Shown here: one piece after another, positions 1 to 64,000 of the stretch
Numbering within the stretch: position 1 is the stretch's first letter
How the letters are laid out: the number at the start of each line of letters is the position of its first letter
DNA from: Pectobacterium zantedeschiae
GTDB lineage: Bacteria > Pseudomonadota > Gammaproteobacteria > Enterobacterales > Enterobacteriaceae
NCBI RefSeq assembly: GCF_004137795.1
Contig: NZ_NWTM01000001.1
Coordinates: forward strand, 372,001 to 436,000
Reading direction: 5' to 3'
Length of the DNA stretch: 64,000 nucleotides
Translations under genes and position numbers: made by a program
The notes under the pieces: model-generated
Seen by the model: only the letters and a program-made list of their open reading frames with translations
What the model was told of the DNA's origin: nothing
The model's database searches: none

Positions 1-1643
1 CTATCGTCTTTATAGCGCATGCCGACTTCATAATTATCCGACTTTTCGGCCTTTAGGCTGGCGTTGCCGTAGGTCGTACTTCCACCTGCCGCCGTGTCGT
101 AAAACTTATGCGTCAGCGTAGGGTAGACATAACCTTGCGCAAAGGAGGCACGAAGCTGGATATTGTCGAAGCCGGAATAACGCAGGCTGCTGGCGGTGAC
201 TAAGGTACTGTCGTTTTCCTTCTTGGCGGCGGACGTACTGTTGCTTGGTATCACCATACCGTTCATTCTCACGGTGCCGGTCTTCTGCCCGCCGTATGAG
301 AGCGATTCAACCCAGTATTGGCGTGCGCCTAGCGTCCACGTCCAGTCCGGCGTCATTTTCCATTCATCCTGTGCGAACAGCGCCCAGCTGTTTTGCCGCC
401 AGTGGTTATTGGATACCGAGCTGGGATTAACCGACAACGAAGGTGTGCCCAGAGGAGATAATGATCCCGTTACTCGAACATCGGAGAAGGCGTTTTGCTT
501 CACGACATCGGAGAGCCATTGTCCCCCAGCAATCAGCGTATGGTTGGTTAATGGCGTGATATCTGCCTGTAGGGTTAATCCCCGGCTGGTCTGTTTATCA
601 TCCGTTCCCGTGCTCATCGCCATTTTGCCCTGATAAAGCGCCATGTTGTTATAGCGTAGCGGATTACCGCTCTGTGACAGGGCGTTACGGAATTCGCGTT
701 TGATGTTTTGCTGATAGGCGTCCAGATGCAGGCTTTTCAGCATATCGTCGCCGATCTGCCAGTCATAAAACAGACCAACCTTCTTCCTTTCCAACTCAGG
801 AATGCGCACGCTGAAGCTGTCGTATTCATCCGAGTCGGTGTAGGTCTGCGTGCTGAGTTTGAAGCTGTCCAGCGACAGTCCAAATTTATGATCGCCAAGG
901 CGATAGCCGAGCCAGGCGGACTGGCCGCTGTTGCGAAAGTGGGTATCCGGCAGTCTGCCATCTGGCGTGCTGCGGTTGCCTTGATCGCTATAGCTGCCGC
1001 TGAGACGGTAGTCGAAATTGCCGATGGAACCGTAAGCCAAGCCTGATTCCTGCCAGCCTGCGGTGGCGCTATCATAAACGGCTTTAATTTTGCCGCTTAG
1101 CGGTTTGTCTCCGCCTTTACGAGTAATAAAGTTGATAACGCCGCCGATGGCCTGCGAACCATATAATACGGAATGTGGGCCTTTTACTACCTCGATACGT
1201 TCAATATAAGAAGGATCGATTAATAATCCGAGGCTGTAATTTGGCCCAGCACGTTGATAAGTGACTTCCTGTCCGTCAATTAACACTAATACGCGTGAGG
1301 CTTCTTCACCGCGAATACGTATTTGTTTACGGCCCGCTAATGCGGTATCGGTAATATCGACGCCGGGAATATCGCGCAACGCTTCGGCAATAGAATCACC
1401 GGTATATTTATTCAGTTTTTCATTATCGATAACCTGCATGGTGACCGGACTTTCCCATAAATTCTGTTCCGTTCTCCCTGCACTAATAACGGTTATTTCA
1501 TCGTGATTAGTGGAAGCGTTACTTGCAGACGAATTATCTATGGTGGAATTGTTAATATATGAATCGCTGGTGGCCGCATTAATCGCGCCGCTATAAATAG
1601 CAGGCAGCATAAAGAGAGCCCAGCATGTGGTCTTTTTATTCAT
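1..1643 (-). CDS. TonB-dependent haem/haemoglobin-type outer-membrane receptor (3' end cut by window edge)
   Basis: The minus-strand frame is open from ATG at 1643 to base 1, giving 547 codons with the C-terminal part of the barrel missing. The N-terminus looks like a signal peptide (MNKKTTCWALFMLPAIYSG). A TonB-box-like DEITVIS segment follows, then a plug domain with the typical IPGVDI, RIRGEE and VLIDGQ stretches and the VKGPHSVLYGSQAIGG segment. Receptors of this family import haem or haem proteins across the outer membrane with TonB energy. The divergent neighbours hutW, hutX and chuY handle cytoplasmic haem, which supports haem as the ligand. A Fur-like site lies just upstream. The exact ligand (haem, haemoglobin or other haemoprotein) cannot be read from this part. 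Confidence 0.88.
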   Translation of the reverse strand, partial: MNKKTTCWALFMLPAIYSGAINAATSDSYINNSTIDNSSASNASTNHDEITVISAGRTEQNLWESPVTMQVIDNEKLNKYTGDSIAEALRDIPGVDITDTALAGRKQIRIRGEEASRVLVLIDGQEVTYQRAGPNYSLGLLIDPSYIERIEVVKGPHSVLYGSQAIGGVINFITRKGGDKPLSGKIKAVYDSATAGWQESGLAYGSIGNFDYRLSGSYSDQGNRSTPDGRLPDTHFRNSGQSAWLGYRLGDHKFGLSLDSFKLSTQTYTDSDEYDSFSVRIPELERKKVGLFYDWQIGDDMLKSLHLDAYQQNIKREFRNALSQSGNPLRYNNMALYQGKMAMSTGTDDKQTSRGLTLQADITPLTNHTLIAGGQWLSDVVKQNAFSDVRVTGSLSPLGTPSLSVNPSSVSNNHWRQNSWALFAQDEWKMTPDWTWTLGARQYWVESLSYGGQKTGTVRMNGMVIPSNSTSAAKKENDSTLVTASSLRYSGFDNIQLRASFAQGYVYPTLTHKFYDTAAGGSTTYGNASLKAEKSDNYEVGMRYKDD

Positions 1644-1663
1644 GGCTTTTTCTCTGAAAAGTT

Positions 1664-1689
1664 AATGATTCTTATTAACATTATCATTT
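1664..1689 (-). promoter_or_regulatory. Fur-box-like site upstream of the haem receptor
   Basis: Read on the minus strand the site contains GATAATGTTAATAAGAATC, close to the Fur consensus of repeated GATAAT/ATTATC hexamers. It sits about 20-45 bases before the receptor ATG, a position suited to repression when iron is plentiful. Assignment is by eye only. Confidence 0.55.
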
Positions 1690-2006
1690 GAGCGATAGCG
1701 GCGATAACTAAATCTGGAAGAATATTAAAAAATGTGACTGTAATCTCATTTATTATTAAATAAGGACTTGCAATATTTTTATGGTTTTTAAGTTAACGAA
1801 CTTTAATGTAGTAATTTCCGTTTTCATTTATTTAACATTTTAACGTGATGTAGTGGGGTAATGCTATGAAAATAATGGGGAATAATAATTTTTATTTACT
1901 CTGAATATTTTAAATAAAATAAGCAGAACGGTTAATTTAAAGAGAAAATTACGCGAAAAGAATAACCAGCCACCTTTTTGCCTGCCAGGCAGGTTGCCAA
2001 ATAAAA

Positions 2007-2025
2007 ATAATTATCATTTAATTTA
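2007..2025 (+). promoter_or_regulatory. Fur-box-like site upstream of hutW
   Basis: The sequence ATAATTATCATTTAATTTA resembles a Fur site and ends about 27 bases before the hutW start. It is weaker than the receptor-side site. Confidence 0.4.
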
Positions 2026-2051
2026 TTTTATTGATTATTTGGGGGCCGTTA

Positions 2052-3365
2052 ATGAACATCGATTTGACGCCGTATTATGCCGAGCCCGGTGAGCAACCTT
2101 TTAGCGCCCGACGTATGGCAATGCCTTGGCGCAACCATGTACCGCTTTCAGCAGAACAAATCCCAGCGGGTTGGCAGGCGCTGAAGCAGCAAAAACTGCC
2201 TGCGCGTAAGCGTCTGCTCTATCTGCACATTCCTTTTTGCGCCACGCACTGCACGTTCTGCGGTTTTTACCAAAACAAACTGCGAGATGACAGTACGGCG
2301 ACCTACACCCGCTATCTGTTGCAGGAATTAGCGATGGAAGCGAGCAGCCCGCTACATCAATCTGCACCCATTCACGCGGTTTACTTTGGCGGCGGTACGC
2401 CAACGGCACTTGCGGCAGAGGAACTGTCGCAAATCATTCGTGCGATTCGTACTTCTCTGCCGTTGGCACCTGACTGTGAAATTACGGTAGAAGGGCGAGC
2501 GATGGATTTTGACGATGAACGGATTGATGCCTGTCTGGATGCGGGGGCGAACCGTTTCTCCATCGGGATTCAGACGTTTGATACCCGTATTCGTCAGCGT
2601 ATGGCGCGTACCTCGGATAAACAGCAGTCCATCCGCTTCCTTGAGCGGTTGTGTGAGCGGGACAGGGCCGCAGTGGTATGCGATCTGATGTTCGGTCTGC
2701 CGGGACAAACGCCGGAAATCTGGCGCGAAGATTTGGCGATTGTCAGCGATTTACCGCTAGACGGCGTCGATCTGTATGCACTGAATCTGTTACCAACAAC
2801 GCCACTGGCGAAAGCAGCCGAGAACCAGCGTGTCGCGCTGCCTGATGTGGTCGCTCGGCGTGATTTTTACCGCACTGGCGCGGCATTTCTGGCTGATGCA
2901 GGTTGGCACCAGCTCAGTAACAGCCACTGGGCGCGCACCACGCGTGAACGTAATTTGTACAATCTGTTGATTAAGCAAGGTGCAGACTGTTTGGCAATGG
3001 GGAGCGGTGCGGGTGGCAATCTGAACGGACAGGCTTACATGATGGAACGCAGTCTGGAGCGCTATTACCAGCAGATCGATCAAGGGCAAAAACCGATCAT
3101 GATGATGACGCCAGCCAGCTCCACCGGGCCGTGGCAGCATCAGCTTCAGGCGGGCATTGAGGTCGGTCGCATCAAACTGCCTCAGCTTACCCAGCATGCC
3201 CGTGAACTTCAGCCCTTGCTGAGCCAGTGGCATCAGGCCGGTTTGACCTGTGACGACTCCACCTGCCTGCGCTTGACCAACGATGGCCGCTTCTGGGCGA
3301 ATAACCTGATGCAGGCACTACAACAAATTATCCCTCAGCTTAATGCCGAAGAGCATGCCCACTAA
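2052..3365 (+). CDS. hutW: HutW/ChuW anaerobic haem-degrading radical SAM methyltransferase
   Basis: A radical SAM protein of 437 residues. The CxxxCxxC iron-sulfur motif is visible as CATHCTFC, and a GGGTPT motif follows, as in HemN-like enzymes. ChuW/HutW opens the haem ring without oxygen using a radical methyl transfer, releasing iron and making anaerobilin. The ATG at 2052 was chosen over an in-frame TTG at 2031 because a G-rich ribosome site (GGGGG) lies 7-10 bases ahead. It is first in a tight operon with hutX and chuY, and a Fur-like site lies upstream. Confidence is high for family, good for function from context. Confidence 0.92.
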   Translation: MNIDLTPYYAEPGEQPFSARRMAMPWRNHVPLSAEQIPAGWQALKQQKLPARKRLLYLHIPFCATHCTFCGFYQNKLRDDSTATYTRYLLQELAMEASSPLHQSAPIHAVYFGGGTPTALAAEELSQIIRAIRTSLPLAPDCEITVEGRAMDFDDERIDACLDAGANRFSIGIQTFDTRIRQRMARTSDKQQSIRFLERLCERDRAAVVCDLMFGLPGQTPEIWREDLAIVSDLPLDGVDLYALNLLPTTPLAKAAENQRVALPDVVARRDFYRTGAAFLADAGWHQLSNSHWARTTRERNLYNLLIKQGADCLAMGSGAGGNLNGQAYMMERSLERYYQQIDQGQKPIMMMTPASSTGPWQHQLQAGIEVGRIKLPQLTQHARELQPLLSQWHQAGLTCDDSTCLRLTNDGRFWANNLMQALQQIIPQLNAEEHAH

Positions 3366-3379
3366 CCGGAGACGCATCC

Positions 3380-3880
3380 ATGACCATGACACTGAATGAA
3401 TTACTGGCAACCAACCCTGATGGTACATTGGAAGAGATTGCCGGAAAGTACAACACCTCGTTGTTTGCCGTCGTTGAGGCCTTGCCTGCGACTCAACGTA
3501 CGCTGGCAACGGGCGATCGTTTCGATCAGGTGTGGGACACGATTGCGACCTGGGGTGAAGTGACGCTCATTAGCCATACGACTGATGCAATTCTGGAATT
3601 TAAGAGCGAGCTGCCAACCGGTACGCACCGCCACGGTTACTTTAATTTGCGAGGTAAAAATGGCCTGAGTGGACACATCCGCGCAACGAGCTGTCAGCAT
3701 ATTGCGTTTATCGAGCGTAAGTTCATGGGGATGGACACAGCGTCCGTGGTGTTCTTTAATGCCAGTGGTGCGGCGATGTTTAAAATCTTCCTTGGACGAG
3801 ACAGCCACCGCCAGCTGCTGAGCGCTCAGGTTGACGCGTTCCGCGCACTGGCGAGTGAATTACAACCGGAGCAGGTATGA
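3380..3880 (+). CDS. hutX: HutX/ChuX haem utilisation carrier protein
   Basis: A 166-residue cytoplasmic protein of the HutX/ChuX family, which binds haem and hands it to downstream enzymes. Recognisable family stretches are LRGKNGLSGHIRA and FIERKFMGMDTASVVFFN. The length is normal for the family. It starts 14 bases after hutW, with GGAG ahead of the ATG, and its stop overlaps the chuY start by four bases (ATGA). Translation is therefore probably coupled. Confidence 0.92.
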   Translation: MTMTLNELLATNPDGTLEEIAGKYNTSLFAVVEALPATQRTLATGDRFDQVWDTIATWGEVTLISHTTDAILEFKSELPTGTHRHGYFNLRGKNGLSGHIRATSCQHIAFIERKFMGMDTASVVFFNASGAAMFKIFLGRDSHRQLLSAQVDAFRALASELQPEQV

Positions 3881-4506
3881 CGTGGTTACTTTTCGGCGCA
3901 GGCAATGGTGTGGGTGCTTGTTTGTTACAGCGCGCCATTGAGTGCGAACAGGCAGTAGTATTGGTATTACGCAACCCTGAACAGGCTAAACACTGGCGTG
4001 AGCAGGGTATGACGGTGGTAGAAGGCGATGCCTGCGACCCAGAAACGGTAGCGGAAGCCTGCCGTGTCGCTGGCCCCTCTGCCATTGTGGTATCGACGAT
4101 GGGTGGCGGCGCGGTAAATTATCAGGGTCACCGAACGGTGATTGACGGCGCAGAGCAGTCTGGCATCAAGCGTATGCTGCTGGTGACTTCACTTGGGTGC
4201 GGTGATAGCTGGCCGCTGCTGTCGTCACGTGCCAGAGCCGCGTTTGGCTTTGCGGTACGTGAGAAATCGCTGGCAGAAAGCTGGCTGCAAAGCAGCTCGT
4301 TGGATTATTGTATCGTTCGTCCCGGCGGCCTGTTGGACGTGGTGGCAACGCACAATGCGAAACTGACGCAAGGTGCTGCTACGTTGGGACTGGTGTCCCG
4401 CTGGGATGTGGCGCTGGCGGTTGATCAACTACTGCAACAGCCTGTGTTTGGCAATCAGATCTATAATCTGATCGATCCCGATCTCACCATGCCTGCCATT
4501 CCGTAA
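3877..4506 (+). CDS. chuY: ChuY-like NAD(P)-binding anaerobilin reductase
   Basis: A 209-residue Rossmann-fold protein of the atypical short-chain dehydrogenase/NAD(P)H-binding type, with a GAGNGVGACLL nucleotide-binding motif at residues 5-15 and a YCIVRPGGL segment near residue 148. In E. coli O157:H7 ChuY reduces the anaerobilin made by ChuW. The same gene order here (W-X-Y, with ATGA overlap to hutX) supports that role. Sequence alone would only give 'NAD(P)-binding protein'; the specific function is inferred from the operon. Confidence 0.8.
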   Translation: MTWLLFGAGNGVGACLLQRAIECEQAVVLVLRNPEQAKHWREQGMTVVEGDACDPETVAEACRVAGPSAIVVSTMGGGAVNYQGHRTVIDGAEQSGIKRMLLVTSLGCGDSWPLLSSRARAAFGFAVREKSLAESWLQSSSLDYCIVRPGGLLDVVATHNAKLTQGAATLGLVSRWDVALAVDQLLQQPVFGNQIYNLIDPDLTMPAIP

Positions 4507-4528
4507 TCCCTACGACGCCGTAATCTAA

Positions 4529-4556
4529 TGCTGTCGGGATAATCCCTCCCGGCAGC
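4529..4556 (+). terminator. Possible hairpin after chuY
   Basis: The arms TGCTGTCGGGA and TCCCGGCAGCA form a stem shortly after the chuY stop. There is no clear U-run after it, so intrinsic termination is uncertain. Confidence 0.4.
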
Positions 4557-4667
4557 AGACAAACTGTTATAGTTAATATGTCGAAAACTGTATCTGTTAT
4601 CTCTCATATGGCTATGTTCTAATCAACGCCAGCAGTGTTGTATTCATTAAGCATGATGGTGATAACG

Positions 4668-5144
4668 ATGGACGAAGTAAAACGCCTTCTGACCGAAGAG
4701 ATCGAACGTATTAATCGGGAAGAGAAACGCGATAATAAAATACGTTTTAGCCGCAAATTCATGCAGTCACACCCTTATCTCTTTGCCGCTATGCTGGCGA
4801 GCTATGTGCCGGTTGCGATTATTCTCTTTTATGCCTCTTATTTTGGTTTGCCATACCTGATCGGCTTTACTGTCTTCCTGCTGGTGATGACGTTGGCACT
4901 CTCTATGGATATTAATCCAACCTATCGCTTTGAAGATATTGATACGCTGGATTTACGTGTTTGTTATAACGGTGAGTGGTTTACGATCCGCCACGTATCG
5001 CAGGACACGCTGGAGCAGCTGCTACGCAATGAGCAAGTGCCGCCCGCGGTGAAAGCGGGGATAGAGAAAATTCAGCGGACGAAAGGCGACGTAGATTTTT
5101 ATGACGTTTTCTCTCTGGCCTATCGTCAACAGCCTTCTGCCTGA
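4668..5144 (+). CDS. ylaC: YlaC family inner-membrane protein
   Basis: A 158-residue protein resembling E. coli YlaC across its length: an N-terminal KRDNKIRFS segment, two adjacent hydrophobic helices at about residues 37-80, then YRFEDIDTLDLRVCYNGEWF and a KGDVDFYDVFSLA stretch near the C-terminus. The function of YlaC is not known. The start at 4668 (MDEVKRLL) is preferred because GGTGA lies about 5 bases before it and it matches the usual N-terminus; in-frame starts at 4635 and 4653 lie upstream. It appears monocistronic. Confidence 0.85.
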   Translation: MDEVKRLLTEEIERINREEKRDNKIRFSRKFMQSHPYLFAAMLASYVPVAIILFYASYFGLPYLIGFTVFLLVMTLALSMDINPTYRFEDIDTLDLRVCYNGEWFTIRHVSQDTLEQLLRNEQVPPAVKAGIEKIQRTKGDVDFYDVFSLAYRQQPSA

Positions 5145-5167
5145 ACGATATAAAGCAGCCTTCCTGA

Positions 5168-5355
5168 TATACCCTAAATAATTCGAGTTTCAGGACAAAA
5201 CGTTAACGTTTTGAACAACGCGAAGCGTTAGCCTTTTAGGGCGATACTCGATGAGCATCGTAACGCTGCTTGCAGCGGCCCCAACGGGGCGAGGCATACA
5301 CAAGTGTGCCGAGTCGCGTAGCCAACGCATAGGCAACTTGAAGTATGACGGTATA
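5168..5355. repeat. ERIC-ended intergenic repeat with a non-ERIC core
   Basis: A 188-base element. Its left end (TATACCCTAAATAATTCGAG) and right end (reverse complement TATACCGTCATACTTCAAG) match the ends of the two ERIC-like copies in this window. The core is different: it holds AAAACGTTAACGTTTT, a GCCCC-AAC-GGGGC hairpin and CACAAGTGTG, and lacks the ERIC centre. It looks like a small non-autonomous intergenic element. Confidence 0.7.
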
Positions 5356-5704
5356 AAATAACGGCTATTTATATTCCCTCTATTTATCATCACAATAAGA
5401 AACTTTTATTATTCCTTTTTTTCTTGCGGATCGCTTATCCGACAAAGGTAAATCCTTACCAAACCAAATGTTATAGAAATTTTATTTTCTTATTAAGAAA
5501 GTGCAATATGATTGTGACCCTTTAAAAAGCATCTACGCTATTAAGTGGGGTGGAAACGATATATCCAGCATATTTATGCGGTTTCTCGACCCACATTCTC
5601 GCTTTTCTAAAACACTAACGTAATGCATTCCTTTCTCCATCATCGTGTTAGATGTGGGGTAAATGATGTGAAGATAAGGTTTGCTCGTATTGATGGAATT
5701 TTCT
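5356..5704. other. AT-rich region upstream of gcd
   Basis: Non-coding stretch between the repeat and gcd that must hold the gcd promoter. I could not place a confident -10/-35 pair or regulator site. The in-frame codons from 5681 to 5704 have no ribosome site. Confidence 0.4.
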
Positions 5705-8134
5705 ATGGCAAAACCACGTGTGTCCAGGTTGCAGGGTATCTGGCTGCTGATCTTGGGGTTAATCGTAACGGCGATAGGCGCTTTCTTCGCCTATTATGGG
5801 GCCAAACTGATTGGTTTGGGAGGGAGCCCCTATTTTCTGGTCTCCGGTTTAGTACTGCTGATTTCCGGGGTGCTTCTCTGGCGTAAAAACGTCTTAGGTG
5901 CTTATTTGTACGGTGCCGTTTTGTTAGGAACCGTTATTTGGTCATTGTGGGATGTCGGTCTGGATTTTTGGCCTCTGGTATCGCGTTTGCTTACGCTGGT
6001 AGGGATTGCCATTCTGGTTGCACTGTCATTGCCTCTTTTGCGTAATTCAGCGGGCAAGCAGACGAGTTGGCGCACCGCAGGGATTTCTGCGGGCGTGCTG
6101 GCACTGGCCTTTGTTGCCACTGTCGGCGGGATGTTTGTTCCCCATGCGCCAGTGCCTTCCTCCGGTGCCCAACTGCCGCTCGTCCCTGTGAAACCGGGTG
6201 AAGAGCAGCGTGACTGGAGTAATTACGGCAACACCTCTGGCGCTTCGCGCTTTGTCGCATTGGATCAGGTCACGCGGGATAATGTGAAAGATCTCCAGGT
6301 TGCGTGGACATACCGTACTGGTGATGTGCCGCAGAGTCCGGGTGGTGGTGGTGCTGAGGATCAACAGACCCCGCTGCAAGTGGGCAACCGTTTGTTCCTC
6401 TGTACACCGCATAACAACATTATTGCCGTGGATGCCACAAGCGGTGAACAGCTGTGGAAGACCGAAATTGGTGCTCACCAGAAAAAGTGGATGCGCTGCC
6501 GTGGTCTTGCCTATTTCGATGCCACACAGCCGCTAGTGCAGCCCGATCTTCCCGGTTCTACGCCCGTTGAGCAAGTTTCGGTGCCAGCAGGCGCGGTTTG
6601 CCAACGTCGCATTCTGATGAATAGCGTGACGCCAGAGCTGATCGCCGTTGATGCGGACACTGGGGCATTGTGCCCAGATTTTGGTACCAATGGCCGGGTT
6701 GATCTCAGCGATCACATGGGCAAAGGTAGCGACAAAGGGCAATATTATCCGACTTCAGCGCCAACATTGGCAGGGACGGTCATCGTCATTGGCGGCAGGG
6801 TCGCGGATAACGTGAGCCTCGATATGCCAGGCGGCGTCGTTCGCGGGTTTGATGTGATTACCGGTAAGCTGCGCTGGGCGTTCGATCCCGGTAATCCGCA
6901 GGAGACAACGGAACCAGCACAGGGTCAGAACTACACGCGCTCGACGCCTAACGTATGGGCACCGATGTCGTATGACCCGCAGTCAAACACGGTATTCATG
7001 CCGACGGGAAGCGCTGCCATCGATTTATGGGGCGTCAAACGTAGCGATCTGGATCGTAAATTTGGTGCGTCAATGGTGGCGGTGGATGCCTCCACAGGGC
7101 AGGTCAAGTGGGTTTATCAGACTGTCCACGATGATCTGTGGGACTTTGATGTGCCGATGCAGCCTTCTTTCGTTAATTTCCCTAGTGAAGATGGCAAAAA
7201 TGTACCGGCGTTAGTATTTGGTACCAAAGCGGGCCAGCTATTCGTTCTCGACCGTGCGACGGGTAAACCGTTGACGAAAGTAGAAGAGAAAAAGGTTGAA
7301 CAGGGAGAGATTCCAAGCGAAATCTATTCTCCGACTCAGCCTGTTTCCGTTGGTATGCCGCAAATTGGGGCTGATGTCCTGAAAGAATCGGATATGTGGG
7401 GGGCGACGCCATTCGACCAACTGCTATGCCGTGTTCACTTCAAGTCTAAACGCTACAACGGGCTGTTTACCCCACCGGGTCACGATCCGTCACTTAACCT
7501 GCCTGGCTCACTGGGCGGGATGAACTGGGGCGGACTATCTACCGATCCGGTGAATAATTATCTGTTCGTCAATGACATGAGAGTAGGGCTGGAGGTTCAG
7601 CTGGTACCGACGTCGGCGGAGAATCAGGGTAAGAAAAGTGATGGTAACGAAGCGGCCAGCATCGATCGTCCGGTTCCGCTTGATGGCACGCCGTATTCGG
7701 TTAACGCTAAAGTCCGTTTCATGTCGCCTATCGAGATCCCTTGTCAGAAACCGCCATTTGGCACATTGACGGCAGTGGATTTAAAAACGCAGAAAATTGC
7801 CTGGCAGGTTCCGGTTGGAACAGTACAAGACACGGGGCCATTCGGTATCAAGATGGGATTGCCGATTCCGATTGGTATGCCAACGATTGGCGGTACGCTT
7901 GCCACTCAGGGCGGTCTGGTGTTTATCGCCTCAACGCAGGATTACTATCTGCGTGCGTTTGATAGCGCAACGGGTAAAGAAGTCTGGAAAGCTCGACTGC
8001 CTGTGGGAAGCCAGGGCACGCCAATCAGCTACAAGTCTTCGGTTGATGGTAAGCAATACATCGTCATTTCGGCTGGTGGTGCGCGTAACTCACCGGATCG
8101 CGGAGATTATGTGATTGCCTATCGGTTGCCGTGA
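5705..8134 (+). CDS. gcd: Membrane-bound PQQ-dependent glucose dehydrogenase family protein
   Basis: An 809-residue quinoprotein of the glucose/quinate/shikimate dehydrogenase family. Residues about 1-135 form several membrane helices. The rest is the periplasmic eight-bladed propeller, with W-motif repeats, the conserved TVHDDLWDFD segment (matching the E. coli Gcd region with catalytic Asp466), GTKAGQLFVLDR and NWGGLSTDP. It oxidises aldose to aldonolactone outside the cytoplasm and passes electrons to ubiquinone. The start at MAKPRVSR (5705) was chosen over an upstream TTG at 5681. E. coli Gcd is of similar length (796). Glucose is the likely substrate; quinate or another polyol cannot be excluded. 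No PQQ synthesis genes are in the window. Confidence 0.88.
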   Translation: MAKPRVSRLQGIWLLILGLIVTAIGAFFAYYGAKLIGLGGSPYFLVSGLVLLISGVLLWRKNVLGAYLYGAVLLGTVIWSLWDVGLDFWPLVSRLLTLVGIAILVALSLPLLRNSAGKQTSWRTAGISAGVLALAFVATVGGMFVPHAPVPSSGAQLPLVPVKPGEEQRDWSNYGNTSGASRFVALDQVTRDNVKDLQVAWTYRTGDVPQSPGGGGAEDQQTPLQVGNRLFLCTPHNNIIAVDATSGEQLWKTEIGAHQKKWMRCRGLAYFDATQPLVQPDLPGSTPVEQVSVPAGAVCQRRILMNSVTPELIAVDADTGALCPDFGTNGRVDLSDHMGKGSDKGQYYPTSAPTLAGTVIVIGGRVADNVSLDMPGGVVRGFDVITGKLRWAFDPGNPQETTEPAQGQNYTRSTPNVWAPMSYDPQSNTVFMPTGSAAIDLWGVKRSDLDRKFGASMVAVDASTGQVKWVYQTVHDDLWDFDVPMQPSFVNFPSEDGKNVPALVFGTKAGQLFVLDRATGKPLTKVEEKKVEQGEIPSEIYSPTQPVSVGMPQIGADVLKESDMWGATPFDQLLCRVHFKSKRYNGLFTPPGHDPSLNLPGSLGGMNWGGLSTDPVNNYLFVNDMRVGLEVQLVPTSAENQGKKSDGNEAASIDRPVPLDGTPYSVNAKVRFMSPIEIPCQKPPFGTLTAVDLKTQKIAWQVPVGTVQDTGPFGIKMGLPIPIGMPTIGGTLATQGGLVFIASTQDYYLRAFDSATGKEVWKARLPVGSQGTPISYKSSVDGKQYIVISAGGARNSPDRGDYVIAYRLP

Positions 8135-8173
8135 TACTGAAGGTTCAGTCTTGCAGTTGAAACCGTAGGGGTG

Positions 8174-8205
8174 AAAGGCCACCGGTCATTGAGGTGGCCT
8201 TTTGC
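8174..8205 (+). terminator. Rho-independent terminator after gcd
   Basis: A perfect stem AAAGGCCACC / GGTGGCCTTTT with a 9-base loop, ending in a short T-run, lies 39 bases after the gcd stop codon. Confidence 0.85.
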
Positions 8206-8361
8206 TATCCAGCATATGACTTGGATAGGAATCGTATTACGTTAGTGCTACGTTCGTAGGAGATGCTGCGCGTCGTGTTCTTGTTGTTTTTTTGACGGGT
8301 GGTTTTTCAGCCGAATGATTTTTTCAAACTTGTGATTTTCGAATACGGGCAGAACAGGACG

Positions 8362-9084
8362 ATGAGCGAAAAGGTATTGCTGGTGATTCAGCTGGGCCAA
8401 CCGCCGGAAGGTATTGCCTCTCAGGTTGGGCAACAGGGGAAATGGTTTAGCGATGCGGTACAGGGCAAAACGCAGCCTGTGAGTATCGTTCGCCCCGATC
8501 TTGGGGAACCGCTACCGCCGTTTGATACGGTAGTGGCGGCGATTATCTCCGGCTCGTGGGCGATGGTCACGGATCGGTTGGACTGGAGCGAATACACCGC
8601 TGGCTGGCTGCGTGAGGCGTATCACGCAGATGTCCCGCTGCTGGGCGTGTGTTATGGGCACCAGCTGCTGGCCGATGCGCTGGGCGGCAAAGTAGGCGAT
8701 AACCCGAACGGCAAGGAGGTCGGCATTCAGGTTGTGACAACCAATGAAGTCGCGGCACAAGACCCATTATTGCGCGATTATCCTCAGCAGTTCGGTGCTT
8801 ACCTGACCCACCAGCAATCCGTGCTGGAAGCGCCAGAAGATGCACAGGTGCTGGCGAGCTCAGAGATGGACGGCTGCCAGATTATCCGCTATAGCGAGAA
8901 AGTGTTGACCGTGCAGTTCCACCCTGAATTCAGCACGGACATCATGCTGACGTGTCTGCGCCATAATGAAACGGCGCTGCGGCAGGGCGGCTGGGATGTC
9001 GATCGGATGATGGACATCCCACAGGAACCGGTCTGGGCACGCAAGATCCTGCTGGATTTTGTACAACGCTACGCAGCGAAATAG
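8362..9084 (+). CDS. Class I glutamine amidotransferase (GuaA-like GATase)
   Basis: A stand-alone 240-residue class I GATase domain. The nucleophile elbow is GVCYGHQLLADALGG (Cys near residue 95), and the His-Glu pair is in VQFHPEFS. Such enzymes release ammonia from glutamine for a partner, or act on gamma-glutamyl compounds; the substrate here is unknown. The start at 8362 has AGGA just before it, and the upstream in-frame start at 8299 lacks a ribosome site. It is followed by a MocR-type regulator on the same strand. Confidence 0.82.
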   Translation: MSEKVLLVIQLGQPPEGIASQVGQQGKWFSDAVQGKTQPVSIVRPDLGEPLPPFDTVVAAIISGSWAMVTDRLDWSEYTAGWLREAYHADVPLLGVCYGHQLLADALGGKVGDNPNGKEVGIQVVTTNEVAAQDPLLRDYPQQFGAYLTHQQSVLEAPEDAQVLASSEMDGCQIIRYSEKVLTVQFHPEFSTDIMLTCLRHNETALRQGGWDVDRMMDIPQEPVWARKILLDFVQRYAAK

Positions 9085-9192
9085 CACGCGTTCAACGTGT
9101 TGCTCTCGATAAAATATCCTGATCGATCGTCGCTCATCGGTGATGAGCGAACCCAAAATAATGGCATTCTTACCCAGCGAAACCGTAGTGCT

Positions 9193-10632
9193 ATGGCAAA
9201 GTTTGAACAGCTCGCTCACCAGATTCGTGAGCAGCTTCAGGAAGGTATCTGGCAGCCGGGCGACAAATTGCCCTCGCTGCGGGAAAAATCACTGCATTCG
9301 GGCATGAGCCTGATGACGGTGCTGCACGCGTATCAACTGCTGGAAAGTCAGGGGTTGATTGTGTCGCGTCCACAATCGGGTTACTACGCGGCACCTCAGC
9401 TGGCAGCTATGCCAGCTGACAATCTGTATTCGCCCGTTGGGCAGGATCGCGTCCAGCTTACCGAAGATGTGGACGTTAACGCGTTTATTTTTGACGTACT
9501 TCAGGCCAGCAAAGATCCGGCGGTGATGCCCTTCGGATCGGCATTTCCCGATCCGCAGCTCTTTCCACAGCGCCAACTAACACGCTCGCTGGCCTCGGTG
9601 GCACGTCATATGCAGCCGCAAAGTGCGCTGGATAATTTACCACCGGGTAATGAAAGCCTAAGGAAGAATATCGCCCAACGCTATGCGTTGCAGGGGATAG
9701 CCGTTCCACCCGATGAAATTGTGATTACGGCGGGGGCAATGGAGTCCCTCAATCTCAGCCTTCAGGTGCTGACGGAACCGGGCGATTACGTGGTGATTGA
9801 GTCTCCCGCTTTTTACGGTGCGCTACAGGCGATTGAACGCCTTAAACTCAAAGCCATTGCGATTGCGACCGATCCGCAGCAGGGTATTGATCTTGACGCG
9901 CTACAGCAGGCACTGAATGACTACCCGATTAAAGCCTGCTGGCTGATGACGAATTTTCATAATCCGCTCGGCTGCACGCTGTCCTTTGAGAAGAAACAGC
10001 GGCTGGTGGCAATGTTGGAAAACCACGGCGTGGGGTTGGTAGAGGATGACGTCTACAGCGAACTCTACACTGGTCTGCAACGCCCGTTGCCTGCCAAGGC
10101 ATTGGATAAAAAAGGCTCGATTCTGCACTGCTCCTCTTTTTCTAAAAACCTGGTTGCAGGGTTCCGCATCGGTTGGGTGGCGGCTGGAGCCTATGCGGGA
10201 AGCATTCAGCGTTTACAACTGATGAGTACATTATCAACCAGCGCACCGATGCAACTGGCGATTGCGGACTATCTGGCGACCAGCAGCTATGACAGCCATT
10301 TACGCCGCCTGCGACGGGCGCTGGAGCAGCGAAAACACGCGGCGTTACAGTCTCTACGGCGACATTTTCCGGGTGAAGTCCGCATTAATCATTCGCAAGG
10401 CGGCTATTTTCTTTGGCTGGAATTGCCTGAAGGTGTGAGTAGCACGGAACTCTACCGTCGTGCGTTAGAACGGGGCATTAGTATTGCACCGGGGAAAATG
10501 TTCACGACTGGCGATAAATACGATCGCTACTTCCGCTTCAATGCCTCCTACGACTGGGACGATCGCTGCGAACAAAGTGTGATCGCATTAGCCTCGCTGA
10601 TTCGGGCGCAGCTATCCTCTCGTCTGACGTGA
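9193..10632 (+). CDS. MocR/GntR-type regulator with aminotransferase-like domain
   Basis: A 479-residue MocR-family protein. Residues about 1-70 are a GntR winged helix (QLQEGIWQPGDKLPSLRE, then SLMTVLHAYQLLESQGLI). The rest is a fold-type I aminotransferase-like domain with the PLP lysine in SFSKNLVAGFRIGW and the NFHNPLG motif. These proteins usually act as PLP- or amino-compound-sensing transcription factors rather than enzymes. The start MAKFEQLAHQ fits the HTH boundary; in-frame codons upstream to 9097 are not needed. The target is unknown; the adjacent amidotransferase gene is a candidate. Resembles E. coli YjiR/YdcR type proteins. Confidence 0.85.
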   Translation: MAKFEQLAHQIREQLQEGIWQPGDKLPSLREKSLHSGMSLMTVLHAYQLLESQGLIVSRPQSGYYAAPQLAAMPADNLYSPVGQDRVQLTEDVDVNAFIFDVLQASKDPAVMPFGSAFPDPQLFPQRQLTRSLASVARHMQPQSALDNLPPGNESLRKNIAQRYALQGIAVPPDEIVITAGAMESLNLSLQVLTEPGDYVVIESPAFYGALQAIERLKLKAIAIATDPQQGIDLDALQQALNDYPIKACWLMTNFHNPLGCTLSFEKKQRLVAMLENHGVGLVEDDVYSELYTGLQRPLPAKALDKKGSILHCSSFSKNLVAGFRIGWVAAGAYAGSIQRLQLMSTLSTSAPMQLAIADYLATSSYDSHLRRLRRALEQRKHAALQSLRRHFPGEVRINHSQGGYFLWLELPEGVSSTELYRRALERGISIAPGKMFTTGDKYDRYFRFNASYDWDDRCEQSVIALASLIRAQLSSRLT

Positions 10633-10848
10633 TCACCCCTTTATGGGTGTGGAGATGCCTGCCGCTTTTCTGCTACTGTTTCCGTTATGGCGGAAAGTGG
10701 GAAGGCAGCGGCATTGGCGGCGAAAGTAGTCATAACCTTGCCAGAAATCAGTAAGTCGATCGGCGCGATGGGTATAATCCCTGCCAAAGGTGAGCCATAC
10801 CCGAAATCTATCGGATAGACAACGTAAACAACAGGAAAAATCCCCCTG

Positions 10849-11778
10849 ATGAGTATTCGTATTGTTCCTCAGGAACAGTTAGAAAAGAATGAACAATCAA
10901 CGCGGGAAGGGCATATCCCTCCGCTGCTTTTTGCCAATCTGAAAAGCCTGTACAGCAGTCGCGCGGAGCGTCTGCGGCAGTTAGCGGAAGATCACCCGCT
11001 GGGAGATTATCTCACCTTCGCCGCTGGCGTGGTTGAAGCCCAGCAGAAGGTGTTGCACGATCATCCGTTGCAGCTTGATCTAAGTGATGTGCTGAAACAG
11101 TCTGGCGAACGCCCGCCGCTCGATATTGAGGTATTCCCGCGTGATGCGCATTGGCACACGCTGCTGCGTGCGTTGATCGAAGAATTGAAACCGGATGCCA
11201 GCGGAGAGGTGTTATCCACGCTGGAGAATCTGGAAAAAGCGTCAGAACAGGAGTTGGAAGAACAGGCAACGGCGTTGCTGCAACATGAATTTCGTGCCGA
11301 AAACAACGATAAAGCCCCATTCATTTGGGCGGCGCTATCGCTATTTTGGGCGCAGATGGCAGGCCAGTTGCCCGGCAAAGCACGTGCCGTACCTGGAGAA
11401 CATCGTCAGTTCTGCCCCGTATGTGGCAGCATTCCCGTTTCTGGCGTGGTGCAATTAGGTACGTCCAGCGGGCTGCGTTATCTGCACTGTAATCTGTGTG
11501 AGAGCGAATGGCATATGGTGCGGGTGAAATGCAGCAACTGCGAAGAGTCCAGCGAACTTAATTACTGGTCACTGGATAGCGAAAATTCCGCGATTAAAGC
11601 AGAAAGCTGTGGTCACTGTGGCACGTATGTGAAGCTGCTATATCAGGAAAAAGATCACCGGGTGGAAGCTGTCGCCGACGATCTGGCGTCGCTGGTTCTG
11701 GATGTGAAAATGGAGGAAGAAGGTTTTTCTCGCAGTAGTATCAACCCGTTCCTGTTCCCGGAAAGTTCGATCGAATAG
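10849..11778 (+). CDS. fdhE: Formate dehydrogenase accessory protein FdhE
   Basis: A 309-residue protein, the same length as E. coli FdhE. The N-terminal half is helical. The C-terminal half carries four CxxC pairs (CPVCGS, CNLCES, CSNCEE, CGHCGT), typical of the FdhE rubredoxin-like iron sites. FdhE is needed to mature the formate dehydrogenases N and O in the cytoplasm before Tat export. No fdo/fdn genes are in the window. The preceding 216-base gap separates it from the MocR gene, and a clear terminator follows. Confidence 0.95.
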
Positions 11779-11788
11779 CCGACCTCAT

Positions 11789-11825
11789 CGGTGAAGCACG
11801 TTTGGGCTTCACCGCCTTTCTTTCT
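11789..11825 (+). terminator. Rho-independent terminator after fdhE
   Basis: Stem CGGTGAAGC / GCTTCACCG with an 8-base loop, followed by CCTTTCTTTC, begins 11 bases after the fdhE stop. It also separates fdhE from the convergent DUF202 gene. Confidence 0.8.
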
Positions 11826-11831
11826 GAACAT

Positions 11832-12158
11832 CTATCCTTGCCACACGCCGCTGAAATGCAGCAGCAATATCAACGCTGTGATCACAATGGATGCCGATGT
11901 CAGCACGATCAGCCCATGGCTAATGCGCGATAGCACCAACTGGCAACTGGCATTAAAACGATAACGTACAATCGCCAGCACCGACATCAGAGCGGAAACG
12001 CATAAGAGCAGAATGGCGCAGGCGAAAACCGTGCGGCTGTCGTCGACCATACTGAGGCGGAAACACAGCAGGCTATTGATCAGCATGACAAACAGCGTTC
12101 GGGACCAGGCCATGCCGGTTCGCTGTGGCTGTAACCCTGGATCGCGAGTCGTCTCCAT
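11832..12158 (-). CDS. yidG: DUF202 (YidG-like) inner-membrane protein
   Basis: A 108-residue protein with the YidG-like N-terminus DPGLQPQRTGMAWSRT followed by three hydrophobic segments. The biochemical role of DUF202 proteins is unknown. It starts immediately after the second DUF202 gene (3 bases between stop and ATG), so the two are almost certainly one operon and may form a membrane complex. E. coli has the same pair (yidG, yidH). Confidence 0.8.
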   Translation of the reverse strand: METTRDPGLQPQRTGMAWSRTLFVMLINSLLCFRLSMVDDSRTVFACAILLLCVSALMSVLAIVRYRFNASCQLVLSRISHGLIVLTSASIVITALILLLHFSGVWQG

Positions 12159-12161
12159 GCG

Positions 12162-12527
12162 CTACCCGAACAGAATCATGGCGGCGAGTGCGATGGCAAT
12201 GAGGGTGATAAATAGCGTCACGATCAGCAGCATCGGCGTGTACGGCATATCATTTTCCTGCCGCATGGCTTTTTCATTGCTGACCCACCGACGATAGGCC
12301 AAGCCACCCAGCAGCGCTGCACTGATGACGAGTAACAACGATAACCCTTGACGCAGTAGCGGATCGATATGCACGGTAAATTGATCGATACCCACCGCAC
12401 CCGCGAGAAATGCCAGCGCGGTGCGGATCCACGCCAGAAAGGTGCGTTCATTCGCTAATGAAAAACGGTAGTCCGGGGTTCTCCCCTGACTCCACCATGG
12501 CGTTTTGTCCTGTCTGGGTGTTGTCAT
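12162..12527 (-). CDS. yidH: DUF202 (YidH-like) inner-membrane protein
   Basis: A protein of 121 residues, matching E. coli YidH in the core TPDYRFSLANERTFLAWIRT and NEKAMRQENDMPYTP segments, with three hydrophobic stretches. Function unknown. The start is ambiguous: an in-frame ATG at 12572 would add 15 residues and has AGAGG very close to it, while 12527 (MTTPRQDK) gives a length nearer the family. It lies downstream of cydX on the same strand, with a hairpin in between. Confidence 0.78.
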   Translation of the reverse strand: MTTPRQDKTPWWSQGRTPDYRFSLANERTFLAWIRTALAFLAGAVGIDQFTVHIDPLLRQGLSLLLVISAALLGGLAYRRWVSNEKAMRQENDMPYTPMLLIVTLFITLIAIALAAMILFG

Positions 12528-12639
12528 GTCGTCATCTGATTTCAGGTTGAAGAGGGTATTCGATGTGGGCATAGCCTCTGCATTCTAGCGCCCTTGGCTG
12601 ATTTCGTCTGCCCTGGTGACGATATTTGCCCTGAATGAT

Positions 12640-12665
12640 GAAGCGCCGACATGGCGCTTCTTTTT
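12640..12665. terminator. Hairpin between cydX and yidH
   Basis: Perfect stem GAAGCGCC-GACAT-GGCGCTTC. The T-run (TTTTT) follows it on the plus strand, so its canonical direction is opposite to the genes on either side. On the minus strand it could still end or attenuate cydABX transcription before the DUF202 pair. Confidence 0.5.
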
Positions 12666-12669
12666 CTCA

Positions 12670-12771
12670 TTACGCGTCTTTCCCCGCTTCATGATTCTCT
12701 ACGGCCAATGCGGTGACCAGTGCGAACGCGCAAGCCAGCAGCGTGCCGAGTATCCAGGCGAAATACCACAT
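12670..12771 (-). CDS. cydX: CydX small subunit of cytochrome bd oxidase
   Basis: A 33-residue membrane peptide beginning MWYFAWILGTLLACAF and ending NHEAGKDA. The MWYFAWILG start is the signature of CydX (formerly YbgT), the third subunit that stabilises the haem groups of cytochrome bd-I. It starts 19 bases after the cydB stop with a strong GAGGAG ribosome site. It is easy to miss because of its size. Confidence 0.93.
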   Translation of the reverse strand: MWYFAWILGTLLACAFALVTALAVENHEAGKDA

Positions 12772-12790
12772 CTTCTTTCTCCTCAAATCG

Positions 12791-13930
12791 TTAGTAAACG
12801 GAATGCTTATTCTCTTCGATGTAACGTGCGTCGATCCGGCCAAACATTTTGTAATAACACCAACTGGTATAGATCAGGATGGTAGGAACAAAGATACAGG
12901 CCAAAATCGTCATCACCTGAAGCGTAAGCTGGCTGGAGGTGGCATCCCAGATCGTCAGGCTGACGTTGGGATCAAAGCTGGAAGGCATCACGAAGGGGAA
13001 CAGCGTAATCCCTGCCGTTAGAATTACGCAGACAATCGTCAATGCCGACGTCAGAAATCCCCAGCCGCAGCGGTTCAGGCGCGAGAAGAGGCTCGTGAAC
13101 CATGGCAGAACCACACCCAGTGCAGGAATCGCCCACAGCGCAGGATGCGCCGTAAAGTTGGTTAACCAGGCCCCGGCCTGTTGAGCCACTTCTTTGTGCA
13201 GTGGGTTGGAGGGAGCGGCTTTATCCAGCGCGGAGGTAATCACGAAGCCGTCGATTCCGGTTAGCACCCAGAAACCAGCCAGTAAGAAAGCGATGCTCAT
13301 CAGCGCGCTGGCGATCAGTACGGTTTTTTGCGCGCGACGCTGAAGTGCATCTGTGGTGCGCATTTGCAGGTAAATCGCGCCGTGCGTGACGATCATGGCG
13401 ACACTCACGACACCCGCTAGCAGCCCGAAGGGATTCAACAGGCCAAAGAATCCGCCGTGGTAAGTGAGGCGCAAATACTTATCTACACTCAACGGTACGC
13501 CCTGCAACAGGTTTCCTAATGCAATGCCAAACACCAGCGTGGGGACGAAACTGCCGATGAAAATGCCCCAGTCCCACATGTTACGCCAACGGTGGTTTTC
13601 CAGTTTGGAGCGGTAATCAAAGCCTACCGGACGGAAAAACAGGGCGGCCAGCACCAGGATCATTGCGAAGTAGAAACCCGAAAACGCAGCAGCATAGACC
13701 ATCGGCCAGGCGGCGAATAGCGCGCCTGCGCCGGTGATCAGCCAGACCTGATTACCATCCCAGTGTGGGGCGATGACGTTAATCATCACCCGCCGTTCGG
13801 TATCGTTTTTGCCTAGCAGGCGTAGCAGAATACCTACACCCATGTCAAAGCCGTCGGTGATGGCAAAGCCGATGAACAGCAAGCCAATCAATCCCCACCA
13901 AATCAGGCGTAATGTTTCATAATCCAGCAT
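12791..13930 (-). CDS. cydB: Cytochrome bd-I ubiquinol oxidase subunit II
   Basis: A 379-residue polytopic membrane protein, the same length as E. coli CydB and closely similar, for example APHWDGNQVWLI, FFRPVGFDYRSK, NMWDWGIFIGSF and WDATSSQLTL. Together with CydA it forms the high-affinity quinol oxidase that reduces oxygen to water at low oxygen. It follows cydA by 14 bases and precedes cydX. Confidence 0.96.
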   Translation of the reverse strand: MLDYETLRLIWWGLIGLLFIGFAITDGFDMGVGILLRLLGKNDTERRVMINVIAPHWDGNQVWLITGAGALFAAWPMVYAAAFSGFYFAMILVLAALFFRPVGFDYRSKLENHRWRNMWDWGIFIGSFVPTLVFGIALGNLLQGVPLSVDKYLRLTYHGGFFGLLNPFGLLAGVVSVAMIVTHGAIYLQMRTTDALQRRAQKTVLIASALMSIAFLLAGFWVLTGIDGFVITSALDKAAPSNPLHKEVAQQAGAWLTNFTAHPALWAIPALGVVLPWFTSLFSRLNRCGWGFLTSALTIVCVILTAGITLFPFVMPSSFDPNVSLTIWDATSSQLTLQVMTILACIFVPTILIYTSWCYYKMFGRIDARYIEENKHSVY

Positions 13931-13944
13931 TATTGTGGCTCCCG

Positions 13945-15522
13945 TTAAGGTTTTGCAGGTGTGGCGAGTGGCGGTGTTGTTATCTGTTCAAAGTGGTAGC
14001 GGCCGGTTTTCAGGCTGCTTGGCCCCAATCGGGCAAATTTGAACATCAGGTACATTTCTGCAATCAGAAACAGCGTATACAGTCCGCAAATCAGCCCCAT
14101 CGACAGCAGGATGTCGTGCGCTTCAAGAGAAGAATTAGCAACGGCAGTAGGCAGGACTTCGCCGACTGCCCACGGTTGGCGACCGTATTCGGCGACGAAC
14201 CAACCGGATTCAATCGCGATCCAGGGCAGGGGAATACCGTACAGTGCTACGCGGTGCAGCCATTTACGCTGCCCCATGCGGCCGCGTATCACGCTCCAGA
14301 ATGACAGAGCAAAAATAGCGAGCATCAGCACGCCACAGCCCACCATCAGGCGAAATGCGATATACAAAGGTGCGACGCGAGGAATGGAGTCTTTAGTTGC
14401 CTGCTGAATCTGGTTTTCACTGGCGTTGGCGACATCATCGGTATAACGCTTAAGCAGCATGCCGTAGCCAAGATCGCGCTTGGCAGCCTCAAATTGTGCG
14501 CGAACGGTGGGGTCGGTGTTGCCTGAGCGGAGTTCCTCCAACAGACCATAGGCCGTCATACCATTACGAATGCGTATCTCATGTTGCGCCATCAGGTCTT
14601 TAATACCGACGACGGGTTTGTCGACTGAACGGGTAGCAATTAACCCTAGCAGGTAAGGGATATGGACGGCGTAATCGTTCTGCATTGTTTCCTGATTAGG
14701 AATAGAGAACAGTGTGAAAGAGGCCGGGGCGGGTTGCGTTTCCCACTCGGCTTCGATCGCTGCCAGCTTGGTTTTCTGCACATCGCCCATCACATAGCCG
14801 GATTCATCGCCTAACACGATGACGGAAAGCACCGAGGCCAGACCGAAACTGGCTGCAATGGCGAATGAGCGCTTGGCAAACGCGATATCGCGGCCTCTCA
14901 ATAGATAGTAAGAACTGATCCCCAGCACGAACATCGCGCCAGCGGTGTAGCCAGCTGCCACCGTGTGGACGAACTTCACCTGCGCGACCGGGTTCAGCAC
15001 CAGATCGGCGAAGCTCAGCATTTCCATGCGCATGGTTTCGTAATTGAATTCGGCGGCAATCGGGTTTTGCATCCAGCCGTTGGCGACTAAAATCCACAAG
15101 GCGGAGAAGTTGGATCCTAGTGCGACAAACCAGGTCACCATCATATGTTGGACTTTAGTCAGGCGATCCCAGCCGAAAAAGAACAGACCGACCAGCGTGG
15201 ATTCCAGAAAGAACGCCATCAGTCCTTCCATCGCGAGTGGCGCACCAAAAATGTCACCCACATAGTGAGAATAGTAAGACCAGTTGGTGCCGAACTGGAA
15301 TTCCAGTGTCAGACCGGTTGCCACGCCCAGTGCAAAGTTGATGGCGAACAGCTTGCCCCAGAATTTGGTCATATCCTTGTAGATTTGCTTGCCGGTTAAC
15401 ACATACGTGGTGTTCATAATGGCCAGCAGGAAAGACAATCCCAGCGTCAGCGGGACGAAAAGAAAGTGGTACATGGCAGTCAGGGCAAATTGCAGCCGCG
15501 ACAGCTCGACGACATCAAACAT
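13945..15522 (-). CDS. cydA: Cytochrome bd-I ubiquinol oxidase subunit I
   Basis: A 525-residue haem-bearing subunit, very close to E. coli CydA. Visible landmarks are His19 in TAMYHF (haem b595 side), [10 protein letters not shown] with the haem b558 histidine, the long Q-loop region (from about residue 250), and [12 protein letters not shown]. First gene of cydABX. In E. coli the operon is followed by ybgE and the tol genes, but here it is followed by two DUF202 genes, so the locus is arranged differently or is a second copy. It is probably regulated by ArcA/FNR, but no site was placed with confidence. Confidence 0.96.
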
Positions 15523-15998
15523 GTTACGCTCCTAGCTACAGGCAGGAAAATGCAGTTATTCCGATACTTGCCGGAATAAATAGTGATGAATAAATGCGAA
15601 TAAATTATCGTCGACGGTATTTGCATCCGTCGGAAATTAACTTCACTGATTGAAGTGAGATAAGAATGAATAGTGAGTAAAACGTGCGGGGATTATACCG
15701 TGCAAAAACTGGAGGATAAATAGTACAGTTTGGTGATTTGGTGTTTTTATCTTTAACACTGTTATTTTGGGTTTATGTTTTTATTTTGTTTGTTTTTATG
15801 GTGTTTAATTTCATTTTAATAATTTTATTGGTTTTATATTCTTGCTTTTGATTGGTGTTAAAGTGAGTTGTTAATTTAATTAGTACAGATTTGAAATTGA
15901 TAAATATAACAGTTTCATTTTTTATTTAATTTTACATTTGTTGATAAATAATAATGGGGAATGATCAGATCATCCTGTCTATTGAGACTGAAATGATG
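15523..15998. promoter_or_regulatory. AT-rich cydA upstream region
   Basis: A long, strongly AT-rich non-coding stretch that must contain the cydA promoter. A GTTAATTTAATTA segment near 15870 resembles ArcA-type direct repeats, and ATGATC-A-GATCAT at 15961-15973 is a small perfect palindrome. Neither can be assigned to a regulator with confidence. No gene was seen. Confidence 0.4.
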
Positions 15999-16027
15999 GG
16001 TGTGCCGTACGCTAAATACGGCACACC
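15999..16027 (-). terminator. Hairpin after the tail fibre assembly gene
   Basis: Perfect 11-base stem GGTGTGCCGTA / TACGGCACACC with a 7-base loop, 32 bases beyond the stop of the tail fibre assembly gene. Likely the end of the phage-derived transcript; the T-run is imperfect on either strand. Confidence 0.6.
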
Positions 16028-16058
16028 TTATTTTGTAATGAATGGCTGGTGTTACCGA

Positions 16059-16676
16059 TTATACTGACGGGGCTTCTGGCCACACAACGGACGAGTCGGT
16101 GAGATCAAGGCGGCTCAGCGCGACCAGATAAATTTTCCATTGGGTTAACCGTTCTTGCTCTTCATCCGTGGCAATGGCTAAGTCCACCGCGTAGCTCAGC
16201 TCGGTAATTCGAGTGTTTGCCGTCGCGCGCCGTGCTGCCAGATCCTGCTGTAAGCTTTGAGCTGCCGCAAGCTGCTGAGCCTCTCGGTTTGTCACCCACG
16301 TCATTCCATCCCACTTATCAAACTCGGTTGCTGGGGCCAGAAACGTCATATTTTCAGGCAGAGCACCGAATTGCATCACCGTCTGTGGCTGGCGAGTTTC
16401 CGTGCTGTAAACCGTCTGGCCTCGGTAATCCGGCACCTGTTCCCACGATTTTCCATCAGCGGAACGGCGCAGAGCTTGTCCAACAGGCGGCAATTGTGGT
16501 TCGTCGGCATAGCTGTCGGCAGGAAGGCCAACACCCTGCATCACATATTCATAGCTGGCGCTCTGATATTCACGCGTTGTCGGGTTCACGTGATAAACCG
16601 TAATCCATCCCGTGTTGATGGCTAATCCGTGTTCGTTCAGTTCTGCGTTTTTAATTTGTGTTGAATAGTTGCTCAT
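16059..16676 (-). CDS. Phage tail fibre assembly protein
   Basis: A 205-residue protein of the caudovirus tail fibre assembly (Tfa) family, with the typical WDGMTWVTNREA segment followed by a helical stretch ending ITELSYAVDLAIATDEEQERLTQWK (split here by function: the ATDEEQ...LTQWKIYLVAL portion is the family signature). Tfa proteins fold or cap the trimeric fibre tip. It overlaps the fibre gene stop by one base (TAATG), so the two are translated together. No other phage genes flank it. Confidence 0.88.
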   Translation of the reverse strand: MSNYSTQIKNAELNEHGLAINTGWITVYHVNPTTREYQSASYEYVMQGVGLPADSYADEPQLPPVGQALRRSADGKSWEQVPDYRGQTVYSTETRQPQTVMQFGALPENMTFLAPATEFDKWDGMTWVTNREAQQLAAAQSLQQDLAARRATANTRITELSYAVDLAIATDEEQERLTQWKIYLVALSRLDLTDSSVVWPEAPSV

Positions 16677-18334
16677 TATGCTGCTCTCACGATGTAGTTA
16701 AAGGTGATGTTGCGGGGACGGGTTTCATTCCCACCGAATGAATGCAATGGATTACCCGCCCCATTTGTCTCTGATACTGAACCATCTGGATTTGCTTCAC
16801 TGTGAACAATAAATGGCGCGCTTCCATCAGTGGCGGGGAAACCAGCAGAGTCCTTCGTTCCACCTGCTTCATGTGACATGGTGATTGAATGTTTGTGGCT
16901 GCGTATCGCATCACCCTGCGCGGACAGCAGCGCACGTCCCGCATCAACCCCGCGCCCGTCATCCCAGCCGCGTACAAATTCGCCGCGTAGATCGGGTAAC
17001 ACGGCAGATGGATAGCGGGAGGCGAGAATCGGATACCGTGATTTATCAAATGCCTGACCGTTGCATTTCAGCCAGCCAGCGGGCGCGACAGCACCGGGAA
17101 ACGGCAGCGGGATACCAGCCAGTTCATTGATAGACATTGCACCGATTGAGGTAGATGTTATCGCCGCACTAGTCGGTGTTTTTAAATATCCATTTGCATC
17201 AACTGTGTATTGATTTGACATCAATACGTTAAGCCAAGGGCTGTTCATTCCTGCTGCGCGGGTACGGTAATACATACGAGGCTGGGTGGGTGATGTTCCG
17301 TTTGACTGATTAAATGCTAATATTGACGACGCATTTATATCCCATGCAACATTAATGCCCCGCCATGCATACCCATCACTATCGGGCCAATTAATGTTGG
17401 CGTCTTTGTTTACTGAACTTCTGAAGAACTTAGACTGCCCGGACTGGATGATTTCGTTCGCATCATCCGCCATTATTCCTGAGCCACCCAACCCCCACGC
17501 ACCGTTAACCATTACGGCGTTCGCTGTAGCATCAAATGGCGCGGTTTGCTTCACCAGTCCCAGATTTTCACGAAATTTCGTTTTGTCAGTGATATCCGCA
17601 CCGTTCTGGTCTTTTGCCAGCTTCCCTGCCAATGCATTTAGCACCGTTGTACTGAAGTTTGGGTCATTCCCCAACGCATTCGCCAGCTCTTGCAGCGTAT
17701 CCAGTGCCGCAGGGGAACCGTTCACCAATGCCGCCACCGCCGCTTTCACAAACGCCGTTGTTGCCAATTGCGTGTTGTTAGAACTGGAGGCTGCCGTTGG
17801 TGCTGTTGGCGTTCCCGTGAAGACAGGGCTGGCTTTCGGGGCGTACTGGGGATGGGCATCAGGAATGGAAGCATGAGCATTCAGCTTATTGGCAGCGTCA
17901 GTTTTCACGTCAGCAATCGCATTCAATATGGTTGTGCTGAAGTGCGGATCGTTGCCTAGCGCATTCGCTAACTCTTGCAGTGTATCAAGCGCCGCCGGAG
18001 AACCATTGATCAGTGCGGCGATGGCCGTTTTCACAAACGCCGTGGTGGCAATTTGCGTGTTGTTTGCCGTCTGCGCTGTGGTTGGCGCGGTGGGTGTTCC
18101 CGTTAGCGCTGGGCTATTTTTGGGGGCATATTGCGAATGCGGATCGCTGGCTACGAGATGTTTTTGCAAGCTTTCGCCAGTGGTTTCCTGCATTTTTTTC
18201 AGGTAAGCCGTACGGCTAGCTAACTGCTCTGCCTGACGGTTGGACACTCCACCGGGACCTGCGACAACCGGGTCCGATGTTTCAAGCTGATAAATTCCAT
18301 CAACCCAGCTTTCTTGTTCAGATAAATTCGCCAT
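16676..18334 (-). CDS. Phage tail fibre protein with duplicated fibre repeat and tail-collar domain
   Basis: A 552-residue fibre. The N-terminus (VVAGPGGVSNRQAEQLASR) is the baseplate-attachment type seen in Mu/P2-like fibres. Two copies of a fibre repeat follow, each with TGTPTAPT, NNTQ(I/L)ATTAFVK and NGSPAALDTLQELANALGND, at about residues 75-143 and 163-230. The C-terminus has a tail-collar fold (PFPGAVAPAGWLKCNGQ, LPDLRGEFVRGWDDGRG, SHKHS) ending in the ENxTRPRNxxFNYIVRA motif. The start at 18334 was chosen for its GGAAGG site; an ATG six bases earlier is possible. No capsid, tail, integrase or lysis genes are nearby. Confidence 0.9.
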   Translation of the reverse strand: MANLSEQESWVDGIYQLETSDPVVAGPGGVSNRQAEQLASRTAYLKKMQETTGESLQKHLVASDPHSQYAPKNSPALTGTPTAPTTAQTANNTQIATTAFVKTAIAALINGSPAALDTLQELANALGNDPHFSTTILNAIADVKTDAANKLNAHASIPDAHPQYAPKASPVFTGTPTAPTAASSSNNTQLATTAFVKAAVAALVNGSPAALDTLQELANALGNDPNFSTTVLNALAGKLAKDQNGADITDKTKFRENLGLVKQTAPFDATANAVMVNGAWGLGGSGIMADDANEIIQSGQSKFFRSSVNKDANINWPDSDGYAWRGINVAWDINASSILAFNQSNGTSPTQPRMYYRTRAAGMNSPWLNVLMSNQYTVDANGYLKTPTSAAITSTSIGAMSINELAGIPLPFPGAVAPAGWLKCNGQAFDKSRYPILASRYPSAVLPDLRGEFVRGWDDGRGVDAGRALLSAQGDAIRSHKHSITMSHEAGGTKDSAGFPATDGSAPFIVHSEANPDGSVSETNGAGNPLHSFGGNETRPRNITFNYIVRAA

Positions 18335-18635
18335 GTTCATGCCTTCCTATGGTTGTGACGTCGCTACGATGCGGCTTTGACGGTGACTCGTTCTGTTTCC
18401 GCATGAGTGCCAGGTATCGTGCGATGGCTATAAAACCGTTTTAGTGACGATGAAGAGAGTACCGTTTGGGATGGCGGTAGGTTTAGTAACGGAGTTTAAA
18501 AATTAAGGTGAAAAGCGCACGGAAGCGGCCGTGACCTTGTGGACAAGAGGCTCTTGTTTTCAGCCAAATGTGAATGGGTGTAAATGGCGCATTAATTGCA
18601 TCTTTCGGACAGTGGTTTTTTCAGGAGAGACAAAA
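18335..18635. other. Intergenic region between tail fibre and nasR
   Basis: Divergent promoters for the fibre gene and nasR must lie here. I see no recognisable attachment site, repeat or small gene; the only clear signal is the nasR ribosome site AGGAGA at its right end. Confidence 0.4.
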
Positions 18636-19925
18636 ATGGTGGCGGAGCCTTCAACGACAATTCGATTTTTACTTGCCTCGCGCCAGTGTGAGCTAAACAG
18701 CCTGCGCTACCTGCTGCAAAGTGGTGAGCTGGTGGGAAAAATCAGCCAGCTTGTGCATCTATTGCAGCGCGAACGGGGAACGGCGAATCTGTTCCTTTGT
18801 TCCGATGGCCGATTCTTCACCGATGAGCTGGCGCTACGTGAAAAAGACGTGCAGGCGGCGCAGACGAATTTGATGATGCATCTGGCCGGATTGGAAAAAA
18901 TGACGGCAGAGCTGCCGCAGGCAAGCCGTTTATTCAGCCGCGTCGCCAGCGTGGTCTATGCGCTGAGCCTGCTGCCCGCGTTACGCCAGCAGATTTGCCA
19001 GCGTTTGCTGCCTCAGCCGCAGGCGATGACATTCTTTAACGACATTATTCGTAACCTGCTGGCGCTGGTTTTTGAGGTGTCCGATACGGCGGCCGATCCG
19101 GGGATCTCCCGCGCGTTAATTGCCATGTTTAGTTTTATGCAGGGGAAAGAGTTGGCAGGGCAGGAGCGTGCTGTCGGTGCGGCGGCCTATGCAGCAGGCT
19201 GCATTGATGAGGACACCCGGCAAAAACTGCTGGATTTGATCGAACGGCAGGAGCGTTGTTTCGATACCTTCCTGAATTTTAGCGATGAAGAAAGCCAGCA
19301 GCGCTGGTGTGCTATCTCGGTAGACAGCGAGTTTGAGCGTCTGCGCCGCATTGTCTGTACCCGCAGCCCGATAGAGAAACTATCGGAAGCCGATAGCCTG
19401 CACTGGTTTTCGATTGCCACACGGCGTATTGATGAAATGAAGCAGATGGAAGATGAGTTGGAGCAGACGCTGATGCAGCGTTGCCGTACCCGTATTGCGG
19501 CAGCGGAAAAGGCGTGCAGTGATCAGCGGGCGGATCTCGAAGAGCTGATGGCGCAGCAGGAAAATGACGATCCAGGCTATTCGATATTTATTGCTGGTCA
19601 CGATGTGGAAGGGCAAAACGCACAGCCCGGCTGGTTACATAGCGATGGCGTTAGCCCACAGCTGGGGCGCTCGCTGCTATCGCTGGTGCAGCAACAGTCG
19701 CGGCGCTTGCAGGCGTTGGACCACGAATTGACTGCGCTGCGTGCCACATTGAATGAAAGAAAACAGATCGATCGTGCGAAAGGTCTGCTGATGCAGCACC
19801 GTGGATTAAGTGAAGAAGAGGCCTACAAAACCCTGCGCCGCATGGCGATGAGCCAGAATAAAAAGCTGATTGAAATCGCTACAGCGATGCTCGCGGTGGC
19901 AGATGTATTCGGGGATACCCCTTAA
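18636..19925 (+). CDS. nasR: NasR nitrate/nitrite-responsive antiterminator
   Basis: A 429-residue regulator. The N-terminal two thirds are an all-helical nitrate/nitrite-sensing (NIT) domain (ISQLVHLLQRERGTANLF near its start). The last ~65 residues are an ANTAR RNA-binding domain (LNERKQIDRAKGLLMQHRGLS, then AYKTLRRMAM). In Klebsiella NasR binds the nasF leader RNA when nitrate or nitrite is present and prevents termination. The start at 18636 has a strong AGGAGA site; the longer frame upstream does not. The target leader is found about 540 bases downstream. Confidence 0.93.
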   Translation: MVAEPSTTIRFLLASRQCELNSLRYLLQSGELVGKISQLVHLLQRERGTANLFLCSDGRFFTDELALREKDVQAAQTNLMMHLAGLEKMTAELPQASRLFSRVASVVYALSLLPALRQQICQRLLPQPQAMTFFNDIIRNLLALVFEVSDTAADPGISRALIAMFSFMQGKELAGQERAVGAAAYAAGCIDEDTRQKLLDLIERQERCFDTFLNFSDEESQQRWCAISVDSEFERLRRIVCTRSPIEKLSEADSLHWFSIATRRIDEMKQMEDELEQTLMQRCRTRIAAAEKACSDQRADLEELMAQQENDDPGYSIFIAGHDVEGQNAQPGWLHSDGVSPQLGRSLLSLVQQQSRRLQALDHELTALRATLNERKQIDRAKGLLMQHRGLSEEEAYKTLRRMAMSQNKKLIEIATAMLAVADVFGDTP

Positions 19926-20411
19926 GAGGTATATGCACATGAACTGTGCGTGTTCTGCCAGTTAGCGGTGCAAAACATCGTCCTGCGAGGAGTAATGCGC
20001 GGAGTCAATAGCTGTGGGGGAGGTGGTTTCGTGCGCCAAGGATATTGACTCGTTCTCACTGTTGTTGTGCTGTGATGAGCGTAAATAACGCTGAAGAAAA
20101 AACAGGCTTAGGATGAGCGGCAGGGAAGCCGCGAAAGTCGTTGCCGCGCCGGGAGCGCGTCAACGATGGTCCGTTAAAAGACTGTTTTTTATGAAGGTAT
20201 CGCGTAGCGACGTTATTTCTCGCGAAAAAGCCACGGGTCACGGGGCGGCGGCGACTGAGCGCCCCGTGTCGGGCGCGTGCTGCGACATAGCATAGAAATG
20301 GCGATATTCTAGCGCACGAAATTATCACTATAAATTACATGTGGTTATCTGGATTACCATTCACCGCTTGATTAAATAATCCCTCACGTGAATACGCAAA
20401 AGTGTGATAGC
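19926..20411. other. nasR-nasF intergenic region upstream of the sigma-54 promoter
   Basis: Long non-coding stretch. Its middle (20117-20280) is a structured repeat annotated separately. The part from 20300 to 20411 should hold NtrC/enhancer sites for the sigma-54 promoter, but no clear NtrC palindrome was recognised. A 90-codon minus-strand frame here coincides with the repeat and is not considered a gene. Confidence 0.45.
20117..20280 (+). repeat. Structured intergenic repeat, copy A
   Basis: Begins with a GCGGC-AGGGAA-GCCGC hairpin (20117-20132), has CCGTTAAAAG near 20170, and ends with a CACGGGGCG stem around GGCGACTGAG (20240-20268), followed by TCGGGCG. The same arrangement occurs at 42977-43104 with compensatory stem changes. 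Internal hairpins such as CGCGCCGGGAGCGCG are also present. Function unknown. Confidence 0.65.
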
Positions 20412-20427
20412 TGGCACAAACCTTGCT
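20412..20427 (+). promoter_or_regulatory. Sigma-54 promoter of the nas operon
   Basis: TGGCAC-AAACC-TTGCT matches the sigma-54 consensus (TGGCAC N5 TTGCW) with GG and GC ten bases apart. Transcription would begin near 20438, giving a leader of about 160 nt. This agrees with nitrogen (NtrC) control of the nas operon in Klebsiella. Confidence 0.9.
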
Positions 20428-20463
20428 TTAACTCATTAGCAACAACCAAACATTCATAATACG

Positions 20464-20511
20464 TTTCGGGCCAACGGCGGTGCGGAAGGTGTTAATCGGA
20501 CAACGGCGTCC
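20464..20511 (+). promoter_or_regulatory. Two-hairpin ANTAR target (NasR-binding leader RNA)
   Basis: Two hairpins carry the identical hexaloop AACGGC (A at position 1 and G at position 4, as ANTAR proteins require). P1 spans 20464-20487: stem UUUCGGGCC / GGUGCGGAA with one G-G mismatch. P2 spans 20498-20511: stem GGAC / GUCC. The linker is 10 nt. The P2 loop and 3' arm are the 5' arm of the following terminator, so NasR binding to P2 would exclude the terminator. Structure was drawn by eye. Confidence 0.85.
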
Positions 20512-20557
20512 ATAAGCGTGCAGATTCTGCATGGGCTTGTGGACGCCGTTTTTGTTT
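20502..20557 (+). terminator. Leader terminator controlled by NasR
   Basis: Perfect 11-base stem AACGGCGTCCA (20502-20512) / TGGACGCCGTT (20540-20550) with an inner TGCAG-ATT-CTGCA hairpin, followed by TTTGTTTTT. It lies upstream of nasF inside the leader and overlaps the P2 hairpin, the classic arrangement for antitermination. Confidence 0.9.
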
Positions 20558-20596
20558 TTACCGCCTGAAAAGGCATTTTGCGCAAGGGTGTCGTTG

Positions 20597-21856
20597 ATGA
20601 GTGATTCCAAAACCAAGAGCATGACCGTCTCTCGCCGCCAGTTTCTGTTGGGGAGCGCTGCACTGGGAGGCAGCCTGATGCTGCCAGGATTGATGAATAG
20701 TGCCTGGGCTGCGGGTTCTGATGCACCGGAGAAAAAGGAAATCCGGGTTGGATTCATCCCGCTAACGGACTGCGCTTCGGTTGTAATGGCGGCAGTGAAA
20801 GGCTTCGATAAGAAGTACGGCATCACCATCGTTCCCAGCAAAGAAGCCAGTTGGGCTGCGGTACGTGACAAGCTGGTATCGGGTGAGCTGGATGCCGCAC
20901 ACATTCTGTATGGCCAGCTGTACGGCCTGCAAATGGGGCTGTCTGGGTCGCAGAGCAACATGGCGGCACTGATGACGATTAATCAGAACGGACAAGGGAT
21001 CACGCTGGCGAACCAACTGCGTGAAGCCAACGTCACCGATCTCGCCGCACTGCAAAAATATGTTGCTGCCAGCCCGGCGGGTACCTACACCTTCGCCCAA
21101 ACCTTCCCGACCGGTACACACGCGATGTGGCTTTACTACTGGCTGGCCTCCGCCGGGATTCACCCACTGAACGACGTGCGCACCGTAGTGGTGCCGCCAC
21201 CGCAGATGGTGATGAACATGAAAATTGGCAATATGGTCGGCTACTGCGTTGGAGAGCCGTGGAACCAGCGCGCCATCAGCGAAAAAATCGGCTTTACCGC
21301 TGCTACCTCGCAAGACATTTGGCCGGATCACCCAGAAAAAGTACTGGGCACCCGTGCTGACTGGGTGAACGGTAACCCGAATAGCGCCCGTGCCTTGACT
21401 GCCGCAATCCTCGATGCCTCACGCTGGATTGATGCTTCAGACGACAACCGCCGTGAGACGGCTGGTGTGATCGCTGGACGGGCGTACATCAATGCCAAAG
21501 AAGAAACCATCGTCGGACGCATGCTAGGCCAGTACGAGAATGGGTTGGGGAAAAGCTGGAAAGACGAACACGCGATGCGTTTCTACCACGATGGTTCTGT
21601 GAACTACCCGTATCTGTCCGATGGAATGTGGTTCCTCACTCAGCATAAACGCTGGGGATTGCTCACCGAAGAACCGGACTATCTGGCTGTCGCGAAGCAG
21701 GTTAACCGCATTGATATCTACAAGCAGGCGGCTGATGCCGTAGGGAATGTGTCCTTGCCCGGTAGCGATATGCGCAGCAGCGTGCTCATTGATGGTCGCC
21801 GCTGGGATGGTAGCGATCCGGCGGGTTATGCCAACAGTTTTAGCGTGAAGAAATAA
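20597..21856 (+). CDS. nasF: NasF nitrate ABC transporter substrate-binding protein
   Basis: A 419-residue periplasmic nitrate/nitrite-binding protein of the NrtA/NasF family. It has a twin-arginine export signal (SRRQFLLGSAALGGSLML) and an AWA cleavage region. The mature part has the IRVGFIPLTDCASVVMA and CVGEPWNQRA stretches typical of the family. The start at 20597 lies after the leader terminator; earlier in-frame codons overlap the terminator hairpin and cannot be the normal start. First structural gene of the nas operon. Confidence 0.93.
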   Translation: MSDSKTKSMTVSRRQFLLGSAALGGSLMLPGLMNSAWAAGSDAPEKKEIRVGFIPLTDCASVVMAAVKGFDKKYGITIVPSKEASWAAVRDKLVSGELDAAHILYGQLYGLQMGLSGSQSNMAALMTINQNGQGITLANQLREANVTDLAALQKYVAASPAGTYTFAQTFPTGTHAMWLYYWLASAGIHPLNDVRTVVVPPPQMVMNMKIGNMVGYCVGEPWNQRAISEKIGFTAATSQDIWPDHPEKVLGTRADWVNGNPNSARALTAAILDASRWIDASDDNRRETAGVIAGRAYINAKEETIVGRMLGQYENGLGKSWKDEHAMRFYHDGSVNYPYLSDGMWFLTQHKRWGLLTEEPDYLAVAKQVNRIDIYKQAADAVGNVSLPGSDMRSSVLIDGRRWDGSDPAGYANSFSVKK

Positions 21857-21868
21857 GTGAGGTTGATG

Positions 21869-22783
21869 ATGAAAAACCAGGCCAAGGTCATTCCAATTAC
21901 CGCGGATAACGCCCCGGAAACTGTACACAGTGCTGACATTATGCCGCTACCAACGAAACCCGCAACGCCTGAGAAAGCGCCGACGGCTCCCGCTTTCGCC
22001 TACCGCCCGTTGCTGCGTAAGTTATTTCAACAACTGTTCCCAGCCGTACTGGGGTTAGGGTTGCTGGTTGCCGTTTGGCAAATTGCCGCGCTCAACAGCG
22101 AAAACTTTCCAACACCGTGGACGACCTGGCTTGCGGCGCTCAGCCTCTTTGCCGATCCGTTTTACATCGCAGGGCCGAACGATCAAGGCATCGGTTGGAA
22201 CGTATTGGCCTCGCTGCAACGCGTGGGTATTGGTTTCGGGCTGGCGGCGCTGGTTGGTATTCCCGCTGGCTTCCTGATTGGTCGTTTTACCTTTTTGGCC
22301 AACATGTTCAACCCGATTATTTCGCTGCTGCGCCCGGTCAGCCCACTCGCATGGTTGCCTATTGGCCTGCTGCTGTTTCAGCGTGCGGAACCGGCCTCCA
22401 GTTGGACGATTTTCATCTGTTCCATCTGGCCGATGATCCTCAATACCGCCGAAGGTGTACGTCATATCCCACAGGATTATCTGAACGTGGCGCGCGTCCT
22501 GAAGCTCTCGGAATTCACCATCATGCGCAAAATTCTGCTGCCTGCTGTGCTGCCTAATGTGTTGACCGGTGTACGTCTGTCGATTGGCGTTGCCTGGCTG
22601 GTGATTGTTGCCGCGGAGATGCTGACGGGGGGCGTAGGTATCGGCTTCTGGATTTGGAATGAATGGAACAACCTGAATGTGGAAAACATCATCATCGCTA
22701 TTGTGGTGATTGGTGTTATCGGTCTGCTGCTTGAGCAGGGACTGGTGTGGATTGCTAACCGTTTCAGCTATGACAATCGCTAA
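21869..22783 (+). CDS. nasE: NasE nitrate ABC transporter permease
   Basis: A 304-residue inner-membrane permease of the NtrB/NasE type. The N-terminus (to about residue 50) is a Pro/Ala/Thr-rich cytoplasmic stretch, followed by hydrophobic segments and the EGVRHIPQDYLNVARVL coupling helix with the LPAVLPNVLTGVRLSIGVAW motif. A GTGAGG site precedes ATG 21869; ATG 21866 is equally in frame. It follows nasF by 12 bases. Confidence 0.92.
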   Translation: MKNQAKVIPITADNAPETVHSADIMPLPTKPATPEKAPTAPAFAYRPLLRKLFQQLFPAVLGLGLLVAVWQIAALNSENFPTPWTTWLAALSLFADPFYIAGPNDQGIGWNVLASLQRVGIGFGLAALVGIPAGFLIGRFTFLANMFNPIISLLRPVSPLAWLPIGLLLFQRAEPASSWTIFICSIWPMILNTAEGVRHIPQDYLNVARVLKLSEFTIMRKILLPAVLPNVLTGVRLSIGVAWLVIVAAEMLTGGVGIGFWIWNEWNNLNVENIIIAIVVIGVIGLLLEQGLVWIANRFSYDNR

Positions 22784-22793
22784 GGAGTCGACG

Positions 22794-23588
22794 ATGCGTA
22801 CAACACCGATTATTCAAGTACAAAAGGTGAGCCAGCGTTTCAATACCGCCAGCGGTGAATTTCTGGCGCTGGATCAGGTGAGTTTTGATATTCACACCGG
22901 AGAAACGATCAGCCTGATCGGCCATTCCGGCTGCGGAAAATCCACGCTATTGAACCTGATTGCCGGTCTAACGCTGCCGAGCAGCGGCGGCCTGCTGTGT
23001 GACAACCGTGAAATTGATGGACCGGGACCGGAGCGCGGAGTGGTCTTTCAGAACCATTCGCTGCTGCCGTGGTTGACCACCTATGAAAACGTCGCGCTGG
23101 CGGTACGCCAGGTGTTTCGTGGGCAGATGAATAAACACGAGATGCATGAATGGATTGTTCACAATCTGGAACTGGTGCACATGGGGCATGCGCTGAACAA
23201 GCGGCCGAATGAAATCTCCGGCGGGATGAAGCAGCGTGTGGGGATTGCCCGTGCGCTGGCAATGAAGCCGAAGGTGCTACTGATGGATGAACCGTTTGGT
23301 GCGCTGGATGCACTGACCCGTGCGCATCTTCAGGATGCGGTGATGGAGATTCAACAGCGTTTGCAAACCACGATTGTGTTGATTACGCACGACGTAGATG
23401 AAGCGGTACTGCTGTCGGATCGCGTACTGATGATGACCAACGGCCCGGCGGCGACGGTCGGTGAAATCATGACGGTTGATCTGGAGCGCCCGCGTTCACG
23501 CGTTGTGCTGGCTGACGATCCGCGTTACCACCATTACCGTCAGCAGGTGCTGCATTTCTTATATGAAAAACAGCCTAAAGCAGCCTGA
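22794..23588 (+). CDS. nasD: NasD nitrate ABC transporter ATPase
   Basis: A 264-residue ATPase. Walker A is GHSGCGKST (near residue 45), the signature is ISGGMKQR and Walker B is VLLMDEPFGALD, followed by a switch His in ITHDVDEAV. It energises the NasFE transporter. It begins 10 bases after nasE with an AGGAG site; in-frame codons upstream of 22794 overlap nasE and are not needed. Confidence 0.93.
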   Translation: MRTTPIIQVQKVSQRFNTASGEFLALDQVSFDIHTGETISLIGHSGCGKSTLLNLIAGLTLPSSGGLLCDNREIDGPGPERGVVFQNHSLLPWLTTYENVALAVRQVFRGQMNKHEMHEWIVHNLELVHMGHALNKRPNEISGGMKQRVGIARALAMKPKVLLMDEPFGALDALTRAHLQDAVMEIQQRLQTTIVLITHDVDEAVLLSDRVLMMTNGPAATVGEIMTVDLERPRSRVVLADDPRYHHYRQQVLHFLYEKQPKAA

Positions 23589-23604
23589 CAGCGAGACCGG
23601 AACG

Positions 23605-26600
23605 ATGATGAAACCGCATCTGATCGTGATTGGCAACGGAATGGCGAGCGCACGATTCGTCGATGCGCTGCGGCAACTGGCCGCGACGCGCTATCGAATC
23701 ACCGTGATTGGTGATGAACCGCGCGCCAGCTATAACCGCATCCTGCTGTCGCCGGTGTTGAGTGGTGAAAAAGCGTTTGCGGATACCTTGCTGACGCCTG
23801 CGGCTATCGATGACGATGCGGCACTATCGGTGAATTATCTGCTGGGGGAACGGGCTACCCACATTGATCGCCAAGAGCGTGTAGTGACAACGACCCAACG
23901 GCAACTGCATTACGACCATCTGGTGCTGGCAACGGGCTCAACGCCGTTTATGCCGCCGATGCCGGGTATCGATCTGGCTGGCGTATGCGGGTTCCGTACG
24001 CTGGACGATGTTGAACTGATGTTGGCGACGATTGGCCAGTCCGTCCCGGCGGTAGTGGTTGGCGGGGGGCTGCTCGGTATTGAAGCCGCGGCGGCGCTGA
24101 GACTACGTGGTGCAGACGTCACGTTGTTGCATCGCGTTCCGACGCTCATGGAGCGTCAACTGGATGCTACGGCGAGCGACCTGCTGTGTGACAGCCTGCG
24201 CGCGCGCGGCATTGCCTGTGAGACGGATGTACAGGTTGCTGCACTGCATGGTGGCGCACAAGGCGTAACGGCGGTCGCACTGGCGGATGGCCGTACGATT
24301 CCGGCTGGGCTGGTGGTGGTGACCGCTGGCGTGATTCCTGCCAGCCAACTGGCTCGCGAGAGCGGCTTACCTTGCAACCGCGGCGTACTGGTGGACGGAC
24401 AGTTGCAAACCGCCGATCCGCATATCAGCGCGATCGGTGAATGCTGCGAACTCAATGGCGAAACTTTCGGGTTGGTTGCTCCGTGTTTTGCGCATGCCAC
24501 GCTGGTGGCGCAGCGCCTTGCCGGACATGCACCGGCGGACTATCAGCGTGAACAGGCGGCGACGCGGCTGAAAGTCACAGGCATTGGCGTAGTCAGCGGC
24601 GGCGATATTAACGTTGCACCTGATGATGAGGTGTACACCCTTTTTGATCCGCAGACGCAGCACTATCGTCGTCTGCTACTGCGCGATGGTCGGCTGAGCG
24701 GAGTCCTGCTGTATGGCGACACTGACGATAGTCAGCGCCTGCTGGCTGCGATGGAGCGCACTGCTGAAGGCGAGATGCTGCCGCCTGCCTCGCTGCTTTT
24801 TGGCCTTTCTTCCCCTGATTCTGACTCACAGCCTGAAGCTGTAAGGATTCCTGTCATGAGCAAACCTATTTTGGTGGTCGTCGGCCACGGTATGGTCGGC
24901 CACTATTTTCTTGAACAACTGGTTGAGCGTGGCCTGCACCAGCATTATCACATCGTGGTATTTGGCGAAGAACGCCATGAGGCCTATGACCGTGTTCATC
25001 TCTCTGAGTATTTCTCAGGGCGCAGCGCCGCCTCGCTGTCACTGGTAAAAGACGGTTTTTTTGCCGAGAGCGGTATTGAACTGCGCAGCGCTAGCGAAAT
25101 CGTAGCGATCGATCGTGAACGTCAGTGCGTGTGTGACGCGCAGGGCCGAGAAATCGCCTACGACAAACTGGTGCTGGCGACGGGGTCGTATGCGTTTGTT
25201 CCGCCGATTCCTGGCAATACGCGCCCCGGTTGTCTGGTTTATCGCACGCTGGACGATCTGGACGCGATTGCGGCACAGGCGAAAAAAGCCAAATCCGGCG
25301 TGGTGATTGGCGGCGGTTTACTGGGGCTGGAAGCCGCCAACGCCCTGCGTCAACTGGGGCTGGACACCCATGTAGTGGAGTTTGCGCCGCGTCTGATGGC
25401 TGTTCAACTGGATGATGGCGGTGCAGCCATGCTGCGTCGCAAAATTGAAGCGCTCGGCGTACAGATTCATGTCAGCAAAGAAACGCGCGAAATTACCGAC
25501 GGCGAGCAGGCGTTGCATCGTCTCTGCTTTGCCGACGGCAGCGTACTGGAAACCGACTTAGTGCTATTTTCTGCCGGGATTCGTCCACGCGACAAACTGG
25601 CGGATAGCTGTAATTTAGAGAAAGGACCGCGCGGCGGCATTGTGATTGATGACCGCTGCCAGACCTCAGACAACGCGATTTTCGCTATCGGCGAGTGTGC
25701 GCTGTGGAACGGCCAGATTTTCGGTCTGGTTGCTCCGGGTTACCAGATGGCACGCAGCGTGGCGGATACGCTGGCGCAGCGTGATACGCCGTTTACCGGC
25801 GCAGATATGAGTACCAAGCTCAAACTGCTGGGCGTGGAAGTCGCATCGATTGGCGATGCTCACGGACGCACGGCGGGAAGTCAAAGTTACCAGTGGACGG
25901 ATGGCCCGAACGAGGTCTACAAGAAAATCGTTGTTTCTGAAGACGGCAAGCATTTGCTGGGGGCGGTATTGATTGGTGACAGCAGCGATTACAGTACGCT
26001 GTTACAAATGATGCTTAACGATATGCCGTTGCCTAAACAGCCGGAAGGACTGATTTTACCTGCACGCTCCGGTGATGCACCGAAAGGGTTGGGTGTGGCG
26101 GCCTTACCCGCCAGCGCACAGATCTGTTCCTGTCATAACGTCAGCAAAGGCGACATCTCAGCCGCGGTAGCGGGCGGCTGTGGTGAGCTGGGCGCACTGA
26201 AAACCTGTACCAAGGCGGGGACGGGCTGCGGCGGCTGTGTACCCTTGCTTAAACAGGTGATGGAGTACGAACTGACGCAACTGGGTGTCGAAGTGAAGAA
26301 GGACATTTGCGAGCACTTTGCCTATTCGCGTCAGGAACTGTATCACCTGATCCGCGTGCATGAGATCCGCTCGTTCGACAGCCTTCTTGAACGATACGGC
26401 CACGGTTTAGGCTGTGAAGTGTGTAAGCCGCTGGTGGGTTCTATGCTGGCGTCTTGCTGGAATGACTATTTGCTGCAACCTCAGCATCTACCGTTGCAGG
26501 ATACCAACGATCGTTTCTTTGCCAACATTCAGAAAGATGGCACCTATTCCGTGGTGCCGCGCGTTCCGGCAGGAGAAATTACGCCCGAAGGACTGATCGC

Positions 26601-27795
26601 CATCGGTCAGGTCGCGCAGCGCTATAACCTGTATACCAAGATCACCGGCGGCCAGCGAGTGGATCTATTCGGTGCGCGCTTGGAACAACTTCCGGAAATC
26701 TGGCGTGAGCTGATCGACGCCGGATTTGAAACAGGTCATGCCTACGGCAAATCCCTGCGTACCGTGAAATCCTGCGTGGGATCGACCTGGTGTCGCTACG
26801 GCGTGCAGGATTCCACCGGGTTGGCGATCCAACTGGAACACCGCTATAAAGGGCTGCGCTCGCCGCATAAAGTCAAAATGGCGGTTTCCGGCTGTACCCG
26901 CGAATGTGCGGAGGCACAAAGCAAAGATATCGGTGTGATTGCCACAGACAAAGGCTGGAACCTCTACGTGTGTGGCAACGGTGGTATGAAACCGCGCCAT
27001 GCGGATCTCTTCGCCAGCGATCTGGATACCGAAACCCTGCTACGCACCATCGATCGAATCTTGATGTTCTATATCCGCACTGGCGATCGTCTCCAGCGTA
27101 CCAGCACCTGGATGGACAATCTGGAGGGCGGTATCGACTATTTGCGTCAGGTGATTCTGGAAGACAGTCTGAATATCGGCGAAGAATTGGATAAAGAGAT
27201 GCAGCACGTGGTGGAAGCCTACCAGTGCGAATGGCACACCACGCTCGAAAGCCCAGAGCGTCTGGCGCTGTTCCGCGGTTTCCTGAACAGCGATAGCCCG
27301 GATGAGGCGGTAGTGATGGTGCCGGAGCGTGGACAGATTCGGCCGGCGCAGGAACATGAAAAAATGATCTCGGTAGAACCAGTTGCCCTGAAGCCTGCCA
27401 CGCATGAAGCGGAATGGGTACAGGTTGCGACGTTAGATGATATTCCGCGTCATGCCGGAATGGCTGCGCGCCTCGGGCAGCAGCAAATCGCGCTGTTCCA
27501 CCTGCCGGGCAGCGAGCAGCAGGTGTACGCGCTAGAAAACCACGAACCGGGCAGCGGGGCGAATGTGCTATCGCGCGGGTTGATTGGTGATGTCGCGGGT
27601 GAACCGGTGGTGATTTCCCCTCTGTACAAAAAACGCTTCAAGCTGCGGGATGGTGTTAGCCCGGATGACAGTGCGCTGTACGTTCGCGCCTGGCCGGTGC
27701 GTGTGGAAGATGGCGAAATCTGGATATGCCGTCAACCATTGGCCGTGCCGGAAAGCATCGGACTGACAGGCAATGATATGGCGCAAGCATCATGA
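23605..27795 (+). CDS. nasB: Fused NasC-NasB: nitrate reductase electron-transfer subunit plus siroheme nitrite reductase
   Basis: A single 1396-residue reading frame. Residues 1-417 are a FAD/NAD(P)H oxidoreductase like Klebsiella NasC (GNGMASARFVDAL, VVVGGGLLGIEAA). From Met418 (base 24856) a second, complete NirB-type protein begins (GHGMVGHYFLEQL, VIGGGLLGLEAA). It has a BFD-type 2Fe-2S domain (ICSCHNVSKGD ... CTKAGTGCGGC), siroheme/4Fe-4S ligands (SCVGSTWC, SGCTRECAEAQ) and a C-terminal NirD-like Rieske fold lacking the Cys/His ligands. AAGGA lies 8 bases before ATG 24856, so NasB might also be made separately. It reduces nitrite to ammonium with NADH and probably feeds electrons to NasA. 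Klebsiella has two separate genes here. Confidence 0.9.
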   Translation: MMKPHLIVIGNGMASARFVDALRQLAATRYRITVIGDEPRASYNRILLSPVLSGEKAFADTLLTPAAIDDDAALSVNYLLGERATHIDRQERVVTTTQRQLHYDHLVLATGSTPFMPPMPGIDLAGVCGFRTLDDVELMLATIGQSVPAVVVGGGLLGIEAAAALRLRGADVTLLHRVPTLMERQLDATASDLLCDSLRARGIACETDVQVAALHGGAQGVTAVALADGRTIPAGLVVVTAGVIPASQLARESGLPCNRGVLVDGQLQTADPHISAIGECCELNGETFGLVAPCFAHATLVAQRLAGHAPADYQREQAATRLKVTGIGVVSGGDINVAPDDEVYTLFDPQTQHYRRLLLRDGRLSGVLLYGDTDDSQRLLAAMERTAEGEMLPPASLLFGLSSPDSDSQPEAVRIPVMSKPILVVVGHGMVGHYFLEQLVERGLHQHYHIVVFGEERHEAYDRVHLSEYFSGRSAASLSLVKDGFFAESGIELRSASEIVAIDRERQCVCDAQGREIAYDKLVLATGSYAFVPPIPGNTRPGCLVYRTLDDLDAIAAQAKKAKSGVVIGGGLLGLEAANALRQLGLDTHVVEFAPRLMAVQLDDGGAAMLRRKIEALGVQIHVSKETREITDGEQALHRLCFADGSVLETDLVLFSAGIRPRDKLADSCNLEKGPRGGIVIDDRCQTSDNAIFAIGECALWNGQIFGLVAPGYQMARSVADTLAQRDTPFTGADMSTKLKLLGVEVASIGDAHGRTAGSQSYQWTDGPNEVYKKIVVSEDGKHLLGAVLIGDSSDYSTLLQMMLNDMPLPKQPEGLILPARSGDAPKGLGVAALPASAQICSCHNVSKGDISAAVAGGCGELGALKTCTKAGTGCGGCVPLLKQVMEYELTQLGVEVKKDICEHFAYSRQELYHLIRVHEIRSFDSLLERYGHGLGCEVCKPLVGSMLASCWNDYLLQPQHLPLQDTNDRFFANIQKDGTYSVVPRVPAGEITPEGLIAIGQVAQRYNLYTKITGGQRVDLFGARLEQLPEIWRELIDAGFETGHAYGKSLRTVKSCVGSTWCRYGVQDSTGLAIQLEHRYKGLRSPHKVKMAVSGCTRECAEAQSKDIGVIATDKGWNLYVCGNGGMKPRHADLFASDLDTETLLRTIDRILMFYIRTGDRLQRTSTWMDNLEGGIDYLRQVILEDSLNIGEELDKEMQHVVEAYQCEWHTTLESPERLALFRGFLNSDSPDEAVVMVPERGQIRPAQEHEKMISVEPVALKPATHEAEWVQVATLDDIPRHAGMAARLGQQQIALFHLPGSEQQVYALENHEPGSGANVLSRGLIGDVAGEPVVISPLYKKRFKLRDGVSPDDSALYVRAWPVRVEDGEIWICRQPLAVPESIGLTGNDMAQAS

Positions 27796-30491
27796 ACGCG
27801 CACGTCTGTCGGACAACCTGCCCGTATTGTGGCGTCGGCTGTGGTGTGTTGGCAGAACACGACGGGCAAGGCGCGGTAAAGATCAGCGGTGATCCGGTAC
27901 ATCCGGCGAATTTGGGGCGGCTATGCGTAAAAGGTTCCGCGCTGGGAGAAACGTTGGATCTAAAAGGCCGCCTGCTGTGGCCGCTTGTGGAAGGGCGCCG
28001 CGTCAGTTGGGAGCAGGCGCTTGATACGGTGGCCGAACGGTTGCTGTCGACCATGCAGCAACACGGCCCGCAGTCAGTGGCATTTTATGGTTCAGGTCAG
28101 CTGTTGACGGAAGATTATTACGTCGCCAACAAACTGATGAAGGGCTTCATTGGTGCCGCCAATATGGATACCAACTCACGCCTGTGTATGGCGTCGGCGG
28201 TTATCGGCTACAAGCGCGGATTGGGGGCGGATGCCGTCCCCTGTAATTATGAAGATATCGAGCTGGCGGATGTGGTGGTGCTTGTAGGGTCTAATACCGC
28301 TTGGGCGCATCCGGTAGTGTATCAGCGACTGGTGCAGGCGAAACAGCAGCGGCCGCAGATGCAGGTGGTGGTGGTTGATCCGCGGCGCACTGCAACCTGC
28401 GATCTTGCCGATTTGCATTTACCGCTGCAACCCGGTAGCGATGCCGGGCTGTTTAACGGCCTGTTACATTGGATTGCGCAGGACTCATGCACCGATCTCA
28501 CCGAATTGGCTGAACGCTTTTCCGGTGTGGAAGAGGCATTACTGTCAGCACAGGCATGGACAGTGGCGCAGGTAGCGGATTTCTGCCAGTTGGATGAAAC
28601 CGATATTGCGTGTTTCTATCACCTGTTCAGCACAAACAAAAAGGTGGTCACGCTCTATTCGCAGGGGGTTAATCAGTCGTCTTCCGGCAGCGATAAGTGC
28701 AATGCGATCATCAATGCTCATCTGCTGAGCGGAAAAATCGGCGTACCGGGTGCAGGCCCTTTTTCGATAACCGGACAGCCAAATGCTATGGGCGGTCGGG
28801 AAGTCGGCGGTTTAGCCAATCAGCTTGCCAGCCATATGGGTTTTACACCGCAGGATATCGAGCGTGTGGGGCGCTTCTGGCAGAGCGATAATGTAGCGAC
28901 ACAGCCTGGCTTGAATGCGGTAGACCTGTTTCACGCCGTTGAACGTGGCGATATTAAAGCGGTGTGGATTATGGGCACCAATCCGGTGGTGTCGATGCCG
29001 GATGCCGATCGGGTGAAACAGGCATTGGAACGCTGCCCATTGGTGATCGTTTCTGAAGTGATGCGCCATACCGATACCGCAGAAACCGCCGATATCTTAC
29101 TCCCCGCGCTGGGCTGGGGAGAAAAGGATGGCACGGTAACCAATTCCGAACGCCGATTGTCTCGTCAGCGTGCTTTTCTACCTGCACCGGGAGAGGCCAA
29201 AGCCGATTGGTGGATGCTGAGTCAGGTGGCGCAGCGTATGGGATTTGCTGAGGCGTTTGCCTATCAGAATCCCGCAGAGATTTTCCGTGAGCACGCGGCG
29301 CTGTCTGGGTTTGAGAATAACGGTAGCCGTGCGTTTGATATCAGCGGGCTGGCGACACTCAGTAATGAGCAGTGGCAGCAGTTGGAACCGATACAGTGGC
29401 CAGTTAATGCGGTATTTCCGCACGGGCGTGCCCGACTGGGTGACGATGGCCGATTCTGGCATGTCGATGGTAAAGCGCGTCTGGTAGCGGTTATCCCATC
29501 GTTGCCGCAAAGCCCGTGGAGCGCGGTGTATCCGATGGTGCTCAACACCGGACGCATTCGCGATCAGTGGCACACCATGACGCGTACCGGTAAAGCGGCC
29601 CGTTTGATGCGTCATATCAGTGAACCTTACTGCGAGCTATCTCCACAGGATGCACAGATGCAGGATATTCAGGCTGGCGATCTGGTGCGCCTGTCGTCAG
29701 TGCACGGTTGGATGCTAGCGCGGGCGCGACTGGATGCCGGACAGGCGCGCGGTAGTGTGTTTGTTCCGATGCACTGGAATCAACAGTTCAGCGCTCAGGC
29801 ACGGGCCGACAGTTTAGTTGCCCCGATTACCGATCCTTATTCCGGCCAGCCGGAGAGCAAGCATAGTCGGGTGCGTATCCAGCCGTGGCATACCGCCTGG
29901 CAGGCCTCGCTATTTTTTGCCGACGAACCGATGTCATCACCACCTACTGAGCATGATGTTCTGCCGCCACCCGCGACCTATTGGAGCAAGATCCCTCATG
30001 AGGGTGTGACGCAGTATCTGTTTGCCGACCGCACGCCGGTAGATGACTGGCAAGCATGGCTGGTTGAACATTATGGGTTAGAAAACATGCAGTGTCAGAT
30101 AGCACAGGGCAACGGCATATTTCACCTTATTGGCTGGCGCGATGGCCGCGTGGTCTTGGCCTGCTATGTCAGTGCGCAAGCGCTACGCATCGATAGCGAT
30201 GCGGTACGTCAGGCGTTTGCCTCTCCACCACAGCAGCCGCACGAGCGCCATGCTCTGTTGGCGGGTCAGGCACCGCAAGGTCAGGTGAAGCAGGGGGCCA
30301 CGATTTGCAGCTGTTATAGCGTCGGTGAGGACATCATTGTCGGTGCGATTCGTCAGGGGTGCCACAGCGTAGCGGCGTTAGGCGGCAGACTGAAATGCGG
30401 TACCAACTGTGGTTCCTGTATCCCCGAACTGAAGGCGTTATTGAGTCAGCATGTTCCAATAACGGTTAATGAACTGAAAAAAGCAGGTTGA
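27792..30491 (+). CDS. nasA: NasA assimilatory nitrate reductase catalytic subunit
   Basis: An 899-residue molybdenum bis-MGD oxidoreductase. The N-terminal 4Fe-4S motif is [12 protein letters not shown] ... LCVKGS, and MGD-binding segments include [10 protein letters not shown] and [13 protein letters not shown]-terminal BFD-like 2Fe-2S domain ([10 protein letters not shown] ... CGTNCGSC), as in Klebsiella NasA, could accept electrons from the NasC part of the fused upstream protein. It reduces nitrate to nitrite in the cytoplasm. Its ATG overlaps the nasCB stop by four bases (ATGA). Confidence 0.95.
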
Positions 30492-30516
30492 GCGCCACGG
30501 CGTAATGAGGTGTGAC

Positions 30517-31350
30517 ATGATGACAACACAATCAATATTGGCACAGGGCCAGCGGCGTCAGCCCGTACTCGGTGGTGAAATCTGGCTGGTGGGCGCTGGG
30601 CCGGGCGATGCGGAACTGCTGACGCTAAAGGCGTTGCGGGCAATCCAGCAGGCGGATGTGGTGGTTTACGATCGACTGGTGTCGGCGGAGATTATGGATC
30701 TGGTGCCAGAACAGGCGCTGTGTATCGACGTGGGTAAAACGCGTGGCTGTCATCGATTGTCACAGGAAAAAATCAATCAGCTGTTGGTTGAGCTGGCGCA
30801 GGCTGGGCAGCGGGTGGTTCGTCTCAAGGGCGGCGACCCGTTTATTTTCGGGCGCGGCGGTGAAGAGATGGATTACGCTCAGCAGGAAGGGATCGTCTGC
30901 CATGTGGTGCCGGGTATTACCGCCGCGACTGGCTGTGCGGCGGCAGTCGGGTTACCACTGACTCACCGTGCTTGTGCGCAGTCGGTGCGTTTCGTCACTG
31001 GTCATTCGCGCGACGGCGAGCCGCAACTGGACTGGCCGACGCTGGCAGACAGCCAGCAAACACTGGTGTTTTATATGGGGCTAAGCCACAGTAGTCGGCT
31101 GTGCCAGCGCTTGATCGAACATGGGTTGTCAGCCCAGACACCTGTAGCGATTATCGAACGCGGCACGCAACCCGATCAGCGATTACTGACCGCTACGCTG
31201 GGAACCTTACCGACACTGTTGGCGCGTTATCAGCCACAATCACCCAGCCTGCTGGTGGTCGGTGATGTCGTCCGTTTCTGTCGCCATCCTACGCTGAGTA
31301 TTGAAGCGCCTCCCGCACGGCTGACGATGGAAAAGCATGAAGCCGCCTGA
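30517..31350 (+). CDS. cobA: Uroporphyrinogen-III C-methyltransferase
   Basis: A 277-residue SAM-dependent SUMT with the signatures [14 protein letters not shown] and [16 protein letters not shown]. It makes precorrin-2, the precursor of siroheme, the cofactor of the nitrite reductase encoded upstream. Unlike CysG it has no dehydrogenase/chelatase domain, so oxidation and iron insertion must come from elsewhere. The start at 30517 is preceded by GAGGTG. Last gene of the nas operon, 25 bases after nasA. Confidence 0.93.
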
Positions 31351-31547
31351 CGGCAACGGATTCCTTACTACGGTTAGCGCCTCATGTTGAACGTGAAAAA
31401 ATGGTATTCGATGAGGAAATCCAACGTAGTACTCAGCAGGGGATGAAAGATGACGCTAGAAAGATCGTCGGCAATGTATTGCCAACGGTGATGGATAAGG
31501 GCAGCGTGCAGCAGGTCACTCAGCTTGAAAATAGAGAGCTGGAATAA
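31341..31547 (+). pseudogene. Short open frame, possible 3' gene remnant
   Basis: The frame is open from 31341 to a TAA at 31545-31547 (68 codons) and contains an ATG at 31401 giving 48 residues (MVFDEEIQRSTQQGMKDD ... VTQLENRELE). The composition is charged and protein-like, and it ends neatly, but there is no ribosome site before 31401 and I do not recognise the family. It may be the tail of a gene whose 5' part was lost next to cobA, or a chance frame. The rest of the gap to 31672 holds nothing recognisable. Confidence 0.25.
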
Positions 31548-31672
31548 CGGATAACGGCTGTCCTGCATGAAATTCAGCTTTGATAACGTACTAAAAATCG
31601 AGCGTTGCTGCTGCCTTTTACGGGAAAAAGCCAGAGAGACAACGCTCACGTTTTTTCGTCAATGGGGCCGTT

Positions 31673-32137
31673 TTAGCCTTTGCGTACTCGCGCAGTCAGG
31701 CCTTTCAGAAAGTAGCGAATCACCTGATCGCCGCAGGTGCGATAGTTTTTGTGATCAGGCGCGCGCATCATCGCGGTTACTTCCGGTAGTGAAATGCGAA
31801 AGTTTTGTGCCAGTAGGATCGCCTGAATATCATCTGTTTTTAGTGAAAACGCGACACGCAGTTTTTTCAGGATAATGTTATTCGTCATCTTGCGCTCAAA
31901 CTGCGGTGCGGGCTGGTTTTCATCTTTGCCGCGTTTTTGCAGAATTAGCCCATTCAGAAAATAACTCATCACAATGTCCGGGCAAGGCTGATAGCCTTCC
32001 TCTCCCTCTTTTTTGACATAGCTCGCCAACTGCTGGGGAGGGACGGTCATCTCCACCAACGCCAGGATTTTCAGCAGGTGGTCATTATTGAAATTCAGCA
32101 TATAGCGCACGCTGCGCAGGACATCGTTATTCATCAT
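31673..32137 (-). CDS. yehS: DUF1456 family protein YehS
   Basis: A 154-residue cytoplasmic protein, very similar in length and sequence to E. coli YehS: LRSVRYMLNF, YQPCPDIVMSYFLNGLILQKRGKDE, KLRVAFSLKTDDIQAILL and ITAMMRAPDHKNYRTCGDQ-type segments. It is built from two related halves. Function is unknown. The start may be at 32137 or 32134 (two adjacent ATGs). It lies 84 bases downstream of the dioxygenase gene on the same strand. Confidence 0.9.
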   Translation of the reverse strand: MMNNDVLRSVRYMLNFNNDHLLKILALVEMTVPPQQLASYVKKEGEEGYQPCPDIVMSYFLNGLILQKRGKDENQPAPQFERKMTNNIILKKLRVAFSLKTDDIQAILLAQNFRISLPEVTAMMRAPDHKNYRTCGDQVIRYFLKGLTARVRKG

Positions 32138-32221
32138 TACTGAAGGGGTCTCGCCGTTCGTCTTTGTACAAAACGCACAGTATAAAGGGAACGGCGGAGA
32201 AATGCAGAAACGATCGTGGAA

Positions 32222-32743
32222 TTAGTGAAACGTCTCGCGTCCGGTAAAGTGTCCAACCCAACCTTCTGGATTGGTAAAGATGCGGATCGCGACAAAATCA
32301 GGAAATTCCCCACAGTCAAACCAGTGTGGAGTATTGGCAGGAACGCGCAAGAGATCGCCTGCTTCACAGGTAAGCTGAAAAACCTGCTCGCCAATCGGCA
32401 CGAAGAACGCGCCGCTACCGCGTACGAAGAAGCGAACCTCATCTTCACTGTGCGTGTGCTCCTGAAGAAACTTCTTCCGCAGCGCCTTTCTCTCTGCGTG
32501 ATCCGGCGTCAGGCTAATCACGTCGGCGGAAGTGTAACCTTCTTGCTGTTTGAGACGCTCAATATCGGCGCGATACTGCGTCAAAATGGTTTCATTGCTG
32601 GCGTCGAGCGGAGGCGCTTCGGCCTGCCAGTGTTCTAGTTGAATACCCGCGCTGGCAAGCAGAGACGCAATATCATTAAACGCGGTGAGCTGCTGGACGG
32701 GCTGTGTGATGTGCGGGCGGTGGTAAATCGACAGCGTTGTCAT
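32222..32743 (-). CDS. mtnD: Acireductone dioxygenase (ARD) family protein
   Basis: A 173-residue cupin of the acireductone dioxygenase family. The metal-binding motif HTHSEDEVRFFV (HxHxxxE) lies near residues 94-105 and the last His ligand in VPANTPHWFD. ARD oxidises the acireductone of the methionine salvage pathway. AAGGGA precedes the ATG by about 8 bases. The C-terminus (HFTGRETFH) appears shorter than in usual MtnD proteins. It is unusual that no mtnA, B, C or K genes are adjacent; the next genes are yehS and a sugar transporter. It may be a second, diverged ARD, so the symbol marks the family only. Confidence 0.75.
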   Translation of the reverse strand: MTTLSIYHRPHITQPVQQLTAFNDIASLLASAGIQLEHWQAEAPPLDASNETILTQYRADIERLKQQEGYTSADVISLTPDHAERKALRKKFLQEHTHSEDEVRFFVRGSGAFFVPIGEQVFQLTCEAGDLLRVPANTPHWFDCGEFPDFVAIRIFTNPEGWVGHFTGRETFH

Positions 32744-32979
32744 GTTTGTTTTTCCCTTAGGTATACAAGAACATTAACCATTAACTTTATAGGGATAAAA
32801 AACAAGATGCTTTTTTTATAACTTATTCCTTAAAATTCAATAAGTAAAAATCATCACATCTGTTTATCAATGCTATTTCTATTTAATCACTAGTTATTAT
32901 CATTTTTGTTATTTCGATTTAACTTTTCCCATTGCTAATCTCTTTCTCTGCTAATAATTTTATAAAAATCGGGATGAAA

Positions 32980-33963
32980 ATGATGAAGATTCGCTTTTCT
33001 CGTCTTGCTGTGTGTGTACTTGCTGCGGGGGTCATAACCTCTGCTCAGGCGGCAGATGAGGTTCTGTCATTGAAGGGAAAGACCATTGGTGTCGCCGTGG
33101 TAGGAACACAGCATTTTTGGGATCGTGAGGCTTACAAAGGGGCGACCGAAGAAATTGAGAAACTCGGTGGGCAGGTTGTGGGCGTGGATGGAGGACGTGA
33201 TAATCAGGTTCATGCCAATAATCACGATATCCTGCTGGCGCGTAAGGTTGATGCGGTGATCAGTATTCTCGGCGACAGCGCGGTAGAACCGAAATTTAAA
33301 GCGCTGCGTGACGCGAAAATTCCGGTTTTCACGGTCGATCACGTCTCGTCTTATTCCGTCAATAACACGACGTCGGATAACTATGCGATCGGATCGACAA
33401 TCGGGCGCTACACGGCGGATGCGCTGGGTGGAAAAGGCAATATCGCCGTTTTCAACGCGTTCTCCAATGCATTGCGAATCTGCGGCATCCGCTATGATTT
33501 GTGGAAATATGTCCTGCAAGATTATCCGGGGATCAAAATCATTCAGCCTGAGCTGGCTGAACAATATTCCAACTCGCCAGAAGACGCGCGTAAGAAAACC
33601 CTCGAGCTGCTGAGTCAGCATCCGAAAGGTACGCTGGATGCGATCCACGTTGCCTGCTGGGATCAGCCGGCAATCGGGGTGGTACAGGCACTGGAAGAAA
33701 CCGGACGCGATAAGGATGTGAAAGTCACGGCGATTGATGCTGGCCCAGAAACGCTGGAGATTATGGCGGAAAAAGGCAGTCCGTTTGTTGCCAACGTCGC
33801 GCAGCAGCCGCGTCTGATTGGCACGACATCGGCGAAAAACGTCGCGCGCTATTTCGCGGGTGCCACACTGTTACCGCAGACGTTTGTACCAGTCTTGCCT
33901 GTCAAAGGGGAGGCTGAAGCCAAGGCGGTCTATAAACAGCTTGGCTATGGCGAACTGAAATAA
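32980..33963 (+). CDS. Sugar ABC transporter substrate-binding protein (ribose/AI-2 type)
   Basis: A 327-residue periplasmic protein with a Sec signal (RLAVCVLAAGVITSAQAADE). The mature part is of the ribose/galactose-binding type (KGKTIGVAVVGTQHFWDREAYKG ... FTVDHVSSYSV). The ligand cannot be told from sequence. Starts at 32974, 32980 and 32983 are all in frame; 32980 is best placed after GGG at 32971-32973. First gene of a five-gene plus-strand operon with the ATPase, two permeases and a PfkB kinase. Confidence 0.87.
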   Translation: MMKIRFSRLAVCVLAAGVITSAQAADEVLSLKGKTIGVAVVGTQHFWDREAYKGATEEIEKLGGQVVGVDGGRDNQVHANNHDILLARKVDAVISILGDSAVEPKFKALRDAKIPVFTVDHVSSYSVNNTTSDNYAIGSTIGRYTADALGGKGNIAVFNAFSNALRICGIRYDLWKYVLQDYPGIKIIQPELAEQYSNSPEDARKKTLELLSQHPKGTLDAIHVACWDQPAIGVVQALEETGRDKDVKVTAIDAGPETLEIMAEKGSPFVANVAQQPRLIGTTSAKNVARYFAGATLLPQTFVPVLPVKGEAEAKAVYKQLGYGELK

Positions 33964-33967
33964 GGCT

Positions 33968-35515
33968 ATGGTGGGATATCACTTAGCCCCGCCGCCGGAT
34001 GGCGGCGGTCTGGCAATGACGCACATCAGCAAGCAGTTTGCAGGTATTCCCGCGCTGGACAACGTATCGCTAACGGTTCGACCGGGAGAAATTCTCGGCC
34101 TGATCGGGGAAAACGGCGCGGGGAAATCGACCTTAATCAAGGTGCTGGCTGGCGTTTATGCCGCAGATGGCGGTGAGATCGCTATCGATGGGCAGCGGTT
34201 GAGCGCTGTGACGCCTGCGGTTATCCACGCGCACGGCATTCGTTTTATCCATCAGGAACTGCATCTGATTCCCCATTTTACCGTGGCGGAGTCGGTGTTT
34301 CTCGGTCAGGAACGAGTGAACCGCTGGCGAGGCGTCGATCGTCGGGCGATGCGGCGTGAAACGGAACAGTTTTTTCAGCACACGTTCAATTTATCGATAG
34401 ATGCCAATCGACTCATCAGGGAGTTAAGTCTGGCAGAACGCAAACTGGTGCAGGTCGCACGAGCGCTAATTGACGGCAAGGCGCGGCTAGTGGTGTTTGA
34501 TGAACCGACGGCACCGCTGGAAGCGCGGGAAGCCACGCAGCTACTGCATACGCTTCAGGCGCTGAAACAGCGCGGTATTGCGATTATTTATGTCTCTCAC
34601 TATCTCAATGAAATTGCGGATATTTGCGACCGCGTCACTGTTTTACGCAATGGTAAGAGCGTGACGACGTTGGATTTTCCCGAGACGAAAGATATCGACA
34701 CGATGATTCGTTTGATGGTTGGGCGAGAGATCGCCAGCCTGTTTCCCTGCGGGGAAAAGAGAGCGTTCACAGAGGCTCCGTTGTTGCAGGTTGAACAGCT
34801 CACGGATCGGCAGCATTTCCAACCGATCCGTTTTCAGGTCGCCGCGGGAGAAATTGTTGGTATTGCGGGATTGTTAGGGTCGGGACGTGAGGCGCTGATT
34901 GATGCGCTCTATGGCATCACGCCCGCCTGTGAAGGATATATTACGATCGATGGTCAGACGCTGCGCCCGCGTTCTCCAGTACACGCCATCGCGCAGCGTA
35001 TGGCGCTGGTGCCGCGCGATCGTCGTCACGATGGGCTGATTTTACCGTTATCCGTGGCGGACAATATCAATCTGGCTTCCTTGCCCGCTGTCGCCTGGCG
35101 CGGTTGGCTGCGGCGTAAGCAAGCTGTAGCACAGGCGAATCATCTGGCACAGACGCTGGATATCCGGCCGCGCGATGTCAGCGTGCCCGTGCGCAATTTA
35201 AGCGGCGGTAACCAGCAGAAAGTGATACTGGCGCGCTGGCTAAAGACCGATACTCGGCTGTTTATTCTTGATGAGCCGACGCTGGGTGTCGATATTGGTG
35301 CGAAGGCGGAAATTTATCAGCTTACCCGACAGCTAGCCGCCGAGGGGCGTGCCGTTATTGTCTCTTCCAGCGATGACGGTGAACTTTTGGGGCTGTGCGA
35401 TCGCATTCTGGTGATGTGGCGCGGCGAACTTATCGCCGATGTGCCAACCGAACACCTCTCGCTAGATACTTTGCTGACGTTGACTATCAGCGGTCGAACG
35501 CAGGAGGCGGTATGA
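33968..35515 (+). CDS. Sugar ABC transporter ATPase with two nucleotide-binding domains
   Basis: A 515-residue RbsA/MglA-type protein. Domain 1 has Walker A GENGAGKST, signature LSLAERK (divergent) and VVFDEPTAPLE. Domain 2 has the degenerate P-loop GLLGSGREALI, then LSGGNQQKV and FILDEPTLGVD. It begins 4 bases after the binding-protein gene, and its stop overlaps the first permease start (ATGA). Confidence 0.93.
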   Translation: MVGYHLAPPPDGGGLAMTHISKQFAGIPALDNVSLTVRPGEILGLIGENGAGKSTLIKVLAGVYAADGGEIAIDGQRLSAVTPAVIHAHGIRFIHQELHLIPHFTVAESVFLGQERVNRWRGVDRRAMRRETEQFFQHTFNLSIDANRLIRELSLAERKLVQVARALIDGKARLVVFDEPTAPLEAREATQLLHTLQALKQRGIAIIYVSHYLNEIADICDRVTVLRNGKSVTTLDFPETKDIDTMIRLMVGREIASLFPCGEKRAFTEAPLLQVEQLTDRQHFQPIRFQVAAGEIVGIAGLLGSGREALIDALYGITPACEGYITIDGQTLRPRSPVHAIAQRMALVPRDRRHDGLILPLSVADNINLASLPAVAWRGWLRRKQAVAQANHLAQTLDIRPRDVSVPVRNLSGGNQQKVILARWLKTDTRLFILDEPTLGVDIGAKAEIYQLTRQLAAEGRAVIVSSSDDGELLGLCDRILVMWRGELIADVPTEHLSLDTLLTLTISGRTQEAV

Positions 35516-36504
35516 CTCGTGCCTTACAATCCCTCCGAGCAACGCCGCGTTTAGCCGGGTTTCTCAATCATATCCCTTTACTGCTGTTTGCGGCGCTGCT
35601 GCTGTTCCTCTGCCTGAGCGCACCTTATTTTCTCAGTTGGCAAAATATCACCATTATTTTGCGGCAAAGTGCACCGCTGGCGATTCTGTGTTTCGGATTA
35701 GTTTGCGTCATTACGGGTGGCGGTGACGATGTTGTCTCCGGCGGTATCGATCTCTCGCTACCGGCAATTGCCGTACTCGCGGTGGCGATAATCAGCGACG
35801 GGTTGACGAATGCGAGTATTAGCTATCTGTGGTTGATTTTACTGGTAGCAGGTGCGGCACTATTGGCTGGCGTAGTGAATGCGTTGCTGGTGGTGACGAT
35901 TCGGCTACCGCCGCTTTTGGCGACATTAGCTTGTTCTGTGGCCGTTATCGGACTCACCAATTTACTGACCCAGCAGCGGCGTATCGGCGTCAGCGATTCG
36001 GTGATTGTGTCATTTCGCGATGGTAGCCTGCTTGGTCTCCCGCTGGCGGTCTGGTTTATGCTGCTGGTCTTCCTTGTGTTTCAGTTTATCGTTCACCATA
36101 GCCGATGGGGTCAGCATTTGCAGGCTGCTGGTGGAAACCGCGAGGCGGCGCAACTGTCAGGCATTTCCCACACGCCGTTGGTTATTGGTTCGTATCTGTT
36201 AGGTGCGCTGGCGGCGGCACTGGCCTCATTGACACTGGTGGCGCAAGGGTCTGGCAGTTCCCCCGGTACGGCGGAACCACTGTTGCTGGAGATGGTGTTG
36301 GCGACGTTCCTCGGTGCTGCGTTTTCTCGTCGTCGAGTGGTCACCATCTGGGGGGCACTGTTGGGAACGCTGCTGGTTAATGCCTTGTCGAACGGTCTGG
36401 CACTGTTACGGGTTGATATCTTCTGGGTCGGGGCGATTAAGGGAATACTGATTCTGGTGGTGCTGACCGCCGCCTCGTTACGCAGGCAAAGGCGTCGTAT
36501 ATGA
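35512..36504 (+). CDS. Sugar ABC transporter permease 1
   Basis: A 330-residue polytopic membrane protein of the BPD_transp_2 (RbsC-like) family, with the VVSGGIDLSLPAIAVLA motif near residue 75 and AAGGNREAAQLSGI in the coupling loop. It starts at the ATGA overlap with the ATPase, after GGAGGCGGT. Its sequence is distinct from the next permease, so the channel is probably a heterodimer, as in LsrCD or YtfT-YjfF. Confidence 0.9.
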   Translation: MTRALQSLRATPRLAGFLNHIPLLLFAALLLFLCLSAPYFLSWQNITIILRQSAPLAILCFGLVCVITGGGDDVVSGGIDLSLPAIAVLAVAIISDGLTNASISYLWLILLVAGAALLAGVVNALLVVTIRLPPLLATLACSVAVIGLTNLLTQQRRIGVSDSVIVSFRDGSLLGLPLAVWFMLLVFLVFQFIVHHSRWGQHLQAAGGNREAAQLSGISHTPLVIGSYLLGALAAALASLTLVAQGSGSSPGTAEPLLLEMVLATFLGAAFSRRRVVTIWGALLGTLLVNALSNGLALLRVDIFWVGAIKGILILVVLTAASLRRQRRRI

Positions 36505-37499
36505 AGAATTCTTCTTTGGCGGTACAGCCAGCGCTGCCGGGCAATAAGTCAGCGCTGTCATTCTTTATTCGCTATGGCTTTCTGGTCATTCTGCTGGCTT
36601 TTTTGGTGTTTTTTTCACTGCAAAACCCGATATTTTTGACGCTAGGTAATTGGGGAAACCTGCTCCAGGGCAGCGCGGTGTTGCTGATTGTGGCGTTGGC
36701 AATGACTTTGGTCGTGACGGCAGGCGGTATCGATCTATCAGTGGGGGTTGCTCTGGATTTTGGCGCGGCTTTCGCATTGGTGGCGCTCAAAGTCTATGGT
36801 CTGCCGTGGCAGGCAGCGGTGCTGGCCGCACTGGTTGGTGGGGCGCTGGTGGGGTTGTTTAATGCGATATTGATTATTCATTGTCGGATTAAGCCGTTTT
36901 TGGCGACGTTGGGAACGTGGTTTATTGGCAGCAGTATCGAACGTATTTATACCGAGGGGGGCGGGCCAATTGCCTATCGCCGGATGGCACCACAATATCA
37001 CGAGCTTGCCGTGGGCGATCTGTGGGGCATTCCTGTGCCGATTATGATTGTGGCTGCGTTATGGCTTAGCTATTACCTATTTTTTGAACGGACAATTGCC
37101 GGTAAACGCATCCACGCCATGGGGTTGAATGCACCTGCGGCGCTGATTGCTGGCGTTAATGTGCGGCGAATGACGTTCTGGCTACTGATTGTCACGTCGG
37201 TGACGTGTGCCGTTGGTGGCGTGGTGTTATCTGCCAATCTGCGTCAGTTTACGCCGTTGGCTGGGCAGGCTTATCTGATGGACGCGATAGCTGCCGTCTT
37301 TATCGGCACCGCCTTCCATGCTCAGGGGCGGCCTAACGTGGTGGGAACGCTAATCGGCGTGTTGTTTCTCGGCATGATTGCCAACGGTTTGAATTTGATG
37401 GGGCTGAACTTCATCGTAAAAGATGCGTTGAGCGGCGTGATTTTAGTGCTGGCGCTGGCCCTCTCTTTCCTGCAAGGGCGACTGCGCCAGCGGCAATAA
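36501..37499 (+). CDS. Sugar ABC transporter permease 2
   Basis: A 332-residue RbsC-like permease with VTAGGIDLSVGVALDFG near residue 75 and MGLNAPAALIAGVNVRR in the coupling region. It overlaps permease 1 by four bases (ATGA). It forms the second half of the predicted heterodimeric channel. Confidence 0.9.
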   Translation: MKNSSLAVQPALPGNKSALSFFIRYGFLVILLAFLVFFSLQNPIFLTLGNWGNLLQGSAVLLIVALAMTLVVTAGGIDLSVGVALDFGAAFALVALKVYGLPWQAAVLAALVGGALVGLFNAILIIHCRIKPFLATLGTWFIGSSIERIYTEGGGPIAYRRMAPQYHELAVGDLWGIPVPIMIVAALWLSYYLFFERTIAGKRIHAMGLNAPAALIAGVNVRRMTFWLLIVTSVTCAVGGVVLSANLRQFTPLAGQAYLMDAIAAVFIGTAFHAQGRPNVVGTLIGVLFLGMIANGLNLMGLNFIVKDALSGVILVLALALSFLQGRLRQRQ

Positions 37500-37538
37500 C
37501 TGCCGGATACCATAAAAATAGAATGTGAAGGAGTGAGC

Positions 37539-38495
37539 GTGAGTCAGTTTGATGCGATTTTTGTCGGATTAACCATTCTGGATATTGCCGGTCGACCCGT
37601 CACCGGCTTACCTGAAGGGGGCGGTGTACAATTTATTGACGAGATCCGTCTTAATCCTGCTGGTACGGCTAGCGGGGCAGCGATGAATGCAGCTAAACTT
37701 GGCATCAGCACGGCGACGGTGGCCTGTCTCGGCGAGGATGAAAAGGCAGATTTTATTCTGGCGGCCTATCACAAACTAGGCATTGACTGTTCGCTGGTGC
37801 AGCGCACGACAGCGGTATCGACGTCAGCGACAATTTTGGCTATTCGCCCGGACGGTGAACGCCCAGCGCTGCATTATCGTGGTGCGTCAGATCACTTGTT
37901 CATTGACGAGCAAAATTTTGACGCCGTGTGCAACGCGCGTTTCTTACACCACGGCGGTACGGGTTTACTGGCGAAAATGGATCAGGGGCAGAGCGCACGT
38001 CTGCTTCGACACGCTAAAAAGAAGGGGCTGACGACCAGCTTCGATCTGATTGCGCCGAATGCGGAAACATTGTCACTGCTGACGCCACTGCTACCGGACG
38101 TCGACTACTTTATGCCCTCGTTGGAAGAGGCGGCGTTTATTTCCGGCCAGACGATACCGGCCGAGATCGCAGCTTTCTTTCTCGATCGTGGCGTCGGCAC
38201 CTGTATTTTCAAAGCGGGAGCGGCAGGCTCTTACGTGTTTGGTCCGGGGGTCTCATTGCGTATTCCCGCCTATCGCGTGACGGTATCAGATACGACGGGC
38301 TGCGGTGACAGCTACTGTGGCGGCTTTATTGCTGGTCTGGCAAAAGGTTGGGAAGTGGAACAAGCCTGTCAGCTCGGCTCGGCCGTTTCAGGGTTGGTTG
38401 CCACAGGACTAGGTTCTGACGTGGGGGTGATTGACTGGGAACACACGCTGAAGTTTATGGCAGAAACCCCGACCTATTATACTCGTCATACTTAA
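37539..38495 (+). CDS. PfkB/ribokinase-family sugar kinase
   Basis: A 318-residue PfkB kinase with an N-terminal glycine-rich segment (NPAGTASGAAMNAAKLG) and the anion-hole/catalytic motif DTTGCGDSYCGG, where the usual GAGD is GCGD. It begins with GTG at 37539 after AAGGAG; an in-frame GTG at 37533 overlaps that site. The gene is the last of the ABC operon and probably phosphorylates the imported sugar or nucleoside-like compound. Its final six codons and stop lie within an ERIC element, so the original C-terminus has probably been replaced. Confidence 0.88.
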   Translation: MSQFDAIFVGLTILDIAGRPVTGLPEGGGVQFIDEIRLNPAGTASGAAMNAAKLGISTATVACLGEDEKADFILAAYHKLGIDCSLVQRTTAVSTSATILAIRPDGERPALHYRGASDHLFIDEQNFDAVCNARFLHHGGTGLLAKMDQGQSARLLRHAKKKGLTTSFDLIAPNAETLSLLTPLLPDVDYFMPSLEEAAFISGQTIPAEIAAFFLDRGVGTCIFKAGAAGSYVFGPGVSLRIPAYRVTVSDTTGCGDSYCGGFIAGLAKGWEVEQACQLGSAVSGLVATGLGSDVGVIDWEHTLKFMAETPTYYTRHT

Positions 38496-38603
38496 AGCTG
38501 CATGTGCGCTGGCTGCGTTCGGTCACCCGAATCACTTACCTGAGTAAGCTCGTTGGGACTCCTTCTCTTGCCGCCTTCCTGCAACTCGAATTATTTAGAG
38601 TAA
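38478..38603. repeat. ERIC element overlapping the PfkB stop codon
   Basis: About 126 bases, the usual ERIC length (~127). The centre TCACTTACCTGAGTAAGCTC with flanking GGTCACCCGAA and GTTGGGACTCC matches the ERIC core. The ends are TATACTCGTCATACTT and GAATTATTTAGAGTA. Its left end supplies the last codons and the TAA of the PfkB kinase gene. Confidence 0.85.
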
Positions 38604-38618
38604 AGATCAGTGTTGCGT

Positions 38619-39647
38619 CTATTTCCATTCGTAAAGCAGCGGTTCACCGTGAATGAACCGTTGTAGATCGGTTGCGATCATGGCGGTGTGTTTCACCAAC
38701 GTTTCTCGCGTCGCGCCAGCAATATGCGGCGTGAGTACCACGTTATCAAATTCGGTAATGAACGGGTGATGACGCCAAAGTGGTTCGCTGTCGTAAACGT
38801 CAAGTGCAGCACCCGCCAGCGATCTTTCACGCAGTGCCGTGATCAGGTCGGCTTCGACAACGACGGCAGCACGAGAGGTATTGATAAGATAGGCGCCAGG
38901 GCGCATCGTCCTGAGCCTATCGAGGTTGACCAGCCCCTTGGTTTGCGGCGTGCTATTCAGGTGCAGGCTGACGAAGTCGGATTGCGGAAATAGCTCGTCC
39001 AGCGTGACTTTCCGCATGCCCGGCTCATCAATCTCTTCGGCCGCGACATAGGGATCGGCAATCAGCAATTGCATACCAAAGGCACGCGCCAGTTTCCCGA
39101 CGCGACGGCCAATACTGCCATAGCCGACGAGACCGAGCGTCTTATTACGTAGTTCGCCGCCTTTGAAAACCTCATAAGGACTGTGTTTGTCCACATCCCA
39201 CACCACATCCTGTCGCAATCCAGCCTGTGTCTGTAAAGCGGCGTCGGTATCGCGTGTGAACTCACCGCGCTTCAGTGCGCTGTGTGCCTGAGGGATGTGG
39301 CGGGTGACATTCAGCATCAGTGCCAGCGTCAACTCTGCTGCGGCATCAGCATTGCGTCCGGGCGTATACAGCACGGGGATACCCCGGCTGCGAGCGGCCT
39401 CAACATCGATGTTGACCGGGTTGGCACGAGTACAGGCAATAAGCCGCAGATGAGGGCAAGCCTCGATAACGCGGGCGGTAATATCATCATAGCTGGTGAT
39501 AATGACGTCGGCGTTATCCGCCAGTCGAATCAGCGCTGCTTCGCTGAGTTTTGGGTGACCGATGGCCCAGCCGTCTACCACCAATTCCCCGAGCGTCTGA
39601 AAGGCATCAAGGCTGCCGCCGTATTCGGCGGTAAATACAATCTTCAT
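38619..39647 (-). CDS. D-isomer-specific 2-hydroxyacid dehydrogenase
   Basis: A 342-residue NAD(P)-dependent dehydrogenase of the phosphoglycerate/2-hydroxyacid type. The nucleotide motif is GLVGYGSIGRRVG. The catalytic triad is present: Arg in NTSRAA, Glu 29 residues later in YDSEP, His in LTPHIAGAT. Substrate unknown. Its ATG overlaps the stop of the upstream FGGY kinase by four bases, so the two are co-translated, and it converges on the ABC-PfkB operon. Confidence 0.9.
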   Translation of the reverse strand: MKIVFTAEYGGSLDAFQTLGELVVDGWAIGHPKLSEAALIRLADNADVIITSYDDITARVIEACPHLRLIACTRANPVNIDVEAARSRGIPVLYTPGRNADAAAELTLALMLNVTRHIPQAHSALKRGEFTRDTDAALQTQAGLRQDVVWDVDKHSPYEVFKGGELRNKTLGLVGYGSIGRRVGKLARAFGMQLLIADPYVAAEEIDEPGMRKVTLDELFPQSDFVSLHLNSTPQTKGLVNLDRLRTMRPGAYLINTSRAAVVVEADLITALRERSLAGAALDVYDSEPLWRHHPFITEFDNVVLTPHIAGATRETLVKHTAMIATDLQRFIHGEPLLYEWK

Positions 39648-41191
39648 GAGGCAAGACTTTCCTGTGAGCTAGGAGCTGTGTGCGAACGCACCGCGTTGTG
39701 ACTGTCGAGTGCATTAAGCGCCTGAGCCCGTGCCTGCCAGAGCGGCTGTAGCTGGTCGCGCAGTTGGCGAAAAATCGGAAACAGTATCTGATACTGCTGA
39801 TGGGCGTCGGCATCGGGGAGAAACGTTGAGGCCTGTGCATTGGCGGAAGGAACCATGTTGGCACTTTCGCCGATGGACAGGGCTGCAAGACGCGCAGCGC
39901 CGCATGCGCTCAACTCTTTGACTGAGCTGGCGATCACTCGTCGTCCGGTACAGTCTGCAATGATCTGTAGCCAGATCGCCGAAGCGGCACCTCCACCGGC
40001 GATATAGAGATCGCTGTGCGCAGGGTAACCACTGAGCGAATCCGTAATCGCATAGGCCAGTCCCTCGAAGACTGCGCGGAGTAAATCGGTGTTGGTGGTG
40101 GACTGCCCGATACCAAAAAATCCCGCTCGCGCCCATGTGCTATAAAACGGCGCACGCTCGCCATTCAGGTAAGGCTGATAAAAAACACCGCCGCTGCCGG
40201 GTGGCACGTGGGAAATACGCGCCCCAATCGTCTGAAAGTCGACATCGTTGGCTAGGGTTCTTAACGCCCAATCGATGTTTGGCGTACCAGACTGCATGGC
40301 AAACAGGTTGAGATAATGTCCCGGCCAGGCGTGCGCGACAAAGCGGGTTTGCAGACTCACCTGGGTTAAGCCACGACACACAATCCCGGTACAGCAGGTA
40401 GTGCCGAGAATAGTAAAAATGTCGCCATCGTGAATGGCTCCGATGCCTAATGCGGCGGCAGACACATCCAACGCGCCTGCACAAACGGGGATGCCAGCGG
40501 GTAAACCTGTCAATGCAGCCACGGTGTCGCTAAGCGTTCCGGCAATGTCATCGGGATAAAGTAATGTCGGGAAAAGTGGCCTAATCGCGTGTAAATCCAG
40601 CTTGTCTAACACGGTTTTTGACAGCGTCTCGCTGTGTAGATCCAGCAACGACGTACCCGCATCCGTCAATTCCAGATTGGCTTGTCCCGTTAGCCGAAAG
40701 CGTACCCAGTCTTTGGCAAAAAAGAAGTAATCGGCGTCGCTTAGCGCGTCGGGCTGGTGTTGTTGCAGCCAGCGTAACTGTTGCGCGCTGTTGCACGGAA
40801 GCAGGGGAGAACCGGTTTCAGGAAAAAGTGTCGCTTCCAGATTAGGGCGTTGTTTAAGCTGGTGAACTTGATCTGCCGTTCGGGTATCGCTCCAGAGGAT
40901 GGCCTGCCGTACGGGTTGCCCGTGGCGATCGCTTAGCCAGACACCTTCGCCCTGTCCGGCTAGTCCAATAGCGCGTACATGACCGTGATGCAACCGAAGT
41001 GAGGTTGCCAGTGTTTTCAAGGTTGAAAGCACCCCATCCCACACATGGGACATATTTTGCTCGGCGTAGCCGGGCTGCGGAGAGTAAGTAACGGTATTGG
41101 CTGACGCAATCTGAAGTTCGTTGAAATCGGCATCGAATAACACCGATTTGACCTTTGAGGTCCCGATATCAATGCCAATGTAGTAATCCAT
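39644..41191 (-). CDS. FGGY-family carbohydrate kinase
   Basis: A 515-residue kinase of the xylulokinase/glycerol kinase superfamily, with the phosphate motif IGIDIGTSKVKSVLFD at the N-terminus, FAKDWVRFRLTG in the middle and the ADP-binding YIAGGGAASAIWLQIIADCTG near residue 393. Similar to L-xylulose/erythritol kinases but not assignable to one. GAGG precedes the ATG. It is the first gene of a two-gene operon with the hydroxyacid dehydrogenase. Confidence 0.9.
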   Translation of the reverse strand: MDYYIGIDIGTSKVKSVLFDADFNELQIASANTVTYSPQPGYAEQNMSHVWDGVLSTLKTLATSLRLHHGHVRAIGLAGQGEGVWLSDRHGQPVRQAILWSDTRTADQVHQLKQRPNLEATLFPETGSPLLPCNSAQQLRWLQQHQPDALSDADYFFFAKDWVRFRLTGQANLELTDAGTSLLDLHSETLSKTVLDKLDLHAIRPLFPTLLYPDDIAGTLSDTVAALTGLPAGIPVCAGALDVSAAALGIGAIHDGDIFTILGTTCCTGIVCRGLTQVSLQTRFVAHAWPGHYLNLFAMQSGTPNIDWALRTLANDVDFQTIGARISHVPPGSGGVFYQPYLNGERAPFYSTWARAGFFGIGQSTTNTDLLRAVFEGLAYAITDSLSGYPAHSDLYIAGGGAASAIWLQIIADCTGRRVIASSVKELSACGAARLAALSIGESANMVPSANAQASTFLPDADAHQQYQILFPIFRQLRDQLQPLWQARAQALNALDSHNAVRSHTAPSSQESLAS

Positions 41192-41331
41192 CCACGCAGC
41201 CTCATAAAACCCGTATCAGCATCAGAGTAATGGAAAAATGGCGGTCGCTATATTCATAGAAGTGCAAAGCAAAGCATCAATGTTGGAATGGCGGAGCATG
41301 TTGAAGGGAGGGCGTGTGTAATGAATATGTA

Positions 41332-41350
41332 ATGGCGGAAAGGCCGCCAT
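41332..41350 (-). terminator. Hairpin after the ArsR gene
   Basis: Perfect stem ATGGCGG / CCGCCAT with a 5-base loop lies 14 bases beyond the ArsR stop. There is no T-run, so termination is uncertain. Confidence 0.35.
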
Positions 41351-41363
41351 TGACGGGATAACG

Positions 41364-41669
41364 TTACTCGACAGGTTGAGACAGAATCGCGTCGAGCAGG
41401 CCGGGGAAGCGCTGCTGCATTTCGCTGCGGCGCAGCCGATTGATGTGTGTGGTGCCGCTGTTGGTGGTATGCAGCAAACCCGAATCGCGTAAAACGCGAA
41501 AATGGTGCGACACGCTGGATTTCGGGCGACCGCCATCAAGTTCGCTACACGTTGCTTCTTCTTGTACGGATAAACAACGCACAATGTTTAAGCGTAACGG
41601 ATCGCTCAAGGCGTATAGGACGCGCTCAAGAGTAAATTCTTCAGGGGACGGGTGTTTAAAAGGTCTCAT
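41364..41669 (-). CDS. ArsR-family transcriptional regulator
   Basis: A 101-residue winged-helix repressor (RVLYALSDPLRLNIVRCL, then GRPKSSVSHHFRVLRDSGLL, a recognition helix). It lacks the classic CVC arsenic site; one Cys lies in CLSVQEEATCSEL. The start at 41669 is preferred because the alternative ATG at 41705 abuts the palindromic operator. It is divergent from the flavin oxidoreductase, its likely target, and lies upstream of, but 172 bases from, the FGGY kinase on the same strand. Confidence 0.87.
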   Translation of the reverse strand: MRPFKHPSPEEFTLERVLYALSDPLRLNIVRCLSVQEEATCSELDGGRPKSSVSHHFRVLRDSGLLHTTNSGTTHINRLRRSEMQQRFPGLLDAILSQPVE

Positions 41670-41707
41670 AGACGAATTATAGCGATAGGGTTGTCTAAAA
41701 TCCATTG

Positions 41708-41723
41708 TTCGATTAATATCGAA
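41708..41723. promoter_or_regulatory. Candidate ArsR operator
   Basis: Palindrome TTCGAT-TAAT-ATCGAA lies between the divergent ArsR and oxidoreductase genes, followed by another half site (TTATCGAA) at 41724-41731. AT-rich inverted repeats of this kind are typical ArsR-family operators. The regulator is inferred from position. Confidence 0.55.
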
Positions 41724-41756
41724 TTATCGAAATTAACAGATGAAATAGGAAATGTT

Positions 41757-42845
41757 ATGTCCGCACTATTCCAGCCCTTCAAACTGAAAGATATTACGCT
41801 ACGTAACCGCATTGCCGTTCCGCCGATGTGTACCTATTCCGCGACCGATGGTCTGATCAACGAATGGCATGAAGTGCATTATGCGTCGCTGGCGCGCGGT
41901 GGAGCAGGGTTAGTTATCGTTGAAGCGACGGCTGTCGCTCCCGAAGGTCGCATTTCTCCGCGCTGTACCGGAATTTGGAACGATGAGCAGGCGCAGGCGT
42001 TTGCCAAGGTCGCCAAATCTATTAAGGATGCGGGCTCTGTACCGGGTATTCAGATTGCGCACGCCGGACGTAAAGCCAGCGCCAATATTCCCTGGGAAGG
42101 CGATGACCATATCCCCGAAGGTGACTCGCGCGGTTGGCAGACGATTGCCCCTTCCGCAGTGCCTTTCGGTGCGAATTTGCCTAAACAGCCGCAGGAAATG
42201 ACGCTGGAAGATATCGCCCGCGTGCGTGATGACTTTGTCGCTGCCGCTCGTCGTGCGTTGGACGCTGGGTTTGAATGGCTGGAACTGCACTTTGCTCACG
42301 GCTATCTGGCACAGAGTTTCTTCTCCGTACACTCCAACAAACGTAACGATCAGTACGGCGGCAGTTTTGACAACCGTAGCCGTTTTCTGCTGGAAACGCT
42401 GGCTGCCGTTCGCGACGTCTGGCCACAACACTTGCCGTTGACTGCCCGTTTCGGCGTGATTGAATTTGACGGCCGCGATGAAGAAACGCTGCAAGAATCC
42501 ATCGAACTGACGCGCCGCTTCAAAGCCGCAGGGTTGGATATGCTGAGCGTTAGCATTGGTTTCTCTACGCCGGAAGCTAATATTCCGTGGGCTCCAGCCT
42601 TTATGGGACCGATTGCTCAACAGGTGCGTGAACAGGCCGATCTCCCTGTGTCTTCCGCGTGGGGCTTCGGGACGCCGGAATTGGCTGAGCAGGCCGTAGC
42701 ATCGGGTCAGTTGGATCTGGTGATGGTAGGGAAAGCACATTTGGCGAATCCGCACTGGAGCTATCAAGCTGCCCGCGAACTGGGTATTGAACGCGCTTCA
42801 TGGACGCTGCCAACACCATACGCCCACTGGCTGGAACGCTATTAA
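41757..42845 (+). CDS. NADH:flavin oxidoreductase (Old Yellow Enzyme, YqjM-like)
   Basis: A 362-residue FMN-dependent OYE of the YqjM class. It shows FKLKDITLRNRIAVPPMCTYS at the N-terminus (the Cys of the YqjM type), HAGRKASA, the FMN/substrate HFAHGYLAQSFFS motif and RYGGSFDNRSR-type segment (QYGGSFDNRSR here). Such enzymes reduce electrophilic alkenes with NAD(P)H. AGGA precedes ATG 41757; the longer frame upstream crosses the operator. Probably repressed by the divergent ArsR protein. Confidence 0.92.
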   Translation: MSALFQPFKLKDITLRNRIAVPPMCTYSATDGLINEWHEVHYASLARGGAGLVIVEATAVAPEGRISPRCTGIWNDEQAQAFAKVAKSIKDAGSVPGIQIAHAGRKASANIPWEGDDHIPEGDSRGWQTIAPSAVPFGANLPKQPQEMTLEDIARVRDDFVAAARRALDAGFEWLELHFAHGYLAQSFFSVHSNKRNDQYGGSFDNRSRFLLETLAAVRDVWPQHLPLTARFGVIEFDGRDEETLQESIELTRRFKAAGLDMLSVSIGFSTPEANIPWAPAFMGPIAQQVREQADLPVSSAWGFGTPELAEQAVASGQLDLVMVGKAHLANPHWSYQAARELGIERASWTLPTPYAHWLERY

Positions 42846-43202
42846 GTACGGCTAACGAAGTAGAGGCTATGTTGCTGGCTAATGCCGCCGACAAACCTAA
42901 CCTAAATCGTATTGTTCATGGTATTTCCCAGCATGACGTAAAAAATCATGCTGAGGTGAGCATGAACGCCGAGTGAGCGACAGGACGTCGCTGGCGGCTC
43001 GAAAAACGAGCATGGGCATCGAGGGAACCGCGTTAGCGGCATAATTCCCGTTAAAAGCCTGGGTTCTTAGGGCGCTGGCGACTGAGCGCCCTAAGTCGGG
43101 TGTTGCATCAATGCCACAGAAAAATTCTGCTGCCTATCACGCACGAAACCCTCTCGTTTTCTTGCATTGAAATGTGTTCTGCATAGGCCAGACTGCGTGT
43201 AG
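42846..43202. other. Intergenic region holding structured repeat copy B
   Basis: Non-coding stretch between convergent genes. Apart from the repeat at 42977-43104 it shows a CAGCATGA ... TCATGCTG hairpin near 42930-42953 that may act as a terminator for the oxidoreductase gene. No gene was seen. Confidence 0.45.
42977..43104 (+). repeat. Structured intergenic repeat, copy B
   Basis: Begins with GCGAC-AGGAC-GTCGC (42977-42991), has CCCGTTAAAAG near 43048 and ends with the perfect 11-base stem CTTAGGGCGCT / AGCGCCCTAAG around the loop GGCGACTG (43066-43095), followed by TCGGGTG. Both hairpins match copy A (20117-20280) in loop and layout, while the stems differ by paired substitutions. Confidence 0.65.
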
Positions 43203-44360
43203 TCAGCTTATGTTTCTCACATTTAGCGCCTGATACAGGTCATCAATCAAGTCCTGCGTATTTTCAATACCTACCGATAAACGCAACAACTGCGGCGTGA
43301 TCCCTTTTTGCAACCTCTTCTCCAGTGGTACGGAGGCGTGGGTCATGGAATAGGGCTGGCTAATCAGGCTTTCCACACCACCCAAACTTTCTGCCAGGGT
43401 GAATAAGCGCGTGCGTTTAATAACCTCACGGGCATAATTCTCATCGCCCTTCAACCGTACAGAGATCATGCCGCCAAAACTGCGCATCTGCTGCTGTGCT
43501 AATGCATACTGCGGATGGCTTGGTAACCCCGGATAGTAAACCTGCTCAACCTGCGGCTGGAGTTCTAGCCAGTGTGCTAACTCAAATGCGCTCTGGCTAT
43601 GGCGTTCAATCCGTAGCGCTAGCGTGCGGATACCGCGCAGCGTCAGGAAACTGCTAAATGGGTCGAGCACGCCGCCGATGGCATTTTGCAGATAGGCGAG
43701 TTGTGATGCGAGTTCACTGTTCTTGCCGACAACCGCTAGCCCGGCAATCACGTCTGAATGACCGTTCAGGTATTTGGTTGCTGAATGCACGACGATATCA
43801 AATCCGACATCCAGCGGGCGTTGAATTGCTGGTGAAGCGAAAGTGTTATCCGCCACGCTAATGAGCTGGTGTTTTTTGGCTAACGTAGCGATGGCGGCTA
43901 GATCGGCCAGTTTTAGTAATGGATTGGTCGGTGTTTCCACCCAGATCATTCTGGTCTGCGGCGTAATGGCATTTTCCAGTGCGGTAAGATCGGCGGGGTC
44001 AACGTAGGTCACTTGTAATCCAGCCGTGCGCTTGCGAACATTTTCCAACAGACGCCAAGTGCCGCCATAGAGATCGTCCACGGCCACGATATGGCTACCA
44101 TGATCGAGCAGTTCCAATAGTGTAGAGCTGGCTGCCAGGCCGGAGGCGAAAGCGAAGCCTCGGCTACCGCCTTCCAACTCGGCAATCGCTGCTTCTAGCG
44201 CATCACGCGTTGGGTTGCCGCTGCGTGAATATTCATAGCCAGTATGTTCACCCGGCGCGGGTTGGGCAAAGGTTGATGTTGCGTAAATCGCTGGCATGAC
44301 GGCACCGGTGCTGTCCGGGGTATAGCCTGCGTGAACGGTTTGGGTATCAAATTGAGGCAT
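43203..44360 (-). CDS. Cystathionine gamma-lyase/gamma-synthase family PLP enzyme
   Basis: A 385-residue Cys/Met-metabolism PLP enzyme with YEYSRSGNPTRDALE near the N-terminus, the PLP lysine in SATKYLNGHSD (about residue 198) and LAESLGGVESLISQP. Pairing with the adjacent cystathionine beta-synthase points to the lyase direction (cystathionine to cysteine, reverse transsulfuration). MetB or a homocysteine/methionine lyase cannot be excluded from sequence alone. It is 43 bases downstream of the CBS gene, same strand. Confidence 0.85.
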   Translation of the reverse strand: MPQFDTQTVHAGYTPDSTGAVMPAIYATSTFAQPAPGEHTGYEYSRSGNPTRDALEAAIAELEGGSRGFAFASGLAASSTLLELLDHGSHIVAVDDLYGGTWRLLENVRKRTAGLQVTYVDPADLTALENAITPQTRMIWVETPTNPLLKLADLAAIATLAKKHQLISVADNTFASPAIQRPLDVGFDIVVHSATKYLNGHSDVIAGLAVVGKNSELASQLAYLQNAIGGVLDPFSSFLTLRGIRTLALRIERHSQSAFELAHWLELQPQVEQVYYPGLPSHPQYALAQQQMRSFGGMISVRLKGDENYAREVIKRTRLFTLAESLGGVESLISQPYSMTHASVPLEKRLQKGITPQLLRLSVGIENTQDLIDDLYQALNVRNIS

Positions 44361-44403
44361 ATTTTACATCCTGAGTAATAAGAAAGGGGAGGTAAGCTGC
44401 GTA

Positions 44404-45771
44404 TCAGCGGAGTGTTTGCCGCCAGTGATTCAGCACATCCGTGCGTGTTATTAAACCGAGAAAACGATCGCCATCAAGAATCACAGCGACAAACCCCCGG
44501 TCAAAAATTGCCAGCAGCGCATGCGCTGAAGCCTCTTTTGGCAGCGTTTCAACCTGATCGGACATCGCCTCGCGAGCCGTTAGTGAAAAATGCTGGGTAT
44601 CGTTTTTTAAACTGTTGAGTAGATCCCACTCGTCAATAACGCCGACGACGCGATCGTTGTCCAATACGGGCAGTTGGGAGATGTCGTACAACCGCATACG
44701 GGCGTGTACTACGCTGAGTGTGTCATCAGGCGATACCGAAACCGTTGCCCCTTCATCGTGACGATAAGTAATGAGGTCGCGCAAGTCGCCATGTGGCGGG
44801 CGTGTAATGAGGCCTTTCTCGATCATCCAATAATCGTTAAACATCTTGGACAAGTATTTATTACCGCTGTCACACACGAAAGTGACGACTCGCTTGGGTT
44901 CAGTTTGTGCCCGACAGTAACGCAGGGCTGCAGCCAGTAACGTGCCGCTGGAAGATCCCGCCAGCACGCCTTCTGTGCGCAGTAGTTCGCGAGCGGTGTG
45001 AAAGGATTCGGCGTCATCAATCGCGTAGGCGTGGGTAACCTGAGTAAAATCAGCCAGTGCGGGTATAAAATCTTCGCCAATCCCCTCTACCAGCCAGCTT
45101 CCCGCCTCACCATATTCACCGTTCTGTAGATAGTCGGCCAGAATTGATCCGGCAGGATCGGCCAATATAAAGGCTGTTTGGGGGGATACGTCAGCAAAAT
45201 AGCGGGTTAACCCGCCTAGCGTGCCGCCGGAACCGACGCCGACGGCAACAGCGTCAATACGTTCTTCCATCTGTTGCCACAGTTCGGGGCCAGTTGTACT
45301 GTAGTGCGCCTCCAAATTAGCTGGATTATTAAACTGATCGATGTAGTACGCATCAGGCGTTTCTTCTGCCAGTCGACGGGCATAATCTTGATAGTAGTCA
45401 GGATGACCTTTGGCTACATCAGAGCGCGTGAGCCTAACTTCGGCGCCGAGTGCCCGCAGGTGAAAGATTTTCTCGCGGCTCATTTTGTCCGGCACGACCA
45501 GAATCAGGTGATAGCCTTTCAGCGCGGCGACCAACGCCAGTCCGAGTCCGGTATTGCCCGCGGTGGCTTCAACGATAGTGCCACCCGGTTTTAGCCAACC
45601 CTGACGCTCTGCGTTTTCAATCATGGATAGCGCTACACGATCTTTAATCGATCCGCCGGGATTCTGGTTTTCCAGTTTGACGAACAGTTGGCACGGACCG
45701 GTATCAAACTGGGTTAGCTCTAACAACGGCGTATGACCAATGAAGTCGAGAACGGATTTAGCGCGTTTCAT
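44404..45771 (-). CDS. Cystathionine beta-synthase with CBS domain pair
   Basis: A 455-residue fold-type II PLP enzyme. The PLP lysine is Lys43 in PGGSIKDR, with TAGNTGLGLA and GVGSGGTLGGL phosphate-binding segments. Residues about 330-455 are two CBS modules (ISQLPVLDNDRVVGVIDEWDL; FLGLITRTDVLNHW), which usually bind adenosyl ligands. It would condense serine (or O-acetylserine) with homocysteine. First gene of the pair with the gamma-lyase. Length and layout match bacterial CBS. Confidence 0.9.
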   Translation of the reverse strand: MKRAKSVLDFIGHTPLLELTQFDTGPCQLFVKLENQNPGGSIKDRVALSMIENAERQGWLKPGGTIVEATAGNTGLGLALVAALKGYHLILVVPDKMSREKIFHLRALGAEVRLTRSDVAKGHPDYYQDYARRLAEETPDAYYIDQFNNPANLEAHYSTTGPELWQQMEERIDAVAVGVGSGGTLGGLTRYFADVSPQTAFILADPAGSILADYLQNGEYGEAGSWLVEGIGEDFIPALADFTQVTHAYAIDDAESFHTARELLRTEGVLAGSSSGTLLAAALRYCRAQTEPKRVVTFVCDSGNKYLSKMFNDYWMIEKGLITRPPHGDLRDLITYRHDEGATVSVSPDDTLSVVHARMRLYDISQLPVLDNDRVVGVIDEWDLLNSLKNDTQHFSLTAREAMSDQVETLPKEASAHALLAIFDRGFVAVILDGDRFLGLITRTDVLNHWRQTLR

Positions 45772-45961
45772 AGCATTTCACTCTGTGGGAAAGGGGGGAT
45801 GCCACATAGTAGATCTGCTGCAAATCGAAAATGAACGAAGTAAATCACCAAAGAATATGCAATTAATTGATATAATATTCTGATTGGCCGTAAGGATGTG
45901 TAGAGGCGTAGCAGTGCGGGTGTATAGACTGCCGATATGGCGACTTACCCTGCTATTGACT

Positions 45962-45981
45962 GAGGCACCTTGCGGTGCCTC
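45962..45981 (-). terminator. Hairpin after the aminotransferase gene
   Basis: Perfect stem GAGGCACC / GGTGCCTC with a 4-base loop lies 35 bases beyond the stop of the aminotransferase-like gene. No long T-run follows on either strand, so it is a weak terminator candidate. Confidence 0.4.
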
Positions 45982-46015
45982 GGTTGACGTGAGTTGGAAA
46001 AATCTAAGGTGGGAC

Positions 46016-46933
46016 TTACTGCGCGTGCAGATACGCCTCATACCAGCGGCTGAGCTGTTCGGTAACTGGGCGATGTTCGGCGCTAAACGGTCGGCCATCC
46101 AGTGCTTTTACCGGGGTGATACCTGCCAGCGTACCAGTAACAAAGGCTTCATCGGCGGTAAGCGCTTCTGCCAGCGTAAAATCCTGAGTCTTGACCGTGA
46201 GTCCGTTGGCGTGAGCGAGATCGATAAGGGTCTGTCGGGTAATGCCGTTAAAGCAGTAACGTCCCGATGACGTCCACAGCTCACCGTGGCGCACGATAAA
46301 AAAGTTGGTGGAGTTACAACTGGCGACAAAGCCGTGCGGATCCAGCATCAACGCTTCGTCGGCACCGGCCTGTAATGCCTGTAGTAGCGCTTGAATCAGA
46401 TTAAGTCGGCTGTGCGAATTGAGCCGCAGATCGAAGACGTCCGGTGTGCTGGTGCGGTAGGTGGAAGTAAATAACGTCAGTCCGCGCTTTTTCGCCTCTG
46501 TATCGACGACCTTGTATTCTGCGACGCAAACGATAGTGGCACCACCGATGATGAAACGGGGATCCTGATTCGGCGTATGCTTTTTCCCACGGGTAATCAT
46601 CAGGCGAATATGTGCGCCATCGGTCATACCGTTGACGGCTAATGTCTTATAGAGAATGTCGGTCAGCGCCTCTCTACTATGGCCGATAGCCAACTGAATA
46701 GCGGCGGCACCTTCAAACAGGCGATCCAGATGGGCATCCAGCGCGATCAAGCGGCCGTTAACCAGACGCAACCCTTCCCATACGCCGTCACCGCACACAT
46801 AGCCAGAATCAAAGATCGACACTACCGCGTTGTCGCGATGAACAAATTCCCCATTCACATACACCTGTACGTCGTTGTTGCGCGGATCTTGCAAATAGGC
46901 CTGACTACTTTGGCTGGATAACGTCGGTTGCAT
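46016..46933 (-). CDS. Class IV aminotransferase-like protein, catalytic lysine apparently absent
   Basis: A 305-residue fold-type IV protein related to D-amino acid and branched-chain aminotransferases: SIFDSGYVCGDGVWEGLR, DAHLDRLFEGA, EALMLDPHGFVASCNSTNFFIV, NGITRQTLIDLA and GTLAGITPV. Counting back from the AGADEA segment, the position of the PLP lysine (K145 in D-AAT, K159 in IlvE) is Asn172 in LRLNSHSRLN. So it may use another lysine or have another role. The start at 46933 (MQPTLSSQ) was chosen for AGGA upstream. Last gene of the ABC transporter operon. Confidence 0.82.
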   Translation of the reverse strand: MQPTLSSQSSQAYLQDPRNNDVQVYVNGEFVHRDNAVVSIFDSGYVCGDGVWEGLRLVNGRLIALDAHLDRLFEGAAAIQLAIGHSREALTDILYKTLAVNGMTDGAHIRLMITRGKKHTPNQDPRFIIGGATIVCVAEYKVVDTEAKKRGLTLFTSTYRTSTPDVFDLRLNSHSRLNLIQALLQALQAGADEALMLDPHGFVASCNSTNFFIVRHGELWTSSGRYCFNGITRQTLIDLAHANGLTVKTQDFTLAEALTADEAFVTGTLAGITPVKALDGRPFSAEHRPVTEQLSRWYEAYLHAQ

Positions 46934-46961
46934 TGTGCTGTTCCTGAATGTGAATGATGAA

Positions 46962-47756
46962 TTAAAAGGCCCGCTCGGCAAAACGGGCAAGAAAAGCCTG
47001 TGTACGCGGCTGTTGCGGATTTTTGAGCACCTGTTCGGCGCTGCCCATTTCATGAATCACGCCATTTTCGATAAACACGACGCGGTCGGCGAAGTGATAG
47101 GCAAACCCCAGCTCATGGGTAACTAACAGAAGGGTACGACCTTCGTCCGCTAACGCTCGAATGGTGTGCAGCACTTCGCCCACCAGTTCTGGATCCAGTG
47201 ACGATGTCGGCTCATCGAACAGCATAATTTCTGGCGACATTGCCAGCGCACGGGCTATCGCCACCCGCTGTTGCTGGCCGCCGGACAGGCTGCTGGGGCG
47301 AGCGTCTTGCTTATTGCTTAGCCCAACCTTTTCCAACTGGGCTTTGGCGATGATATCCGCCTCATGTCGCGGCATTTTTTTCACCGATACCAGCGCTTCA
47401 CGCACATTTTCCAGCACGGTGAGATGGGGAAACAGATTGAATTGCTGAAACACCATTCCTACGCGTTCTCGCACGGCGCAAAGCTGTTTCTCCGGGTAGC
47501 CGCGCTGGCCTTTGGCATCTGTTTTTCCCAAAACCACACCATCCAGTTCGATGGTGCCCGCGCTGGGAATTTCCATGAAATTCAGGCAGCGCAGTAGGGT
47601 ACTTTTCCCCGACCCGCTGCCGCCGATGATGGCAATTTTTTCACCTCGGCGGACATCCAGATCGATACCTTTTAGTACCTCAACGGCACCGAAGCGCTTT
47701 TGGAGTCCGCGAATACGCAAAATGCTATTTTGATTCAAAGTAGTATCTTCACTCAT
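46962..47756 (-). CDS. Polar amino acid ABC transporter ATPase
   Basis: A 264-residue GlnQ/HisP-type ATPase with Walker A GGSGSGKST, signature LSGGQQQR, Walker B IMLFDEPTSSLDPE and switch His in VTHELGFA. It couples to the two permeases upstream in the same operon. The gap to the aminotransferase gene is 28 bases. Confidence 0.93.
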   Translation of the reverse strand: MSEDTTLNQNSILRIRGLQKRFGAVEVLKGIDLDVRRGEKIAIIGGSGSGKSTLLRCLNFMEIPSAGTIELDGVVLGKTDAKGQRGYPEKQLCAVRERVGMVFQQFNLFPHLTVLENVREALVSVKKMPRHEADIIAKAQLEKVGLSNKQDARPSSLSGGQQQRVAIARALAMSPEIMLFDEPTSSLDPELVGEVLHTIRALADEGRTLLLVTHELGFAYHFADRVVFIENGVIHEMGSAEQVLKNPQQPRTQAFLARFAERAF

Positions 47757-47779
47757 AAAAAACCTGTGTCGCTGTCAGG

Positions 47780-48445
47780 CTAAGGGGTTGAACGGAAACG
47801 GCGTTCAAGTCGTGCGGCAAGGTAGCTCCCCGGCCAGATCAAAACGAAATAGAGCAGTGCGACCACCGTCAGGATTTCCAGTGGACGATAATAGGTGCTG
47901 CTCAGCAGCCGCCCTTGATACATCAGTTCGTTGACGGCCAGTATGGAGGCCAGCGAGGTGACCTTGGCCAGCTCGATCATCCGGTTGGTCAAGGCTGGCA
48001 GCATATTGCGTAATACCTGGGGTAAAACTACGCGCCGCAGGATCACCGTGTGCTGCATGCCCAACGCTTTTGCGCCTTCCCACTGTCCGTGGTCGATGGA
48101 TTGCAGTCCGGCACGGAAAATTTCGGTACAGTACGCGGCGCTATACAGCGTCAGAGCCAGCGCCGCAGCGGCAAAGGTACTAAACTGCACACCGACCAGA
48201 ACCGGGAAGGCGTAATAAAACCAGATCAGTTGGATCAGGACAGGAGTATTACGGAATATTTCGACAAAGAGTCTGGCGGGTAATGACAGCCAACGCTTTC
48301 CAAACACGCGCAGAATGCCAAAAATCAACCCCAGCACGGTTCCCAGCACACCCGCCAACAGCCATAGTTCGAGCGTAACGCCAAGGCCTTTCAGCAACAG
48401 CGGAATGTTGTCCCAGACCAGTGAGAAATCCCATTGATAGTGCAT
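47780..48445 (-). CDS. Polar amino acid ABC transporter permease 2
   Basis: A 221-residue HisM/GlnP-type permease with EIFRNTPVLIQLIWFYY and the coupling motif EGAKALGMQHTVILRRVVLPQVLRN (split: EGAKALGM, then LRRVVLPQ). It is encoded 8 bases after permease 1, and the two likely form a heterodimer. Confidence 0.91.
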   Translation of the reverse strand: MHYQWDFSLVWDNIPLLLKGLGVTLELWLLAGVLGTVLGLIFGILRVFGKRWLSLPARLFVEIFRNTPVLIQLIWFYYAFPVLVGVQFSTFAAAALALTLYSAAYCTEIFRAGLQSIDHGQWEGAKALGMQHTVILRRVVLPQVLRNMLPALTNRMIELAKVTSLASILAVNELMYQGRLLSSTYYRPLEILTVVALLYFVLIWPGSYLAARLERRFRSTP

Positions 48446-48453
48446 GATGTTCC

Positions 48454-49131
48454 TTACGTGAGCCGACGGTCTGCCAGCGACAGCCGTTTCTCAATGTGTT
48501 GACTGAACAGACTAATTAGCAGCAGCAGGGTGAAATACATCACGGCGACTAGGCTGTAGACCTCAAGTGGTCGGTAGGTTTGGCTATTTAGCTGCATCGC
48601 CTGATAAAGCAGTTCGCTATAGGCCAGTGAGGAAGCCAGCGATGTGGATTTGATGAGTTCAAACGAACGCTCAATAAAAGGCGGGATCATCCTGCGCAAG
48701 GCCTGCGGCAGAATGACTCGGCGCAATGCTGTCGATTGTGGCATACCCAGCGCTTTTGCCCCTTCCCATTGCCCTGGGTGAATAGAGGAAATCGCCCCAC
48801 GGTAGACTTCGGCATAGAAGGCACCGGATTGTGCTGACAGTGCGATGACGGCTGCAGTGAACGGCGAAAATGTTAAGGGCGTAATAACGGGCAGGGCGTA
48901 GTAAATCCAGAAAAAATGCACAATCGCGGGTGTATTACGATAGAAGCCAATCAACATCACGGCGGGTAGGCGCAATAACAACCGAGGCGACATTTTCATC
49001 GCGGCGAGCACCATGCCTGCCAGCATCCCGATCAGGATGCTGGTGGCACCGATCTTTATCGTTCCCCATAGCCCCTCCAACAGCAACTGGTGGTAAGGCC
49101 AGATGGCGGAAAAATCCCACTGATACGACAT
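48454..49131 (-). CDS. Polar amino acid ABC transporter permease 1
   Basis: A 225-residue HisM/GlnP-type permease with GFYRNTPAIVHFFWIYYALP and EGAKALGMPQSTALRRV. First gene of the operon permease-permease-ATPase-aminotransferase. It is divergent from the MmgE/PrpD gene across 145 bases. The binding protein is encoded separately (50728-51561). Confidence 0.91.
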   Translation of the reverse strand: MSYQWDFSAIWPYHQLLLEGLWGTIKIGATSILIGMLAGMVLAAMKMSPRLLLRLPAVMLIGFYRNTPAIVHFFWIYYALPVITPLTFSPFTAAVIALSAQSGAFYAEVYRGAISSIHPGQWEGAKALGMPQSTALRRVILPQALRRMIPPFIERSFELIKSTSLASSLAYSELLYQAMQLNSQTYRPLEVYSLVAVMYFTLLLLISLFSQHIEKRLSLADRRLT

Positions 49132-49276
49132 AAATAAAGCGCCCCTGGAAACAACGTCATTAGGAAACAGATTTCTTATTTTGTTAGAACCTATGCATCT
49201 TAGCAGGTCGAAAAAATGATAAATAAATAATAAAACGTGGTGTTAATATTCCTTTTTTTTATAAAAGAATGGCGGT

Positions 49277-50692
49277 ATGCCGATGTCTCACCTTGCTGCA
49301 TTACCTCTAACGTTGCGTCTGGCGACCTTTGCGTGTCGATTGACGATTCAGGACATTCCTGTCGCATTAAGAAGAAAAATCGCGCTGCATTTTATCGATA
49401 GCCTGGGTTGTGGTATTGCAGGTGCAAAGAGTCAGGTGGTGCAGGATTGCGCACGCGTCACCCGCCTGCACTATGCTACGGGCGATAGACCAATATTGGA
49501 TGGCAGCGCGCCGCTGGCGGCTATTGGCGCGGCGTTTTTGAATGCAACAGCGATCAATGCGCTGGATTACGATGACGGATATGAAGTTGCCGGACGCGGC
49601 ATGGGGCATCCCGGTGCCTCGCTGGTTGCCGCCGCGCTGGCGGCGCTGGGATCGCGTCCGATCGACGGCGAGACGTTAATCTGTGCGCTGGCCGCGGCGT
49701 ATGAAATCAATGGCCGGATCATCCAATCTCAGCAACCGAGCCCGGCGCGTTTTCAGCAGGTTTATGGCGTGTGCCAGCACGAATCGGTGGGTGCGGCGGT
49801 GGCCTACGGATTACTGGTGGGGTGTGATGCTGAAGGATTAGAGAATGCTATCGGCTTGGCGGCATCATTGACGCCATTGCCCAGCTTGCATAAATACAAC
49901 TGGCAGCAGCGACCGCTGGTTTCCTTTAAGGATTACAACGCGGCAGCCGCAGAAGCAGGCGTCCGTGGTGTCGAGCTGCACCTCGGCGGGATTATCGGTC
50001 CAAGAGATGTGCTATCAGGCGAGCAGGGATTCTGGCGCATGATGGGATCCGATCGTTTTGATGAGACAATCTTGTTGGCCGGGTTGGGAGAGCAGTGGGC
50101 GCTCCAGCACGCCAGCTTCAAAGCGTATCCGGCCTGTCGCTGGATACATACTGCACTGGAATCTTTCGAACGCGTCCAGCACGAGCTGGCGTTAGCGCCG
50201 CAGGACATCGACGTTATTCGGGTCAAAGGTAGCCAGAGGTTGGCCGCTGACTTTATGGATAGACGGCCACAAAATGAAACGGATGCGCAGTTCAGCCTAC
50301 CGTTTGCGCTGGCCTGTCTTGCCTACCGCATTCCGCGCCATCGCTGGAGTACGGACGATACGTTAACCAATTCTGCACTTCTGGTGCTGGCCGATAAGGT
50401 TCACGTTGAGGTGTCCCCCGAGCTTGATCAGCTTATGGCGCAGGCGCGCCGTCCGGTATTGCAGGTTGACGTCGTCACGCGAGGAAACGTTGTGGTAGGT
50501 GAACGCATTGCCTTTCCGCTAGGCTGTGCGGAACACCCGCTGACGGAAAGTCGCATTATGGAGAAATGTGCGGAAAATCTATCGTCACGGCGTGCTCCTG
50601 CTGATATTGCGCAGGTGATGGCGGCGCTATCTGAGCTTGATAAATGCAAGGATGTGGCCGCACTGGTTACGTCGCTGGTGTCGGTGTCCTGA
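49277..50692 (+). CDS. MmgE/PrpD family protein
   Basis: A 471-residue member of the MmgE/PrpD family (2-methylcitrate dehydratase, cis-aconitate decarboxylase and other enzymes). Typical segments are HFIDSLGCGIAGA near residue 36, LDYDDGYEVAGRGMGHPGASLVAA, FKDYNAAAAEAGV and KAYPACRWIHTALES. No prpB/prpC genes are present, so methylcitrate is unlikely; its position between amino acid transporter parts suggests action on an amino-acid-derived compound. Start at 49277 or ATG 49283. Confidence 0.85.
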   Translation: MPMSHLAALPLTLRLATFACRLTIQDIPVALRRKIALHFIDSLGCGIAGAKSQVVQDCARVTRLHYATGDRPILDGSAPLAAIGAAFLNATAINALDYDDGYEVAGRGMGHPGASLVAAALAALGSRPIDGETLICALAAAYEINGRIIQSQQPSPARFQQVYGVCQHESVGAAVAYGLLVGCDAEGLENAIGLAASLTPLPSLHKYNWQQRPLVSFKDYNAAAAEAGVRGVELHLGGIIGPRDVLSGEQGFWRMMGSDRFDETILLAGLGEQWALQHASFKAYPACRWIHTALESFERVQHELALAPQDIDVIRVKGSQRLAADFMDRRPQNETDAQFSLPFALACLAYRIPRHRWSTDDTLTNSALLVLADKVHVEVSPELDQLMAQARRPVLQVDVVTRGNVVVGERIAFPLGCAEHPLTESRIMEKCAENLSSRRAPADIAQVMAALSELDKCKDVAALVTSLVSVS

Positions 50693-50706
50693 ATCCGTTC
50701 AGGACA
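50685..50706. terminator. Bidirectional hairpin between MmgE/PrpD and binding-protein genes
   Basis: Perfect stem TGTCCTGAA / TTCAGGACA with a 4-base loop overlaps the MmgE/PrpD stop codon and lies 22 bases beyond the convergent binding-protein stop. It could stop transcription from both sides; the T-runs are weak. Confidence 0.5.
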
Positions 50707-50727
50707 GTTCTGTTATCCGATCCTGAT

Positions 50728-51561
50728 TTATTTCCAGTCTTCTTTAATGACTGACGGTACTTTACTCACGTCCACGCCGCGCAGTTTGAGCGCCTGTTCA
50801 TAGTAGTGCTGCGTCTTACCGGACTTATACAGCTTGGCAAACTCGTCATTCAGGAAGTTGTGGAAGGTCTGGTCGGCTTCTTTACGGATTGCGCCGCTGG
50901 TGCTGACCTCAATAATCGGCTTCGGCAGAATCAAATTGCCTTTGCCGACTTTAGCTTGTTGCAGTGCCAGAGCCGGATGGAAGTATGACAGCGCATCGAC
51001 ACGACCAGCATAAAATGCGGCTACGCCCTCATCCATATTCGGGAAGCGTACCAGCTGTGCCTTGGGCAGACGTTTGGTCAGAATCAGATCCGGGCTGGAG
51101 CCTAGTGTGACGCCGATCTTAACATCTTCACGATTGAGATCGTCCCAGTTGGTGACGGCAATGCCGTCGCGAATCAATACCCCTTGTGCATACCAAAAGA
51201 AAGGCTGCTCAGGAAAATCGACCGCTTTTTTCCGCTCTTCCGTTGGGTCGAGCACCAGCATGGTATCGATCTGACCCGTTTGTAAGGCGGCAATGGCATT
51301 ACCCCAAGTGGTTTCTACCGTCACCAATTTCACACCAAGATCGTTGGCTAACTCTTTGCCGATGTTATAGCCGATGCCGTCCCATTCTCCGGTCGAGGGA
51401 TTTTTAAAATACCAAGGCTCACCCTGTGCTACGCCGATGCGTAATTCACCGGTCTGTTTGATGTGTTGCCACGTTGATGGCTGTGTTTCCGCAGCCTGAC
51501 TGAAAAAGGAGGCGCTAACCAGCGTCATCGCCATGAATACCTGGTGAAGAGAACGTTTCAT
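50728..51561 (-). CDS. Amino acid ABC transporter substrate-binding protein
   Basis: A 277-residue family 3 binding protein with a Sec signal (MTLVSASFFSQAAE) and the typical ELRIGVAQGEPWYFKNPSTG, GIGYNIGKELANDLGVK and LQTGQIDTMLVLDPTEERKK segments. Ligand unknown. It lies apart from its permeases, separated by the convergent MmgE/PrpD gene, but is the obvious partner of that transporter. AGGGTAA precedes the ATG. Confidence 0.9.
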   Translation of the reverse strand: MKRSLHQVFMAMTLVSASFFSQAAETQPSTWQHIKQTGELRIGVAQGEPWYFKNPSTGEWDGIGYNIGKELANDLGVKLVTVETTWGNAIAALQTGQIDTMLVLDPTEERKKAVDFPEQPFFWYAQGVLIRDGIAVTNWDDLNREDVKIGVTLGSSPDLILTKRLPKAQLVRFPNMDEGVAAFYAGRVDALSYFHPALALQQAKVGKGNLILPKPIIEVSTSGAIRKEADQTFHNFLNDEFAKLYKSGKTQHYYEQALKLRGVDVSKVPSVIKEDWK

Positions 51562-51878
51562 TATAATTACCCTGATGATTGAGTTTTAATCGAGGCGATA
51601 TATTTCGCTCATGCAGAGTAGCGAAATACTTATAGCGAAATTAGTCTTTTTAGCCTTATCTCATTCCAGATAAATATAAGTATTGTTCAGGAGAAAAGCC
51701 GTGTTGAACCGCGGTCTTCTTCGCTGTAGGGCATGGAGTCTGGGGTGGCTGCGTTTGTCTCATCATTTGGCGAATGAATATCGCCATGATTTTCCGGTTT
51801 TTTACCTGAGAAAGGGCATAGCAATAATTTCGCTATGCTTTTCCGTTATTGTTTATTGACCAGCGGCACGCTGCTACG
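51562..51878. other. Intergenic region upstream of the binding-protein gene
   Basis: Non-coding. It contains a stem GCATAGC / GCTATGC (51816-51838) that could end transcription of the sensor kinase gene, and must hold the binding-protein promoter. Nothing else was recognised. Confidence 0.4.
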
Positions 51879-53093
51879 TCAGACGCTGTGTGGCAGTGTC
51901 ATCACGATGGCAAGCCCGCCGTTATTGCCGCGTTCTGCATAAATAGCGCCACCATGGGCAGTGATAATGGCTGAGGCGATAGACAGCCCAAGACCGCTGC
52001 CGCCGGAGTGTCTTGCGCGTGAATGTTCTGCCCGCCAGAAGCGGTCGAAAAGCAGGGGAAGCGATTCTGCCTCAATCCCTGGCCCGTGGTCAGAAACCGT
52101 AATCTGCCAGCACGGCACGTTTTCTCGTACCGTCATTTCACGAACGGTCATTTCACGCACCTCAATTGCCAGATAGCGGCCATCGCTGGCGTAACTTAAG
52201 GCGTTCTCGATCAGAATAGAGAACACCTGTCCCAATCGTTCTCGGTCGGCAATACAAAAGTCATGCTGTTCGATATGCACATGTGTCTGAAACCCGGCCT
52301 GCTCTAGCTGAGGTCGATACCAGGTAAGCCGCTCAGTGACGATCTCGTCGAAATAAAGCGGCGTTTTGACCAACTGCAACTGTCCGGCTCTGGCGAGTGA
52401 AAGGAAATGCAGATCCTGAATCACGTGATTGAGCTGTTCAAGCTGTTTGATAACCATCGTCAGCTGTGATTTATCGCGTGGAAAGACGTCATCAAGCATG
52501 CCCTGAACGCGCCCCATTGCCGCGTTTAACGGTGTACGCAGTTCATGGGCCAACGCGGCGCTGGATTCGCGCAATTCCCGTTCGTAGCGCTCTAGCTGTT
52601 CGGTCATATTATTAAAGTCGTCCGCCAGCGTAATCAGCTCCATCGGTACCTGCTCGACCAGTTGCGTGCGAGTCTCGAACTTTCCTTTAGCAACGTCGCG
52701 TGCGGCGCTGGCGATATTGGAAAATTGCTGCGATAGCGGTCGCGCCCGCCACAGCACGATGACAACCACGGTTGGTAAGGCGATCATGACCATGATCGCG
52801 AGCACCAGCCAGTCGGTGCTGGCAATATTCGGCACAAAGAAATCCGAGCCATAATACTGATTGATAATGTGTTGGTAGCGAGGATTACCGTAATCTTTCT
52901 GTTCACTTAACTGTTGAAACTCAGCCCGTACCTCGTCTGGCATTTGCTGTTCGACGTAGACATTGTTGATGGCGAAGCGCAGCCACATTAGCGTGGCAAT
53001 GATGAGCAGGGTGGCGAGCAGCAGAGAAATAATACGAAAGCACAGCCAGCGCCATAGCGACATTTTTTCTGACAGAAAGATCGATTTTTTCAT
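51879..53093 (-). CDS. Two-component sensor histidine kinase
   Basis: A 404-residue membrane kinase with two membrane segments (about residues 17-40 and 97-117) flanking a short periplasmic part. A HAMP region (ARDVAKGKFETR), the H-box AALAHELRTPLNAAMGR, and the ATPase boxes SILIENALSYASDG, VSDHGPGIE and GGSGLGLSIA follow. The start at 53093 is favoured by GGTGA upstream; a GTG at 53102 would overlap the regulator stop. Partner of the response regulator encoded upstream. BaeS-like. Confidence 0.9.
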   Translation of the reverse strand: MKKSIFLSEKMSLWRWLCFRIISLLLATLLIIATLMWLRFAINNVYVEQQMPDEVRAEFQQLSEQKDYGNPRYQHIINQYYGSDFFVPNIASTDWLVLAIMVMIALPTVVVIVLWRARPLSQQFSNIASAARDVAKGKFETRTQLVEQVPMELITLADDFNNMTEQLERYERELRESSAALAHELRTPLNAAMGRVQGMLDDVFPRDKSQLTMVIKQLEQLNHVIQDLHFLSLARAGQLQLVKTPLYFDEIVTERLTWYRPQLEQAGFQTHVHIEQHDFCIADRERLGQVFSILIENALSYASDGRYLAIEVREMTVREMTVRENVPCWQITVSDHGPGIEAESLPLLFDRFWRAEHSRARHSGGSGLGLSIASAIITAHGGAIYAERGNNGGLAIVMTLPHSV

Positions 53094-53098
53094 CAGAT

Positions 53099-53788
53099 TC
53101 ACCGGAATCGATAGCCGACAGAACGGACGGTAACGAGCACATTAATGATGTCGTACTGGTTGAGTTTCTTCCTGAGGTTATGGACGTGGGTATCCACCAC
53201 GCGCTCCAGCGCATCACTTTCCGGCAGGCAGGCTTCCAGCAGTTCACCGCGAGTGAAGGCACGATTTGGTGCTTTGAGCAGCGTCACCAGAATGTTGAAT
53301 TCGGTAGGTGTCAGATCGAGAACGACAGATTCGGACGGTGATAGCGCAATGCTTGCCGTCACGGAGGTCGGATCAACCGATAAATTTTCGAATGTCAGGA
53401 TCGCATCTTCCCGGATGGCATAGCCAGTCCGCCGTAGCACGGCCTGCACTCGCGCTACCACTTCCTGTGGGTTATAGGGTTTGACGACATAATCATCCGC
53501 GCCGTAACGCAGCGCGCCGATCCTTTCCGGCTCATCTCCGATGGCGGTGACCATAATCACGGGAATATTACTGCGCTGTCGCAGGGCGGACAGCACCTCA
53601 GAACCATTCATTTTCGGCAGCATCACGTCCAGCAAAATCAAATCGGGTTTACTGGTCAACGCCATGTGCAGACCCTTTTGTCCATCAGATGCAATAGAAA
53701 CCTGATAGCCATCACGCCGCAGATAAGCTTCAAGCACGCTGGCTGCATCCATATCGTCTTCAATAACCAACACCCGTTTTTCTGCCAT
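53099..53788 (-). CDS. OmpR-family response regulator
   Basis: A 229-residue regulator: receiver domain with the phospho-acceptor Asp in LILLDVMLPKMNG, acidic pair EDD at residues 9-11 and Lys in VVKPYNP. A winged-helix output domain follows (LTPTEFNILVTLL, VVDTHVHNLRKKL, TVRSVGYRFR). It is divergent from the mipA-RND operon across 155 bases, the most likely target. It forms an operon with the sensor kinase. Confidence 0.93.
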   Translation of the reverse strand: MAEKRVLVIEDDMDAASVLEAYLRRDGYQVSIASDGQKGLHMALTSKPDLILLDVMLPKMNGSEVLSALRQRSNIPVIMVTAIGDEPERIGALRYGADDYVVKPYNPQEVVARVQAVLRRTGYAIREDAILTFENLSVDPTSVTASIALSPSESVVLDLTPTEFNILVTLLKAPNRAFTRGELLEACLPESDALERVVDTHVHNLRKKLNQYDIINVLVTVRSVGYRFR

Positions 53789-53887
53789 CGACGACCTCTT
53801 GATGAAATCTTAAAAAACCACAAAGCATTTCTTGACCAAGCGTCAGCATAATTCGTCACGGTGCTGAAAAGCCAACACCAATTAGCA

Positions 53888-53918
53888 TTGCACCCGCCGG
53901 GGAAGCACCACGGTGCAA
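53888..53918. promoter_or_regulatory. Inverted repeat in the regulator-mipA intergenic region
   Basis: Arms TTGCACC and GGTGCAA, 17 bases apart, lie just upstream of mipA. They could be an operator for the adjacent response regulator or a leader hairpin; the sequence alone does not decide. Confidence 0.3.
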
Positions 53919-53943
53919 GATTACCGCGTTAAAGAGGGGATGT

Positions 53944-54759
53944 ATGAACATAACAACAATGATTTTATCTACCAGTTTGTCCGCTATCGTGCTATCTGGC
54001 ACAGCATTCGCCGCGGAGTCGGAAGCATCACCGCCTTCGTTTTTGGGTGACCACACGGATGTTATCGTTGGCGTTGCGGCCCAGAATGCGCCGCGTTACA
54101 GGGGGAGTAAAGATCGTCAGACCACCGCGCTGCCTGTGCTAACGGTTCAGCGTGGAGCGCTCTATTTCGACTCCTCGCACGGTATTGGCTGGCAATACCA
54201 GTCTCCTTCTGGTTTTTATCTCGACCATGCGATTGGCTACGACATGGGAAGGGATGACAAAAACAGCAATTGGCGTGCGGGTTCGAACCGTTTGAAAGGG
54301 ATGGGGAAAATTAAGGGATCGGTGATTACCACCGTAACGGCGGGGTATCAGTTTGCACCTTGGCTGGCGCTGGAAGCGAGCGGTGAGTTTGCGCTGAGTG
54401 AGAGAGAAAGGGGAAATCAGTATCGCGTCGGGGCAAAGAGCACGGTGTGGCAGTCCGCGACAAAAGACGACGTGCTGGCGCTGTCGGCAGACGTGTTGAT
54501 GGGTGATGCTCGTTTTAATCAAACCTACTATGGCGTGACGCAGCAGCAGAGCAGTCGTTCTGGGTTGGCGGCCTATCATGCTGGTAAAGGCGTCTATGGT
54601 TATGCGCTGGGCGCGAACTGGACGCATCAATTTAGCCCAGTATGGTCAACCAACGTCGGGGTTACCTCTACGTGGCTTACTGATAAAGTGGCGGATAGTC
54701 AGGTTGTGGAACGACGGAATGATACTGGCGCAACGCTGGCTGTTCTGTATTCGTTCTGA
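53944..54759 (+). CDS. MipA/OmpV family outer-membrane protein
   Basis: A 271-residue protein with a Sec signal (cleavage likely after AFAA) and a beta-barrel pattern ending in LAVLYSF with a C-terminal Phe. Family segments include PRYRGSKDRQTTALPVL and SPSGFYLDHAIGYD. MipA/OmpV proteins are outer-membrane scaffolding or stress proteins, often located beside two-component systems and efflux pumps. It leads the operon with the RND adaptor and pump. Confidence 0.88.
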   Translation: MNITTMILSTSLSAIVLSGTAFAAESEASPPSFLGDHTDVIVGVAAQNAPRYRGSKDRQTTALPVLTVQRGALYFDSSHGIGWQYQSPSGFYLDHAIGYDMGRDDKNSNWRAGSNRLKGMGKIKGSVITTVTAGYQFAPWLALEASGEFALSERERGNQYRVGAKSTVWQSATKDDVLALSADVLMGDARFNQTYYGVTQQQSSRSGLAAYHAGKGVYGYALGANWTHQFSPVWSTNVGVTSTWLTDKVADSQVVERRNDTGATLAVLYSF

Positions 54760-54785
54760 TGGTGTTTGATGAGTGAGAGGATGTG

Positions 54786-55868
54786 ATGATGGTCAGCCGT
54801 TTTGCCTTTTGTCTGCTGTCGGCCCTATTGCTTAGCGGCTGTGACAGTACCGATGATTCGCCTGCGTCACCGCCCGTGAGGCCAGTAAAAACGTTGGTCG
54901 TCATGCCAGCGATGAGCCGCGAACCCGTGACGTTGACGGGGGAGATTCGCCCGCATGAAGAAACGGCATTAGGTTTCCGGCTGGATGGCCGCATCCTTAA
55001 TCGTCTGGTGGATGTGGGGGCTTCCGTGAAGCGTGGTGATGTGATTGCGACGCTTGATGCTCGCGACAGCGAAAATCAGCTGCGCAGCGCACAGGCAGAT
55101 TTAGCCAGTGCAGCCTCGGCGGAACGGCTGGCGAAAAGCAATTTCTCCCGTATGAAGGCGTTAGCGCCGGGCGGAGCCATTGCGCGGGTACAGCTTGATG
55201 AAGCGCAGGCAAATTGGGATGCCGCCGTTTCCCGGCGCGAAAGCGCACAGACAACCGTCAAAGGAGCACAGGAGCGCCTCGGCTATACGCAACTCACATC
55301 CGCACAGGATGGTGTGATAACAACGGTCAGTGCGAATCCCGGTCAGGTGGTCAGTGCCGGACAGGAGGTCGTCAGGCTGGCTTCGCTCGATGGGCGCGAT
55401 GCGGTGTTTGATGTGCCAGAACGTCTGGTCAATCAGTCGCTTCCCTCGCGCACTATTCTTGTATCGCTGCTATCCGATCCGGCTATTCAGGCACAAGGGC
55501 GCGTGCGTGACATCAGTCCGCAGGCCGATACGGTCACGCGAACGTTTCGGGTTCGTGTGATGTTAACCTCGCCACCGGCTGCGATGGTACTGGGTGCCAG
55601 CGTAAATGGCGCAATACAGCAGTCCGACACAGCTGTTATCGAACTGCCCGCGTCTGCACTCACCCGTCAGGGAGATCAACCCGCTGTCTATGTTGTGAAT
55701 TCCGATACCCAGACGGTGCGTTTGCAGCCCGTTACCGTCGCACGCTACAGCGACACGGCGGTCTACATCACCGATGGACTGAAGCAGGGTGACCGCGTAG
55801 TAACCGCTGGCGTCAGTAAGCTACGGCCGGATGAAAAAATTCGGCTAAGTGATGAGGAGCGTCGCTGA
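54786..55868 (+). CDS. RND efflux periplasmic adaptor (lipoprotein)
   Basis: A 360-residue membrane fusion protein. The N-terminus is a lipoprotein signal with lipobox LLSGC. A biotinyl-lipoyl half-motif (GFRLDGRILNRLVDVGASVKRGDVIATLD), a coiled-coil hairpin (about residues 80-150) and beta-barrel/membrane-proximal domains follow. Starts at 54783 (GTG), 54786 and 54789 are in frame; AGAGG at 54776-54780 favours the ATGs. Its stop overlaps the pump start by one base (TGATG). Confidence 0.91.
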   Translation: MMVSRFAFCLLSALLLSGCDSTDDSPASPPVRPVKTLVVMPAMSREPVTLTGEIRPHEETALGFRLDGRILNRLVDVGASVKRGDVIATLDARDSENQLRSAQADLASAASAERLAKSNFSRMKALAPGGAIARVQLDEAQANWDAAVSRRESAQTTVKGAQERLGYTQLTSAQDGVITTVSANPGQVVSAGQEVVRLASLDGRDAVFDVPERLVNQSLPSRTILVSLLSDPAIQAQGRVRDISPQADTVTRTFRVRVMLTSPPAAMVLGASVNGAIQQSDTAVIELPASALTRQGDQPAVYVVNSDTQTVRLQPVTVARYSDTAVYITDGLKQGDRVVTAGVSKLRPDEKIRLSDEERR

Positions 55869-58800
55869 TGTCTCGTGAATCTCAACCTTCTACCTCTACT
55901 CGCTTCAATCTCTCCGCCTGGGCACTGGCACATCAGCAGGTGGTCGCGTTTATGATGCTGGTGATTATGGCGGCAGGGGTGATGAGCTACCAGCGCTTGC
56001 CCCGCAACGAGGATCCGGCGTTTACCATCAAATCTGCCGTGGTGTCTGCCGCTTGGCCGGGGGCGACGGTGAACGATACAGTCAATTTCGTCACCGATAA
56101 ACTGGAGAAAAAATTACAGGAAACGCCGTATCTCGATTATGTCGAGAGCTACACCCGCGCCGGGGAAGCGGTGGTTTTCGTTAACCTGCGCGATGATACG
56201 CCGCCTTCTGCCGTGCCGAATATCTGGTATACGGTGCGTAAGAAGATGACGGATATTTCCAGTTCTCTCCCCGATGGCGTCAGCCCGCCCGCCGTTAATG
56301 ACGAGTTTGATGATACGTTCGGCACGATTTATGGCTTCACTGCTGATGGGTTCTCACCGCGGGAACTGCGCGATCGCGTCGAGGATATTCGCTCTGCGTT
56401 ACTGAGCGTGCCGGATGTCGGTAAAGTCGACATGCTGGGGGTGGAAGAGGAACAGATCGTAGTAACATTTTCTCCCCGTCGGCTGGCCGGATTAGGGATC
56501 GATTCGCAGCAGGTTATTGATTCACTTAAGGCGCAGAATGCGGTCACGCCAGCCGGAATTATCCGTACTGAGGATGAGAAGATCGCCGTGCGTGTCAGCG
56601 GAGCATTTACTTCTGAAGAGAGTCTGCGCCAGATCACCTTACGCATCGGCGGGAAATTTGTTCCGCTTACCGATATCGCCACCATTAGCCGTGAAATAGC
56701 GGAACCGCCGTCGCCGACGTTCCGAGTAAATGGCGAGAAAGCCATTGGGCTTGCTATTTCTATGGCGCCTACTGGCAACATGCTCAATTTTGGTCAGGCT
56801 ATTCGCGAAAAAATGAACACGCTTTCTGCCCAGCTACCGCATGGGATAGAAATGACGCGTGTGGCCGATCAGGCCGAGGTGGTTAAAGGCGCGGTCGGCG
56901 GCTTTATCAAAGTATTGCTGGAGGCCGTTGCCATCGTGTTGGCGGTGTCGTTCGTCTCTCTCGGCAGCCGAGCTGGGCTGGTCGTTGCTGCATCCATCCC
57001 TATTGTGCTGGCGATGACCTTTATTGGCATGGAGATAACCGGCATTGGCTTACAGCGTATCTCGCTCGGGGCGCTGATTATTTCGCTGGGGCTGCTGGTA
57101 GATGATGCCATGATTACGGTAGAAGCCATGGTGTCGAAGCTGGAAGAAGGGTGGGATCGTAAACGAGCGGCGGCTTGGGCGTATGAAAGCACGGCTTTTC
57201 CCATGCTGACGGGGACGCTGGTGATGATTGCCGGATTTATTCCCGTCGGGTTTGCCGCATCCAGCGCGGGTGAATACTGCTTTTCGCTCTTTGTCGTTGT
57301 CCTTATTGCCTTGTTGAGTTCCTGGATCGTCGCGATTCTTTTTTCCCCGCTGCTCGGTGTCTGGCTGTTGCCAAAAACGTTTCGTCACCATCACAACGAA
57401 CCGGGGCGAGTGGGCCGCATTTATCGTCAGTGGCTGCAACGGGCGTTGGTTAATCGGGGAATGACGTTAATCATTGCCGTGCTCCTGCTGGTTGTCGCCT
57501 TGTTCGGCGCAACCCGATTAGAGGGGGAATTCTTTCCCGCGTCGGATAGGCCGGAACTGCTGGTCAGCCTGACGTTGCCCTCGAATGCATCACAGGCCGC
57601 GACGGAAACGCAGGCGAAACGTCTGGAGGCCGTGCTGAAAGACGATCCTGATGTTGACCATTTCTCTACCTATGTTGGGTCGGGCGCAGTGCGTTTTTAT
57701 CTCCCGATGGATGTGCTATTGAGCCACGAAAATATAGCTCAATTGGTGGTGGTGGCAAAAAGTCTGGATGCGCGAGACGCGCTGGCGACACGGTTGAATC
57801 AGGTACTTGAGCGCGACTTCAGTAATATTGTAGCGCGTGTATCCGCACTGGAATTGGGGCCGCCAGTGGGGTGGCCACTTAAATACCGAGTTGCGGGGCC
57901 GGATATTCATCGTGTCCGTGATATTGCTCAGGGGCTTGCCAGTCTGGTGGGAAACCGGGCTGATGTCCGCGAGGTAAATCTGACGGCGGGTGAACCCGAA
58001 CGTTCGGTGAACGTGGTACTGAATCAGACCGAAGCTCGCGCGGTTGGAATCAGCTCGCAGGATGTGGCCAGCATGCTGGCGGCGATATTCTCCGGTTCAA
58101 CGCTGACCTCGGTGCGTGATGAAAACCGATTGGTGGATGTGGTCGTTCGCGGTACGCCGCAGGAACGCAGAGACGTCGCCACGATCGCCAACCTGCAAAT
58201 TCCGATTGCAGATGGTCGCTCGGTACCGCTGGGGCAGATTGCCACGGTGTCGTACGGTGTTGACGATCCAATTATCTGGCGGCGTCAGCGCGAACCGTTC
58301 ATTACGGTACAGATGGATGTCGCGCCGGGTGTGCGTGCACCGGCGCTGTCTCAAAAACTGGCGCCGGAAATTGAACGCTACCGCGCCTCGTTACCGGCGG
58401 GATATCACATCACGGAAGGCGGTGTTGCGGCAGAGTCCGACAAGGGCAATGGCTCTGTATATGCGGTGTTGCCCGTTACGCTGTTGGTAATGTTGGTGCT
58501 GTTAATGATTCAGTTACAGCGTATTTCCCGCATGGTGCTGGCATTCCTGACTGCGCCGTTTGGTCTGATCGGCATCGTTGCCGCCATGCTGCCGACCGGA
58601 ACGCCGATGGGGTTTGTGGCGCTGTTAGGCGCGATTGCGCTAGCGGGAATGATTATTCGTAATGCGGTCATTCTGATTGGTGAAGTCGATCTGAATGTGA
58701 AAAATGGACAACTTGCCACGGAGGCGATCGTGAATGCGGCCAGCCATCGTTCACGTCCGATAGTGCTGACCGCGTTGGCGGCGATTCTTGGCATGATCCC

Positions 58801-58951
58801 GATTGCGCATCAGGTGTTTTGGGGGCCAATGGCCTACGCGATTATCGGCGGGTTGATGGTGGCAACGCTGCTGACGTTACTTGCTCTGCCTGCAGCGCTG
58901 AGCTTATTGATGCAGTGGGAAGGGCGGAAGGTGGAAAATCCTTCGGCTTAG
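55868..58951 (+). CDS. RND efflux pump permease
   Basis: A 1027-residue inner-membrane pump of the AcrB/HAE-type superfamily, closest in character to the TriC/VexK-like branch. The transmembrane proton-relay region shows LGLLVDDAMITVEAMVSKLEEG (split: GLLVDDAMITVE). Two large periplasmic loops and 12 membrane segments are laid out as usual. No outer-membrane factor gene is in the operon, so it probably uses TolC. Substrates unknown; context suggests envelope-stress-induced export under the adjacent two-component system. Confidence 0.92.
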   Translation: MSRESQPSTSTRFNLSAWALAHQQVVAFMMLVIMAAGVMSYQRLPRNEDPAFTIKSAVVSAAWPGATVNDTVNFVTDKLEKKLQETPYLDYVESYTRAGEAVVFVNLRDDTPPSAVPNIWYTVRKKMTDISSSLPDGVSPPAVNDEFDDTFGTIYGFTADGFSPRELRDRVEDIRSALLSVPDVGKVDMLGVEEEQIVVTFSPRRLAGLGIDSQQVIDSLKAQNAVTPAGIIRTEDEKIAVRVSGAFTSEESLRQITLRIGGKFVPLTDIATISREIAEPPSPTFRVNGEKAIGLAISMAPTGNMLNFGQAIREKMNTLSAQLPHGIEMTRVADQAEVVKGAVGGFIKVLLEAVAIVLAVSFVSLGSRAGLVVAASIPIVLAMTFIGMEITGIGLQRISLGALIISLGLLVDDAMITVEAMVSKLEEGWDRKRAAAWAYESTAFPMLTGTLVMIAGFIPVGFAASSAGEYCFSLFVVVLIALLSSWIVAILFSPLLGVWLLPKTFRHHHNEPGRVGRIYRQWLQRALVNRGMTLIIAVLLLVVALFGATRLEGEFFPASDRPELLVSLTLPSNASQAATETQAKRLEAVLKDDPDVDHFSTYVGSGAVRFYLPMDVLLSHENIAQLVVVAKSLDARDALATRLNQVLERDFSNIVARVSALELGPPVGWPLKYRVAGPDIHRVRDIAQGLASLVGNRADVREVNLTAGEPERSVNVVLNQTEARAVGISSQDVASMLAAIFSGSTLTSVRDENRLVDVVVRGTPQERRDVATIANLQIPIADGRSVPLGQIATVSYGVDDPIIWRRQREPFITVQMDVAPGVRAPALSQKLAPEIERYRASLPAGYHITEGGVAAESDKGNGSVYAVLPVTLLVMLVLLMIQLQRISRMVLAFLTAPFGLIGIVAAMLPTGTPMGFVALLGAIALAGMIIRNAVILIGEVDLNVKNGQLATEAIVNAASHRSRPIVLTALAAILGMIPIAHQVFWGPMAYAIIGGLMVATLLTLLALPAALSLLMQWEGRKVENPSA

Positions 58952-58961
58952 GGAAAATACG

Positions 58962-58999
58962 ACAGGTCGTGACGCTATCATTGACACGTCACGACCTGT
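58962..58999. terminator. Perfect 13-base inverted repeat between convergent genes
   Basis: Arms ACAGGTCGTGACG and CGTCACGACCTGT with a 12-base loop lie between the RND pump stop and the convergent dehydratase stop. A bidirectional terminator is most likely; T-runs are short. Confidence 0.6.
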
Positions 59000-59014
59000 T
59001 GACACGCTTTCACT

Positions 59015-60196
59015 TTATTGATCGACGACGGATCCGTCGACGTGCAGTCGAGTTTTCAGACCGCGACGGCGGTAGGGGAAACGGTTCTCCAGATCGTCCG
59101 CTAGCTCAATGCCAATGCCGGATTGCGTCGGTATCTCCATAAATCCATCTACGCATTTGAACGTGTTCTTCACGACGTCTTTTTTCCTCACGCCGTTCTC
59201 TACACCCGTCGCACCAAATTTTTCTGACAGCGCGGGTTGGTCATCCCCCGGATATTCCAGTAGCGCAAAATTCGGGATGCTGACGGCGATCTGTAAACAG
59301 GCAGCGGTTGAGACGGGGCTAAGTGGGTTATGCGGTACCACCATCAAATCGTTGGCCTCGGCCAATGCTGCCACTTTTTTCGCTCCGGTAATTCCGCCGC
59401 ACATGCAGACATCAGGGCGAACATAAGCGACGGCATTACGGCGAATCAGCATCGCGAATTCCTGCGGATTATTCAGGCGTTCACCGGTGGCGATAGGAAT
59501 ATTGATTTTGTCGGCAACTTCCGCCATAGAGTCGAAATTATCCGCGCCGATAGGGTCTTCAATAAAATACGGATAAAACGGCTCAATGCCGCGAGCGAAC
59601 ACCACGGCATCGGCGGGTTTCAGGCGACGGTGGACTTCAATACACAGGTCGACATCGTTACCGACTGCTTCTCGGTAAAGGCCGATACGCTCGATGGCTT
59701 CACCGATCTCTTTGGCGTGAGTGGTGAAATAGGGCGTATCACGCGATTCATCCAGAAAAGGCGTAAGATGACCAATCGCGGTAAAACCGTCAGCTTTGGC
59801 CTTTTTCAGGTTGGCGATAGTTTCTTCGGTGGTTCGCCCTCCTGCATGGGCATAAACGCGTGCCTTGTCGCGGCAGCGGCCTCCCAGCAGATTATAAACC
59901 GGTGTATCGTAATATTTGCCCGCGATGTCCCACAGGGCAATATCAATGGCGCTGATGGCACCCATGATGGCGGCACCGCGAAAATGCCAGCAGCGGTACA
60001 TATATTGCCAGTGGTGCTCAATACGCAGCGGATCTTGCCCGATCAGGTAAGTGCGTAATGCCTCCACTGCACCTTTAGACGCATCGAGAAATCCCCAGGC
60101 ACCTGATTCGCCAATACCCTTTAGTCCCTCGTCGGTGGTGACCTCAACAAACATATATCGGTTCGCTAAAATTACGCGTACATCGGTAATTTTCAT
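59015..60196 (-). CDS. Mandelate racemase/muconate lactonising family enzyme (galactonate dehydratase-like)
   Basis: A 393-residue enolase-superfamily acid-sugar dehydratase. Metal ligands are likely the Glu of CIEVHRR, Glu of FIEDP and Glu of TGERLNN. The His of CIEVHRR and His of VVPHNPLSPV match the two catalytic histidines of D-galactonate dehydratase. Substrate stays open: galactonate or another aldonate. The start at 60196 (MKITDVRV) is the family start; in-frame codons upstream are extra. No acid-sugar transporter or aldolase gene is adjacent. Confidence 0.85.
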   Translation of the reverse strand: MKITDVRVILANRYMFVEVTTDEGLKGIGESGAWGFLDASKGAVEALRTYLIGQDPLRIEHHWQYMYRCWHFRGAAIMGAISAIDIALWDIAGKYYDTPVYNLLGGRCRDKARVYAHAGGRTTEETIANLKKAKADGFTAIGHLTPFLDESRDTPYFTTHAKEIGEAIERIGLYREAVGNDVDLCIEVHRRLKPADAVVFARGIEPFYPYFIEDPIGADNFDSMAEVADKINIPIATGERLNNPQEFAMLIRRNAVAYVRPDVCMCGGITGAKKVAALAEANDLMVVPHNPLSPVSTAACLQIAVSIPNFALLEYPGDDQPALSEKFGATGVENGVRKKDVVKNTFKCVDGFMEIPTQSGIGIELADDLENRFPYRRRGLKTRLHVDGSVVDQ

Positions 60197-60237
60197 CAAT
60201 GCTTTCCTTAAGTTAGCCTGCTTAGCATTGAGTCTAA

Positions 60238-60972
60238 TCACAGAGGCGTGCGGGTTGTCAATGTTGACGTCAGCAGAACGGTTAGCGCATCAGGTGCATC
60301 GATCATGGCGTCGTGGTCGCTGTCGAGCGTCAGAAAACGCCAGCTTGGATCAGTCTGAGCGCGTTGTACCGAGGTGGTGAGGTAGTTGCCCGCCGCACGC
60401 GTGCAGCGGATGTAAGTTTTTTTCAGAGTTGGGGGCGCGGGCGGTAAGGCGATGGGTTCAAAGTAGGTGTTTACCGGCTGCGGCGTCAGGCGGGTATCGA
60501 CCCACTCGCGGTCAGCTTCATTTACGCCAAACAGCAGCGATGGAAGCGGGGGAATGTGCCACTCGGGGTCACGTGTAGCCTGCGTCTGGTAGGTGGTGAT
60601 AAGGTCGGGCGCGTGATCCAGTAGCTTCTCACCTGATGTGGGTAAGAACGCGTCCAGCAGGATCAGATGGCTGACGACGTCCGGCAATTGATATGCGGCA
60701 GCCGTGGCGGGAAACCCACCATAGCTGTGTCCGACCAGCGTAACATCGCGCCAACCCTGTTGGTGGATCGTGTCGATAATATCGTGAATGTGGGTAGACA
60801 GATTAATGCCGCGCGATAGTTCGTCACGGCGTTCCGCTAACCCTGTGAGCGTCGGTGCAGTGGCGGCGAAACCTGTGGCAGTAAGCCGTTCGGTCACGCG
60901 GGCCCAGCACCAGCCGCCGTGCCAGGCACCGTGTATCAGCACGAACGTCGTGGCAGATGTGTCAGCGGACAT
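60238..60972 (-). CDS. Alpha/beta hydrolase (esterase family)
   Basis: A 244-residue hydrolase with the oxyanion segment VLIHGAWHGGWCW, nucleophile elbow LVGHSYGGFPA (Ser near 83) and the C-terminal catalytic His in LDSDHDAMID, just as in the plant-type methylesterase/pheophorbidase-like family. Substrate unknown. Same strand as, and 41 bases upstream of, the dehydratase gene, so they may be one operon. Confidence 0.87.
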   Translation of the reverse strand: MSADTSATTFVLIHGAWHGGWCWARVTERLTATGFAATAPTLTGLAERRDELSRGINLSTHIHDIIDTIHQQGWRDVTLVGHSYGGFPATAAAYQLPDVVSHLILLDAFLPTSGEKLLDHAPDLITTYQTQATRDPEWHIPPLPSLLFGVNEADREWVDTRLTPQPVNTYFEPIALPPAPPTLKKTYIRCTRAAGNYLTTSVQRAQTDPSWRFLTLDSDHDAMIDAPDALTVLLTSTLTTRTPL

Positions 60973-61114
60973 GGCGATTCTCTGACGTGCGCGGAATAAG
61001 CGTTGTGGGCATGCTCTCCTCCTTTAAGTGAGGAGATAAGATAAAGGATCTGCCCGATACGCTTTAGTTTGATTCCGGTTATTCATATCCACAGGAGAGA
61101 TATACCGACAGTTT

Positions 61115-61136
61115 CCCCTTGGCCGTAACCAAGGGG
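61115..61136 (-). terminator. Hairpin after the SulP gene
   Basis: Perfect stem CCCCTTGG / CCAAGGGG with a 6-base loop, 10 bases beyond the SulP stop. No T-run follows, so it is a tentative terminator. Confidence 0.45.
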
Positions 61137-61146
61137 ATTGGCACGA

Positions 61147-62646
61147 TTAGAGATGCCCTGAAAGGCGCTGGTGAATTTTGCTGCTGTGGTTATCCAGTCC
61201 TATGATCGAAACTTTCGCGTCGTAACGGTGATAGCGGGTTTCTATAGCGTCGAGTGCTGCTACGCTGGAGGCATCCCAGATTTGGGCGTGCGTCAGATCG
61301 ATAGTGACGTTCTGCGGGTCTTGCGCATAGAGGAAGTGTTCAAAGAGATCGTTGCTGCTGCCGAAGAATAGCGGCCCACGTACCGTGTAGTGCACCGACT
61401 GCCCATCTTCGCTCACGCGACGTTCTGCATGAATGACGTGCGCCACGCGGCGTGCAAACAACAGGATGGCAAAGATAACGCCACCTGCCACGCCGATTGC
61501 AAGATTTCCCGTCGAGACGGTGGCGATCACCGTTACCACGACCACTAACGTTTCTGACAACGGCATACGTTTCAGTGTGCTGGGGTGCAGGCTATGCCAG
61601 TTCATCGTTTTCAGCGCGACAATCATCATAATCCCTGCCAGCACCACCATCGGAATCTTAGCCATGATTTCGCTCAGACCGGTTACCAGCAGCAACAGCA
61701 CCAGTGCGGCGGCGAGGGTAGAGACACGCGTACGTGCTTTCCCTAGCTCCACGTTGACCACCGTTTGTCCGATCATCGCACATCCGGCGATGCCGCCGTA
61801 GAATCCGGCGAAGATATTGGCGACGCCCAGTCCCCAGCATTCGCGGCGTTTGCTGGACGGTGTATCTGTGATGTCGTCTACCAGTTTGGCAGTTAACAGC
61901 GATTCCATCAGCCCGACGAAGGCAATACTGAGTGCGGTTGGCCAGATGATGCGCAATGTCTCAAGATGGAACGGCACCAGCCACTGGGTGAAACCTGGCA
62001 ATCCGGGCTGCATGGGGCCAGCATCGCCGACGTTAGGCACCGTGATGCCGGTAAACATGGCAATCGCTGTCACGGTCACAATCGCGACCAGCGGTGCGGG
62101 AATGTTTTTTACCACGTAGGGCAGCAGCAAAACGATCGCTACTGTTAACGCAAATAGCAGCCAGACAAGCGAAGATTGCCCATAAATATGCGGCACCTGC
62201 GCGGCGAAAATCAGGATGCCTAATGCATTGACGAAACCGATCATTACCGAGCGTGGAATGTAGCGCATCATTCTCGCCAACCCAGCCAGCCCAAACAGGA
62301 TCTGAATAAGCCCTGCCATAATCACGGCGGGCAGAATATAGGCCACACCGTGCGCGTGCACCATTGGGCCGATAACCAGCGCCACGGCACCCGCCGCCGC
62401 CGTAACCATCGCTGGCCTGCCGCCGAGAAAGGACATGGTGAAACATAAAATGATAGACGCGAACAGGCTGACTTTGGGATCAACCCCCGCGATGATGGAA
62501 AACGAAATCACCTCTGGGATAAGTGCCAGTGCGGTGATGGTACCTGCCAAAACTTCGCGCATCAGCAGCGAGGGTGAGCGTAAGGCGGCAAGCGTTGACG
62601 TGGCTGATTGAACCGGTGTCGGCGTTGCATCGGGTGATGAGATCAT
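61147..62646 (-). CDS. SulP family inorganic anion transporter with STAS domain
   Basis: A 499-residue polytopic membrane protein. The transport domain has the typical ALIPEVISFSIIAGVDP opening and GLMESLLTAKLVDD segment. The C-terminal STAS domain (about residues 400-499) contains NVTIDLTHAQIWDASSVAALD. SulP proteins carry sulfate, bicarbonate or organic anions; the substrate is not predictable here. Monocistronic by layout. Confidence 0.92.
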   Translation of the reverse strand: MISSPDATPTPVQSATSTLAALRSPSLLMREVLAGTITALALIPEVISFSIIAGVDPKVSLFASIILCFTMSFLGGRPAMVTAAAGAVALVIGPMVHAHGVAYILPAVIMAGLIQILFGLAGLARMMRYIPRSVMIGFVNALGILIFAAQVPHIYGQSSLVWLLFALTVAIVLLLPYVVKNIPAPLVAIVTVTAIAMFTGITVPNVGDAGPMQPGLPGFTQWLVPFHLETLRIIWPTALSIAFVGLMESLLTAKLVDDITDTPSSKRRECWGLGVANIFAGFYGGIAGCAMIGQTVVNVELGKARTRVSTLAAALVLLLLVTGLSEIMAKIPMVVLAGIMMIVALKTMNWHSLHPSTLKRMPLSETLVVVVTVIATVSTGNLAIGVAGGVIFAILLFARRVAHVIHAERRVSEDGQSVHYTVRGPLFFGSSNDLFEHFLYAQDPQNVTIDLTHAQIWDASSVAALDAIETRYHRYDAKVSIIGLDNHSSKIHQRLSGHL

Positions 62647-62674
62647 AATGTGCAGGCTCTTACTTTTTCTTATT

Positions 62675-62857
62675 TATACCCGTAATACTTCAAGCTGCTT
62701 GCGCATTGGCAATACTCGGTTCATCTCTGAGCCGCCGCAAGCGGCGTTCAAGTCAGCTAAGCCGATTTGTCCTTACTCATCCCTGTCACTTATCCGAGTA
62801 AGCTCCAGGGATTCGCGTGGTTGCCACTTTCACGCAACTCGAAGATTTGGCGTATAT
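62675..62857. repeat. ERIC-like element with extra internal sequence
   Basis: Begins TATACCCGTAATACTTCAAG and ends CAACTCGAAGATTTGGCGTA. The centre TCACTTATCCGAGTAAGCTC flanked by CCCTG/CAGGG matches the ERIC core. It is about 183 bases, roughly 55 longer than a standard ERIC, the additional part lying on the left with GCCGCAAGCGGC. The rest of the gap (62858-62977) holds nothing recognisable. Confidence 0.8.
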
Positions 62858-62977
62858 AGGTCAATGACGAAAGGCGGGAGAGGATAAATTATCGGCAGTA
62901 TAAAAGATACTGCCCTGTGTAGGAGGGGAAGGGGCGGTTTGCTGAAGTACGAAAGAATTTCCTGGGTCATGGTAGAT

Positions 62978-64000
62978 CTACTCGACTACAACCTGATCAT
63001 TGATGGCATAGACCGTGCAGTTGGTCGCTCCTTTGTGCTGGAATTTTTCGCAGTTTCTGATGGCTGCATCAGCCGCTTCGTGGCCAGTTCGCGCCCAGTA
63101 TGCCGTTCCCCATGCACCGTCCCTGCCTGTCGCAAAAGCTTTTTCATAAAGCCGTGCCGTTTCATATTTTCTGAACGCTTCTTTGCCTGCGAGGTTATTA
63201 AGGTTTGAGGGGGAAACGAGATGGGTTACTGGCAAGGCCATTGCTTCCTCTGATGGTAAGTGTTGCTGTGCAAGGAAAACCGCCACGCGTTTCCACCAGA
63301 AATTCTCTGGAGCCGTATCCATAAAAACGTGTCCATTGTTTCCAAAAGCAGGCATTTCAGTAAATTCAGCTTTACCTCCACCACTGCGATAGGCTTCATA
63401 AAATGCCCTGCCCATTTCCGGGGTGAAAGATTTATCATTGCTGGAATAGAGCCATAGAGAAGGGATGCGCGCTGTTACACCATAGCTGGTGAATGCTTTA
63501 ATCAGACCGGGTCTATCACAAAGTGATTTGCCGTCGATAGAACCCCTTCCTCCGTCAAAATTGATTATCGCTTGAACGCCGGGAGGATTAACTGCGCCAG
63601 TTGCCAGAACCGCAAAGCCGCCTGCCGACATGCCTGTGAGGACTGCTTTATCAGGAGAGGCCCAGGGCTGGTGCCTTATTGCTTCAAGCGCGGCCAGTAT
63701 ATCCCTGGTGTCTTTTTCTCCTGCCAGCTTATGCAGCGGCTGCTTACAGGAACCATCTAAATATTCAGCCCCGCCACTTGAATAGCCGTAGCCTTCCCGC
63801 AGAACGGTAACAGCAGCATAACCGTGGCGTGCAAAGGCAAGCGCGGCTGATGATTCGCGATTTGGATTCATTTCCCAGCGATCGAATTCGGCAGTACCCA
63901 CAGTTCCGTTCGTGATCACCGCCACAGGGAGCTTTGTCTGACCGACTGGCCGGGTGACAAATGCATCCAGTATCGCTGGCTGACCAGTATCCAGCGTTAC
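62978..64000 (-). CDS. Alpha/beta hydrolase / dienelactone-hydrolase-like protein (5' end beyond window)
   Basis: The minus-strand frame is open to the right edge, so the N-terminus is missing; at least 340 residues are present. The nucleophile elbow is LTGMSAGGFAVLA, an Asp-bearing stretch IINFDGGRGS follows, and the catalytic His is probably in FGNNGHVFMD. Before these lies TLDTGQPAILDAFVTRP with the start of the hydrolase core (LPVAVITNGT). A GTG at 63925 is not the true start because coding sequence continues upstream of it. Probably a secreted or periplasmic hydrolase; function unknown. Confidence 0.8.
   Translation of the reverse strand, partial: VTLDTGQPAILDAFVTRPVGQTKLPVAVITNGTVGTAEFDRWEMNPNRESSAALAFARHGYAAVTVLREGYGYSSGGAEYLDGSCKQPLHKLAGEKDTRDILAALEAIRHQPWASPDKAVLTGMSAGGFAVLATGAVNPPGVQAIINFDGGRGSIDGKSLCDRPGLIKAFTSYGVTARIPSLWLYSSNDKSFTPEMGRAFYEAYRSGGGKAEFTEMPAFGNNGHVFMDTAPENFWWKRVAVFLAQQHLPSEEAMALPVTHLVSPSNLNNLAGKEAFRKYETARLYEKAFATGRDGAWGTAYWARTGHEAADAAIRNCEKFQHKGATNCTVYAINDQVVVE

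Follow-up and report, generated by a model that had tools for sequence, protein, structure and literature searches.

A MITE-like repeat of Enterobacterales with a conserved RNA fold and twin GGA hairpin loops, a candidate CsrA/RsmA site behind genes

Two copies in the window and their family

The window, the whole stretch of 64,000 nucleotides analysed here (G000:C3:372001-436000), comes from a Pectobacterium genome of 5.06 Mb and holds two intergenic copies of a structured element (Table 1). Copy A is flanked by a gene with NIT and ANTAR domains on one side and by an NMT1-like domain gene on the other; the neighbours of copy B are an FMN oxidoreductase gene and, convergent to it, a gene for an enzyme of Cys/Met metabolism. 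The first-pass annotation had placed the two at 20117-20280 and 42977-43104; the sites are right, and the structured cores are longer in both cases. The head hairpins that it described (P3 in Table 1) are present where it put them, as is the tail hairpin with GGCGACTG in its loop (20250 and 43077), followed by TCGGG (20269 and 43096). The second GGA hairpin of the element, P4, is missing from copy B through an internal deletion. The CCGTTAAAAG box, listed as a further shared feature, turned out to be a coincidence, with its two occurrences at non-homologous places (20171, within helix P2 of copy A, and 43048, just before the tail in copy B). Because the copies are only 58% identical (122/211 aligned letters), two sequences alone are thin evidence, and the family provides the decisive test. 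Folded alone, copy A has a stability like that of shuffled sequences (z -0.06), and copy B is more stable than its shuffles (z -3.49).

Two further observations concern the surroundings of copy A. Upstream, at 20029-20039, TTTCGTGCGCC matches the right end of the element in reverse complement and is perhaps the remnant of an older or flipped copy. The leader before the NMT1-like gene (20470-20560) contains hairpins and a T run recognised by eye; together with the NIT and ANTAR domains encoded by the upstream gene, it resembles a nitrate-operon terminator under ANTAR control.

Table 1. Positions of the element's parts in the window.
Feature	Position	Strand	Basis
Copy A, entire structured core	20075-20321	+	Profile match spanning nearly the full length (L031 1348-1594, coordinates converted); R1 20082-20218, 139.1 bits
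Copy A, helix P1, 5' strand AAATAACG, partner 20211-20218	20083-20090	+	Helix 1: 5/5 pairs changed on both sides in the family; outer AAA/TTT pairs read off the sequence
Copy A, helix P1, 3' strand CGTTATTT	20211-20218	+	Helix 1 covariation
Copy A, hairpin P3 (GCGGC AGGGAA GCCGC), first GGA loop, GGA 20124-20126	20117-20132	+	Helix 5
Copy A, junction GAAA facing TGA (20114-20116)	20133-20136	+	TGA/GAAA conservation in copies not chosen by pattern
Copy A, hairpin P4, second GGA loop CGGGA, GGA 20152-20154	20137-20167	+	Helix 6
Copy A, hairpin P5 (TCGC GTA GCGA)	20200-20210	+	Helix 7
Copy A, tail hairpin P6, GGCGACTG in loop	20239-20268	+	Helix 8; both-side change in 6/8 pairs
Copy A, helix P7 closing the 3' domain, TCGGGCGC 20269-20276 with GCGCACGA 20312-20319	20269-20319	+	Helix 9; outer pairs invariant and so uninformative for covariation
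Copy B, entire core, P4 and GAAA junction deleted	42931-43149	+	L029 1446-1664 (converted); R1 42942-43047, 80.2 bits; alignment
Copy B, hairpin P3 (GCGAC AGGAC GTCGC), sole remaining GGA hairpin of the pair	42977-42991	+	Alignment
Copy B, hairpin P5 (CCGC GTTA GCGG)	43028-43039	+	Sequence and alignment
Copy B, tail hairpin P6, CTTAGGGCG / CGCCCTAAG	43066-43095	+	Sequence, fold and alignment

The family was traced by three routes. BLAST with one copy from the genome of the window as query gave 35 matches, which fall into 31 places in that genome, one of them weak, once pieces are joined by hand. A DNA pattern of the head hairpin, which fixes the GGA of P3, TGAG and GCGAAAG, matched at least 115 stretches; the 80 pattern loci listed come from Pectobacterium, Brenneria, Dickeya, Samsonia, Serratia, Yersinia, Winslowiella and one Rhodovastum metagenome-assembled genome. 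The last was taken as a chance match, since the covariance model scores it at only 15.9 bits (E 0.094). This model, R1, covers the central 137 positions and was built from 35 training rows, which include copy A (as L031) and exclude copy B. The check proposed for the two copies, a search with a covariance model, was thus carried out with a family model: R1 finds both (copy A, E 1.1e-32; copy B, E 6.3e-18) and nothing else in the window up to E 1. Extended to related genomes, as had also been proposed, it detects the element at E 1e-8 in 59 of 295 sampled genomes and 34 of 154 genera of the GTDB family. At 1e-5 it does so in nine of 148 genomes of the order, five inside the family and four outside, the four being weak (42.6-50.8 bits); these searches scored 11 or 22 candidates per genome, so that the copy numbers from them are lower bounds. 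The genome of the window alone has the element in about 30 places. Chance similarity is excluded.

The copies differ in length by numbers not divisible by three, and 26 of the 146 have a module inserted; on these grounds of length a coding role was rejected. An origin in phages, plasmids or E. coli was likewise rejected, because distant blastn with one copy found no match in those collections; copy B by itself gave none in plasmids. At gathering thresholds Rfam has no match in the window, and this includes Ysr224 (RF02770, cut-off 70 bits), a family considered below. No description of the element was found in the literature searched, which is mainly open-access and leaves most subscription papers outside. 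PMC2267715 makes no mention of Pectobacterium, Erwinia, Serratia or Photorhabdus, and in the accessible part of PMC5193452 ERIC and YPAL appear only as plot features. The element is real and widespread and, as far as this literature reaches, undescribed.

Fold and strand

Structure was assessed on alignment A2, which holds 49 of 53 representatives less than 88% identical to one another (alignment A3 holds 35 of the 49). The RNAalifold consensus of the 49 copies has 57 pairs, arranged as a long-range helix P1, a long and variable P2, the hairpins P3 and P4 of a three-way junction, P5, the tail hairpin P6, and P7. Of 2785 cells, 96.5% are paired, compared with 83.9% after shuffling; 38 of the 57 pairs change on both sides (26.8 in shuffles), double-change cells number 385 (108 +/- 9.5 in shuffles), and the covariation score is 0.418 (0.172 in shuffles). 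None of 500 shuffles reached the observed value in any measure, and the signal collapses once the partners are slid by one to three columns. The two controls differ in kind: shuffles lose relatedness, whereas slid controls keep it but favour the structure derived from the same alignment. The head-hairpin pattern supplied 38 of the 49 rows and thereby fixed part of P3. In the 11 rows that it did not choose, 31 of 53 pairs differ on both sides between standard pairs, and 26 copies from the genome of the window alone give a strong covariation term. The earlier proposal that structure is under selection, and not merely copied along, is supported by this compensatory change across the family. A hammerhead ribozyme, whose core TGA...GAAA resembles, was also considered and rejected because the letters just before it take part in covarying pairs (columns 55-56 with 115-116).

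The same proposal had left RNA and single-stranded DNA as alternatives, between which the strand asymmetry of the changes discriminates. A transition in a G-C pair is equally likely to produce G-U or A-C, and an RNA made from the plus strand tolerates only G-U. Counted over 53 of the 57 pairs (omitting 57-114, 39-137, 44-132 and 230-266; pair 57-114 is U-G in 46 of 49 copies), G-U cells exceed A-C cells by 58 to 20 in the 49 copies (counted by pair, 17 against 6; P 0.035 in a sign test), by 182 to 40 in 146 copies, and by 61 to 17 among the 51 copies that the pattern did not supply. This large excess of G-U over A-C cells favours RNA over single-stranded DNA, with the plus strand as the one that folds. 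Fold energy is also lower on the plus strand in 43 of the 49 copies, and the consensus fold is better on it. Taken alone, the statement that the element is a structured plus-strand RNA is very probably correct.

Twin GGA loops and related RNAs

Each of the two junction hairpins displays a GGA in its loop, in the form A(N)GGA in P3 and NNGGA in P4. The P3 triplet is present in 145 of 146 copies, but 93 of the 95 copies fetched by the pattern fit a pattern that requires it, and the conservation of P3 and the junction is therefore partly by construction. Among the 51 copies not chosen by pattern, the P3 GGA is found in 50 (and in 23 of those 24 among the 51 that show no fit to the pattern), the junction TGA in 49 and GAAA in only 38. 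The P4 GGA was demanded by no search pattern; of the 120 copies that carry no insert in this loop, 117 have it. Because this triplet, free of pattern bias, holds, confidence in the reading as a whole is unchanged. All 10 alignments listed of 16 R1 matches have GGA in both loops, and six of those loci had been fetched by the pattern. The unpaired loop of P6 is conserved as well, which counts against a reading centred on CsrA.

P4 is also where a hairpin-rich module of about 73 bp resides in 26 of 146 unique copies (L170, L098 and L028, for example). In the 25 copies listed of the 26 it lies in the apical loop of P4, and 20 of these 25 keep the GGA beside it. Since L166 and L170 have cores that are 99.6% identical and differ by this module, it evidently comes or goes on its own.

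CsrA sites have GGA in a loop and occur two per dimer at a spacing that the dimer can span. The twin loops of the element, whose GGA triplets start 28 nt apart in copy A, match this design, and CsrA binding is predicted on that basis; the genome of the window has one csrA-type gene (92.4 bits). One copy of the element in this genome directly follows the 3' end of a gene (L028 1881-3134, minus strand) that NCBIfam matches best to the BarA sensor kinase, below the cut-off of that model and from a 418-aa piece (497.8 of 890 bits). BarA stands above the Csr system, and the location may be due to chance.

The closest described RNA is TwoAYGGAY (RF01731), which, like the element, combines a closing stem with two adjacent GGA hairpins. 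Searched across the genome at E up to 10, its model returned three matches, all under the cut-off of 43 bits. The best two (35.1 and 34.5 bits) fall inside R1 copies at C3:119931-120067 and C5:15887-16023, and a Ysr224-like repeat lies at the place of the third (E 2.73). The L011 match, of 34.5 bits, has an E value of 0.076 in 40 kb and 0.00061 in 321 bases and is the only match to its clan, CL00106, in eight copy-bearing loci; as a control, one of 14 control genomes gave a sub-threshold match. The link is stronger in another genus: both R1 matches in L254 (69.8 and 31.7 bits) coincide with RF01731 matches above its cut-off (49.2 and 52.8 bits). With L256 (37.5 bits, below cut-off), two of seven R1 loci match RF01731 at E 0.1. 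Judged from these alignments of models and copies, the element is a diverged relative of TwoAYGGAY in a mobile, flipping, high-copy form.

Several features set it apart. The element's loops are looser than AYGGAY, it has an additional 3' domain (P5-P7), and its copies in the genome of the window score below 43 bits. Tandem G-A pairs have been reported for TwoAYGGAY in the accessible part of PMC4333381; in the element, TGA and GAAA flank P3, and in copy A GAAA 20133-20136 and TGA 20114-20116 may form such a tandem G-A in the three-way junction. High copy number, flipping and placement at 3' ends go unmentioned for TwoAYGGAY in the accessible parts of PMC4333381 and PMC2864571. The former gives its function as unknown and proposes that it binds CsrA, and the latter, in the part available, lists it as a probable RNA. 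RsmY belongs with TwoAYGGAY to clan CL00106, and the RsmY match of copy A (cmscan, 21 bits, cut-off 57, E 0.0028) is, like the TwoAYGGAY matches in this genome, below cut-off. CsrB/RsmY-type RNAs, described as sponges in the accessible part of PMC4333381, have GGA hairpins in common with the element. In contrast to them, the element has two conserved GGA hairpins and is dispersed and mobile rather than confined to one locus, and copy A scores weakly as RsmY.

Other repeats were compared in the same way. ERIC, YPAL/RU-2 and further enterobacterial MITE-like repeats are, in the accessible accounts, likewise small mobile intergenic repeats that have been likened to MITEs. RU-1 to RU-3 measure 127, 168 and 103 bp in the accessible part of PMC2759123, compared with about 250 bp for the element core. 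A link to sRNAs in 3' UTRs of P. atrosepticum is no more than a lead: of the 15 described, eight are 237-255 nt long and several are labelled TPP/isrH (PMC4710047, part accessible); none of 30 flank proteins scanned in the genome of the window, seven of them without a family, is a parent gene named there. Next to one copy, L015 867-1053 matches a C4 antisense RNA above its cut-off (67.2 bits), and an isrK match close to the cut-off accompanies it, which suggests a prophage.

Turnover, placement and interpretation

The element is not fixed at its sites. At the copy-B locus, between the same two flanking genes, it is forward in the genome of the window, G003, G010, G017 and G023 and inverted in G001, G013 and G022, and seven more genomes have partial inverted copies following that left gene. 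After each other, the inverted copies in G001 and G013 most resemble forward copies of the same locus (96.4-96.7%), and that of G022 reaches 86.5%; the inverted copies are most simply explained by a flip in place. The metF locus, compared in 25 genomes, has 10 forward copies, eight inverted ones (some partial) and five genomes without a copy and without a matching left flank, G021 being left out. G016 retains a right-end remnant, G001, G003 and G014 have other sequence behind a different left gene, and G015 has an apparently decayed end, judged by eye. Because the copies there belong to at least three lineages, and that of the genome of the window is nearest to a copy from another locus (L010, 94.3%), copies appear to be replaced or re-inserted. 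In these comparisons the element shows dispersed copies with turnover at orthologous sites, as a MITE does.

Ysr224 (RF02770, Yersinia sRNA 224) takes part in this turnover. In other species it occupies the element's place at two gene ends, those of the yhgN locus (G003, G007, G012) and the mltB locus (G003, G023), with 74.8-83.3 bits against a cut-off of 70; by this distribution (L212-L216) it behaves as a repeat that alternates with the element. R1 at E 0.1 has no match in L212 and L214, the two loci searched of five of the Ysr224 type. The reverse complement of the strand that Rfam models has two GGA hairpin loops; the modelled strand lacks them. Ysr224 is among the most frequent sRNA families when every instance is counted, according to the accessible part of PMC9029176.

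Among close orthologues (nine loci whose same-site copies have 91% identity or more), variation affects 29 paired positions, of which five are compensated, nine change to or from G-U only and 15 are mismatched. Unpaired stem changes, which the first-pass annotation had named as counting against selection on structure, are thus found in part, within close orthologues. About half of the changed pairs are broken there, so that the spreading lineage seems to bear most of the constraint, though the constraint may act on some copies only or be weak, with resident copies decaying.

These observations bear on the most serious alternative, a plain MITE- or ERIC-like DNA repeat whose structure matters only as DNA, in a cruciform or as transposase ends, and whose RNA fold is a by-product. 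Inversion and turnover at shared loci and the decay of resident copies agree with it, and so do the inverted ends of some copies, such as CTGTCTCTTAGTCAC.../...GTGACTAAGAGACAG, which we take to be reminiscent of Tn5-type ends. MITEs of the IS4/IS50 type have terminal inverted repeats with a 9-bp target duplication. No clean empty site was found among the metF-locus genomes compared, so no target duplication could be deduced, and none was recognised by eye at the copy ends inspected. An exact end-sequence pattern for an autonomous transposon hit 12 sites in 11 of 25 genomes, none of them in the genome of the window. The excess of G-U over A-C cells in the 146 copies is unexpected for DNA, and a DNA repeat has no role for the GGA loops or the likeness to an RNA family. 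It is an unlikely explanation, if the least unlikely of the alternatives. Separately, two loci of Pectobacterium aroidearum (L071 4038-5057 and L112 1844-2863, both on the minus strand) have a gene for a 339-aa transposase, presumably of the IS110 family from its appearance, inserted in the P6 loop at an identical point (model position about 199-204). G006 (L209) is broken at the same P6 position, with about 1.2 kb extra.

Placement was counted for 107 copies with a profile length of at least 150 and 700 nt on both sides, using a simple ORF caller (at least 90 aa), keeping orthologues in and ignoring an ORF that overlaps the element in 36 of the 107. Sixty have convergent neighbours, 43 tandem ones (26 sense, 17 antisense) and four divergent ones; in the genome of the window the numbers are 14, 13 (seven sense, six antisense) and 0. 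The core starts a median of 56.5-58.5 nt behind the co-directional stop codon. Between tandem genes the orientation bias is weak, and since flipping is tolerated as well, the element is ill-suited to an indispensable role in cis at each site.

About 30 copies per genome, each with up to two GGA loops and placed in either orientation, could instead act in trans, as a free small regulatory RNA or CsrA sponge with its own promoter; clan CL00106 does include CsrB/RsmY-type sponges (PMC4333381, part accessible). Such an RNA would hardly be limited to two conserved GGA hairpins per copy or hug the 3' ends of genes as the element does, and no terminator T run was recognised by eye at the 3' ends of copies A and B. 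We consider it improbable, somewhat more so than a DNA repeat. An element that stabilises mRNA 3' ends or ends transcription, its folded tail shielding upstream messages and its GGA triplets incidental, would account for strong hairpins behind stop codons and between convergent genes, yet it would presumably need neither two GGA loops nor a compensatory long-range P1 where simpler hairpins suffice, and it is very doubtful.

The reading we favour, and hold to be probable on balance, is that of a mobile, MITE-like RNA element that places a twin CsrA/RsmA site in 3' UTRs. Comparison of sequences supplies the family, its RNA fold and plus-strand bias, the twin GGA loops, the likeness to TwoAYGGAY, the placement at 3' ends and the flipping and turnover. 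The remaining steps are conditional. As a non-autonomous, MITE-like element of Enterobacterales, with a structured core of about 250 bp and short, often decayed terminal repeats, the element sits just behind genes and would therefore ride along as the 3' tail of an mRNA or as a stable 3' fragment. In the plus-strand RNA, the long-range P1/P2 stem closes a three-way junction from which two hairpins display A(N)GGA and NNGGA, with P5, P6 and P7 following as a 3' domain. A CsrA/RsmA dimer may bind the two loops, and binding may alter the fate of the host mRNA or titrate RsmA. The structure would be kept mainly by helping the element to spread or to be tolerated.

A bolder version, which we regard as a long shot, casts the element as a bacterial analogue of SINEs, a parasitic non-coding RNA that propagates by way of RNA, or of an RNA-guided step, and lives in 3' UTRs with its twin CsrA/RsmA site. 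Selection on the lineage that spreads would maintain its fold, and resident copies would decay. If so, tens of mobile CsrA sites per genome would rewire the Csr network, swapped for Ysr224 at the same gene ends.

The covariance model R1 can be used for annotation. If the favoured reading, a MITE-like element with a twin CsrA/RsmA site, is correct, the TwoAYGGAY motif could be studied experimentally on the tens of natural variants that one genome holds, and the element and Ysr224, as separate repeat families, would share a twin-GGA design at the same loci. CsrA/RsmA sites are central to the control of virulence and lifestyle in these bacteria, and a mobile element would be dealing such sites out to the ends of many genes.
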